Origin: Gordius sp. MW1
Lineage: Eukaryota > Nematomorpha > Gordioida > Gordea > Gordiidae
Length of the DNA stretch: 64,000 nt
Direction of reading: 5' to 3'
Assembly: GCA_964036665.1 (NCBI GenBank)
Contig: OZ038533.1
Span: forward strand, 5,912,413-5,976,412
Part shown: positions 1 to 64,000 of the stretch, piece by piece
Position numbering within the stretch: position 1 is the stretch's first letter
Layout of the letters: every line of letters begins with the position of its first letter
Notes under the pieces: generated by a model
What the model was told of the DNA's origin: nothing
Seen by the model: the letters and a program-made list of their open reading frames with translations, nothing else
The model's database searches: none
Translations under genes and position numbers: made by a program

Positions 1-199
1 CATATTTAATATAATCACGATAGTATTTTCTAATTCTATTGTTACTTGATTTTATACCTTTAGTTTTAGGACTATTGGTTTTTTCCGTTTCATTTTTCGC
101 TGTATCATCATCGGAACCTTCACTAATATTTGAAGTTCCTGGTCCGCGATTATTTAGATCAAAAAAAATTTCCAATGTTTCTTTCTGCTTTTTGCTCAT
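1..199 (-). CDS. hAT transposase, N-terminal 66 codons (partial, runs off window)
   Basis: An open frame begins with ATG at 197-199 on the minus strand and stays open for 66 codons to the window edge, ending in the middle of a codon. It starts MSKKQKETLEIFF, passes through a Ser/Asp/Lys-rich linker and ends RKYYRDYIKY. In the hAT/ZBED5-like transposase family, a basic N-terminal tail followed by a motif of the form R-K-Y-x-x-x-Y-[IL]-K-[YF]-G-F introduces the BED-type zinc finger, and the last residues here fit that entry point. The frame lies about 450 bp inside a hAT-type terminal repeat (ending at 650) in the matching orientation, which is the usual distance for a transposase start. Whether the rest is intact cannot be seen. 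Family assignment is by motif plus the terminal repeat. Confidence 0.6.
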   Translation of the reverse strand, partial: MSKKQKETLEIFFDLNNRGPGTSNISEGSDDDTAKNETEKTNSPKTKGIKSSNNRIRKYYRDYIKY

Positions 200-453
200 A
201 ATATGGAATATAATAACTATTTAAAATGAACAAACAATATAAGAAATAATGCACTATTTTGCGATCCAAAGTCTGTGGTGAGAAGTTCGCTTTATTTTTA
301 AATTTCAGAAGTTAAATTTGTTGAATTGTAAAATTAAATGAAGATAATTATTTTAAAGATTAGAAAATGAATAAATTATGAAACAGCAAAAAAATCTACC
401 ATTCAAAAAATTATTTTCATTATAAATAATAAGTTTCACAACGTATTTTAATA

Positions 454-541
454 GCAGCATGGTGTGAGTGGTTATAGCGACGTCTTGTAAATGTAAACAA
501 ACATAATGCAACGAGTTCGAATCCCAAGGTGAGTATTTTTT
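454..541 (+). repeat. tRNA-Ser/Leu-like SINE or pol III promoter relic
   Basis: An A-box-like stretch at about 460-478 (TGGTGTGAGTGGTTATAGC) is followed 35-40 nt later by a near-consensus B box, GAGTTCGAATCCC, at 513-525, and then by a T run at 536-541 that would terminate pol III. The spacing and the GAGTGG element resemble a class II tRNA. The acceptor and anticodon stems do not fold cleanly, so I read this as a tRNA-derived SINE head or decayed tRNA gene. It sits in the leader of the hAT element. Confidence 0.4.
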
Positions 542-650
542 CTAAAGCTTTTCTGAATATTTTTATTTTATTCTAAAAAAATTTGGCGACCCCCCGGCAA
601 ACTTCTCGCGACCCCCTTGGGGGTCGCGACCCCTAGGTTAAGAATCACTG

Positions 651-930
651 CACTAGACGGTTACAAAAAATATATCAACTATTTATTTATATTATTTAGT
701 TGTGATAAAAGTGTTTTATGTCAAATGATTTAGTTAGCTTGTATAATTTATTGACAACATTATTAACATTTAACCAATTAGCATTTGATCTCCGAATCAC
801 ATTAAATAAAATTTAAAATATTTTCAAAAAAACAATTTGATTGAGTAACAGACAATTAATTACCTAGCAAATTAGTATTTGAAAAAGTATTCGTGACTTG
901 TTCTTGTAATAAAACGAGGGCAAATTATTG
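651..930. other. AT-rich spacer, nothing recognised
   Basis: AT-rich sequence between the hAT end and the foldback-like element. I see no coding frame or repeat. Confidence 0.5.
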
Positions 931-2460
931 TGCTCAGTATCAAATTTAATTTTTGCTCAGTAGAAAATTCAAATGCTCAGTAGAATAATCAAATGGTCAG
1001 TAAATAATTTAATGTTCAGTAATTTAATTACTTGGTCAGTATTAAATTCATTTGCTCAGTTTTTTATTCAAATCTTGCTCAGATTTTTTTTTATTAATGC
1101 CAAGTAACTAAAAACTAGTTTTAAAATACAACTCTTCAGCGAGATTCTAACCCGCAATTTTTGTTACTATGTTAATAAAAATGATTTTATTTCGTAAACT
1201 ATCCTCCTTGGCGCTAATTTTATATTTATATTTTTCATCTGTAAGTATGGCATAATCAGTTAAGTTTATTTTTGTAAACATGATGAACTTCGAAGCTACA
1301 TTTTGCAAACTCTGGAACCTTATGAATTTGACGGCGAAGAAGTTGTTGTCGATAAAAACCAGAATCTATTGTAACGTAAACGTTCCAATATCATTTGGAA
1401 AAAAGTCGCCACATGTGAAAAAGCTGAAGATGCTAAAAAATTTGCTGATAAAGACTGGGGTTGGTTATAAAAATAACACTGAGGAGGGTAAAAAATTTAA
1501 CTTATATAACAATTTTTAAGGTATAACAAAGCACAGTGCAATTGTCCAACGTTTTTTAAACAATATATTTACAAGGTTAGGTTGGCAATAAAATTTAAAT
1601 TTTGCCAAAACCTAAGGATGCCATAAGTGTACATATGGGGCAAAAGAAAGTTAGGCACACCTTCAAAGGCTGTATCAGCCTTTATTTTTCAATAATGGTA
1701 AGTTTAGATTATTTAACATTGATTATATAACAAATTTTGAAATGAATGTTGTCTTTAGCAAAATTTGTTTATTTTCCATTTTTAATCGTTAATTATTATT
1801 ATGTATCTATATTTGTAAATATTTTTGATTGTATAATAAAATTGAGGTATTTTGTATTTTTAATTTTTCCTTTAAAAAGTTGAAGATTGATAACTCTGAT
1901 TAAAATTTGCAGATACATTATAAACATGGGCATAGTAAAATTTAAGATGGGAAAGGTAAAAGCATTTAAAAATGGGAAATATAGGTTATTACTTTTCATA
2001 ATTTTTTTATTTGCCATTTATAAATTTGGAGGGACAGAAGAAACGATTTAAATTCAAGACGTTGAGTTACCTCTGATAAAATTAATAATCAGGCCTCCGA
2101 TCTAGTTTAGCCTAAAAAGATGTTTTAATTTCCTCAAATTTAATTTAACTTTATTTTTGTAATATATAAATTCTAAATAGATAATATTCAGTATTTAGAA
2201 TTTATATTATTTAACATTCAATTTTCACTAATATTATTTATTAAAATTACTGAGCTTTCATTTAAAAATACAGAATATTAAGAATTAAAATTACTGAACA
2301 TTTTTTAACTGAGTATTATTTACTAAAATTACTGAGCAATTTTTATGAAAATACTGAGCATTTTAGATTTATAACTGAGCATTTTTAGGTTTATTTACTG
2401 AGAACATTGGTAAATACCGAGCATATTTTACTGAGCATTTTTGAATTTTTTACTGAGCAT
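931..2460. mobile_element. Foldback-like element with ~20-nt periodic terminal arms
   Basis: The left arm (931-1082) contains eight copies of TGCTCAGT or one-base variants, starting at 931, 954, 974, 994, 1013, 1033, 1053 and 1076, so the period is 19-23 nt. The right arm (about 2249-2460) contains about ten copies of the reverse complement, ACTGAGCA, spaced 14-23 nt apart. The two arms form a long imperfect inverted repeat around about 1.2 kb of unique DNA. Terminal inverted repeats built of short tandem subrepeats are the hallmark of foldback elements and of some Mutator-like elements. I could not define exact ends or a target duplication. Confidence 0.55.
1280..1720 (+). pseudogene. Decayed ORF inside the foldback-like element, possibly a MULE-type zinc finger
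   Basis: The interior of the element holds broken coding-like sequence. One frame (from about 1324) reads EFDGEEVVVDKNQN, then a stop, then KADKDWGW-like text and NNTEEGKKFNLY near 1470-1500. The pattern of spaced Trp residues followed by T-x-E-G-K-K resembles the FLYWCH-like N-terminal domain of some MULE transposases. The match is short and interrupted by stops, so this is a suggestion only. Confidence 0.22.
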
Positions 2461-3244
2461 TTAAATAACATCCTAATAAAACTAATGTATTTAATATATG
2501 GCTCCCTTTGATTTGTTAATATAACTTGATGTTATTAATTTGCATACAAATACACACTTATAATTCCAACTAATTGTATTATAAAGCAATGCTCAGGGAA
2601 ATTTAAAATAGTTTTTTGATGGATTATATATGTTTGGATCTTACTTACAACTTGTCTTTCATGAATATAATAAAACTTGTATTTAATTTTTTAGATTATA
2701 CTTGTAAAACGTGATTATATTTTGGTTAAGACGGATTTTTAATCAAAACACATTTAGGTTTACCGCTTTTAGCCCAGAGTGTGTTATATTTGTGAAGGAT
2801 TTCAACCACATTTATAAATATTACATTAATCAGTGACCTTATTACAAAACTTAATAATCTTGGTAGTCCCGTCCCGTGCTGTACACATCGAATTAAATTA
2901 ATTAATCTATCTAAAAACAAATTTATATTTTTTTTAAATCAAATAGTCCGCTCTTGTATATAATATATTATTTTTAATTATTGATTTTAATTGTAATAAT
3001 TACGACATAACCAACTTTATTAACCTTGCATTGGCAAACTTAATCTTTAGAACAATCGTCAATTACTCCACGGTCTTCGGTATAATTAAAGTGTTTGGAA
3101 TTGGCGAAAAATCTTAAGCAATTATTTTGCAAAAATATATCATAGTTTAAATCCTGAAGATAATATTTGTGTCGCATATAATAGAGAGTCCAAAGTTAAT
3201 TAATGTGTATCATTGTAACATCCACATCATTGTAACATCCAGAA
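2461..3244. other. AT-rich spacer, nothing recognised
   Basis: No supported gene. A 14-bp direct duplication (CATTGTAACATCCA twice) lies at about 3211-3241, just outside the left arm of the large inverted repeat. Confidence 0.4.
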
Positions 3245-4439
3245 ATAAAATACTATTTGTTTTTTACCCTTAGTTAATTTTAGAAATATTTAGTAGTCAA
3301 ACTTAAAATTATATACTCATATTGCACTAGTTTTCATATCTAAAATGTCTAAAAATGTATATATATATTTATTATTTCTTACTTTTATTTTTTTTATGGT
3401 GGAAGGGTTCAAACCTATAAAAAAAACTTTTATTTTACCCAAAATGGTTCATTATAAGTTAAAATATAAGTTCTTGAGATGATTATTTTAAAATCTTGAA
3501 ATACTAGATTTAGCGTCAAACTTTTGAAGTGCATCATATTTTATCTTTTGGATAAGCAAATAGATTAAATAACAATTAAAATAGAATAATTGAATGACAC
3601 AATCTTCAAAAGAAAAATAATCAAGGGGGAATTGGTTATTTTAAAAAAATTTAATTTTTAAAAGAATATGCAGAGTTGTTCTTTGGTTTCAAACTAAAGA
3701 TCAAATTGAAAAATCTTACCAACACATAATAAAGAGTTTAATCAATCGAATACAGTTGGTATAAACAAAATCAAACTTCTTAACTTAATTGAAAGTTCAA
3801 TGAAATAGTTTAAATTAAATTTTATAATTAATTTAAACATCGCTCTTAAATGCGGAATTTTGGTATAAATATAGACTTATATTGAGACTGGGGAAAAGCT
3901 GATTTTTTTTAGTAAGGTTATAGTCCGCCATGTTAGAGACAATAATCAACAAACACAATTTATTTTGTTCGAAATATTCAATTTCAAAAATTTATATCAA
4001 GCTAATAATACCTAACAAAAGCCTTGAACAAAGAGAAACCTTATATGCAATTTCGCGTAAAAATATTAATTAACGTCTGTGTGCAGCTAACGTTTTGGAC
4101 TCGACATTAATAACAAAATGTGTAGATCTAACGAAAGTAATCTTATCAGAGATTTGCACGGGTAAAAATAAAAAATATAACGGGCCAGGCTAGGGCGGGT
4201 CAAATTGTTTATTAACGGGCTCGAAGGCTAAAAAAGTTTCATAACGGGCTCGAAAGGGCCTAAAATTCGGTAAACGGTCCTGGCATTTATATTGAATTTA
4301 AAGCGAATTCAAAGGCTTTTAAATATTTATTTAATTTATTTTTAATATTGCCTCTTAATATTTAAAACATAAAATAATTCGAATGACAAAATAGAAAGAT
4401 GGCTTAACTCCGTATTTAAAAATAAAATGGTGTTTATAA

Positions 4440-5167
4440 TAGAGACCTGCACGGCCCGGCCCGGCCCGCGGGCCGGGGATGGGCGGGCTTTGGACTTTAA
4501 AAAAAACGGGCCGGGCTTGGGCGGGCCGACATATCAAACGGGTCGGGCCTAGATTTGGCAAGGCCCGTTAAAAGCTCGTTGCAAAATAGTTAATTTTTTA
4601 TTTGTGTAGTAATAAATACTTTAAAATAATTACAACTTAAACAAAGACAAACGTCTTATAAATGAACTCCACCAATATCTTGGGGAATGTGTGAAGGCTT
4701 CGATCTTATAAAATGGTGGAAAGGCAAAGAAGCTAAGTAAATAAGGTAAAATCAATATAACCTTTAATTAGGTACCCAAAATTATCTCATTTGGCATTTT
4801 TGGTTTTAAGTATCCCGGCTACAAGTGCCACTAGTGAACGAAATTTCTCATAGGCTGGTCGCTTATTAGAAGAGAGAAACCGGATTAAGACCGGAAATAA
4901 TTAACGATTTATTGTTTTTACATTGATGTTTTTAACATATATTACTGAATATTGAATTAACTTTTTAATAAAAAAATAACAATCGTTTAAAAATTTGCAA
5001 AAAAAAATTTCTACGGGCCCGGGCCGGGCCTGGGTTTTGCAAAAATTGTTTAGGGCCGGGCCCGGGCCAAATTTTTCTTTTTTCAGCGGGCCAGGGCCGA
5101 GCCCGGGCCTAGAAATTTTTGAAGCGGGCTTGCCGACCAAGCAAAATAGGCCCGTTGCAGGTCTCTT
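4440..5167 (+). mobile_element. Non-autonomous hAT element, copy 1 of the TAGAGACCTGCA family
   Basis: The terminal repeats read TAGAGACCTGCACGG at the left and, inverted, GCAACGGGCC...GCAGGTCTCT at the right. Subterminal sequence is dominated by GGGCCGGGC blocks. At about 4812-4890 the plus strand still encodes the hAT C-terminal dimerisation signature, reading [14 protein letters not shown] and then AGRLLEERNRIK, with a TAG in place of the usual aromatic residue. It is therefore an internally deleted relic of an autonomous hAT. It is closely related to 57687-58522. No clear target duplication is left here. Confidence 0.75.
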
Positions 5168-5269
5168 ATTACTATCATGGCCCTTTAGGAACATCTTACT
5201 TGTCATGTTTATTATGCATTTCGTGCTATATCAATTTTTAAAATTTGCTCATAATTTGTTTTATTTTAT

Positions 5270-5872
5270 ACTAGCTGACCCGGCAAACGTTGTTTTGCTA
5301 AAAATACAATTTTCTTTAATATAATAAAATTCGAGAAAACTTCAGCCTTGTATGTATGACGTCATTATTGTATATGATGCTACAAATAAAACTGGCCGGG
5401 AAATGTCCGATATTTTTAAAACTAAAAGGAATTTTAGGATTTTTCAAAAAGTTATTTTACCCCTGGCCGCCTTGGGCATCTATGGCTGAATTTTGGCGCG
5501 AATCGGGCCTGTAGTTTCAGAGTTTAGCCCTTTTTTAAACCGTAATGTCCGATATTTTTAAAACTAAAAGGAATTTTAGGATTCTGAAAAGGTTATTTTA
5601 CCCCTGGCCGCCCTGGGCGCCTATGGCTAAATTTTCGCGCGAATCGGGCCGGTAGTTTCTGAGTTTAGCCCTTTTTTAAAACGTAAGGTCTGATATTTTT
5701 AAAACTAAAAGGAATTTTAGGATTCTGAAAAAGCTATTTCACCCCTGGCCGCCCTGGGCATCTATGGCTAAATTTTCGCGCGAATCGGGCCGGTAGTTTC
5801 AGAATTTAGCCCTTATCCACATACATACACACATACATACACACATACACTTTACTTTATATATATAGATTA
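5270..5872 (+). repeat. Interspersed repeat with ~140-bp minisatellite and ACAT-rich tail, copy 1
   Basis: Begins ACTAGCTGACCCGGCAAACG, contains three tandem units of about 140 bp starting at 5402, 5544 and 5685 (each including GATATTTTTAAAACTAAAAG and CGCGCGAATCGGGCC-like blocks), and ends in an ACATACATACAC-type microsatellite followed by TATATATAGAT. A second copy lies in reverse at 33784-35060. The head-body-microsatellite layout suggests a non-autonomous element that grows its tail, but I do not assign a class. Confidence 0.65.
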
Positions 5873-6310
5873 TATGACTACACTGTATAGAATGCTAACT
5901 AATTAAATTTAGTATCTTAGGGGTTTAATACATCTTAATAGACTTTTGCAAATTTTCAAAAATTAACAACATACTTTGAAATGTCTGTGTGCGCAACTAT
6001 GGATATCTGGATGTCTAATTACATTACACAAAGATTATTAACGTTTAGCATTCATTAAAATTAGTAAATAATAACCCTAAAAAAGGCTTTTTAAAAACCC
6101 CAGTTTTATATAAAAATCAAAATATAATATTAAAAATGTGATGTTGAAAAAATCACAACACCCAGAGTTATTAATTAAGAAATTATCTTAAAATTTTTGT
6201 TATAAATCACGTGTGGATTTTAGTTAAACCCTTAAAATATCTACCTATTCGATTGCTCGGAAATCCTGTAATATCTGTGAAATGGCAATAAATGCTGCAT
6301 AGATTTTAGG
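5873..6310. other. AT-rich sequence inside the hAT element, nothing recognised
   Basis: No coding frame or repeat seen between the interspersed repeat and the right end of the surrounding hAT element. Confidence 0.35.
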
Positions 6311-6999
6311 TTTATTAATGAGACGGGCCTAACGGGCCAGTTTTGGTAGGCGGCCGGACCTGATGTGCATGAAAATAATTACGGAGGCCCGGTGGGCCTA
6401 AAATGCACTAAGGACGGGCTCGGGCAGGCCGGAAAGTTTTCATAACGTACGGGCAAGCCGACCTCATTAAAACGCAGATCTCTAAATCTTAGGACTAATA
6501 AGACAACAAATTGTATCACATTAGTAGACAAATATTTTATATTTTCGTAGTGATTCAGAATTAGTGGTTCAGACACCCACCTCTTGCCCCCCCCCCCACT
6601 TAAATTCTTGCAAGGCCCAAGGGATTGTCTATTTTTGCATATATTTGTTTTTTAAAGCTTATTTTATATTGTTAAAAGTTGAAGTGAGTCTTACGAACTA
6701 ACATGAATTTGACAATGAATGTTGTAAATCCAACAATTAATTTAACAGCGATTTTTGCATCATTGAATGACAACTTTTACAAAATTTTTATATGATATAT
6801 AAATTAAACCAATTGTTATGCAAAATTATTTTTTTAACCCTTTTTTTTATGAAAGACAAAAATGTTGAGTGACCTTTTATTCCTATACATCGCGGTATAG
6901 ATAAAAATTTCTGCGAATATTTGGTAGGTCTGAGAATAGGTTTTAAACTTTATTCCAAATCTCTAATTAGATTTAGATAAGACAAAAAATCGTCATTTA

Positions 7000-7672
7000 A
7001 CATTCAACGTACGGCTGATGAGATCAACGCTTGCTTAACATCATCGTCATTGTGGCGTAATGTTGAAAAGTTAGAACTGAAATAAAACATGCGCGTTCAT
7101 ATGCTTAAAGATCCATCCGCTGAAACATTCTCAAAACAACTGTTAGATATTGATGATGGAAAAGTTGCTTTGTATGAAAATACTGGATGCATAAAATTAC
7201 CGTTGGATTTTTGCACAATCGTCGACTCGCAAAATGCTCTCATCGCCCACATATTTCCAGATCTATATACACAGTACAAATCTCTTGCCTTGATGTCCGA
7301 AAGAGCAATATTGTCAGCAAAGAATGCAGATGTCAATAATTTAAATTCCAAGATAGAACAGTTGTAGCCAGGTGACTTGGTGTCATACAAATCTGTCGAT
7401 ATAATTTGCGATGCTAACGAAGCTGTAAATTATCCAATCGAGTTTTTAAATTCATTGGATTTGTCAGGCATGCCACCGCACCTTTTACAATTGAAGGTTG
7501 GATCTCCAGTAATTTTGCTTCGTAATTTAAACCCACCACGGCTGTGGAATGGCACACGATTCATCCTTAAAAAATGTATGAAAAATGTTCTCGAAGTCAC
7601 CATTTTGAATGGCAAGTTCCGAGGTAAAAATGTATTACTGCCACAAATCCCTATGATTCCCACAAATGTGCC
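7000..7672 (+). pseudogene. Helitron PIF1-like helicase, fragment 1
   Basis: Conceptual translation from about 7012 runs through ADEINACL, SSSLWRNVEKLELK and MRVHML, then on past 7377 to PPHLLQLKVGSPVILLRNLN and WNGTRFI. These are typical of the C-terminal helicase half of Helitron replicases. One stop replaces the residue before N-M-R-V (7086-7088), and another (7365-7367) breaks the frame before PGDLVSYKS. The fragment stops at 7672, where a hAT element is inserted, and resumes at 9136. The upstream replication initiator and the helicase Walker motifs are not seen in front of it, so this is a 5'-truncated, inactive copy. Confidence 0.8.
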
Positions 7673-9127
7673 TTCGCCTCTGGGAAATATTCGAGAATCG
7701 ATTCAAGATTCGATTCGAATTCGATTCGAAATTTCGAATCGAATCCGAATTCGAATCTATATGTGTAAGTTTTGAATCGAATGTTTAGGCTGATAGGATT
7801 CGAAAATCCGAATCGAATCCTTGAAAATTCTAATTATATTTTTTTTAAGTTTAATTTAAATAGACGAGATTTAAATATTTATCTATTTTTATCTTACCGC
7901 ATTTTAGTTGTTTTTCCTGCTACAAATTGAAAAAGTTTAATTATAATTTTTCAAACTTACATAAGTTATGGAGAACGAGGATCACAATTTAAATAAATTA
8001 TGGACCGTGAAAAAAATTGCAAGATAGCACAAAAATATTTTACGATTAAAGGCTATATGTTAAAAATTTGACCCACCAATTTATAACATAAAGGCAAAAC
8101 TTGACATGATAGTCAGGTGGAACAGCACCTATATAATGATAGAAAAGGCTATTATAGTGAGGCAGGCATTGGATTTGGTCTTTCCTCTTAGGAGGAAAGA
8201 CCACTGAATGGGAACAAATTGAAAAGGTTAAATTGATACTTTTTCCCTTTTACAGTGCAACTAATTTAAAATCCGGGGGGGCAAATCCCACAATTAACTT
8301 GGTATTACCGGTATATTATCAACCAGGCACAGAAGATCATGGTGTCAAAATGGCCAAACAGAAAATTGAAGATATATGGCATTCAATAAAAAGATAGCCT
8401 TATTAGCGAGTGTCGTCGATTTAAGGCTCAAAATTTGAGTGTTTATCACCACTGGGGTGATTCATCAGTACATGGCATATCCTGTAGAGAAATTAAAGAT
8501 GACTGAAAAACTGCTATATGAAGTAAGCCCGATTTGAATCAACTAGCGAGGTATCAACACTGGATCGTTTATTAAGAGCAACATGAACGCGAAGTCATCA
8601 TTCGAGACATTTTTGCACAAACCACATGTGGCCTCCAATGTTGAGCCTTTACTATGGTGAAATCGAATCAACGTCGTTTTCCAGCGACCTAAAAATTGGC
8701 AAAATATCTTCTCTCTATACCTGGATCATTTACCCCGTGCAAAAGAATATTTTTGACCGGAAGCAATTTCGTTTAAAGAACTAGGTTAGGAAGATGATTT
8801 GCCTTAAAAGTTGGCTAAAAACGGTTCTTGATTGTCTTAAACATATCATAGTTTTTGTTCGCCTTTAATATTTATATTTTTAATGTGTGTATTTTTTAAA
8901 TATCTTTCAAATAAATCTTTCAAATGTATATGCTAATTAAAATTCATAGTAGCCTTTTTAATGTGTTTTTTAATAATTAAAAACACTTAATAAATATTCG
9001 AATTTTTTTCGAATCGAATTCGAATCTTCATTTTAATATTCGTCGAATCTCGAATCGAATATTTTTTTTGAAAAAATTCGAATCCGAATCGAATATTATT
9101 CGATTCGATTCGAAATCCAGAGGCGTA
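7673..9127 (+). mobile_element. hAT transposon relic inserted in the Helitron helicase
   Basis: The ends are TTCGCCTCTGG at the left and CCAGAGGCGTA at the right. The host helicase carries AATGTGCC at 7665-7672 and GATGTGCC at 9128-9135, an 8-bp target duplication with one mismatch, as expected for hAT. Just inside both ends are AT-rich palindromic runs of ATTCGAATCGAAT. The interior (about 8100-8790) keeps broken transposase text on the plus strand: MIEKAIIVRQALDLVF, WEQIEKVKLILFPFY, KIEDIWHSIK, ALLASVVDLRLK and IPGSFTPCKRIF, which follow in order the RNase-H-like core and C-terminal dimerisation region of hAT transposases. Stops and frameshifts throughout make it dead. Confidence 0.75.
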
Positions 9128-9135
9128 GATGTGCC

Positions 9136-9361
9136 GATTGAATTTAAGCGTATTCAATTTCCAATTAAATTTGGCATTCGCAATGACAACTAATACAAAC
9201 GATGTCGATTTGTGACTTAGATTTGGGCACATCATGCTTTTCCCACGGACAGCTATACGTGGCATGTTCTCGCGTGGGTAAACCATCCCGTTTATTGGCT
9301 AAAGAATTCTATACTCCATCGCACTTAGAGATTGATGATGAAAAAGGAGACCTCCTAACAG
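9136..9361 (+). pseudogene. Helitron PIF1-like helicase, fragment 2
   Basis: Continues fragment 1 after the hAT insertion: VPIEFKRIQFPIK, a frameshift, then GTSCFSHGQLYVACSRVGKP (9226-9285). The last block is the strongly conserved helicase motif VI region of Helitron proteins, containing the Arg finger. The coding text beyond 9300 leaves the helicase pattern. An intron-like boundary (ACAG/GTACTT, with an acceptor ATTACAG ending at 9427) lies at its 3' end and may join it to the next fragment. Confidence 0.75.
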
Positions 9362-9427
9362 GTACTTTATTCATTATTAAAAACACGATTACTAATTTTC
9401 AATTAATTGGAATACACATTATTACAG

Positions 9428-9720
9428 GAGCCGAAACAAACAAGAAGGTTAGCTCGAAGGATTTTTAGGCATATCGTTTAATGATTAGAAGCGGTCAAGA
9501 CAAAGTCATACTATGATGTCGTGAGCTTTGCGAACAATTCAGTAGACATTATGTGAAGATAGAGAGCGAACGCCTACGATACTTAAGATATAACCAACAG
9601 AAACTGCGTGCGGAAGAATACATTCACTTACGAGATGCTATTGCGAACAACGTCGACACAGCCTAAATTAATAACTCTATTATTCTACCATCATCGTACT
9701 ATAAAAGCTGTACTCAAAAA
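9428..9720 (+). pseudogene. Helitron replication-initiator (Rep) region fragment, out of order
   Basis: The text NKKVSSKDF, stop, AYRLMIRSGQDKVIL, then KIESERLRYLRYNQQKLRAE and EEYIHLRDAI, and further SIILPSS, matches the segment that normally lies upstream of the helicase in Helitron proteins. Here it comes after the helicase motif VI region, so the protein order is reversed. Either two partial Helitron copies lie side by side or the element was rearranged. Stops at about 9468, 9513 and 9663 show that it is not functional. Confidence 0.7.
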
Positions 9721-10754
9721 ATGTTTCTACATTGTTATTCAGCTAATTAAGAAAAAAGTCCAAGTAACGCTTTAAAAACAAATAATAAATAAGCGATACC
9801 GAATTTTAAGATATTTTTTTCATGTAAGATCATCATTCGATGTATATATAGGTATCAAAAATTATAAAGTATAAAAGATGAAATTAATTAATGATGATTT
9901 GCTTCCCCCTTCCCTTTTTCCACTCTTTCTCAACCGAGGGGGGGCCACCCTCTTTCATATGCAGGGTACGACCATGCTATATGGTATTTGATTTTTATAT
10001 ATTAGATTATTTACATTGTGGCATTTTACAGTATACATCTATGACGGAATTTGTTGCATTTTACAGTATCCACGTTTACATTTGAAACATTAACGTGTAG
10101 AAAATCTACGTAACGCAAAAGTGTTACGTTGCTGCCATCTAGCGGATGTCACATATTCAAACAGGTTGTTAATACTTTTAGGGCTACGGCGCCGCAACTA
10201 AAATCCTCAAAGGGCTTTTGCATTTAACTTTACATTGTATATATAGGGGGAAAACATTATAATTTTTAAAGCTTCATAAGGAAATAAAGAGTATATATTT
10301 CTTCAACACCTAACATTTATACCAATTTGTTAGTATAATAAAGAAACGTTTTTAAGAGAATTTGTTAACTCGGTTTCAACGCAAATCGTACAAATGTTTC
10401 GCCTTTTACTAAACATTTCCGTGCGGAGGAACAAATGAGAATTTAAAGCTTATTTTTCAAACCCTTTTTAGGGATAATATTTTAAATAAATAAGAAGGTT
10501 CTAACCAGATTATTGCTCTTTAGAGAATGTAATGCCATTACTCTCAAAAGTATGAGGATTAAAATCAATAAAACATGCCCGAGTGTGATTTTAGCCCTTT
10601 ACACGTCCATAAAGAATGGCTAAAATTTTTAACAAATTGCTACATTATATGCATCTCACAACCCAAAATTAACCAAATCTAATATGGTAAAGTCTAAATA
10701 GTTTTTCTACCAGTTCCTAATTAATTTAAAACACTTATTTAATTTTAGTATAGG
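9721..10754. other. AT-rich sequence in the palindrome loop, no gene recognised
   Basis: Part of the loop between the inverted-repeat arms. A short palindrome (GTAACGCAAAAGTGTTAC) lies at about 10110-10128. No coding frame is supported. Confidence 0.35.
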
Positions 10755-11013
10755 CAGTGGCGTAAATAAGGGGGGGGGGGGGGGAAACGGGAAATTCTCC
10801 CCCCCCTTGGCAAAGATTAAAAATATTTTTTTATAGCTTCTCAACGCTGAGGAGGCTAAAAACTGACATTAGAAATATCATGTCTAAGAATAGATTAACT
10901 GGATTGGCTTTATTGACAATTCATCGGGAGTTAGCTCCTACTCCCGATGAAGTTCTTAAAATTTTTGAAATTCCCCCCCCCCCCCCCTTGAGAAAATCCT
11001 GGCTACGCGCCTG
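10755..11013 (+). mobile_element. hAT MITE, family B (CAGTGGCGTA ends), copy 1
   Basis: 259 bp, bounded by an exact 8-bp target duplication AGTATAGG (10747-10754 and 11014-11021). The left end is CAGTGGCGTAAATAAGG followed by about 16 G; the right end is C(n)TTGAGAAAATCCTGGCTACGCGCCTG. The interior contains an inverted CATCGGGAGT/ACTCCCGATG pair (about 10923-10952). No coding capacity. The copy at 60111-60337 is its reverse-orientation relative. Confidence 0.85.
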
Positions 11014-12357
11014 AGTATAGGGCATTCCATGTCAAATCGCCACGTTTTCGTCCGAGCCCCACAGATTTTTATAAAATTTGGTGGAAATGATAAAACTAGT
11101 AATAATAATATTTTTTTTACCTTTGTTTCTATGTAATAAATTTAGGTGTAAATTTTATGTCTCTCCGTACCATTTTCGAATGTATTAAATTTAAATAGGC
11201 GAATATTGTATTATAACAAATTAAACCGACCGTTTAATTTATAGCGTACAACCACAGACTAAATAGACTACTCATTCCCTTTAAAAAAGTGATGCTAATT
11301 TTGACCGCCATGTTAAACTAATATTTGTTTATATCTGCATAGTATGTCATTGTAGCTGCACAGTATGCAGTATGTCATTGTATCCCTTGTTTGTTTTTGC
11401 ATGCTCAATGAGCATTCTATTTAGTCTATGTGTACAACATTATTCCCTTCTTTAATAATTAATCTTGGTATTCTATTGGCAAAGGACACTTTTAAATTCC
11501 TTGCCGATAGATGGCCCCTTTTCTCGCTTACTTATGATGCTTTCGAGCTATGATATATATTATATTTTCATTTATCCGTTTTTATATTTTATATTTTTCT
11601 ATGTTTACTTCAAATACAACATTAACTAAGTTTGATTGTATTAAACACCCATCTACAACTTTATTAAAATAATACTACAATTACAATAGACTTTTGAGAG
11701 AATTGTGAACAACATAGCAGAGATTATTAAAATTAAATTCTCAGATTGATGTATTTTTGACAATTTAGGTCCATTTCTTTAAAACCTCATAGAGAATTAT
11801 CGGAACATTTAGCACGTAATAAGAGGCGGTGTTGGGATTTTTAATGTAATCTATGTGCAATGCTTTAACGTCATCTAAAATTTTTAAATTAAAAGGATCA
11901 TCTAATACTATTGTAGAATAGTAAATTGAAATTTTAAAGATACTAATAAATTAATAATATTTTCGGTATTATTATCACTTCGTCAATGGGGCAAATTTGG
12001 TTTAAAAATACAAAAAAATGAAGGTCAAACAAGGTTTATACATTGTGTCAAAATGATATTTTAAATGTAAATTACATCTCTTGAATTTAAAATTTATCAT
12101 TCGCAAAATTTATACAATGGTTAACCTTTAGGTAGTTCCTGTAGCACGTTAGGTTGCCTGCCTTCTGAAAAAATATTCTAATAAGAATTGGCATGAAATT
12201 TAAAAGGGAAATTTAATGGTTTTGAAAAGAGTAGACGAAAATATTATTACCCTGAATATAAATTCACCTCAATATTTTAACAACATACTCATTATATCTA
12301 TATATAAAAAAATCATTAAGATTGAAAAACATAATTTTTATTTAAGGTAAAAGAATT
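11014..12357. other. AT-rich sequence in the palindrome loop, nothing recognised
   Basis: No supported coding region. The block GGGCATTCCATGTCAAAT at about 11020 resembles the end of a repeat, but no partner was found in the window. Confidence 0.3.
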
Positions 12358-13905
12358 ATAGTTTTCTATACCGCAATTGATAGGAATAAAAGGTCACTCA
12401 AATTTTTTGTCGTTTCTGAAATTTTAAAAAATAATTTCGCGTAACAATTGATTTGGTTTATATAGTATATGATGTATAAATTTTGTAAAAGTTGTCATTC
12501 GATGATGCAATAATCGCTGTTAAATGAATTGGATTTACAACATTTATGAGTGTCAAATTAATGTTTGTTCCTAAAACTCACGTCTACTATTAACATTATA
12601 AGGTATGCAAAAATACACTATCCCTTGGGGCTTGCAAAGAATTTAAGGGGGGTGGGGACTAGAAGAGGTGGTTTCCTGAATCATTAATTCTGAATCTTGC
12701 GAAAACATATAATACTTTAGTTAATACAAATGTAATAGAATTTTAAATGTCTAATTAAGTGTAGTAAGATTTGAAAATCTGCGTTTTTTAAAAACTTTTT
12801 TTAGCCCTTTCGAGCCCGTTAATAAACTATTTGGCACGTCCTAGCCTGGTCCGTTATATTTTTTCACCTCCGCGGGCTAGGTTTTCCCGTGCAGATCTCT
12901 CGTAAGATTACCTTCGTTAGATATTCTACACAATTTTTTATTTATGGGCCTAGACAGGATAACCCAAAGGCGCAGGTTTTTTAAATATTTTTATTATAAA
13001 AATCTCAGTAAACAATATGGAAACTTAAAACTTATAGTTTGATTTCACTTTTCGTATATATTTTTAAATGAGTTTTAAAACATTAGCTGCACGCATATGA
13101 TGTGTATTAATCTTTTTACGCGAAATTGCCTATAAGGTTTCTCTTTGTTCAAGGCTTTTGTTAGGTATTATTAGCTTAATATAAATTTTTGAAATTTAAT
13201 ATATTTAACAATATTAATTGCGTTTGTTGATAATTGTCTCTAACATTTTGGACTATAACCTTACTCAAAAAATCAGCTTTTCCCCAGTCTCAATATAAGT
13301 CTATATTTCCGCATTTAAGAGCAATGTTTTAATTATAAAATTTAATTATAACTATTTTATTGAACTTTCAATTAAGTTAAGAAGTTTGATTTTGTTCATA
13401 CCAACTGTATTCGATTGATTAAACTCTTTGTTATGTGTTGGTCTAAATTTTTCAATTTGATCTTTAGTTTTGAAACCAAAGAACAACTCTGCATATTCTT
13501 TTACAATTAAATTTTTTAAAATGACCAATTCCCCATTGATTATTTTTCTTTTGAAGATCGATAATAATTTTAATTATTCTAATTTCAATTGTTACTTAAT
13601 CGATTTGCTTATCCAATAGACAAAATAAGATGTTCAGAAGTTTGACGCTAAATCTAGAATTTCAAGATTTTAAAAATCATCATCTCATGAACTTATATTT
13701 TGACTGATAATGAACCATTTTGGGTAAAAAAAGCTTTTTTTATATGTTTGAACCCTTCCACCATAAAAAGTAAGAAATAAAGAATATGAATAATGAATAC
13801 ATTTTTAGACATTTTAGATATGAAAACTAGTGCTATGTGAGTATATAATTTTAAGTTTGACTTCTAAATATTTCTAAAATTAACTATGGGTAAAAAATAA
13901 TAATA
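12358..13905 (-). repeat. Right arm of the large inverted repeat
   Basis: Reverse-complement partner of 3245-4280 plus 6465-6905. This arm is nearly contiguous and holds only a short (~120 bp) version of the hAT element that is about 2.3 kb long in the left arm. The outer edge of homology is near 13905 and the inner edge near 12358. The loop between the arms is about 5.4 kb and carries the Helitron relic. Confidence 0.7.
12783..12903 (-). mobile_element. Internally deleted hAT element in the right arm
   Basis: About 120 bp, bounded by AATCTGCG at the left and CGTGCAGATCTCT at the right, with AAGATT on both sides. It occupies the same place in the right arm as the 2.3-kb hAT element at 4147-6484 in the left arm, and its GGGC-rich interior matches 4150-4270 in reverse complement. 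The hAT insertion therefore predates the duplication that made the inverted repeat. Confidence 0.55.
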
Positions 13906-14299
13906 TTTACTTGCCAATTTTATAAAGAGGTTAGTCCAGACCAGATCAGTAGGCGATCGATCGGGATATAAGAGATGGTATCTGGCCCTTTTGCGGCACT
14001 TTGGGAGGGTTAGGTGGTCTAATAGTTTTGGTTGGAAGGAGTGAATGCAGAAACACACTTTGAAGGGTTCCAATTTTATTAATTTAAAGATCTGAATTGA
14101 AAACAGAATAAACAAGGATACGGTAAATGAGAAATTGGGTTGAATTCAGCTTATCAGGTGCTTTTAAAAAATATATTTATAATTTAAGCCCGAGGTTTTA
14201 TTAAATTCGTACCGTTTACCACAAAATACTATAACGCCTTTTTTTTAGCTTATTCATCAAAAGTGAATGTATTAACTTTACCATTAAAAAGAATATATC

Positions 14300-14466
14300 C
14301 ATGGGCGTAACCAGGGGGGGGGGGCTGGGGCGGGTGGCTCCCCCCTCTAATTCCAAAAATTGTTGAAATTTATTAAAATTATGGCTAAAATTTCAATAAA
14401 CTATTATTTTGCCCATCCCTAAACCATTATTGCCCCCCTCTAATTCCAATACTGGCTACGCCCATG
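14300..14466 (+). mobile_element. hAT MITE, family A (CATGGGCGTAGCCAGG ends)
   Basis: 167 bp. Left end CATGGGCGTAACCAGG followed by about 10 G; right end GGCTACGCCCATG. Flanked by AATATATC (14292-14299) and AATATACC (14467-14474), an 8-bp target duplication with one mismatch. The interior carries the family signature ATTATGGCTAAAATTT. Confidence 0.8.
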
Positions 14467-14904
14467 AATATACCATTTTGATAGATTTATGAGATTTTTA
14501 TTAAACATGCCGAGCTATACCTACAAAAATTGTTTTTTTCTGTTAGACTCAGCCTAGGTCAAAATGATGGGTTGAGTAGGGCAGAAATAAAAAAATTACA
14601 GTGATCAATGCAAAAATGTTGCAGTTTTATAAATTGTGCTATCCCAGTATATAGACCATTTCAAAATGTTGTCCTTTGAAAAAATACTTTATTTCGAAAA
14701 AAAATATTTCAATCCTAGATTTGATTTGAAAAAAATAATTTGCGTTGAATTAATTTAATTTATTAAAGATGTATTTATATTACCCCATAGCTTATATATA
14801 GTCTAAAACTTTAATATCTTAAAATTAATCAATGTTTTAATAATTAAAATGTGACTAGCTCTCCGGCAATACTTTTTCTTATTAAAATAATCACAGTTTT
14901 AATA

Positions 14905-15942
14905 TTAGCAATCGGTAGTTGTGTTTAAAAATGCACCGTAATTTGTTGTAAAATTCTCATTAGATAGTAACTCAACAAACACGTTAGCAAGTGTTGTTGT
15001 CAATGTTCTTTCAATTTTATTCATATTTATAGCTTCTATCCGTACTACGTCACGATTTTTTGACATTAAAGATATGAGATCCCGTAATAACTTTTTTTCC
15101 TTCATTTTTTTCAACCTTAATTTAAGATCGACTCTATACAATTGAGAGCCATTTTCCTCAATGCTTTCTTCAAACATTTTACTTTCTTTTTCGACTTTTT
15201 TGCCAGTCAAGTTAGTCGTTTCAATAGTGTCAATCTTTGTTACAGATCCTAAGGAGTTGTATATCACATCCTTACTGTCTAGGCTATTAATGCTGTTTTC
15301 CTGATTATTTAGTAACCCGTTTTTATCTGGTACAGAACCTTGAATTTGGGAGTTCTGTCCAACAAACTCCTTTGATTCTTTTTTAGGCATCGCCATATTC
15401 TCCCTAATCTGATATTCAAGCATATGATCTCCTATGGTTTTAACCAATCTATCTTGGCTCGGCTCCACTAAAAATGATATCGTTTCATTTTCATGAATTT
15501 TGTTAGCCTCCAAATGGCTTTTATAATCGGCGAAAGCTTCCGCGGCTGGATCTACTTTCTTGCGTGGAGTCATAGTAGATTTCATCCAATCCATGACGTT
15601 TAAATGTTTTATCAAGTGATCGGGATCTAATGAAACATTGTAAGTCGCAGATGTCACATTTTCCCCAACAATATTTTTGGAGATATTTAAGTGTGTTTTG
15701 AAAAAGTTTTTACTAGCCATTGAATAGCCTGTTCCATGTGATTCTGAGCCCCTTTTAATTTCTTCTAATTGCTCTTCGCTAAAAAATGCACTTCTCGAAA
15801 ATCTGCGAAATAGCTTTAATTTTGAATGATTTTTTTGTTTTTGTATTGTATTTGCTTCGTATGATTTGTTTTGAATTGATCTATTATTGATTGTATCTAA
15901 ACTAGCAATAACCAAGGCAGTCATAATGTGTTTAATTATCAT
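14905..15942 (-). CDS. Unrecognised 345-residue protein, intact single-exon ORF
   Basis: The longest unique open frame in the window. An in-frame TAA lies directly before the ATG, so the start is well bounded unless an upstream exon is spliced in. The protein begins MIIKHIMTALVIAS, a short hydrophobic stretch that could be a weak signal peptide, followed by a basic patch (KLKLFRRFSR) and a mostly charged, Lys/Glu/Asn-rich body. It has several N-glycosylation sequons (NIS, NVT, NVS, NET, NLT, NGS, NFT, NTT), more than expected for a cytosolic protein, and only one Cys, the C-terminal residue. I see no known domain. It lies about 1 kb outside the large inverted repeat with no transposon ends next to it. 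It could be a fast-evolving host gene or the product of an unknown element. Confidence 0.5.
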   Translation of the reverse strand: MIIKHIMTALVIASLDTINNRSIQNKSYEANTIQKQKNHSKLKLFRRFSRSAFFSEEQLEEIKRGSESHGTGYSMASKNFFKTHLNISKNIVGENVTSATYNVSLDPDHLIKHLNVMDWMKSTMTPRKKVDPAAEAFADYKSHLEANKIHENETISFLVEPSQDRLVKTIGDHMLEYQIRENMAMPKKESKEFVGQNSQIQGSVPDKNGLLNNQENSINSLDSKDVIYNSLGSVTKIDTIETTNLTGKKVEKESKMFEESIEENGSQLYRVDLKLRLKKMKEKKLLRDLISLMSKNRDVVRIEAINMNKIERTLTTTLANVFVELLSNENFTTNYGAFLNTTTDC

Positions 15943-17423
15943 TTAGCTATGACTATGATATAAAACTAATGTTTTAATTTTAACTAAGGTGTCTTCAGTG
16001 ATGAAGGCTTATTCAACAATGGATTTAATAACAAATTATTTTATTGATTGCAATAAAAGAAAAACATAGATGATATAGCAATGTTAACATAGTCAAAATA
16101 TTAAATTTCATATATTTTTATTTTAAAACGAGTGCATTTATTTTCAAGGGAACAGCGAATATTTTAAATTCATTCTATTTTATATCCTGCATAGAATTTG
16201 TTATTCTTATAAAATTAGAGCCCTGCACGGGCGCCCCCAATCCCAAACCAAGAAAGAGTCCGGTCAGGCTCTGATAAAATTTAATTAATCGGGCTAAAAT
16301 CCTAGCTAAGCGCCTGTTCTGATATATACATAAGTTAAATCATATATTTATAAATAACAGGTATTATTAAATTTCAAAAAATTCATAAAAAACATTTATT
16401 TTTATAGATTTAAACTTCTAGGCTAAAATAAATAAGTTGAATAAACTAAAACAAAATAAATTATATTTTTAATTCCAAACGTACCCTTGTTCCAAATTAA
16501 TTATATAATAAATACATTTAACACTTAAAAATCCTGTTTAAATACAGAATCTTTAATTTGCTTTTACCATCGTTTTTGGTCCATCAAAATTTTGTGAGAG
16601 GAGTTGGAGCTTTGACACGTAGATGTGGGGTTGGTTACTATATGCAAAGTTACTTTTTAACATTCGAACCCTGAACAACCTACATAAATATAAACCCCAC
16701 TCCACCAGCTTATAAACTCAGGTATTAAATTTTAAATCAATATAGGCCCATCAGCATGACTTTAATATAATTCATTTCAAACAATTTATCACGTGAAATG
16801 CATGCTAGAGTCATGCAAAGTTGATACTTTCGGTCGTGCCTAATGTGACTTGTGCCGAACACTGGATAAATAATACATGAGAATCACAGTTTGGTTTTAT
16901 GTGGATAACAATTTTCCTTAATTATTTAGTTAATGGCGAAAAAAAACTTGTTAATAATTTATAAAAATTCCACTAATCTATTTTGCACTTTTACATTTCA
17001 AAAAAGTATCAATGATAACTCATGGTAAGAGCACGCCTAATAATAATTGAATTTTAGAGGTTTGTTCACATAATGCATTATATACTATCTTTATTTTCTC
17101 TACAATAGTAATGGGGGAGGCTTTGAATTTATCGCTTGAGAAGTGGTCAATTGATCAAATTATAATTACTTAACTACCCTATCTATTATGTCAATGGTTT
17201 GCTTGACATGGCAACACTTTAAAGAGACCCATTAATTTCCAAAAAGTCCTCCAAAATGATGTTAACGCTTTGATATTATTAATAAATTAACGATAGAATG
17301 TACTTAAATCCGATTTGATCGCAGAAAAATAATCGGTGACTTATTTAACAAATATAAATAATAATGCCTTTGATCATTTTAAATTCGCCTTATAAAATTT
17401 GTAAACAACTAACTAATTACGAT
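15943..17423. other. AT-rich spacer with one isolated hAT end
   Basis: At 16217-16310 there is a hAT-like end (TAGAGCCCTGCACGGGCG) of the GGCC family with no matching partner nearby. The rest shows no supported gene. Confidence 0.4.
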
Positions 17424-17564
17424 CATGGGCGTAGCCAGAGGAAGGCAGCTCCGGCTAAATCTAGAAATTTTTAAAATATTTTATAATTTTAATTTAAAAA
17501 AAATCATTTTGCTCCTTCATAATGCATTAATGCCCCAATTAGGTCCAATTTGGCTTCACCCATG
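17424..17564 (+). mobile_element. hAT MITE, family A, diverged copy
   Basis: Left end CATGGGCGTAGCCAGAGG; right end GGCTTCACCCATG. The flanks ATTACGAT and ATTACATG share only the first five bases, so the target duplication has decayed or is fortuitous. The family interior is recognisable but diverged. Confidence 0.6.
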
Positions 17565-18159
17565 ATTACATGTTTTTGATAGGAATATTATTAGGCAGTT
17601 GCGTAGCTAGAAGGGGGGGGGGCAAGGCCCCCCAAGAACGAAATCCTTGCCTTTTAGCCTCCCCCTACCAAGGGAAAAATCCTGGCTCCTTTGGCCCCTC
17701 CAAATTGTTTAATATATTGTAATTAATTGATAATAATTTTTATTAGTTTTTAAATGAGTATATCTTTAATTAAGCTAAGTGACTATTTATATTAAATTTC
17801 TGCTTGGTTATTTAGTAACAAGGAAAAAAAGGCGGGCAATTAAAACTTAAATTATTTTAAAGCTCCAAACAACAGCTTAAATCAAATTTGTACGCTATAT
17901 TATTTGGGATTGGAGCAATACCTCATTTTTATAAAGACACTCGCTTATAGTTTTACCAATGGTATTATTTAATAAAAATTAACATTTTTCTTGTCACTAT
18001 ACTCGCATTTTGGGCTTTAATGGATTTGCACAAATTCACTATACACTATATAATTTTATGTAACCTATAAATATTATTTTAATTTTATTTTTGTTGTTAT
18101 ATAATTTGTATATTTTTATAAATCTAATATATTTAATTGCGGATTTTGCTTTAAATAAT

Positions 18160-19150
18160 AGAACGGGCGTAAAATAACCTAGCAGGCTCGGGCTATACTC
18201 GTTTATAGCCAGTTACAAAATCATGTCGATTTTTTTGTGTATTATAAATTTTAACAAACGTGTGTTACGTTACGATGTTTATCTTAATTTACAATTTTTT
18301 AATGTTCATTAAATTAACAATGAAAATAAAATTATATTTTTCTCCTAACTTTTTCATTCATTAATATAACAACGCGAGACTGTATTTAAAGGTGGTCCAC
18401 CCCAACGATACCTTTTAAAAGTCTATAAACTTTAATGTAGGCTAATTTAATTTTAAGATATTAGCATAATCTAGCGCGTTAAAATATTTATATTTATTTC
18501 ATTATTTTTACCGATGGAGTTGCTTGGTTTCAATGCTTTTAGCTTATTGATATTAAATTAAGCGCAGCGATATTTTATAAAGGAAACTTGAGAAAATAAC
18601 TATTGAAATTTTCTAAATTATTTAATAAATGCATATATAAAATCTTATATTATATTAAATTAATTCACTCTAAAATTGCTAGAGGGTATAAATTGGGAGG
18701 TAAGGATGGGGAGTTACCCCCCCCCCCCCCCCCCACCCTCTAAATCCAAAATTTATAGATGCAAAAAACATTTTTTGCTCTACCTAAATCATTACTGCCT
18801 CCAATTTTAATCCTGGCTAGGCCCACGGGATTACATGTATTAATCTCTAATTAACACTATCATGAGATATTGATTAATGAGTGAACTAAGATGGTTTAAC
18901 TTTACTTGTTAATATAATAAACATCAAACAATTATAAAATAGAACATTATAGAAGCACAACTTTTTTATACTAAATCTAATTCATTTTTTCCCGAGCCCG
19001 TTAGGTTATATTAAGGTAGGTCCAGTCCAGACGTGCCCCCTTGGTCCGGGGCTCGGGCTTTGTAAAAAATTAGCGGTCCGCGTCTATCAATTATTACTTT
19101 GATGGGCTCGACCCGTCCCAGGGTTTATATATTTGTAATGGACTGGCTGA
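18160..19150. mobile_element. Old hAT element relic (GGCC family) with a nested poly-C MITE
   Basis: GGGC-rich blocks occur at about 18163-18200 and again at 18985-19115 (CGAGCCCG, GGTCCGGGGCTCGGGC). The sequence between them, including TTATTGATATTAAATT and GATATTTTATAAAGGAA near 18546-18585, also occurs in the hAT element at 48956-49983 (near 49365-49403). At 18680-18830 a family-A-like MITE with an approximately 18-C run is nested inside. No clean termini remain. Confidence 0.45.
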
Positions 19151-19475
19151 TTGACGGTCTCGAATTTCGCATGCTCATAGTCGAAGAAAAGCGGGAGAGG
19201 GAAGATCTATAATTTCGGAACACAATACTGATACGGATTAAAAAAGGTTAAATTTAAATGAATTTTGATAAAGGAATTACACAAAGGAATCTCTGATTAA
19301 TAAGTTTGACAAATGGCGATGGAATTTTTTTAAATCGCTATTGACCCCTCCCCATCGGTATAAAAATTAAGTTCAGCCCCCCCAAGGGAAAAATGCTATC
19401 TATGCCACTGTCATTACAAGAATCATAAACTTTAAGAGTGATTTTTGGGTAAATCGCTTGTCATTAACAAATGGG

Positions 19476-19655
19476 CATGTGCGTAGCCAGGGGGGAGGGG
19501 GGGGGGGCGGCCGCTTCCCCCAGAATGACGAAAAAAAAAATTTTAATTCAAAAAACCCTTAAAAATTCAAAAATTTTATGTTTTTCCCCTCACTAATTGA
19601 ACTTTCAAACGTTTTGCCCCCCCCCCCCCTAATCCAAAATCTGGCTACGCCCATG
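19476..19655 (+). mobile_element. hAT MITE, family A variant
   Basis: GTGCGTAGCCAGGGGGG at the left and CTGGCTACGCCC at the right, with ATGGGCAT on both sides (about 19472 and 19651) as the likely 8-bp target duplication. The interior differs from the standard family (AAAAACCCTTAAAAATTC), a version it shares with the copies at 24517 and 61965. Confidence 0.65.
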
Positions 19656-22439
19656 GGCATGATATTATCTGCTACTTTAACCTACACGACCAATATTTAT
19701 CTGTAGAAACTTGACATTTTGATTATATTAAAATAAGGTCTAGGAATTTGTAATTTTTATTGACTTTTAATTCGAAAATCTGACGGGGCAGGGCCTTTTT
19801 AGATTAAAAGCAATATGTGATGCATCATTTAAAATTTGATTAAATGATTTAACAGACCTATGAATTGAAATAGTCTCTATTTAGACAGAAGTTTAATATT
19901 GTCTTTAAATTTAAAGTTACCATTAACAAGAAGAGATCATTTCTATAACTTTGATATGAAAACTTAATTCATTGATTGTCCTTATTAGATGAAGTATAAA
20001 AATTGTTAAGGCCCGTTTACTTTTCTAACTTGGAATAACATAAGGTCGAAGGTGATAAAAATGAAAAAAATAAAAAAAATATTTTTTTTATATTTACACT
20101 TTTACCCTTTTTAATATTTTTAACAAAATATTGACTAATGGTTTTGTAAAAAAGACATAAAATTTGTTTTCTGAAACAACGTAACTACATTCATTTTAAG
20201 GTAAAAGGGACAAGGCAAAAAAAATCAATAATTTGTTTTTCAAAGCTAACACCTTCCCTTCAGCTAAGCCATTTAGGGATTTAAAGTTAAGAGAAAAAAA
20301 CAAATAAATTTTAGCTTTTAAATATGGCCAGTTTAAACTTTTTTAATCCTACCTAAATAGTCTATATCTATATACTTCTAACTTTTTCTATTGTCTACGT
20401 TTTAATATAGAAATAGAAATTTCTACCATTCGGCTAGTATTGTTTTATGGTTTAATAACAATAAATTCTAATTACTCAAAATATATCCTGAGGTAATTAT
20501 AATTTGTTGGTGTTAAAAAAATTAGTTGATTTTAAGAGTTTAATATCAAATTTCTAATTAAGACCTCACGCCATCCAAATAAAGAAATCATAAATGGCTT
20601 TTTTATTTTAAATTTTAATGAATTAGACAAACACCCAATATTACTATATATAATAATCGATAAATTCTCGTGATTGCTTTGCTAAATATGAATAGCTTAG
20701 ATTACAAATATGATATATAGGTTGCAATATCACATGCGATCTTTTTTTAATTAGTTACTATTAATTTTAACTTTATCATTATATTAATGGGTATTCTCTA
20801 AGGTTGAAATAAATAATATGCAAGAAAAGTATAATTGCCAATCCTAAATGTTATGTTTATTGTGACCCATCAACCTTGATACCTGGATGGACTTATATAT
20901 GATATGACTAATGATACACTATAATTAATCAAAGCTTTTTTCTCATAGCTTGGAATAGTGCACTAAGATTAATTGAAGAGCGTTTTTTATAAATGTTTTC
21001 GTTCTTGTATCTTTTTATTAATTCTACTATATATTTAATACTTTTTTTTAATAAAGCATATTTCAAAAAAAAAAATTAAAGAGCAAGCAGTTTTTTTATA
21101 ACTTTATGTTACACCACCCCCAACGAATTTTAAACAATTTGCAATCACACAGGGCATACAAAAGACATCATTTAGATTGGACAAGGCGTAACCAAACTGA
21201 TTTTCTCACTTATTCTCATTCACTCCATGATACCATTTTAATTAAAAATATAATAGAGATCGACAGAGGTGTGGGGTCTTTGGAGACCCCATTACGTTTT
21301 TTGAACTTTAAATAAATCCAATAAGTTGAATCGTAGTAGATGGATTGAAAAGGGGGGACGGGGAGAAGATTTTCTAAAGGGGTTGAGTAGTTGATCAAAA
21401 GGTAAGAGGAACGAAATGTATTGAATCAGGGGTAGGTTATGATCCTTAAATCGATAATTATTATTAAGGCTATTCCAATAATGATGTCGTTTCATTTTTC
21501 ACCCAAGGCGGTCCCCTTACCTCTTCCCTAAATAAGAGCGCATCATTATGTTATGTAGTATTCATCTTTCGCATTAAAAGGTGTTGTGTATGTTCTATCC
21601 CCCAAACAATATTTTAGTTATTGGTAATAAATGCAATTATTTGAAAAATACTTATTCGTCAATTTAAATTTATGGGCTTCAATGTGTTCTTATAGTGTTT
21701 GAAGGACTGTTATGGGTTGCCTCAATTCTACCACTCACAAAGAAATCAAGCCAAAGATCAAAATTAAAAGTAATGTAGGATTTTCCAAAATACATAAATT
21801 AGAATAACTTTTCACATCAGAGTGTATTTTAAATTGTAAATCATCTTTTTATCATTAAAATGAAATCATATTTTTTATTCAGTATATGTTTATCATCACT
21901 AAGGCCATCTTGTAAAACTTACCTTAAAACTATAGTTTCGTTAAATACTAATTAATTGCTTTGCAATTTATGGGCTCGCTTTTGGTTGTTATCCGTTCAA
22001 CTTGTAATTTTTAAATAATTGCCGTGGAAGTGGACTTATGCTTCTGTTAAATAATTTTTTATTATTTTTAGATTGGAATTACAACATTCTCACCTGCGTA
22101 TTTAAGCTATGAGTCTATTGATAATAGTTTATATTGATTTTTAAAAATAATCCTCTGATCATGCATGGTAAATTAGCTTTTATCTCAATCAATGTGTAAC
22201 ATTCTGATCTTAACGTAAGGGTTTAAATGCATTAATCGCGTATGCAAAATTTGATACTTCCTTTTAATTGTCTAAATTTAAATATTTTATAAATAAATTA
22301 TAATTAAATTAACTCAGGGCTACGTATTGTATTATATCAAATTCGAATTTGAATTGCTATGTGCGCTTTAATCCAAAGTAATAGTGCATTTGCAATCTTT
22401 TTATTTAATTAATAGCCCAACACATCTAATAGTTAATAT
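19656..22439. other. Long AT-rich stretch, nothing recognised
   Basis: No supported gene, RNA or clear repeat. Short frames here lack conserved text and look like chance. Confidence 0.35.
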
Positions 22440-22489
22440 ATATTAATGATTCTACTACGCGACAGGATTTGGAATAGAACCTAATAAAT

Positions 22490-22620
22490 CAATTGCTGGT
22501 ATTCGATTTGTATTAAATTTTCCAAAAAATTATTCGATTCGATAATCGTTGAATATTAAAATAAGATTCGAATCGCAACGAGATTTGAATTTAATTTGTA
22601 TAATCTTGAATTACATTAAT
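22490..22620. repeat. ATTCGAATCG-rich relic related to the 7673-9127 hAT ends
   Basis: Contains ATTCGATTCGATAATCG and GATTCGAATCGCAACGAGATTTG, resembling the palindromic subterminal blocks of the hAT element at 7673-9127. No complete ends or target duplication are visible. Confidence 0.35.
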
Positions 22621-23054
22621 TTAATAGCATTTTTATATTATATTTAATTAGCAGATACATTTTGCAAAAATAATCCTAAAAACTGTAAATAAATATACAG
22701 ACGTTAAATATAGGGGTATAATTGTTATACGATCTCGGCATATAAGGTTTAGGCATATCAAAATATATTATAACTAATGTATGCTAAAGTATAATGAAAT
22801 GGTGCAAAAATAATTTTAAAAATTAAATAATTATTAACATAAAATTTTACCAAGAACATTGTAACAATTTTTGAATGTTAAAGCCATTATTATAGGTATA
22901 ATAAACACATTTTTTGATATAAACACTGCATGATATTGTAAAATAAATTTCAAGAAAATAATTGTTCGATCCCTTTTTAAGATTATATTTGATTTTTTGA
23001 ACCTCAATTAATATATTTTCGTTCGTTTTTGAATTAAGTCCATATTCGAATAAA

Positions 23055-23218
23055 ATTGTGCGTAACCAGCATTGGAATTAGAGGAGGGCAATAATGATTT
23101 AGGGACGGGCAAAATGATTATTTTTATTTATTTTAGCCATAATTTTAATAAATTTTAACATATTTTTTTATTTAAAGGGGGCAGCCACCCCCCCCCCCCC
23201 CCCCTTGGTTACACTGTC
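23055..23218 (-). mobile_element. hAT MITE, family A, reverse orientation, degraded
   Basis: Reads in the opposite direction to the other copies: GTGCGTAACCAGCATTGGAATTAGAGG at the left, then the family interior in reverse complement (TTAGCCATAATTTT), then an approximately 18-C run and TTGGTTACACTG at the right. No target duplication is clear. Confidence 0.55.
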
Positions 23219-24516
23219 AATAATTTGAATATTCATTTACCTCGAACTGGTAAGGATATTTTTTAACTATTTTTAATAATAATTTATACTTAATAAGCTT
23301 TATAGTTTTTTCATCATTAGATTCATCTCATTTTTGTTACTTTTCATTTGAAGTCAGTTTTTTACAAATAATAATGTGGTTGTAATATACGTACTAAATT
23401 AATCATTTTTATTAAAATACATTTTTGATGACTTTCTTATTGTTAATTACACTCTCTAACACGGAATAGAGGCACTTTACTTTAGGGAATTCATTGCCAA
23501 TTATTAACCGAACAACATTAAACAACTGCAGATTCAACAAAACGTCCATTGAATTTTTAAACGATGCAAAAAAAGTATAATACCTTATCTACAGTGAATA
23601 TTAATTAATTCTAAGCTTTATTACTTCTCATTTCCTTTCATATATCCAATATATATGCAATTAAAAACAAATTGCTGAGAGTCACATTGAATGAGATTTT
23701 TACAGAAGCTCTGTTTTAAAACGATTTATTACATTAGGATGTAAAGTAATGTTAGGCAAGCAAGACATTAATATATTTGAAATTAAAGGTTGATAATGTT
23801 AAAAAATGGAGACCAAAAATTAAATATGATATTTAATAAATAAGCTAACCTAGAGTCACTTTTGATATTCCTCATGGCAGAATTGTAAAATAAAATCTGT
23901 TTTTTGAAATAAAATATAAATAAATTATTTGTTGTAATAGACTTATTACTAGAAGAGAAGTTAGATAGAAAATGTTTTTCCCCTTTAATCCAAAATCAAA
24001 ATTTATCCATACCCGAATTATACTACAACAATATTCATTATATACTTTATTTAGTTAAAAAAATTAAACTACATTAAAGGTAAAGGGGATGCATGTCATA
24101 AGTCATAACTAGGCTCAACAAATATAAATGTTAATCTGTTTGTCATATTTAATAAACTCCAATTTGGCTTTAGTTACAATTTAATCGACCCCAGGTTGGT
24201 TAAAACGAATTACCGATTTAATAACAATTTGAGACTCAATAAAAAAAATAGATTAAAAATGTTAGCCGGACCACTTTAATTAATATTTAAGGATTAATAA
24301 AATTGTAACGAATAATAATGATGTGTAACTGCTTTGAAGGATGTCTTTGCCATTTCTATACAAGTGTTCTGTGTTCCACTCTATTTGATTGAGTAAAAAA
24401 ATATGGCTTGAATATGATTTTAAATCATAGAACCATAGAACCTCCGCAAATGTGTACCCTCGTTGCAAACGCATAATTATTTTAGTTTGTTTAAATCTAT
24501 ATTCTATCAACCAATA

Positions 24517-24794
24517 CATGGGCTTAGCCAGGGGGGGCAGGAAGCAATTTTAAAAAAAAGAAGGATTTCAATACAAAAACCCTTAAAAATTAAAAAAATT
24601 ACGTTTTGTCCCCCCCCCCTAATTAGCCAGACGGAAGATGCCTATTAGCAAGTCGAGACCTTTTTTTTTGCTCTCAGGAAAATTTTTTGGCAAGTCGAGG
24701 ACCTTTTTTTTTGCTCTCAGGAAAATTTTTGGATAGTCTAAACATTTTTTTTTAATCTGCCCTCCCCCTAATTCAAAACCTGGCTACGCCCATG
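24517..24794 (+). mobile_element. hAT MITE, family A variant, with internal tandem duplication
   Basis: 278 bp between exact 8-bp target duplications AACCAATA (24509-24516 and 24795-24802). The ends are CATGGGCTTAGCCAGGGGGGG and CCTGGCTACGCCCATG. Inside, a 42-bp unit starting CAAGTCGAG is duplicated in tandem (24649-24690 and 24691-24732), with near identity between the units, so the duplication is recent. Confidence 0.85.
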
Positions 24795-24802
24795 AACCAA
24801 TA

Positions 24803-25630
24803 TTATTCTATTTTAACAATTGATGCATAAATCCATTCTCGACTCGTTAATTTATTAAAAATCTTAAAATGTATAAGTCTGTTTTTTGCTCATTGTCATT
24901 CAGAAGTGGAATAAACAAAAATTATACATAGTATACTCTACATAAAAAACCTTATGATTTAATTTTTTATTTATTTAAAATATTTAGACGCAAGATAATT
25001 ATAATAATGAGATAGATATCTGGGTTAGGTTAATGATGTATAGGAAAATTAAATTAAATAGGATGAGGCTAATAAGAATTTTGTAGAAATGAGTTTCGAT
25101 GGTCTTGTCCATTATTAAATGATTGCGAGGCCGAGACTATAAAAGATAGGTAAACAGCTGAATTTGCTTTAAAAGTTAGTTTGCAACTTAGGACTCCATT
25201 TTAAATGAGAAGTTTTATTACAAATATGGCGTAAAAAATATAATATAGATGGCGCTAAATTTTCAAGTCTTTCGTTAGGTGATATTAGCTTAATATACAT
25301 ATTTGTAATTCAATATGAAAATTTTTACGAAATGGATCGAGTTTCGTATGCCAATCTATGTCCTTGCAAACATTATCTGCTCGTTCCTGTCTATTGTAGT
25401 CCAGAAAAATATGTTTCCACTTATTTTATCAATCTAACGAAACAATAATCGTTTAATATACTACCACCCCATTATTAATTTAAATTTTTTTGTTCTTTTA
25501 TAATAATCTGTTTGGTATTAAATGTTCCGGATCTTAAGCTTAAAAACAATCAAACTTATATGTAATTTATAACAAAGATGGTGGGTCCATTTCCAATACA
25601 TTATATCAACTAAAGCTAATTTAAATAAGG
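24803..25630. other. AT-rich spacer, nothing recognised
   Basis: No supported gene or repeat. Confidence 0.35.
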
Positions 25631-25638
25631 CGTCTGAC

Positions 25639-26285
25639 CAGGCGCGTAGTCAAGGGGCCGGAAAGCGGGACTTTTCTACCCCCTTGACCAAAATATGAAA
25701 TTTTTTTTGATTAATAATTAGATTAAATGGGTTAAAATATTATAGTTTAGTTGCATAAAAGATTTTGTGACACTTATAAAAGCCTGGAAACATAATAGAT
25801 ACATTCAATTTTTCGATTTTAATTTTAGACTAAAAGCTTGCACCCCACCATTATAATTTTCCACACTTGACTGTAAATTATAAAAAACTTGTTTTTCAAT
25901 CTAAACACCGTTCATTTAGCTGTACTAAAAATGCAAGTAAACAGATTGAGTGACTGTAGAATTTCACTTATTAGCAACTTGAGAATTTTTTCAGATCAAA
26001 CTCATATAATTTTGCTTTGGTTTCCGCCATTATTTAATTTTACCTAAACGATAATATTTTCTGCCAGTAAAATAGCTTGCATAAGGTGCATGTCCCTTTT
26101 AAGGTATAAAAGCGATAGTAAATGCTCTGATTAATGAAGAGAAGAGATTTTTCCAAAGCAGGTTATATAGCGCCTTGAAGTTTAGCATATATTGTACACG
26201 AACTAATTTTTGTTACATTATAAAAAAAAGTGTCGAAATTTTTTTTGAATTTTTCCTCCCCCTTGAGAAAATCCTGGCTACGCTG
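25639..26285 (+). mobile_element. hAT element, family B, 647-bp member
   Basis: Exact 8-bp target duplication CGTCTGAC (25631-25638 and 26286-26293). Ends are CAGGCGCGTAGTCAAGGGG and CCTTGAGAAAATCCTGGCTACGCTG, the latter almost identical to the right end of the 259-bp copy at 10755-11013. The interior is longer than in the other copies and has no recognisable coding text. Confidence 0.8.
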
Positions 26286-26356
26286 CGTCTGACACATTTA
26301 TATTCTATTTGTCACTTATTTATAAAATATACATACAACACTCATATATAATTGAT

Positions 26357-26533
26357 CATGGGCGTAGCCAAGGGGGGGGGGCAGGAAGGGGCGGCTGCCC
26401 CCCTCTAAATCCAAAAAATTGTTGAAATTCATTAAAATTATGGCTAAAATTTCAAAAAATGTTCATTTTGCCCCTCCCTAAACATCCATAAATCATTATT
26501 GCCCCCCTCTAATTCCAAAGCTGGCTGCGCCCA
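26357..26533 (+). mobile_element. hAT MITE, family A
   Basis: Exact 8-bp target duplication TAATTGAT (26349-26356 and 26534-26541). Left end CATGGGCGTAGCCAAGG plus a G run; right end GGCTGCGCCCA. Standard interior with ATTATGGCTAAAATTTC. Confidence 0.85.
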
Positions 26534-26541
26534 TAATTGAT

Positions 26542-28224
26542 TAATCTATGATAAATTTAGATGAATTCAATTATACTTTTTTAAGGCTTGAGACTTCGTT
26601 CAATTATAGTATAATTATGAAGGGTGAAAGGAAAATATTAATAATTTATAATAAGAGCGCTCATCGTTACTAATTTTGCAAGATATCACCTACACTATGA
26701 CGCACAATATCATCTATGAAACTGATTTGATCATTATTTAATTAAAAATAATCATGAGATGACGTCCAAATGTCTATATGCTATTTTTATACGAGCCACC
26801 GAGATCTTAATGCAGTCAACATGCCCCTTATGAATATTAATTTGATTAAATAACACATAGATGAAAGGAAGTTGAAAAATAGCTTTGGTGCTATATATAG
26901 GCCAAAAATAATGAATTTTTTATAAGTCGATTTAAATTTAAAATTTTAGATGCCCCTGTTTCAACGTCAAACAAAATAATTATAACGACGGAGTATTCAT
27001 TGGCAATTTAAATGGAATTTTAGAATATTATCCAAAATTATATAGGCCTAAGATGTAAATAATACTATATTGATTTAGAGTTTGAATGCGATTGGGAATT
27101 GCGTAATTCTTATCCTTTATTAAATGACGCTGATTAGTTTTGCATTCGCTTTTCGGCAACTAGAACAATTATTTATATTGGATGATTGTAAAAATAATTA
27201 CAGAATGAAAGCTAGCTTAAATTATCACCTTAAGTTAAAGGGAATATATGATCAGTTGTTAAAATTTATAAATCGATATTTTTAAACTAACAAATTTATC
27301 GTCAAATTAAAATATGTTTTAAAATACTAATACATTATATGTCCCGCTGAGATTTGGGAATGTTTAAAATAGAAATGTCCATACTAATCTGCAAAGTTTA
27401 TTCAGATTTATAACCTTATTTTAATTATGTCATTGAGTTGTAAATCATGCACGTCATTGGCAAAGCCAGAAAAATTTTAAAAACCGTTCCCCCCCCCCCC
27501 CCCCCCCCCCCATTTAATATTCACAATTTCCCGCTTCACTACCTTTCTTAATTTATACACTGACTAACTTATGAATATGTTCGTGTTTATATTTTTTCGT
27601 TCCAAAAATTTGGTATACACCTTTTTACATATTATTATGTTTTTTTTTGTTAACTTTATGTGCATGAGTGAAAAATTTGGACAAAATTTAGTAAACGAAA
27701 ATTAAATCAATTTTTTAATGAATTTTAAAGGAATTTATCCGGGTAAAGGTAAGATGTTAAATATTTAAAAGGGTTATTGAAAGGTTTTGCTAAATTGGTG
27801 GAATACTTGTAAGATTTACCGATATTTTCTTCATAAGAAAAACATTTAAAAGTTGCTTTCGCAAAATGTTGCAGGAGACCGGGGCTCGTAATAAACGCGA
27901 GTCACTTGTAACTTCAACTTAAAAAAATAGAATAATAAAAATTTGAACCGCGTGTATCATGAAAAAATTGTTAAGTGATTATTTAAGCGGGAAGTAATCT
28001 TGACAAAATTCTGTATTTTGAACAATTACTTTGGGTGTATATTTTGAACTCTTTAGATTTCTATCTTATAAAAATATTTATTTTCTAACTGCCTTCTTAC
28101 GATAACTTTTATTTCTATTATAAACTATTATTTTTATAAGGGGTGGACGTTGCATGGGGGTTGTCTAGCCTCTACTAATGTATTTTGTCTTGACCAATAA
28201 ATATAAATGCACAAATTACAAGTA
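26542..28224. other. AT-rich spacer with a long C homopolymer
   Basis: A run of about 25 C lies at about 27488-27512, probably a decayed MITE G/C tract. Nothing else recognised. Confidence 0.35.
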
Positions 28225-28234
28225 GTTATTAATT

Positions 28235-28408
28235 GGTGGCCCGTCAACTTGCCGAAAACCATCTCGCCGAATTTAATGTCCCCCGGTTAAAAAAGGTCCC
28301 TAAATTTTGTGATTGGTTGAATGGGGGACGATTTTAAATTAGGGGACCTTTTTTAACCGGGGAACATTAAATTTGGCGAGATGGTTTTCGGCGAGTTGAT
28401 AGGGCACC
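28235..28408. mobile_element. Palindromic MITE, possibly Mutator-like
   Basis: 174 bp that fold back almost completely. The left arm starts GGTGGCCCGTCAACTTGCCG and includes AAAACCATCTCGCCGAA; the right arm is its complement and ends GGCGAGTTGATAGGGCACC. The flanks are GTTATTAATT and GTTATTAGTT, a 9-10-bp duplication with one mismatch, which fits Mutator-like elements better than hAT. Confidence 0.75.
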
Positions 28409-29136
28409 GTTATTAGTTGTATACTTAGCTCTCCCTACACTCGTCAGGCATCTTCTCACTTGCAAATAATTTATTAAATATCTTGACGAGTAAAATGTGC
28501 GCCCAAAGCTAGCATCTAAACCTTACATACGTATATTAAAACTACAAGCCACCGCTCTACTCGTGATAATGTCATTAAGCCCCACGTTAACTTTTTTTGC
28601 CGGTTCAGCTGGGTGTAACATTCAAAGTTATTGCTTTTGCAGTTCTAAAATTTTTCTCTGCCTAGTAATCTTTTACACTACTCTTCCCAACTATGTATGA
28701 TTTAGTCGTAGAGAGTTAGAGTGTTACATTCCTAGTTCTTTGTAGTTTTTTTGTTTACCAAATCTTTTAAGTTCCTTTCCCGGATTTGCTGATTACGCTT
28801 ATTTGACTTGGCGTTCAAAATTGGTGGACATCCGTTTTAGCCTTGGCCGCATAGTTTAAGCTTTCACATATGCCCTTCTTGGTCCCCAGTCCCTGTTGCA
28901 TGACCATATTTGGTATAAATTTTTGACTATGCGTTGAACGTCTTCATCCTATCACCATGTTTGTTTGTCTGTTTGAACGCCGATTCACCTTATCCTAGAA
29001 CACATTATGCTACCGATCTGATAATAGATTGGCTATACTATTCACATATCGTTTGCATTCTGTGATCGTCTATCTGCTACAGTTACATCACGACATAATA
29101 AAATACAAAATTATGTGTGAATTTTTATAACAATAG

Positions 29137-30498
29137 TAACTGAAGCGACTAGCATTAGTAGCAATAACTCGGACTTGTACGAAAGAATGCGAAGTGTGAA
29201 GAAAAAATTGGATAATCATTCTCAAAATCCGCTTCATTTTGATCTAGACGAAGTGGAATCAAATGTTCAACACCCTTTAAAGTTAGGTCGAATCGACATG
29301 GTAGCCAACATGGATACGAGCGATCGGAATGGGCATATAAGGATGGCCCAAAGCTTGGATAACATGACTAATAACCTGCGAAATCTACCCAAGCCCACTA
29401 TTACAAGTGCACCTATATCCCCTAGTACTTCGATAAAAAATGATTATGCCCAGGTAATTGACAAACTTTAGACTTCTACTGCATCTTACTAAAAGTATAA
29501 AATTGCAAAATGCAAGGCAATGTTTGCATACAATTTTTTTTATTATGACTGTTAGTTATTTAATATATAAGGAGAAGGTAGCTTGCTTAATTAAATATGG
29601 TAAAAGGAATGTAAAATGAGAAAAATAACAGGAAACTTATGACGATAGCTCTTGAACTGTCAGGTTAGGTAAAAATGTTTTATATATAATTCAGCATTCT
29701 TGAGAATGGCAACTCGCCAAATAGTCGGGTTAGTATCATCGTCGCTTCTCGTTCCTATTAACTAGTTCAAATATCTGGTATGTCATATTTTTAAACAATT
29801 ATAAAAATTTTCCGATATAAAAAAACCGTAGCAAAGAATAGAATTTAGCTGTTTATTATAATCTTGAGCATTAAACTGGAAATTTAGCATAGAAACTAGT
29901 AGGACGGTATTAGTAGACTTATCATCCTATATATAAGGTAACATATATATTTTAGCAACTATAATTTTTTAAATGCTACTTTAGCTCGTATAAAACACCA
30001 GACCAGCTCATAAACTATGGAGCCATAATTTAGCTTTTATTTTATAATATATAGAATTAATATATGACAGCCTTTTAATATTGGTATCATCGTAAATGAA
30101 CTAAAAATCATATAAATAAAAAAATGTTGTTAAAACAAGAACACACTAAATGAGTATCCCCTTTGAGAATAATTTATTTCAACGCATTTATTTTAGAAAT
30201 ACCTTCAGTATTCATCCAAATCAGTCAATATATAAAGAGAAATATACATTGTTAAGGTGCTAATTTTTGATTAAATGTAAAAACGATTTAATATGAATAA
30301 CAAATTATAACATAGATGTTAGCGAACACTCCAAATTGCTCAAATCAGTCGCCTAACGCCATTCCACCGAACCCAGTTGCCATCAAAAAACGAAAAATTA
30401 CGCATAGTAGTTCCTATTCGATGTCCGATAAATCGACGGGAACGAAAGTGCAAAATGGCTACATATCGTCAAGTTCCTCAATTCAATTTCAGATTTAA
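29137..30498 (+). CDS. Unrecognised gene, two candidate exons
   Basis: Exon A (29137-29453) follows an acceptor (TATAACAATAG) and ends at CCCAG/GTAATT, in phase 0. Exon B (30316-30498) follows the acceptor TATAACATAG, opens in phase 0 and runs to TAA. The joined frame is 166 codons without a stop. Exon A encodes SNNSDLYERMRSVKKKLDN, HFDLDEVESNV and a Ser/Pro-rich end; exon B encodes CSNQSPNAIPPNP, a basic KKRKI stretch that could be a nuclear localisation signal, and a Ser-rich end. The composition suggests a disordered region of a nuclear or regulatory protein. I do not recognise the family. Exon A starts with two bases of a split codon, so at least one further exon must lie upstream. Confidence 0.4.
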
Positions 30499-31640
30499 TC
30501 GCTATCTGATAGGTATTCCACTTTTTAAAGAAAAGTGTCTTTCACGTGTCCAGTACATAGTCATTTATATAAGTTAAGATCCCCAAATTTATATATTTGC
30601 TTTCATTTAATAGCAACAATTTTTTGCAATAAAGCAAAATCTTTCATTTGTGAACGGCACAAGATTTGTTTAATGATTTATCTAAACTACGTTACTACAA
30701 TTACGGATCACTTATTAATAAACATAATATTTGGTTTTGAAAAACGCCTATTTATAAGGTGTAGCGGGTTGATTATAAAGGCTAATAATGACCATTGGCT
30801 AACGCAATGACAGGATTCCGGTTTTATACTATTTACTTTATAGATATCGAATTTTAAGTTATAAAATAGATCGGATATGATAGTTATAAAACTTTTCCTA
30901 CATTTATTTTACAAATCAATAAAATTACAATAAAGCTAAGCTGAGAGATATTTTAGATCCTATTGTAAAACGTGTGTTTTTTAAGACATAGCACTTGGTC
31001 TTTTCTTTAATTAAAAATTAGTATTTTTAAGTTTTTGCAACTGCAAAGACAACGAATATATACATATAATTCAATGGTTTTTAACAACAATGTTGTCCAT
31101 AATATATATAAAGTATTTCTCAAACAAAGCCTTTAAAAATCTCATGTAACATATAGTACTTTTAACTTCGCTTAGAGGTTATAAAAAATCAATCATTTTA
31201 TGTTTTTTACCTTAAATTCAAGCATTAAATAATTTGTGTATTTTAAATTTATTATAAGTTATTTATATCATTTAGACCTGTGGAAGTTAATTACAGGCCG
31301 ACTCTATTATAAAATATAAATTTTTCTAATTTAACTCCTAATTTAATATTTATTTCAAATGTGATATTTTTATTCAGATAAATCCAACATTTTAACAAAG
31401 ATTGTGGAAAGAAATCGATAAAGTTGTGGAAAAAAATGAATCCATATTAATGCCCTAATCCAAACCAAGGCCCATAATCTGTGATTTACATCATTATATT
31501 TACAATTAATTAAAGTTTATTAGTTTACAACAGATGCATACATTTTGGTTGTTTTAATGAATCAATTAATTAATATCTATTCCTCATTGTTTTTTTACAA
31601 AATAAAAAACGAAATAATATATAAAGTTATACGTCGTAAT
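30499..31640. other. AT-rich spacer, nothing recognised
   Basis: No supported coding region after the candidate exon B. Confidence 0.3.
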
Positions 31641-31654
31641 CGATCGAATAAAAT

Positions 31655-33755
31655 GACCAGGGGCTTCGCCCCTGATCCGACTTGGGATTTATTTTACGTT
31701 TTGGTACATTCGCTTATTTTGGGGTATTGTTTTTCCAAAACTCATCTATACTCCGTTTAAACGTAGCACATTTGCTATGCAATTTATGGGCGAGATAGGT
31801 GGGAAGGGGCGAGAATGCTTATACGGGGGGGGGGGAGGGTGCAATGGTCAAGCAGGGAGTCAGATAATACTTGTACAACGTTATAATTGTTTTTTTACAT
31901 ACACTATTTTAATATTTAATTTACCTCAATAAATAAAGTATTCACAAATGTTTTATAGCAGTTTATTATTACAAAAATTTAGTTTTTTTAAGTATTTTTA
32001 TGCAAAAAAAACGTAGTTAACATTTTGCATTTTATACTTTATTTGGAGGCATTGGTTTTCTTTCACTTATTTTAATTTATCAAATTCTAAACGGATCAAA
32101 AATATTATTTATGGCGAAGGGAAAGCAAAGAAGGGATGACCATGGAAAAGCCAATAGTCATCCTTCCAAAAGGTACAACTTTAAATTAAGAGTTAAAGCG
32201 GATTCCTTGTAATATACAGCTCAAAAAATCATTTTGATGCTTTATAAATCATAGGTAAACAAATTTGGTGTAAGTGACCCATAATTTGAATAATGACTAT
32301 AGACTCTATTCAAATCATGAGCTTATGTATAGTAAAGCAACTATGAAATAGGAACATTTTACCTCTAGCGAGTAAAAGAATGGATTATGGTGCGATTATT
32401 AGATGCGACGGTGAAATGAAGGTGAAAATTAAGCACTATATTTAGGGTTAGGTGTTTTATTAGCAAAAAGGGACGGGGCAAAGCAATTTGACGGCCAAAT
32501 AGCAGCGAATAATTATAATCTAGAGAAAAAAATTTGATCTTAATCTCACTTTGGCCAGTGGTCATTTTTTTCATTGGTCAGTAACCAGCAGACGTCCAAA
32601 TAACCTATAGTTATAATATAGAAGAAAATTTGATGTACACTTTAGCCAGTGGTCGTTTTTTCTAATGGTCAGCAGTCAGCAGGTCAAAAAGCGTCTAAAT
32701 ACATAAAGGCCAAATATTAAAAAAACGAGAAAATTTTCCTATCACACTTTGGCCAGTGGTCATTTTTTCCATTGATCAGCAGACGGCCAAATAGCCTATA
32801 ATTATAATATAGATAAAAAAAATTGATATACACTTTAACGAGAGATCATTTTTTCTAATGGTCAGCAGTCAGTCAGAAAGCGTCTAATTACATAACATAA
32901 GGGCCAAATATTACAAAAACGAAAAATTTTTCCTGCACTTTGGCCACTGATCATGTTTTCTAATAATCAGCAGTCTGCAGGTCAAAAAGCGTCTAAATAC
33001 ATAAGGGACAAATATTTATAAAACGAAAAATTTCTAATCACACTTTGGCAAGTGGTCATTTTTTTCATTGGTCAGTAGCCAGAAGACGGCCAAAAAGCCT
33101 AATATATTATAAATGCAAAATGTATGTTAAAGAATAAAAGAAATTTACAATGCAGCAGATATACAATTAAGAGAGCAATTAATCAAATTAATAAATTGGC
33201 CGTGGTCAGATAAATCAAAAGTAAGCAATGGCCATCATAATTTGCAGGGAATTATTGTATATAGCCCGTTATGCAATCATCCGTTAAAAAACAATAACCG
33301 ACAAATAGGCAAAAAAAATCACAAAACATCAAATATAAATAGCTATTAACCAGTATTTTGGCTTTTGGGGTTAGATAAAGTAGAAGTAAACAACGGTCAT
33401 CATTAATTTGGCTCAAATTATTTAGCCAGTTTTGCAAACATCCGATATATAGCAACAATCTAGACAAGTTGCAAAAAGATGTTATGTATAAAGCTAATCA
33501 GTCGAGCCCATAAACAATAATGGAATTTGGGCTCGGGCGAGGTCAAAATTAAAGCCAACCAGCGGTCATAGTGTTGCGAAAGCAAAATAAAAGTCATTCA
33601 CAGAAGCATAAGACCACAGCCATTAAAATTCCTTATAAGTTTCCACGTCAATTATGCAAAAATTACGAGTTGGACAGGACACTCACTCACTCACGACGAC
33701 AACGAAAAGAGAGCCCATAAATTGCTGAGCAAATAGCAATTAATAAGTGGATTGC
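31655..33755 (-). mobile_element. HINE/DINE-1-like element (non-autonomous Helentron), copy 3
   Basis: Minus orientation. The 3' hairpin AGGGGC-TTC-GCCCCT is at 31659-31673. The 3' inverted repeat (TTTGCTATGCAATTTATGGGCGAG) is at about 31770-31794. The core (about 32540-33100) has several diverged tandem units with CACTTTGGCCAGTGGTCATT and GGTCAGCAG. The 5' end is a related GAGCCCATAAATTGCT sequence near 33712-33727. Layout and motifs match copies 1 and 2, but this one is longer and more diverged. The G-rich block at about 31820-31840 corresponds to the C-rich block before the 3' repeat in the other copies. Confidence 0.65.
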
Positions 33756-33783
33756 AACTAGCGCAACCCTTTTTATAATCTGT

Positions 33784-35060
33784 ATGTATGTTTGTATGTA
33801 TGTATGTATGTATGTATGTATGTATGTATGTATGTATGTATGTATGTATGTATGTATGTATGTATGTATGTATGTATGTATGTATGTATGTATGTATGTA
33901 TGTATGTATGTATGTATGTATGTATGTATGTATGTATGTATGTATGTATGTATGTATGTATGTATGTATGTATGTATGTATGTATGTATGTATGTATGTA
34001 TGTATGTATGTATGTATGTATGTATGTATGTATGTATGTATGTATGTATGTATGTATGTATGTATGTATGTATGTATGTATGTATGTATGTATGTATGTA
34101 TGTATGTATGTATGTATGTATGTATGTATGTATGTATGTATGTATGTATGTATGTATGTATGTATGTATGTATGTATGTATGTATGTATGTATGTATGTA
34201 TGTATGTATGTATGTATGTATGTATGTATGTATGTATGTATGTATGTATGTATGTATGTATGTATGTATGTATGTATGTATGTATGTATGTATGTATGTA
34301 TGTATGTATGTATGTATGTATGTATGTATGTATGTATGTATGTATGTATGTATGTATGTATGTATGTATGTATGTATGTATGTATGTATGTATGTATGTA
34401 TGTATGTATGTATGTATGTATGTATGTATGTATGTATGTATGTATGTATGTATGTATGTATGTATGTATGTGGATAAGGGCTAAACTCTGAAGCTACCGC
34501 CCCGATTCGCGCGAAACTTTATCCTTAGGTTCCCCGGGCGGCCAGGGGTAAAATAGCTTTTGCAGAATCCTAAAATTCCTTTTATTTTTAAAAAAGGGCT
34601 AAATTCTGAAACTACCTGCCCGATTCGCGCGAAAATTTAGCCGTAGATGCCAGGGCTGCCATGGGTAAAATAGCTTTTTAACATTCCTAAAATACCTTTT
34701 TGTTTTAAAAATATCGGACATTTCCCGGCCAGCAGTTTCATTTATAGCATCATATACAATAATGACGTCATACATACAAGGCTAAGTTTTCTCGAATTAG
34801 ATATTTAAAAGTATAATGAAAATGTTACAGTATACGGTCAAAATTATTGGGGTTTAACAAACTATTTAAATTAAATAAATAAAATTTAAATTATGCAATT
34901 TTTGCCATTATTATCACCTGGTCGATCATAAAAGCATATTTTTTAATAATTATCCATCCTTCAATTAATTATTTTATTATTCATAACCAACCCATACACT
35001 TATAGTATTTTCTAGAAATAATGTATATAGCAAAACAACGTTTGTCGGGTCAGCTAGTTT
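33784..35060 (-). repeat. Interspersed repeat with minisatellite and giant ACAT tail, copy 2
   Basis: Reverse-orientation partner of 5270-5872. Read on the minus strand it begins at about 35060 with AACTAGCTGACCCGACAAACG, contains two ~140-bp units (about 34480-34730), and ends in the (ACAT)n array. Between head and units lies about 250 bp of AT-rich sequence not present in copy 1. Confidence 0.6.
33792..34472 (+). repeat. (TATG)n microsatellite, about 170 uninterrupted copies
   Basis: A perfect tetranucleotide array of about 680 bp, with one TTTG interruption only at its left edge (33791-33794). It is open in three forward frames as poly-(Met-Tyr-Val-Cys), but this follows from the repeat and is not a gene. 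It is the expanded tail of the repeat that continues to 35060. Confidence 0.95.
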
Positions 35061-36766
35061 AACTATAAAACTATGTGACTTTTTACTTTTATTGCAAAAA
35101 AGGGGGTGGGGTTGAATAGTCATAAATTGATAATTAATGCGGCCTTAGATAAAGGTCTACATTTCTATAATTCATACTAAATTCAAGATATTTATAAAAT
35201 TTACCCATGATTTTAATCGTCGTTGGTGGACTTTTTAAAACTTTGTCCCATTTTCAGGTTTGTAGCAATAAGTCCGCCCTTATAAAAAGTTAAAAGAGAT
35301 CGAAAATAAAATTTAAATGTCGTTACCCCCGTTTAAATTATATGAAAGTTTTATTATTTTAATTTAGATCTTAAATTTTATGTTCAAAAAACACACCCAT
35401 AATCGAAAATTAACGATCAACGAATTTAAAGTTTATATTAAAATTTTTTAAACTGGTATTAGTCTCTCAAAAATGTCTAAATGTTTTGAAAACTGAAGTC
35501 CTATTCAACAAAATAACATCCAATGGTATACGTAGAAATCGGTTTCAAGACATAATCAGACAACTCTAGACAGTTCAAACACACAACTTTTCCAAGGTTT
35601 GAGATTTTATAATATTTTAAATGATAGGTTTAAAATCAATTAAACATAGTGTCACCCCTATTTCAATGAATAAATCCATGGTGCCTTTTAGGGACATCAC
35701 ATTCATCAAAGGTAACTTTTTAGATTTCGTTTTAAGAATTGACTTAGCTGCCTTTCAATTTAGTCTTTTCTATTGTATATTCTAAAAATATCTTTACAAT
35801 CGCTTAATTATTATTAAATTAAATGTCTTTTAAAAATAATATATTGGAGCTACGCCAGTGCGCTTAAATAGTCTCAAATGCCTATTGATCGATATAAAAT
35901 CCCCAAAAAAGAAAGGATTTATTTCGCAAAGGAATATTTCACCGTAATGGCAATACGTTGGCACGATAACCATAACGAGGCTTTTTAATTGTTAACCCTA
36001 TTACATGTAGTAGAATCACGTCTCTTTAAAAGTTCAGGAAAATATTTTGGTTCATGCCCCAAAGTTATGTATTTAATAAATTTATGGGCGGTGTAGAATG
36101 CTTTGATTAAATGTTGATGCCATAAAAGTATCTTTTCGGGGCAGACATGTATGCTTCTTATTATTTGGATTGGATGTCGCTTACTACAATGCCTGCCAGC
36201 TCTATGGTCTAAACAAAATCATTAAACTCTGCAGTTTTAAATAATAAAATTATTATTAAAAATATAGCCGACTTCATCAGTGAACTCAAAATCTTAGCTT
36301 TTCCAAGGTCAGAGACGTGATAGACGGTTATCAACGAAAAAAGTGAACTTAACGAGGCTGCTATGTATGCAGCTAAGCAACCATAATTTTATGCCCATAC
36401 TGCAATTAAAAAATAAGATGTCTAACAATTCATTTATTTAAAATCTTATGAACATGTTTATAATATCGCTTGAGCTTCTTTACTATATATTATCCGCTTT
36501 TATATTTTATATCAGTTTTTATAATGTTTAATGTTTATAACTTCAAATAAAGTTTAATAATAAAAAAACAAGTTGCTATTACGCTTGTACACTACGTTAC
36601 TAAATTGCGTAGAGTTTAGTTTCAATAATATAAGCAGAATTTAAAAAAAATATTAAAATTGTAAAGCTATCCTGTCCACCACGACATGAAATAGATCAAT
36701 TAATAAAGGTATTTAAAAATTTAGACACACTAAAGAATGTTTATTCGCATTTGACTTAATTGCATA
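35061..36766. other. AT-rich spacer, nothing recognised
   Basis: No supported gene or repeat between the interspersed repeat and the Gypsy target site. Confidence 0.35.
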
Positions 36767-36771
36767 TTTAA

Positions 36772-36903
36772 TGTAGAGAGGTAATTGGAGTGTGAAGTGC
36801 CTCAGGGGATACGTTATTTACCGATGTGTTGTCAATCAAATTATCGTTAATTGATTGTAACTTATATATGCGTTTGATTTACACGTTTTACTCACTTTTC
36901 TAT
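36772..36903 (+). repeat. 5' LTR, first part
   Basis: Matches 42226 onward in the 3' LTR up to CTTTTCTAT. The rest of the LTR is displaced by the HINE insertion and resumes at 38606. Confidence 0.9.
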
Positions 36904-38605
36904 TAATTGCTATGCAATTTATGGGCTCGTTTTTTGTTGTCCGTCCGTCCGTCCGTCCGTCCGTCCGTCCGTCGTCCGTTACCCTCCCTATCTATTTCCA
37001 TTGGGTATATTAGGTTATCGCTTTTTTAAATTAATGCATGAGAAAGAGGTGCCCCACCCCTCATCTCTATCTCCCTCGCTGTGTTATTTTTTAAATTAAT
37101 GCATAAGAGGTCCCCCACCCCTCATCTCTATCTCCCTCGGTGTGTTATATATAAGATTTGTTAAATTATCTATTATATAATAAACATAAATAAAAGTTGT
37201 TTACTTTTAATGCTATGCAATTTAACTAGTTATATAATAAACATAAATAAAAGTTGTTTACTTTTTAATTGCTATGCAATTTAACTAGTTTTGGGGTTAG
37301 AATCCCGGAGTTTTTTTGACTCTTATGATTGTTCTTGTTACTATCATTGATAATAAGAATTTTTGGCCGTCCGCTGGCTGCTGACCAATGAAAAAAATAT
37401 TGGCCAAAATGTGAATCCGAGTTTATTTTTTCGTTTTTTTTGACTATTATGATTGTTCCTGTTTCTACCATTGCTATTATGACTTTTTGGCCGTCCGCTG
37501 GCTGCTGACCAATGTTATATAATAAACATAAATAAAAGTTGTTTACTTTTAATTGCTATGCAATTTAACTAGTTTTTGGGTTAGAATCCCGGAGTTTTTT
37601 TTGACTCTTATGATTGTTCTTGTTACTATCATTGATAATAAGACTTTTTGGCCGTCCGTTGGCTGCTGACCAATGAAAAAAATGACCATTGGCCAAAATG
37701 TGAATCCGAGTTTATTTTTTCGTTTTTTTTTGACTATTATGATTGTTTGTTACTACCATTGCTATTATGACTTTTTGGCCGTCCGCTGGCTCCTGACCGT
37801 TGGAAAAAATGACCATTGGCCAAAATGTGAATCGAAATTATTTTTTTCGTTTTTTTCTGACTATTATGATTGTTCCTGTTCCTACCATTGCTATTATGAC
37901 TTTTTGGCCGTCCGCTGGCTGCTGACCAATGGAATAAAATGACCATTGGCCAAAATGTGATTCAAAAATTTTTTTTCGTTTTTTTTTTACTCTTATGAAT
38001 TTATATCCACTTTTACCGTGTGCTGGCTGCTGACCAATGGAAAAAAATGACCATTGGCCAAAGTGAGCATCAAAATTTTTTTTTCGGTTTTTTTGGCTAT
38101 CATTGACTTATAGAGTATCTGTTGGTACTGACCAATAGAGAAAAAGTGACCATTGGCCAAATTTTTGATTTTTTTAATTAAAAATTGTTCAAATTCAACA
38201 AAAAATTTCTCCCAACAATTCTGCAAATTCTTAACATTGTGTTGTTTTATAATATAATGTTTGTTAGACCCATAATCACTAAAGGCCATAAAAACTAATG
38301 TAATACGCAACTAGATGCAAACCTTAAATCTAACCCTAACCCTTGCCTATTTTACATTTTGCCTATATTACATTTTGCCTATATTACATTTTGCCTATAA
38401 TGGAAAATTTGTATAAATAATTAATTAATCATTAGGCATTTAATACCCCCCTATAGGCATTCTCGCCCCTTCCCACCTTTCTCGCCCATAAATTGCATAG
38501 CAAATATGATACATTTATACGAAGTACAGATGAGTTGTCCCCCCTTCCCTTCCTCTCTTCCCTTCCCTTCTCCCCCTTCCCACGAGGGCCGAAGGCCCGA
38601 GTTTT
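36904..38605 (+). mobile_element. HINE/DINE-1-like element (non-autonomous Helentron), copy 1, inside the 5' LTR
   Basis: Starts TAATTGCTATGCAATTTATGGGC. The inverse of this, GCCCATAAATTGCATAGCAA, lies at 38484-38503, about 80 bp before the 3' end, giving the asymmetric terminal inverted repeats described for Helentrons and HINEs. The 3' end is a hairpin GGGCC-GAA-GGCCC (38586-38598) followed by GAGTTTT. A (CGTC)n microsatellite lies at about 36941-36975. The core contains about six ~110-125-bp units with TTTTTGGCCGTCCGCTGGCT and GACCATTGGCCAAA, and a 17-18-bp tandem TTTTGCCTATATTACA at 38350-38398. No coding capacity. Comparison with the intact 3' LTR shows insertion between two T residues and no target duplication. 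Confidence 0.85.
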
Positions 38606-38655
38606 TATTGTATCGCGTCGAAACATGTAGTAAATAAAGTTTCCCAGACATAACA
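38606..38655 (+). repeat. 5' LTR, second part
   Basis: TATTGTATCGCG...CAGACATAACA, matching the last 50 bp of the 3' LTR with two or three substitutions. Confidence 0.9.
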
Positions 38656-38656
38656 G

Positions 38657-38671
38657 TGGCATCGTGAAACC
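38657..38671 (+). promoter_or_regulatory. Candidate tRNA primer-binding site
   Basis: TGGCATCGTGAAACC begins one base after the 5' LTR. A primer site must start TGG to pair with the CCA end of a tRNA. I cannot name the tRNA. Confidence 0.5.
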
Positions 38672-38680
38672 TACGCGGAG

Positions 38681-39301
38681 ATGCAGAAATATAAAACAAC
38701 GGCTAACATCGACGCTTTTATAACACAATTTGAGCTATTCCTAGGGAGCAATAAGACGGAGACAGATGAGCAAAAAGCAGCTCTATTATTAACCAGCCTT
38801 GATGGGGAGGCATTCCAATTAATACTAGAGGATTATAGACCTCAGGAATCGACAGGAATTACATATGAAGAAGCTAAAAATCGGTTAAGAAAATTATTCC
38901 TGAGGAATTCATGCGCGAGGGCAAAGAGGTATAAATTCTCAAAGGTTCGACAAGGCCAGGGAAAGACGATAGACGCGCACGCTAATAGACTCAAGGCCGG
39001 AGCTAACAGCTGCAACTTCGGAAACGAAAAATTGCAGAACAGAATCGTCGACCAATTTATTATAGGATTGCGCTATAGAAGCTTACAGGCGAGACTGTTG
39101 GCAGAAAATGACATCAAATGGGACCGCCTACGAGAGCTGGCGTTAACGGCCGAGACGATAAATGGGGGGGCTAAGCACCTTGCAAGACGGGTCCGAAGAG
39201 GCGTGGAGCGTAGTGGCGAGACGAGAAGCGTGGCCTGGGCCGGTCCGAATTCCCAGGTTAAACCAGGCTTTAGATGTGTTAACAGTAGATATATATATTA
39301 A
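38681..39301 (+). CDS. gag: Gag polyprotein of the Gypsy element
   Basis: 206 codons beginning MQKYKTTANIDAFITQFELF. The middle follows the Mag-type retrotransposon Gag pattern: ALLLTSLDGEAFQLI, YEEAKNRLRKLF, an Arg/Lys-rich RAKRYKFSKVRQGQGKTID, then CNFGNEKLQNRIVDQFIIGL and LLAENDIKWDRL. This is the capsid-like gag domain that assembles the particle. The usual Cys-His zinc knuckle near the C-terminus is not visible in this frame. The frame continues into what should be the Gag-Pol junction and then stops at 39299-39301. The ATG chosen is the first in frame after the primer site. Confidence 0.8.
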   Translation: MQKYKTTANIDAFITQFELFLGSNKTETDEQKAALLLTSLDGEAFQLILEDYRPQESTGITYEEAKNRLRKLFLRNSCARAKRYKFSKVRQGQGKTIDAHANRLKAGANSCNFGNEKLQNRIVDQFIIGLRYRSLQARLLAENDIKWDRLRELALTAETINGGAKHLARRVRRGVERSGETRSVAWAGPNSQVKPGFRCVNSRYIY

Positions 39302-39541
39302 TAACGAGTTATTCCAATGCTCCTTCCCCCATCTTCGCGCTACGGTATCGTGAATACCGGCGCGAAGATGGGCGAAAGAGATCCCACGCAACAAGGAGCC
39401 CGTCCCGACATTGTACGCGTACGGCCACGAGGAAAAAAGATCGTAGCCAAGGTGCAAGCCGATATCCGAATGGGTAACACGAGAAAACAGCTGTCGTTGT
39501 TGTTAGCAGACGTAGCTGGGCCGCCGCTGTGCGGGATCGAT
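39253..39541 (+). pseudogene. pol: Gypsy aspartic protease region, disrupted
   Basis: One frame gives LTVDIYINNELFQCSF, which normally leads straight into the catalytic Asp-Thr-Gly motif. Here the next bases form an inverted repeat (39331-39369), and the motif appears in a different frame as NTGA, with Asn at the catalytic Asp position. The end of the domain is recognisable as LSLLLADVAGPPLCGID. The protease is therefore non-functional both by frame and by loss of the catalytic residue. Confidence 0.7.
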
Positions 39542-40461
39542 TAGATCCAAGAATTCGAGCCCGAAATCTGGCGTCGAATACGTTGGAACTCGACAGCTGC
39601 GGCAGAACGGTTTGCGGTCAATTATGTGGAAAGACTAAGGATACCAAGTCCGCGCACGTGATGAAGCAATGGGATGGCCAGCTAAACGAAATTCCGAAAG
39701 CAGTCAAGGGAATAACGGTGGAAGTACCGTTAAAAGAGGGCATAGATCCCGTATTTACCCCAAAAGAAGGGTGCCGATGGCGTGAAAGAAAAAAGTAGAA
39801 GAAGAGCTGAATAAATGGGTCAGAGAGGGGGTAATAGAGCCAATCGATTTCTCAAGATGGGCCAGTCCAGTGGTACCCGTAAAAAAAGCGATGGGAGTCT
39901 GCGATTATGTATAGACTACCGGTTTACGATAAATAAATACTCACAAGGTTTGTTTTACCCTTTGCCCAAAATCGATGATTTATTAAATAAACTCGATAAC
40001 GCGTGTTGTTTTACGAGCTGGACCTAACTAAAGAGAACCGACAGCTTGAATTAGGTCCAGAGACGAGCCAACTCAAGGGCTTAGTTAAAGTTAACCGGAT
40101 GCCGTTTGGCTTAAATTGTGCCGTGGCAATTTTCCAAAAAACAATGGATCAAATATTAGGAGGCATGGAGGGGGTAGCGGTATACATCGATGATATACTA
40201 ATTGCAAGGGAAACGGAAGAAATCCACAACGAGCGGTTACTCAAAGTCCTAGAAACGTTACAAAAGTGGGGGTTCGTGCCAAACATTGCCAAGAGCATCT
40301 TGTGGGCAAAGGAAGTAACATTTTTGGGATACTTAATAAGTAACAGGGGGATTCAAATCAACGACAATAAAGCCGAACTAGTCAAGCAGTGGAAAAATTT
40401 AACAAACAAAAACAAAATAAAATCCTTCCTTGGGTTAACCATATTTTTCAAAGTTAATTAA
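39542..40461 (+). pseudogene. pol: Gypsy reverse transcriptase, frameshifted
   Basis: Fragments in three frames. The first covers AHVMKQWDGQLNEIPKAVKG and VPLKEGIDPVF. The second contains KSDGSLRLCIDYR and YPLPKIDDLLNKL. The third (from about 40017) contains NRMPFGLNCAVAIFQKTMDQ, the polymerase box YIDDILIA with its two catalytic Asp residues (about 40180-40203), and VTFLGYLIS. The order and spacing match the finger, palm and thumb of Gypsy reverse transcriptase. Frameshifts separate the frames, so the protein cannot be made. Confidence 0.85.
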
Positions 40462-40930
40462 GGACAACGCCAAAATCGTACACCCGATTCAGAAACTCAT
40501 GAAAAAAACGTGATGTACCACTGGGGTGGAGAACAACAAAGCGCATTCGAAGCCATCAAGTCCGCGCTTACGAAAGCCCCCGTACTGGCATACTTTAATG
40601 AAGATTGGGAGACTGGCCTGGTCGTAGACGCCTCTGGTACAGGCTTAGGGGCCATCTTACAGCAACGAGCACCAGGGGAGAATTGGAGAGTGGTGGCCTA
40701 TGCTTCAAGAGCGTTAAACGATAGCGAAAGCCGGTATACGATGATCGAACGAGAGGCGCTTGCGGTGGTTTATGGACTAAAAAAGTTTAATGAATATATA
40801 CAAGGACGAAACGTTACTATTATGTCAAAGCAAAAAAGGCAAGGAACAATGGTCACCACGTCTAACTAGGTGGGCGCTCATGGTATCAGGCTACACGACC
40901 AAGTATGTGTACAACAAGGGATCCAAAAAC
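40462..40930 (+). pseudogene. pol: Gypsy RNase H
   Basis: A frame from 40510 to 40869 reads AFEAIKSALTKAPVLAYF, then VVDASGTGLGAILQQ with the first catalytic Asp, then YASRALNDSESRYTMIEREA with the catalytic Glu. This is the standard Gypsy RNase H that degrades the RNA of the replication hybrid. A frameshift after the MSKQKRQG region separates it from the integrase. Confidence 0.85.
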
Positions 40931-42060
40931 GCGGCAGATTTCTTGTCTTGAAAACCGAACGAAAAACGCGTATCAGGTTAGCGAGGAAATGCCAGAAGAC
41001 TCGACGAATCCGTTTATATCATTGGACGTAGTAAGACAACACACCTTGGACGACCCGGGGCTGCGACAATTAAAAGAGTGGATTAGGGGTAAACAAAACA
41101 AATGGTCACGTATGGGCTAAAACGCTCCTACCAAAAACACCTGCCAAAGTTACACGAAGCCAAAAACATAATATTTTACAAAGGACGACGAATATTAATT
41201 CCGGCTAAGTTACGAGAAGCGTACACCAAAGATTACATAGGGGCCACGTGGATAGCAAGCGAATGCAAGAAGTGGCGGGGCAGTATATATGGTGGCCTAC
41301 TCTCGACGATGACTTATTGAGCGTAGCGAAAGGGTGCCGGAATTGGAATTACACTGCCGCGGGAGCCAAGAAGGCACCGTTGATAGAGTGTCAACCTAGC
41401 AAACCGTGGGTTCAAGTACATATCGATATCATGGGTCCCCTCAAGGGTAAGTCATACCTGATGGTGGACAATAGCTCGAAATGGGTAGAAGTGTTCAAAT
41501 TAGAAGACACCACAGCGACCACCATTATACAAAACTTGCCGAACGTTTGCTAGATTTGAAAATCCGCCATGGTTAATATCAGATAACGGCCCGCAATTCT
41601 AGGGCAGGAATTAGAGAATTTTTGCAAGATGAGAGGGATTAATCAGCGATGGACAGCTCCTTACCATCCTGCCTCTAACGGTCTGGCAGAAAGATATGTA
41701 CGATTAATTAAAGAAGCCATTATTAAAAACGAGTCGGCAGTAGGGCTAAGTAGATTTTTGGAAAACTACAGATCTACAAAACACCCCACAACCAATCGGT
41801 GATGCTAAAAAGGCGTATATGCGAACCGAATGGGAGGTATTGAGGGAAACCGTACCACAACAATTTTAACGTAGGAGACTTGGTTTGGGTAAGCAGCTTT
41901 TTGGGACCAAGCAAATGGGTAGAAGGCACGATAAAAGCCAAGCGCAGGTAGTCGTTTTTACGATGTATGGGTACAGGGAAGAAAGCACCACCGACACGTG
42001 GATCAAGTAAGAAAACGAAAAATCCTGGATTGGACCACACTGGGGCAAAAGAAGGGGTGG
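40931..42060 (+). pseudogene. pol: Gypsy integrase, frameshifted
   Basis: The N-terminal zinc region is split: AYTKDYIGATW in one frame and QYIWWPTLDDDLL in another, with the second zinc-binding Cys pair degraded (CRNW). The catalytic core shows the first Asp in HIDIMGPLKGKSYLMVD, the second in LISDNGPQF (about 41575-41600) and the Glu in ASNGLAER (about 41672-41695). The C-terminal part contains GDLVWVSSFLGPSKWVEGTI and ends in a KHHRHVDQVRKR-like block. All three catalytic positions survive, but stops and frameshifts abolish the protein. Confidence 0.8.
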
Positions 42061-42211
42061 CGGGAACAAGTGCTTTAAGGGAATAAATGCAAAACCGGGG
42101 AACAAGTGCTACAAGGGAACAATGCAAAACCAGTCAGGAACGCCTAGGGAAGAACCTAGATACCCGCAGCGTAGTCGGAAACCGCCAGCATTCCTTAAGG
42201 ATTTTGTCTGT

Positions 42212-42225
42212 GAAAAGGGGGGAAC
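42212..42225 (+). promoter_or_regulatory. Polypurine tract of the Gypsy element
   Basis: GAAAAGGGGGGAA directly before the 3' LTR (with a C at 42225), where plus-strand DNA synthesis would be primed. Confidence 0.75.
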
Positions 42226-42410
42226 TGTAGAGAGGTAATTGGAGTGTGAAGTGCCTCAGGGGGTACGTTATTTACCGATGTGTTGTCAATTAAATTATCG
42301 TTAATTGGTGGTTGTAACTAATATATGCGTTTGATAAACACGTTTTAGTCACTTTTCTATTATTGTATCGCGTGGAAACATGTAGTAAATTAAGTTTCCC
42401 AGACATAACA
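42226..42410 (+). repeat. 3' LTR (intact, 185 bp)
   Basis: TGTAGAGAGG to AGACATAACA. It carries the undisrupted sequence TTCTATTATTGTATCG at the place where the 5' LTR has the HINE, and so serves as its empty site. Confidence 0.95.
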
Positions 42411-42415
42411 TTTAA

Positions 42416-43019
42416 ATTTGGATGGGACTCTTAGTTATCATCGACAAGAATATGTAGACCCTTTATATATATTCAAACATTTGATATACAACTTATCGAT
42501 TTGTTTCTAAAGAATTTATTAAATTTTCATTATTATTGTATTATCATAGAAATAAAAAAGGTGCGTGTGGATACATCTCTTTATACATTAGTAATTAATT
42601 GCATACATTACAAAGTTATAGTTAAATGAATAAATGTAGGATTACTGAAATAATAACATAAAATTTTGAGGTTTTAATAAATTGCACCCATATAATTTCA
42701 AACAAATACCTTTGCATTCAAAAGTAAACCATTCTATTATAGTCATATTATATTAGGTCCCAAAATATTTACCACAAAATATATAATTACTAATAAAACT
42801 CAGGATTATATATTATTGTATTGCAAATTTGTAACATCTACAGAAAATATAATAGATTAGAATGCACCTGCCAACTTTACCATTATAATGTGAAAGGAAA
42901 TGTAAGTGCCAAAAAATGCATAATATAATTTTTAGCTTAAGAACTTCAGAGGTGTGCCATAATTAAACTCTACATCAATCTTTCGGCATGCACAGAAACA
43001 GGGGCTTAACAAATCGTTA
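42416..43019. other. AT-rich spacer, nothing recognised
   Basis: No supported gene or repeat. Confidence 0.35.
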
Positions 43020-43024
43020 ACCAA

Positions 43025-43095
43025 ATTTATATTCGGCTCGTCTCTAAAAACCGAGACGAGACCGAGATTTTTCTCGGTTTCTCTGCATCACTAGA
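43025..43095 (-). mobile_element. Isolated hAT-type end
   Basis: On the minus strand from 43093 the sequence reads TAGTGATGCAGAGAAACC and then GAGAAAAATCTCGG-type palindromic blocks, a typical hAT terminus. No opposite end was found. Confidence 0.45.
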
Positions 43096-43099
43096 TCAA

Positions 43100-44120
43100 A
43101 AGGTATTAGACATAAAGAGGGTAAGAGGAAGATCAAGTGTGGAAGTTATGATTAGAAATGTCAAATTGCTTACTTAAAGTATGACGCACAATAAATCTTC
43201 TATTCGACCTGTGCCTCGGCACGTAAGATAATGGATCTAGCAGATGAAAATACATGAAGAGCGAAGACGAAATCGGTAAAACACGCGCAAGCAACAATTT
43301 GCCTGAGCAGTTAAAGATTTAATCTAGCAATGATCCAAGCAAGTTACTTCTTGGGGGTACAGTAGAGCGCATCTATTAATATAAATAATGGAGCATATAA
43401 ATGTGCTTTTCGTCATATTAATTTCATGTTACTTACACTTTGCGCTATAACTTACACTGAGTGTTTGAATGCTTTAAAAGGTGCCTTGTTGGCTAATTTT
43501 GCATCATATATGACTAAAAAGATTTATTTTATTTCTCATATAATACACATTAGAAACAAGTATCATACTATTAAAACAAAACACATAAAATTTAAATATT
43601 TTCAATTCTTATTATTGCTAAAATATGTTTAGTAATTTTAACTTGAGATTCTCTTGATATAAATTTCTAAATTTATTATAGGTGTAAAATATATTTTTTC
43701 TAAAATTCGACATATTTTGCCAAAATATTTTACCCTATATAAAAAAATATGCCTTTAAAAAACAGATATCAAAAGACAAGCTTTTAAGTGTACAAAAATT
43801 TATTCTAAAATTTAACATTTTATATGAAACCACATGTTACGTTTAGATATTATGTTATAAAATGTTTTTAGGATTTTGTTAGGATGCATAATTTTTTTAT
43901 TTAGACAAACTATGTATTTTGGGCAAATATTAATTTCATGAATTAATTTAGGCTGAATGTTCCTCAGGGCGCCTTTATATCCATTATTATTTAAATTCTG
44001 AATTTTACTTAGACTGTACATTATAAATTAATTTTTATGCTCTGAAACCGCCTTTAACCTATAGATACCTCTTCATCATGTTCAGCTTGCGCATATAATA
44101 CGCACATATATAGGATTGAG
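43100..44120. other. AT-rich spacer upstream of PI4K2, nothing recognised
   Basis: The missing first exon of PI4K2 should lie here or further left. I could not find it. Confidence 0.35.
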
Positions 44121-44284
44121 AGATGGGTTTAGCCGGGAGGGGGGCAGTGAGGGACAACTGCCCTCTGAAATTCAAAAATTTGTTAAAATTTATTAAAATT
44201 ATGGCTAAAATTTTAAAAATTATTATTTCGCCCCTCCTTAAATTATTATTGCCCCCCTCTAATCCCAGTGCTGGCTAAACCCAT
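44121..44284 (+). mobile_element. hAT MITE, family A
   Basis: Left end ATGGGTTTAGCCGGGAGGGG; right end GCTGGCTAAACCCATG. The ends have changed in parallel (GTTTAGCC and GGCTAAAC), so this is a distinct subfamily with matched terminal repeats. No target duplication is visible. Confidence 0.65.
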
Positions 44285-44609
44285 GAATAAGCCCCCTAAT
44301 ATTAAAAATAAATGACACTACTTGAGTGTTTTTAAAAATAAGTAAATATAGTCTGATATTGTAATTTATGAGCAATCTTTAAAGTATGCCATTTTTTAGC
44401 TTTATTATTTATTATTATTTTTCGTAAGTTTTGTTTTTATACGTACCTGATTTTATGCTTATGTTATCTAATTTACGACCTTCCAACTTGTATTCCCATA
44501 TGTGTGATTCACAAATTTAAATTCAACCATATGTTAGTATATTCCTCATAATTAAATGTAAATTGAAAGATATGATTAATGAATGTTGAAACCTTACATA
44601 GTATATTAA

Positions 44610-51273
<6,664 letters not shown>

Positions 51274-52443
51274 TATGCTAATTTTGAAACTTTCGAAAAA
51301 ATCGAATTTTGGTATAAGGAGGAGGCGAGCTAGTTGAAATAATGATTCATCCTTGCTACGTAATGGATAACTACCGTATGAAAAGTGTGGAAAACCAACG
51401 TTATATTGTACATTTTTGAGTCTGTTTTATTTGAATACACTATTTTGGTATGAAGTACAATTACAACAACTGTGGGCTTCGTGTAAAACATTTTGTTTAA
51501 GTCCCATATATCAACAAACTGTAAAATCTTTAGATGTGTATTATATAACAAGGAAACTGCAAAAAAATATTATTGCTTAAGAAGATGGAAATGTGAATTT
51601 TAACAAGCGATTTTCTAGCTCCCTTTATAAGCATCATTCCATCGTCGCTTTCCCCCCTTCGCCTTTTCCCACGATGAAATTTTACATGAAAGGAGCGTTA
51701 TGTGTCAGTCCTATTATATTTCTTTGTCCCCGTTTTATAGTGTAAATTTTACACATCGTCCGCCGGTTTTATTTTTTTTATTATATACCAACAACAACCA
51801 TATATATTCGTAATTTATTCGTGTAGAGTTGTCCATGTATGCTTGTTAACCCTAACTTTATTAATAAATTATTTTAAAAGCATTAACCTATGATTTAATA
51901 GGTAATCCAGAACGTGAAATTTCGTGATTTATAATGGGTTTATTTGATTGAGACAGTTTATATAGGGTTTTGGCTGTTATAAGCTTTTTTCAAGTATGTT
52001 GGTCATCATTTATTAAGTTAATAATAAAATTTGCCAGTGATGTTGATGAGGTCATTAATTTAACCATATAGTTAGTGTTCAATTATTAAAGCAAGCAAAT
52101 TGGAAATATATTTTCCCTATAAATATTTAAATTAGTTCAATATTATATTTATATAGTTTTTACAATTATATAAATGTTTTCAAATCTGACTTGAAGCTTC
52201 GAATTAAAACAACAACTTCGTATTACTCTATTTAAAAATGTTAAAAAAGTTTACAAAAGTAAAAAACAATATCAACGAATTCAAATGTATTCATATAAAA
52301 ATAATTCTTATGGGTGAAAAATTTACACGATTATTTGATATACATGTTTATATACAAATATTTTCTAAATGCTAAGTTCTGGTATTAAAATATTACAGAT
52401 ATATCGAAATAATTGTTGTAATTTAAAAATTAATGATCACAAA
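51274..52443. other. Intergenic region between convergent PI4K2 and CAPN7
   Basis: About 1.17 kb separate the two stop codons. AATAAA occurs on the plus strand at about 51863 and 52023 as possible PI4K2 polyadenylation signals, and TTTATT near 52009 as a possible minus-strand signal for CAPN7. If used, the 3' UTRs would overlap. Confidence 0.4.
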
Positions 52444-55400
52444 TTATTGTGATGTTTTGAGAAGTGAAACATCTAAAGGCAGAGTGGAATGGATAGAGAG
52501 TATAAATGGTCCCTCTTGCCCAGGCATATATGTTGAAGGTATTATGTGGTAAGTGCCTGGCTTAAAATTGTCATCTTTCAATATACAATATCCAGATCTA
52601 ATAAATTATATTAACATGAAAAAAGAATAAATAATAAACATTAGAAAATTTATTTTTAATTGATGAATTATATTCATATGAGAAGACTAAATTAAGTAAT
52701 CACAAATTATTATTGATATTTAGATTAATTATAATTAATCTATGTATGATTTGTTTTGTTAAATTCTTATCATTCTGCTATTTTAATTCCGATTCAGTTT
52801 ATATTTATCCTAGTAAAGCAGGGAAAAAGCTTAAAGAAATCGTTTTAAAACAAAATATTGGCCCATCATTCATGCTTTAGAACTTTTAATTGCCATGCAA
52901 TTTATGGGCTCGTTTTTTGGTTGTCCGTCCGTCCGTCCATTGTCCGTCCATCCCTATCTATTTGCATTGGGTATATTAGGTTATCGATTTTTTAAATTAA
53001 TGCATGAGAAATAGATGCCCCACCTCTCATCTCTATCTCCCTCGCTGTGTTATTTTTTAAATTAATGCATAAGAGGTGCCCCACCCCTCATCTCTATCTC
53101 CCTCGCTTTCGGGCGGGGTCGGGTTTTAATTGCTACGTTAAATTAATGCATAAGTATATCTATTCGTTTTTGAATTGGGTAACATTGATATTAATTGCTA
53201 TAATTACCTATGCCCTCCACTACAAGGGCCTATGCCTCTACTGATATGGGTCCCTGTGCCCCTACAAAAGCCTATGCCTCTATTAATGTGGGTTCGAACC
53301 CCGGCGAACGTTCTGAATTGCTGGTTCGATTCCCGGAGAGGGCAAATTTTTTTTTATTTTTTAAATTAAATTAATATATTTTTCCTGTTACTACCATTGA
53401 TAATATGACTTTTTGGCCGTCCGCTTGTTCTATTATTGTTTCATTTTATTATATAATAAACATAAATAAAAGTTGTTTACTTTTAATTGCTATGCAATTA
53501 ACTAGTTTTTGGGTTAGAATCCCGGAGTTTTTTTTAAGACTTTTTGGCCGTCCGCTGGCTGCTGACCAATGAAAAAAATGACCATTGGCCAAAATGTGAA
53601 TCCGAGTTTATTTTTTCGTTTTTTTTGACTATTATGATTGTTCCTGTTACTACCATTGCTATTATGACTTTTTGGCCGTCCGCTGGCTCCTGACCGATGG
53701 GAAAAATGACCATTGGCCAAAATGTGAATCGAATTTATTTTTTTCGTTTTTTTTGACTATTATGATTGTTCCTGTTCCTACCATTGCTATAATGACTTTT
53801 TGGCCGTCCGCTGGCTGCTGACCAATGGAATAAAATGACCATTGGCCAAAATGTGATTCGAAAACTTTTTTTTTCGTTTTTTTTGACTATTATGAATTTA
53901 TATCCACTTTTACAGTGTCCTGGCTGCTGACCAATGGAAAAAAATGACCATTGGCCAAAATGTGATTCGAAAATTTTTTTTTCGTTTTTTTTACTCTTAT
54001 AAATTTATATCCACTTTTACCGTGTGCTGGCTGCTGACCAATGGAAAACTATGACCATTGGCCAAAGTGAGCATCAAAATTTTTTTCCGTTTTTTTGGCT
54101 ATCATTGACTTATAGAGTATCTGATGGTACTGACCAATGGAGAAAAAATGACCATTGGCCAAATTTTTGATTTTTTTAATTAAAAATTGTTTAAATTCAA
54201 CAAAAAATTTCTCCCAACAATTCTGCGAATTCTTAACATTGTGAATAATATAATGTTTGTTAGACCCATAATCACTAAAGGCCATAAAAACTAATGTAAT
54301 ACGCAACTAGATGCAAACACTAAATCTAACCCTAACCCTTGCCTATATTACATTTTGCCTATAAATGGAAAATTTGTATAAATAATTAATTAATCATTAG
54401 GCATTTAATACCCCCCCCCTATAGGCATTCTCGCCCCTTCCCACCTTTCTCGCCCATAAATTGCATAGCAAATATGATATATTTATACGAAGTACAGATG
54501 AGTCGTCCCCCCTTCCCTTCCCCTCTTCCATTCCCTTCTCCCCCTTCCCACGAGGGCCGAAGGCCCGAGTTTTTTGTTAAAGCAACTTACATTTGTGTCA
54601 TTTACTAGCAAGATTTTTTAGTGGGTGCGCAAAACTTACCTATAGGAACCGGAGGAGATTTTATTAGTAACGGCGCCAAGATTTTTATCCATGGTTAGCA
54701 TGTCAATGCCCACGTTGTATTCCCTTTTAAACAAGAATGAAAAGACATGATTTTAAGCTTGCAACTAATAAAAAAATACAAAAAGTATCAATCCAAAGGC
54801 ATTTTTATAGCACTATTAAAAATGATCCCCTAGGAAAAACAACCTATACATTTGCACTGTTAATTTAATAAATCTTCGATAAAACGAAATCTATATTATA
54901 AACTTAATAAACTTTATAATATAATTATAATCTTATAAACTTTATAACATAATTATAATAACGGAGTTAATAAATGAGCGTTACTTTGGAGCCTTTAGAC
55001 TAAGGAGTATTTGTTGTTTGGCATGAGCATTTTCATGGGTAAGAGTTTGAATTTTATAACAGGGATTAGAGGGGTAAGAGTTGGGATGGTTGCCACACCC
55101 ACCCGCGGTTACACCTTTCCAACTATTCGTAAACTAAAGGGTAAATAATTTCAAAGAATAAAGAAAGGGGGATTTTTTGTAAAAAATTTTTATAACCATT
55201 TTAAAGATGAAACTATTATAAATTTAAAACGATAACGTGCTTTAGCAACCAATGAGGTAATGTTCATGGCCTTAGCCAAAGGGGGGGGGGGGGGCAGGGA
55301 GGGGCGGCTACCCCCCTCTAAATCAAAATGTTTTTTCAAATTTATTAAATTATGGCATTATAAAAAATGATCATTTTGACCCTCCCTAAATCATTATTGT

Positions 55401-58400
55401 ACTCCTCTAATTACAATCAATGCTGGCTACGCCCATGGTAATGTTATTACTATGCAAATTGCAACAAAGGACAATTTAATAAATGTCTAGAATTATATAA
55501 ATAAAGTGGTAGGATCGAAAAAAATGACAATAAAGTTTAAAATTGAGTTAAAAGTGGTCAACCTAAAAACTCGACTAAACGATTCTGAAAAGATAACACT
55601 ATCAGTTGCGCAAAAGACACAACACCATGGGCGTAGACAGAGGGAGGCAGGGAGGGGCGGCTGCTCCCTCTAAATCCAATTTTTTTTTAAATTTATTTTA
55701 ATTATGGCTAAAATTTTGAAAAATGATTATTTTGACCCTCCCTAAATCATTACTGCCACCCTCTAATTCGAATCCTGGCTACGCCCATGCACAACATGAT
55801 TAAAAGCTAAAAATTTTAAAACAAACCGACTAGATAAGCTTAAAGTTTTAAAAACGAAACCTGCCTCTTTATTAAAGGTGTAGGGATCTTGGAGTTTTTC
55901 CAGCACAAATTCTCGCGTCGCATACACCCTGAGGGTGTAGTAAATAGCGTTGTATTTTTCGTATTCCGATATGACGAGAGTAAATTTGTGAACGTTTTCG
56001 GTAGCAGAGTTTCCATCTATCACCATTTTGCACAAATAATGCGGACTATTAATTCGAACCCCGTCTATGTAAGGGGGTGGATCATCTGCATAGTGTTATT
56101 ATGACGAATAAAATATTAATAAAATATTGACAATTGTTTTATTAAATTTGTCATCTTTTTATTTAAAAATAATAGTTTAGTCAGAGGAATTTAAAATAGT
56201 CGAGCCATATTAAAAAAAATAAATCGGATGAAATACTAAATATAATAAACTCACAAGGATAATAAACCTTTTCGCCACCCGTTTTATAAACCACGATGGC
56301 TATGAATTCTTTGTTTTTCGCAAAATCATCCTGAAATATAAAAATGAATGTATATGCAAATATGCTCTCACAAATAATTTGGATTTATACTAACTATTAA
56401 TAGTGCAACAATTTGAATTTAAGTTCCACCCAAGCATAATTAAATTGCTGTGAAAATTGCTTTATTAACATAATGTAACCCTATTTTTTCTACAAGTTTG
56501 AAGTGGTAATTGGAATTTTGTTTTACTTTAGCCTACATCCATAAACACACATTTTTAACCATAGCAAAACTTGCTGACACCTTAAAAACACGCGTCAAAA
56601 AATCAATCGATATTTATCAATAATCGATCGATCTATACTTTATCGGTTATGTGTCGCGTCAAGAGGACCCAAACGGCAATCGGGCCGGGTCGAGTTCCCG
56701 GCTCGGTCTTAACCGTGAGTCTGTATTGCGGGTTTTGGGCTAGGCTATAGGTATCTTTGACGGGACCGGCTGAAGCTAACCAACAATCGTGGCTACAAGA
56801 GGTGTGGGGGAAAATGGCGGGATCCCAATTTAGGTAAAAAACGTCAAAAAATTTGAGGACCGATTTGAGGTCAATCCAAAATAGGCCGTCGTCAAATTGC
56901 TTGGCATCCGAGGGGTCGTACCTTGAGATTATGGGTTGTAAAAAGGCACTATTTATTTCTTGTTATCGAAACATGTAGGTAGAGCCCTGTAAAGTCACTT
57001 TTTTCAACACAAACCCTACCCGAAAGCTTATAAATTGTTTCGACCCGAACCCGACTCAAACCCGAAAGCATTTTAAATTTTTCAACCCGAACCCGACTCG
57101 AAGGCATTTTAAAATTTTCAAATTTGTTGTTGGTTTATAATGTAACAAAACTATAATCCTTGATAATAAAAAGAGGAAATGACCGCTGTTTAAATCAATT
57201 TTGTTTAAGCCCGGCCCCAGGCCGAAATCCCTCTTTATTTCTGGGCTTGATTAAAGCCTGTAAATGTGCGATTGTGCAAATTTTAATCTGTACAGAAATG
57301 AAAAGCCGATTGCTTTTAATTTTTGCCAAAACAGATCCCCTTGAACCAATGTAATCAATTTCCATTTGATTCCAAATAACATTTGGTGGTATATCAAAAA
57401 TGGTATATAAACACGACAGAAAGGAAAATATTTTGTTAATTATCTTTTATTTAGCTCGCTAATCAACTACCATTTGGCCGTAAAGGGCCCATGCCAGAGT
57501 CGGGCTTTTTTGAAAACTAGCGGGCCGCGCCGATTATTTTATTTTGACTGAACCGGATTAAGCCGGGCTTAACATTTTTAGAGTTGGTGGGCCGATTGAC
57601 CTAAAGAGGCCTGTTGCAGGTCTTAAGCAAAATCCACATTAGTCACCTTGGGGCTTTGACTAATTTAAGTTTTGTATCATCGGAATTAGAGACCTGCACG
57701 GCCCGGCTCGGCCCGCGGGCGGCCCGAAAAGCCCGGCCCGCGGGCCGGGTATGGGCGGGCTTTGGACTTTAAAAGAACAACGGGCCGGGCTTGGGCGGGC
57801 CGACAAATTAAGCGGGCCGGGCCTATATTTAGCTAGGCCCGTTAAAAGCTCGTTGCAAAATAGTTAATTTTTTATTTGTGTAGTAATAAATACTTTAAAA
57901 TAATTACAACTTAAACAAAGACAAACGTCTTATATTTAAACTGTTTTTTTTATTAATTTAAATTTATTTTTTACATACACACTTACTTTTCATTTTTCAT
58001 TCATACATTTACAAAAAGTACTACGAAATTTGAATTTTACTCAACTCAATTGAAATAAAATGGTGGAAAGGCAAAGAAGCTAAGTAAATAAAGTAAAATC
58101 AATATAACCTTTAATTAGGTACCCAAAATTATCTCATTTGGCATTTATGGTTTCATGTATCCCGGCTACAAGTGCCACAAGTGAGAAATTTCTCTACGGC
58201 TGGTCGCTTATTAGAAGAGTGAAGAACCCGATTAAGACCGGAAATAAGTAACGATTTATTGTTTTTACATGATTATTATTGATGTTTTTAACCTATATTA
58301 CTAAATATTGAATTAACTTTTTAATAAAAAAATAACAATCGTTTAAAAATTTGTAAAAAAAAATTCCTACGGGCCCGGGCTGGGCCTGGGTTTTGCAAAA

Positions 58401-61400
58401 AATGTTTAGGGCCGGGCCAAGGCCAAATTTTCTTTTTTCAGCGGGCAAGGGCCGGGCCCGGGCCTAGAAATTTTCGAAGCGGGCGGGCCGACCAAGCAAA
58501 ATAGGCCCGTTGCAGGTCTCTAATCGGAATATTATTTAGCATATTAAAAAAATGTAAAAATTTGCCTTTTTAACGCATAACAAAGGAATATAAAATTTAA
58601 ACTAGGTAAATAAAAATACATTTTAAAAGTGGAGGGCACTTAGATGTTTACTTGAGGACTGACCGGAGTTGGGCTCCGTTGAGGGTATTGAACCAGTGAA
58701 CGCGATCTCGATCTGAAAAGTTGCCTTTCCACCTCAAATGATTCCAAGGGTTTTTGAGTTGGAAGAGTTTGTAGTCCTGTAATAGCCAGCCAATGCAAAA
58801 AATCAATGAACCAGTGAATGAAATAATTTAATAATGAATGTAAAAAAATTAGTTAATCAATGAATCAATGAATTCATAGCCAAGTAACTATGGTTACACT
58901 AACCTTTCTTATTTGAATATACTTACTTGGAATTATATCTTTATATAGGAAAGAATTTAACCTTCTAGGTAATTTGAATAAAGCAACTTGATCGTCCGAT
59001 GAACTTAACCTTTCACAACACTCATTATAATTTAAACTTATTTTGAATATACCAACTCGATCATTGGTTACTTATTCATACAACTTAACCTTTATTATTC
59101 GAGCATTCACAACCCTCACTATTCATATATCTTAACCTTATTATTTCACCACTCACCTCGATACTATATAAACAAGATGTTTTAACTAAATATTATTCAT
59201 TTTGAATCATTTTTGTTTTGGGTTATAAATAAAGCTAAAGTAGAGAACACATTTCTCTACATAACTAAACAAATAGATTAAATAAATGCCTTTAAAATGA
59301 TAAAAACTTAATATTGGACATGGACGTAGCCAAGGGTGAAGCAGGGAGGGGCGGCTGCCCCCCGGGAAATCCAAAAATTTGTTGAAATTTATTGAAATTA
59401 TTACAAAATGTTTATTTTGCCCCTCCCTATATTATTTTTACCCCCCTCTAATTCCAATGCTGGCTACGCCCATGATAACGGATATTTAGTTCGATTATTG
59501 CACGATCGAATAAACATGCGTTTAACGCGAGGGGGAGGGAAAAAAGCTCTTTTAATATTGGGCCAATTTAGCTTTTAACAAACTTGAATTGCATTAGCTT
59601 CATGAATAAGCTCAAACACATAAATATATAATTATCATTTATAAGCTCAAATGATAGCAAATTCTAGCTTGCCCTCCAATCACAATAGCATCTCCTCTAC
59701 AAGAATAAATGAACCGCAATTGTGTGCTTTTTATAATGTGAAAATTGCTTTTTAATCAAAAGGCAATAGAAATATAGGCTTTTTAATCATAAAAGATTCA
59801 AAATGGACAGAAATTAATTTCGTTGGAATCAATATATTCAACATTAGGCTTAGGCAGGATTGGATTTAGAGTAGGGCAATAATGATTTAGGGAAGGGCAA
59901 AATGATTAATTTTGAAATTTTAATAATAATAATTATATTAAATAGTTTGGATTTAGAGGGGGGGGGCAGTGGCCTCTTCCTGCCACCTCCTGGCTACGGC
60001 AATGCTTACTAATACGAGTCTATTGATTCTTTCCGATTTTTTGTAACAGGCGTTTTGTAGGGGACAAGGAGAACGTTGATTTTACTAATATAATTAACAT
60101 TAGGAATAATCAAGCGCGTAGCCAGGATTTCCTCAAGGGGGGGGGGGGAAATATTAAAAAATTTTAAGAACTTCATCGGGAGTAGGAGCTAACTCCCGAT
60201 GAATTGTCAATAAAGCAAATCAATTTAATCTATTCTTAGACATGGTATTTCTAATGTAAGTTTATAGCCTCATCAGCGTTGAGAAGCTATAAAAAAAATT
60301 TAAATTTTTGCCCCCCCCCCCCTTATTTACGCCACTGGGAATACATACTTTTTTATATCTAACAACCTTAACGTGATAATTCTTTTTTTAATAATAAAGT
60401 AATTCCGTTCAAAAAAACTTGTAGAGAGTATATTAAAAAAACTTACAAGACTATACATAAGAGTTGACGTTTGAAATTGTTCTACGCTGACGTAAATGCA
60501 GTATTTTGTCAAAAGCTTTTTAACTTGCCAAAATTTATAGAGCATAATTAAAATTCATACATCAAGCTACTCGATATTAAAAATACAGCTAAAAATGTAT
60601 CAACTAAATATATTTTCAAAGGCTCAATTGTAACTTCGTTTCAACGTGAAATACAAACTCTGAGTTAAATAAATTTGCCTTCGATTATATTTTACCATAA
60701 CAAGCCTTATCAGATTCTTCTTTTTTATTAATATTACAAGATTTAAAGTTGGGACTTGGTAAATATTTTTTATTGCCCCAAAAAAGTAGATTAACTAAAA
60801 AATATTTCCTACAGTTAACGATGATAAAACCAGGGGTTTGAACTCGCCCAAAAAAAAATCGGGTTCGGGTTTGGCATAAATTTTGAAATGGGATTCGGGT
60901 TCGGGTTTAAAGAATTGGGTTCGGGTTCGGGTACAGGTTCAAGAAATTATATTATACTAATAATATTTCAATTATATATATAATACTTACAAATAATTAT
61001 TGAGATAGTTAGTATCGATTAATGAATGAAAAATGCCGGAAACATAAAAATAATTAATCGTATGGTTTTCGTTACATTGTCATGATAGAGAAAACTGAGA
61101 TATTCAATTCACAATATATTTTTGAATTAAAACCCGAACCCGAACCCTTTTTTGTATTCATCGGGTTCGGGTTTTAAGGGTATTTTTAAAAATGGGTTCG
61201 GGTTCTGTAAAACATCGGGTTTTACCCGGGTCGGGTTCAGGGGTTCGGGACAAGCCCCTGGATAAAACGTTCACTACTATTTATATAAATCTTTATTTTC
61301 TATAAAAATAATATATTTTAAGGTCCACACCTGCTTATAAATGTTTACTACTCAGCTTTCAAGGAAATTGCAGCACAGCTGTAAAAAAATCCTAGACAGA

Positions 61401-62489
61401 AGAATTTGGGTCGATACTTATTAAGGTTCCTAACTCTCCATGCACATTCAGGTTTTAGCCATTAGAATTTAGCTACACCATATTATGCGTGCTGCATCTC
61501 CAAATTAATTTTTCGCAAAAAATGTAAAACAAATAGAATATTATTTCTGATTTAATCTAAAACTTTTGATTTTGCTATTGTATTTTAAGATTTTTACGTT
61601 GAAATTCATGGATTTAAGGCGCTAATTTTAGGTAATCGAATTTTTTAGACTACAACAAAAAAACGATCAATCTTTATCTTAGTTTGGCACTTCTATGCTT
61701 AGTCAGAAATTTTCGCACAGCTTTTGTAGGTCCATTCTAATCTAACTAAAATCTAAAAACGGCGTTTAATTCCTTATTTAGTTTTTATGCAACAGTCAAT
61801 GGGATGATTTTTTAAGGAAAAACTTAAAAGTTGAAAATTTAAAATTATTTTACCATACATGAATATCATAAACTCGAATATATGGTTTTCAATTTTATAT
61901 AATTTGGTTGATATTGATTACCTATATATAATAAAAAAAATTATAGGCAAGGTGCTTTGAAATTTTAATTTTTGAATACAAAAACCCTTAAAAATTAAAA
62001 AAAATATGTTTAGCCCCCCCCCCCCTAATTGAACCTAAAACGATTTCGCTACCCTTAATCCAAAACCTAGCTACGCCCATGGGTCCACCCATGCAATATT
62101 TTACTAACTTCAAGTTTGTAACGTAATCATGATGCGTTAAAATGCAATTTTCCTTCAATTAGGCAGGTTTAAAAACATTTAAATAAAATTCGAAGAAGTT
62201 ATTAAGTATATCCGCAATAGTTCAAAAAAGCCTAAACCTTACCAGCACTCTTTTCACGTCAATCATAGCGTAAGCGTGGGTAGGTACTAAACCGGTATGT
62301 TCACTTTGGGCATCGGTCAACGGGCCCGTGGCTAAAGTTACTAGGACGTCGCCTTGGTGAAATCGTTTCAGCAATTTTTCGTAGAAAAAGTCTGCGTTGA
62401 AATCGGGGTCCTTGGTATTGACCCGTTCAGGAACCCAACCAGTTAAGGCGTGCAGGTCTATGTTGGAATTGGAGCCGGGAAAATCATAG
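52444..62489 (-). CDS. CAPN7: Calpain-7, eight exons, C-terminal two thirds (5' part outside recognised window)
   Basis: An atypical calpain (PalB type) cysteine protease with an N-terminal MIT domain that binds ESCRT-III and two C-terminal C2-like domains. Exons in reading order: 62243-62489, 58652-58776, 56639-56921, 56255-56330, 55861-56085, 54985-55133, 54640-54723, 52444-52597. The first contains [18 protein letters not shown] and the catalytic His in VPTHAYAM (codon 62276-62278). The second contains the catalytic Asn in LKNPW (58750-58752). Then come [108 protein letters not shown] and [14 protein letters not shown], all in family order. Phases match at every junction except one: the exon ending at 55861 suggests phase 1 while the next acceptor (before 55133) gives phase 0, so its exact donor is uncertain. 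The exon with the catalytic Cys and the MIT domain was not found. Introns hold many MITEs and a HINE. Confidence 0.93.
52887..54573 (+). mobile_element. HINE/DINE-1-like element (non-autonomous Helentron), copy 2, in the last CAPN7 intron
   Basis: Starts TAATTGCCATGCAATTTATGGGC, has a (CGTC)n block near 52923-52945, and the same ~120-bp core units as copy 1 (53530-54170). The inverted 3' repeat is at about 54452-54472, and the hairpin GGGCC-GAA-GGCCC at 54554-54566 is followed by GAGTTTTTT. Flanks are T on both sides, as in copy 1. It differs from copy 1 by an internal segment near 53200-53340 that holds two tRNA-B-box-like blocks (GGGTTCGAACCCCGG and TGGTTCGATTCCCGG) before a T run. Confidence 0.85.
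55265..55437 (+). mobile_element. hAT MITE, family A, in CAPN7 intron
   Basis: Exact 8-bp target duplication GTAATGTT (55257-55264 and 55438-55445). Left end CATGGCCTTAGCCAAAGG plus a G run; right end GCTGGCTACGCCCATG. The clearest copy for defining this family's ends. Confidence 0.9.
55626..55789 (+). mobile_element. hAT MITE, family A, in the same CAPN7 intron
   Basis: 164 bp. Flanks CACAACAC and CACAACAT (7 of 8). Ends CATGGGCGTAGACAGAGG and CCTGGCTACGCCCATG. Less than 200 bp from the copy at 55265-55437 and in the same orientation. Confidence 0.85.
56990..57635. mobile_element. Old hAT relic (GGCC/CCCGAA-rich) in CAPN7 intron
   Basis: The left side has TAGAGCCCTGTAAAGTC and repeated CGACCCGAACCCGA blocks. 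The right side has GGGCCGCGCCG, GCCGGGCTTAAC and GGCCTGTTGCAGGTCTTA. The right end matches the TGCAGGTCTCTA terminus of the GGCC family. Too decayed to fix boundaries. Confidence 0.4.
57687..58522 (+). mobile_element. Non-autonomous hAT element, copy 2 of the TAGAGACCTGCA family, in CAPN7 intron
   Basis: 836 bp between exact 8-bp target duplications ATCGGAAT (57679-57686 and 58523-58530). Terminal repeats TAGAGACCTGCACGG and CCGTTGCAGGTCTCTA, followed by extended GGCCCGGC blocks. Long stretches are identical to copy 1 at 4440-5167, such as AAAAGCTCGTTGCAAAATAG. A hAT C-terminal dimerisation relic (IPATSATSE, then a frameshift) lies at about 58155-58240. This copy defines the family ends. Confidence 0.9.
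59319..59474 (+). mobile_element. hAT MITE, family A, in CAPN7 intron
   Basis: 156 bp. Ends CATGGACGTAGCCAAGG and TGGCTACGCCCATG. Flanks ATATTGGA and ATAACGGA match at 6 of 8 positions. Here the G run after the left end is short. Confidence 0.7.
59846..60003 (-). mobile_element. hAT MITE, family A, reverse orientation, degraded
   Basis: GGCAGGATTGGATTTAGAG at the left and a G run, GCAGTGG, then CTCCTGGCTACGGCAATG at the right. Family interior (GGGCAATAATGATTTAGGG) in reverse orientation. Confidence 0.5.
60111..60337 (-). mobile_element. hAT MITE, family B, copy 2 (reverse orientation)
   Basis: Reverse-complement relative of 10755-11013, 227 bp. It runs from CAAGCGCGTAGCCAGG to CTTATTTACGCCACTG, with the same CATCGGGAGT...ACTCCCGATG inner pair. 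Flanks GGAATAAT and GGAATACA match at 6 of 8 positions. Confidence 0.8.
60831..61260. mobile_element. hAT foldback element with CGGGTT repeats in CAPN7 intron
   Basis: Exact 8-bp target duplication GATAAAAC (60823-60830 and 61261-61268). Ends CAGGGGTTTGAAC and GACAAGCCCCTG, the classical hAT terminal form. Both subterminal regions consist of degenerate TTCGGG repeats in the same sense (60869-60930 and 61160-61250), plus one inverted block (AACCCGAACCCGAACCC near 61132). No coding text. Confidence 0.85.
61965..62081 (+). mobile_element. hAT MITE, family A variant, right part
   Basis: AAAAACCCTTAAAAATT, a C run and CTAGCTACGCCCATG at the right end. Same internal type as 19476-19655 and 24517-24794. 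The left end is lost. Confidence 0.55.
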
Positions 62490-62589
62490 CTAAAACGCGC
62501 AAAAATTTTACTTACACCACCTATAGCTATTATTACTAAGGGGGGAATTTAAAGAAATAATTAATAACACTGGTCAACAAATGATCATG

Positions 62590-62660
62590 ACGCGGCTGGG
62601 ATATGAGTCGACTAAAACCGAAGGTCGACCAAACAAAACCCAGCCGTTTTTACAACACTA
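62590..62660. mobile_element. Short relic of the TAGTGTTGTAAAA hAT MITE
   Basis: Right terminus ACAACACTA preceded by AAACAAAACCCAGCCG and GTCGACT blocks, matching 46839-46990; the left side keeps only CGGCTGGG. Confidence 0.55.
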
Positions 62661-62699
62661 GACTGCTCATGTCATATGTTTCATATGGTAAAATGTGTA

Positions 62700-63830
62700 C
62701 CATAAAACCCACCGATTTGAATTTAATTATCCCCCGTGTCTTACCGCAGTGTACCCCTTTGTCAAAACAGAAAAAGTGAATTCACACTTCCTTATTAGTT
62801 AAGTAAATAATCAGATAATTAAATAAAATGAAGATGGCGTTTTAACATCACATCATCAGTGCTTTTATTTGTTGTTTTTGTAAATTTTGTACAAATGATA
62901 TATATATTTTAAAATGCTGTTTTTAATGGTTAAATAGTTCAAAATTCCTTAAAAACGTATTAAAAACGCTTCAATCGACCAAAATTACTTTAATCTATAT
63001 AACCTTCCTTCATTTGTGCCCAATTCAAAATGTCGGAAAAACGGTATACACCTATTATAAGTTGCCGAGCAGTCTATTTAGTCTATGCAAATAATAGACT
63101 TATAAAATCGGACGGCAAACTGTTGCAGATTTCGGTAGAATTTTTCTCGACGGAATAAAATTCTCATTTTCTCCCTATACGTCAAGTTTCTGAAATATTT
63201 GGTGTCAAAGTTGTTTGAAACAGCCCATATAGAGTGGGGCAAATTGTCGATGTAAAAGGATAGGAATAAATTACTCAAAAAATTTTCATGCTAGAATAGA
63301 TCCCTCTCTCCTTTATTTATAAATCAAATTTAATAAATTAAAATTTTACCGATTAATTTGCAAGTTATTGACGTTTGAATAATGCCAAAATCGCTGTTTT
63401 TAGCAACTTTGACAGTAAATAATTGAAAATTTGACGTACAGGGGGGGGGGGGAAATAAAAATATATTTGTGTTCACAGGGAAATCGACTAGAATCTCGAA
63501 ATAGTTTGCTGGTTGATTTTTGTTAAACCGTGTAATTTTATATATAAATAATGTAACAACATAAAATAACTTTAATTTTTGACCTCCCACCCTAAAATTT
63601 CTAGGCTCCTAAGCATTGGGGCTATGTTAATCCACATTATCTCTAACACAACTAAAATGTTTACAGTCCAAATAATCTTATTTTTAATAGTTCGGGGAAA
63701 AACAGATCAGAAAGCCAAGACTTTAATGACGATCTAGCCTATGCATGTGATACACTTTTTATTATTTTTATTCACAAAACAAAATATGTATTTTTATTGA
63801 TATTACGTTTCTATGACACTCATTCTTGTA
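62700..63830. other. AT-rich region upstream of the first recognised CAPN7 exon
   Basis: A minus-strand frame near 63078-63278 includes LTYREKMRILFRREKFYRN, which I cannot match to calpain-7 or to a known transposase. A G run at about 63441-63452 looks like a decayed MITE tract. The calpain exon with the catalytic Cys was not found here. Confidence 0.3.
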
Positions 63831-63834
63831 CCTA

Positions 63835-64000
63835 GAGTTGTATTGCTCGCGTGAGCAATGCTAACTATGTGCTTTGCTCGAGCACGCACCTTGAGCCGTT
63901 TAATATGCTCGTTAGCAGTTCGGGTGCTCGCTGTTCGGTGCAATAGTTTTATCAGTGGCATGTAAAAATGCTCGAGAAGTTAGTCGAAGCAGCAAAATCT
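63835..64000. repeat. GCTCG-rich palindromic sequence, probable element end at window edge
   Basis: Contains TTGCTCGCGTGAGCAA (a perfect palindrome apart from its centre) at about 63841-63856, and further GCTCG/CGAGC blocks to the window end, preceded by TAGAGTTGTA. This density of short inverted blocks is what the hAT ends elsewhere in the window look like. The partner end is outside the window. Confidence 0.4.

Follow-up and report, generated by a model that had tools for sequence, protein, structure and literature searches.

Within the 64,000-nt window analysed here (the whole stretch, G000:C7:5912413-5976412, of a 212-Mb genome of 12 contigs), a 1702-bp sequence is very probably a non-autonomous Helentron (HINE) whose target was the 5' LTR of a Gypsy-type retrotransposon that had integrated before it. 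A nested HINE is ordinary in kind, and the junction data that come with it sharpen an open question on the ends of Helentrons. In the parts of the literature considered here, these ends, and any duplication of the target, have been unclear since DINE-1 because insertion goes into Ts (PMC2374699, PMC4067079). Thousands of copies, some nested in repeats, supply empty sites, and thus make the question decidable by counting. Published junction statistics of this sort were not found in searches of open-licence papers. The features of the window are these:

36767-36771, no strand: TTTAA, the left-hand target duplication of the Gypsy-type element, with its right-hand partner at 42411-42415
36772-42410, + strand: Gypsy-type retrotransposon, two LTRs enclosing disrupted pieces of gag, RT and RNase H
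36772-38655, + strand: 5' LTR of this retrotransposon, divided in two by the HINE
36904-36926, + strand: 5' subterminal inverted repeat arm, holding the palindrome AATTGC-TAT-GCAATT (36905-36919)
36905-38606, + strand: probable HINE, 1702 bp, AATTGC...GAGTTTTT; starts at 36903, 36904 and 36906, with equal length, match the empty site equally well
36939-36979, + strand: (GTCC)n microsatellite near the 5' end of the HINE
37199-37224, 37258-37283 and 37542-37567, + strand: three inner copies of the 5'-terminal motif
37302-38002, + strand: central repeats of about 127 bp
38343-38399, + strand: 16-bp tandem repeat TTGCCTATATTACATT
38484-38506, + strand: 3' arm of the subterminal inverted repeats; its 23 nt are 96% complementary to those at 36904-36926
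38586-38598, + strand: 3' palindrome GGGCC-GAA-GGCCC, followed by GAG, the last conserved bases
38602-38606, + strand: TTTTT, five bases of the filled site that the empty site is missing, all on the 3' side if the start is 36905
38681-42200, + strand: degraded remnants of the retrotransposon's gag and pol, in which the matches to gag, RT and RNase H each lie in a broken frame of their own
42226-42410, + strand: 3' LTR, 185 bp, with the empty site (CTATT up to 42361, ATTG from 42362)

Alignment of the two LTRs confirmed that the 5' LTR is interrupted by 1702 bp of HINE and that the 3' LTR is continuous, with an uninterrupted CTATTATTG at the position matching the insertion. The retrotransposon copy is flanked on both sides by the 5-bp duplication TTTAA. 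We take it to be Gypsy-type from its gag, RT and RNase H domains and from general knowledge; a fourth broken coding piece was without a match in the domain scan.

What does one filled and empty pair allow? The filled site reads CTATT / AATTGC...GAG / TTTTTATTG and the empty site CTATTATTG. Four 1702-bp placements of the element, from 36903-38604 to 36906-38607, are equally compatible with the two, so the pair does not fix the boundaries to within one base, as the earlier note had stated. By itself the window pair fits a target duplication of 0-3 bp (TTA, TT, TA or T), and the absence of duplication that had been read from it does not follow. Nor is insertion 'between two T residues' demonstrable, since the target TT is common to both junctions.

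Counterparts at four further loci give five filled and empty pairs in all. In the window LTR pair the surplus in the filled site is TTTTT. At locus L003 a HINE lies within another HINE, with ATGTT to the left, the empty sequence ATGTTTATTATA and a surplus of TTTT. At L077 the host is the endonuclease-like frame of a Helentron; here the left flank is GGGTTTT, the surplus is TTGTT and the empty counterparts are GGGTTTTATTAATAACGG in L081 and CCGGTTTTATTAATAACGG in L080. The host sequence at L063 is Helitron-like (Helitron-helicase-like by eye, with 37 of the 41 listed search matches falling on the L063 site), and the filled site has three more Ts than three of the four paralogues inspected and two more than the fourth. 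Finally, at L005, in an AT-rich repeat, the surplus is TTTAT against all four empty copies among the matches listed, or TTT if an AT slip is allowed. The joined sites of L002, L004, L006, L008, L041, L042, L050, L061 and the HINE at window position 52888 were also searched, and the best 40 of 388 or 616 candidates were other repeats; L007 was left out of these searches.

The empty site has TT at the junction in all five pairs, a T-rich target in which the next base is A in the window, L005 and L077 (TT|A) and T in L003 and L063 (TT|T). There are never more Ts to the left of AATTGC than the empty site has, and the surplus can therefore be placed wholly on the right. It then comes to 3-5 bases after the conserved 3' GAG (2 against one paralogue), mostly T. 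The five pairs suggest that a short T-rich tail of variable length is added at one side of such elements. On these alignments L003, L063 and L077 leave no room for a constant duplication of at least 3 bp.

The genome-wide counts describe the same two ends. The 5' counts cover the 6542 exact 5' ends that have one T or more. At least two Ts are present in 6421 of them (98%): 3561 have two, 2860 have three or more, and 121 have one. Among 100 listed 5' ends with exactly two Ts, the preceding base is A in 90, G in nine and C in one. The 3652 exact 3' ends divide into 23 with no T, 358 with one and 3271 with two or more. The loci inspected individually are a non-random sample, 30 of them being the first 30 places on contig C1. 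Of the 20 distinct exact 5' ends in them, 15 have two Ts and no more, and 18 have a T at -4, against a T background of 32% in the loci (binomial p ~1e-7); this -4 tabulation takes exact 5' motifs only and counts in the one-T 5' junctions of L042 and L007. By eye, five imperfect 5' ends have T at -4 in four cases and A in one (window 21954). At 41 distinct 3' ends the T-run varies from 1 to 7 with a mode of 4, and is followed by A in 31. The tandem junction at L007 (GGGT|AATTGC), with its one T, was considered as a rolling-circle joint and dropped: compared by eye, none of the three listed one-T 5' ends preceded by G on C1, on C2 and in the initial 10 Mb of C3 follows an exact hairpin.

Is TT duplicated on insertion? 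A 2-bp TT target duplication was first proposed for D. yakuba DINE-1, and would have the element end in GAG plus 0-3 bases. It fits four of the five pairs exactly (the window, L003, L063 and L077), TT being common to both junctions and a duplication of up to 2 bp therefore compatible with these four sites; the L077 surplus, TTGTT, has TT at its end. L005 (TTTAT) as it stands does not fit. It is the one direct piece of counter-evidence, and itself open to the AT slip that would make it fit. The 3' ends also argue against the proposal. In 358 of 3652 a single T is followed by another base, and because of these an obligatory TT duplication appears unlikely. Of the 100 one-T 3' ends listed, 82 have A as the next base, 12 have C and six have G; had a second T decayed, C should be the favoured base. 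Overall we consider a TT duplication unlikely. The consistent duplication in other copies that the earlier note had named as evidence against its reading was not found, yet a TT duplication agrees with four of the five pairs. Its claim of no target duplication thus stands for 3 bp or more, through the other copies; for TT it is likely, through the one-T 3' ends and L005, and at no point through the window pair.

The order of the two insertions is given by the LTRs. Both LTRs of one retrotransposon copy are identical at integration, and those of the window now differ at nine of 182 aligned bases (4.9%), close to the 5% estimated earlier. A genome search with the 3' LTR gave at least 40 matches, the window's own 3' LTR included, and the 40 listed are all unbroken across the site. 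In eight of eight other LTRs inspected at the insertion site there is no insert; five have exactly CTATTATTG and three differ from it by one base. CTATTATTG is thus most likely the ancestral target sequence. Alternatively, the HINE arrived within the retrotransposon, and the 3' LTR later lost it or was exchanged by recombination. The LTR pair taken alone is compatible with this, but the same TTTAA duplication stands at both flanks and none of the 40 LTR matches listed (the window's own split LTR is not among them) is split at the site; we regard it as very improbable. Since the insert occurs in one LTR only, the HINE is the younger of the two elements at this site, as the earlier note had concluded; the sequences support an age below that of a retrotransposon with 4.9% LTR divergence, and nesting thus yields a relative date as well. 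The longest genomic relatives of the window HINE are 94-97% identical to it, one long partial relative is 98% identical and others go down to 88%, values that would suit a HINE younger than the LTR pair without proving it.

The anatomy of the element is that of a HINE. It has subterminal inverted repeats, the 5' arm of which sits at the element end, and a short palindrome near its 3' end. The longest ORF starting with ATG, GTG or TTG is 105 aa, and judged by ORF length the element is non-coding. The region of the 5' palindrome folds more stably than shuffled sequences (z -2.92); the 3' palindrome, folded as single-strand DNA, gives a 5-bp stem whose stability does not exceed that of shuffled sequences (z -0.51). 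The 3' hairpin word occurs at 4890 places (2427+2463) in the genome at up to two mismatches, and its reversed control at none. The three inner copies of the 5' motif (37199-37567) look like earlier 5' ends taken in.

Could this be a derivative of a canonical Helitron, with 5' TC, 3' CTRR and insertion at A|T? Helitron_like_N matches are plentiful: of 714 candidates 150 were scored and all matched, giving at least 150 in the genome, and L069, the one long frame inspected, has the Helitron-type motif QKRGLPHAH. The HINE ends in AATTGC and GAG, however, its target is TT, it has subterminal inverted repeats and its 5' end matches an RGSPH-type element, so that this origin is barely credible. A MITE of a cut-and-paste transposon would share the small size, inverted repeats and high copy number, but the 3' repeat arm stops about 95 bp short of GAG, the ends are asymmetric with a palindrome at the 3' end and a constant duplication of at least 3 bp is lacking, which makes it scarcely conceivable. 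Both were rejected on the ends and the placement of the repeats.

The Helentron reading has a coding side. Helentrons proper, the coding kind as opposed to the window HINE with its short frame, have a Rep/helicase and a fused endonuclease. A Helentron-type Rep pattern is found at 22 genome places: 15 read QHRGSPHAH, one reads QKRGSPHAH, five have TGA at the serine and one has arginine there. Two candidates, L076 and L077, have QHRGSPHAH, that is, the serine in RG-S-PH-x-H where a Helitron has L, along with a PIF1 helicase and parts that resemble an endonuclease. In L076 the matches to Rep and PIF1, spread over two frames, exceed the cut-off; the matches to the PF03372 endonuclease are all below the Pfam cut-off (L077 in two parts with E 8.4e-4 and 1.1e-3, L076 with 0.038). 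The 5' end of L076, TTATT-AATTGCTATGCAATTTATGGG, has 22 bases identical to the HINE, including the T before AATTGC. L077 is a second Helentron, 68% identical to L076, with its endonuclease-like frame broken by a HINE. Neither has one unbroken frame, and the two are candidate partners only. No 3' end with the HINE hairpin was found in the Helentron stretches inspected (L076-L081), so the link to a partner rests on the 5' end. At L077:6789-8949 a HINE sits inside a Helentron, its own kind of mobilising element. Predicted coding RGSPH-type copies are thus present in the same genome, one of them sharing the HINE 5' end. On anatomy, TT target and these copies with their weak endonuclease matches, the assignment to Helentron-type elements is well supported, and the identification made in the earlier note is borne out.

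A Helentron Rep/helicase/endonuclease would mobilise the HINE in trans, its endonuclease nicking the target behind T-[A/G/T]-T-T, in many cases with A as the next base. The displaced single strand, beginning AATTGC, would join the target 3' end at the nick. The 3' cut would fall somewhere in the T-run past the hairpin, at no fixed base, so that a few bases of the flank downstream of the donor would come along and form the variable 3' tail; each copy would have such bases, since donor and target would be cut at one type of T/A site. We propose, tentatively and with somewhat less than even confidence, that Helentron ends are asymmetric and set by the endonuclease, with a fixed 5' end after T-[A/G/T]-T-T and a 3' end without a fixed base, where donor flank follows GAG. 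The surpluses TTGTT and TTTAT fit carry-over of donor flank better than they fit a fixed T tail, but the three other surpluses are pure T, and both mixed ones may be later mutations. If the proposal is true, a single nick rule accounts for the variable Ts and for the old dispute over duplication.

Much of this resembles known systems. As they are presented in the portion of the paper considered here, the HINEs of Metaseiulus occidentalis (Thomas et al. 2014, PMC4067079) also have palindromic subterminal inverted repeats, a 3' palindrome, microsatellite or tandem repeats in some copies, a T-rich target, no target modification found and a variable number of terminal Ts. The distances differ: the repeat arms are 23 nt here and 12-15 nt there, the 3' arm is about 95 bp from the end as against 38-60, and the palindrome is 3 nt from the last conserved base as against 8-35. 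In the same portion, the authors leave undecided whether the Ts belong to one or both ends, and propose that the endonuclease cuts at varying places within the Ts flanking the donor. Here, in contrast, the surplus can be placed wholly 3', and in two of the five pairs it is not pure T.

The Drosophila DINE-1 (Yang and Barbash 2008, PMC2374699) is likewise described, in the sections of that paper considered, with subterminal inverted repeats, a GTCY microsatellite, central repeats and a 3' hairpin. It inserts at TT in WTT, with the same ambiguity between no duplication and TT duplication; its ten empty sites were interpreted as WTT, eight as WTTTT. Here too T at -4 is favoured, with A, G or T between. 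By its described layout, in the sections consulted, Cg_HINE of Crassostrea gigas (PMC7492417) is alike in its left module with a GTCC-type microsatellite (in several), its central satellite-like repeats and its right module of subterminal repeat and palindrome, and also in its TT target with no duplication found.

Other related sequences were seen in passing. In the window, a second HINE of the same family lies at 52888-54569 (+), with the flanks AACTTTT / TTTTTTGTTAAAG, and is about 88% identical to the first across two main matching parts; among the candidates scored, no empty site turned up for it. An older, diverged HINE at about 31660-33741 (-) has the palindrome GGGGC-GAA-GCCCC in place of GGGCC-GAA-GGCCC, and its 5' junction is TTATT once more. 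An isolated HINE-like 5' end, AATTGCTTTGCAATTTATGGGCTCG, is present at 21954 (+), preceded by CTAATT; no 3' end with a GGGCC-type hairpin was matched near it. The window also has a U5 spliceosomal RNA gene or copy at 10366-10476 (+; Rfam RF00020, 82.5 bits). Elsewhere on the same contig, at G000:C7:5279508-5284264, four HINE 5' ends on one strand, spaced 1579, 1579 and 1575 bp apart, resemble a tandem HINE array. On contig C4 of G000, between 53374 and 140496, ten single-T 5' ends (ATAATTGC), all on the + strand and inside 87 kb, resemble a local amplification.
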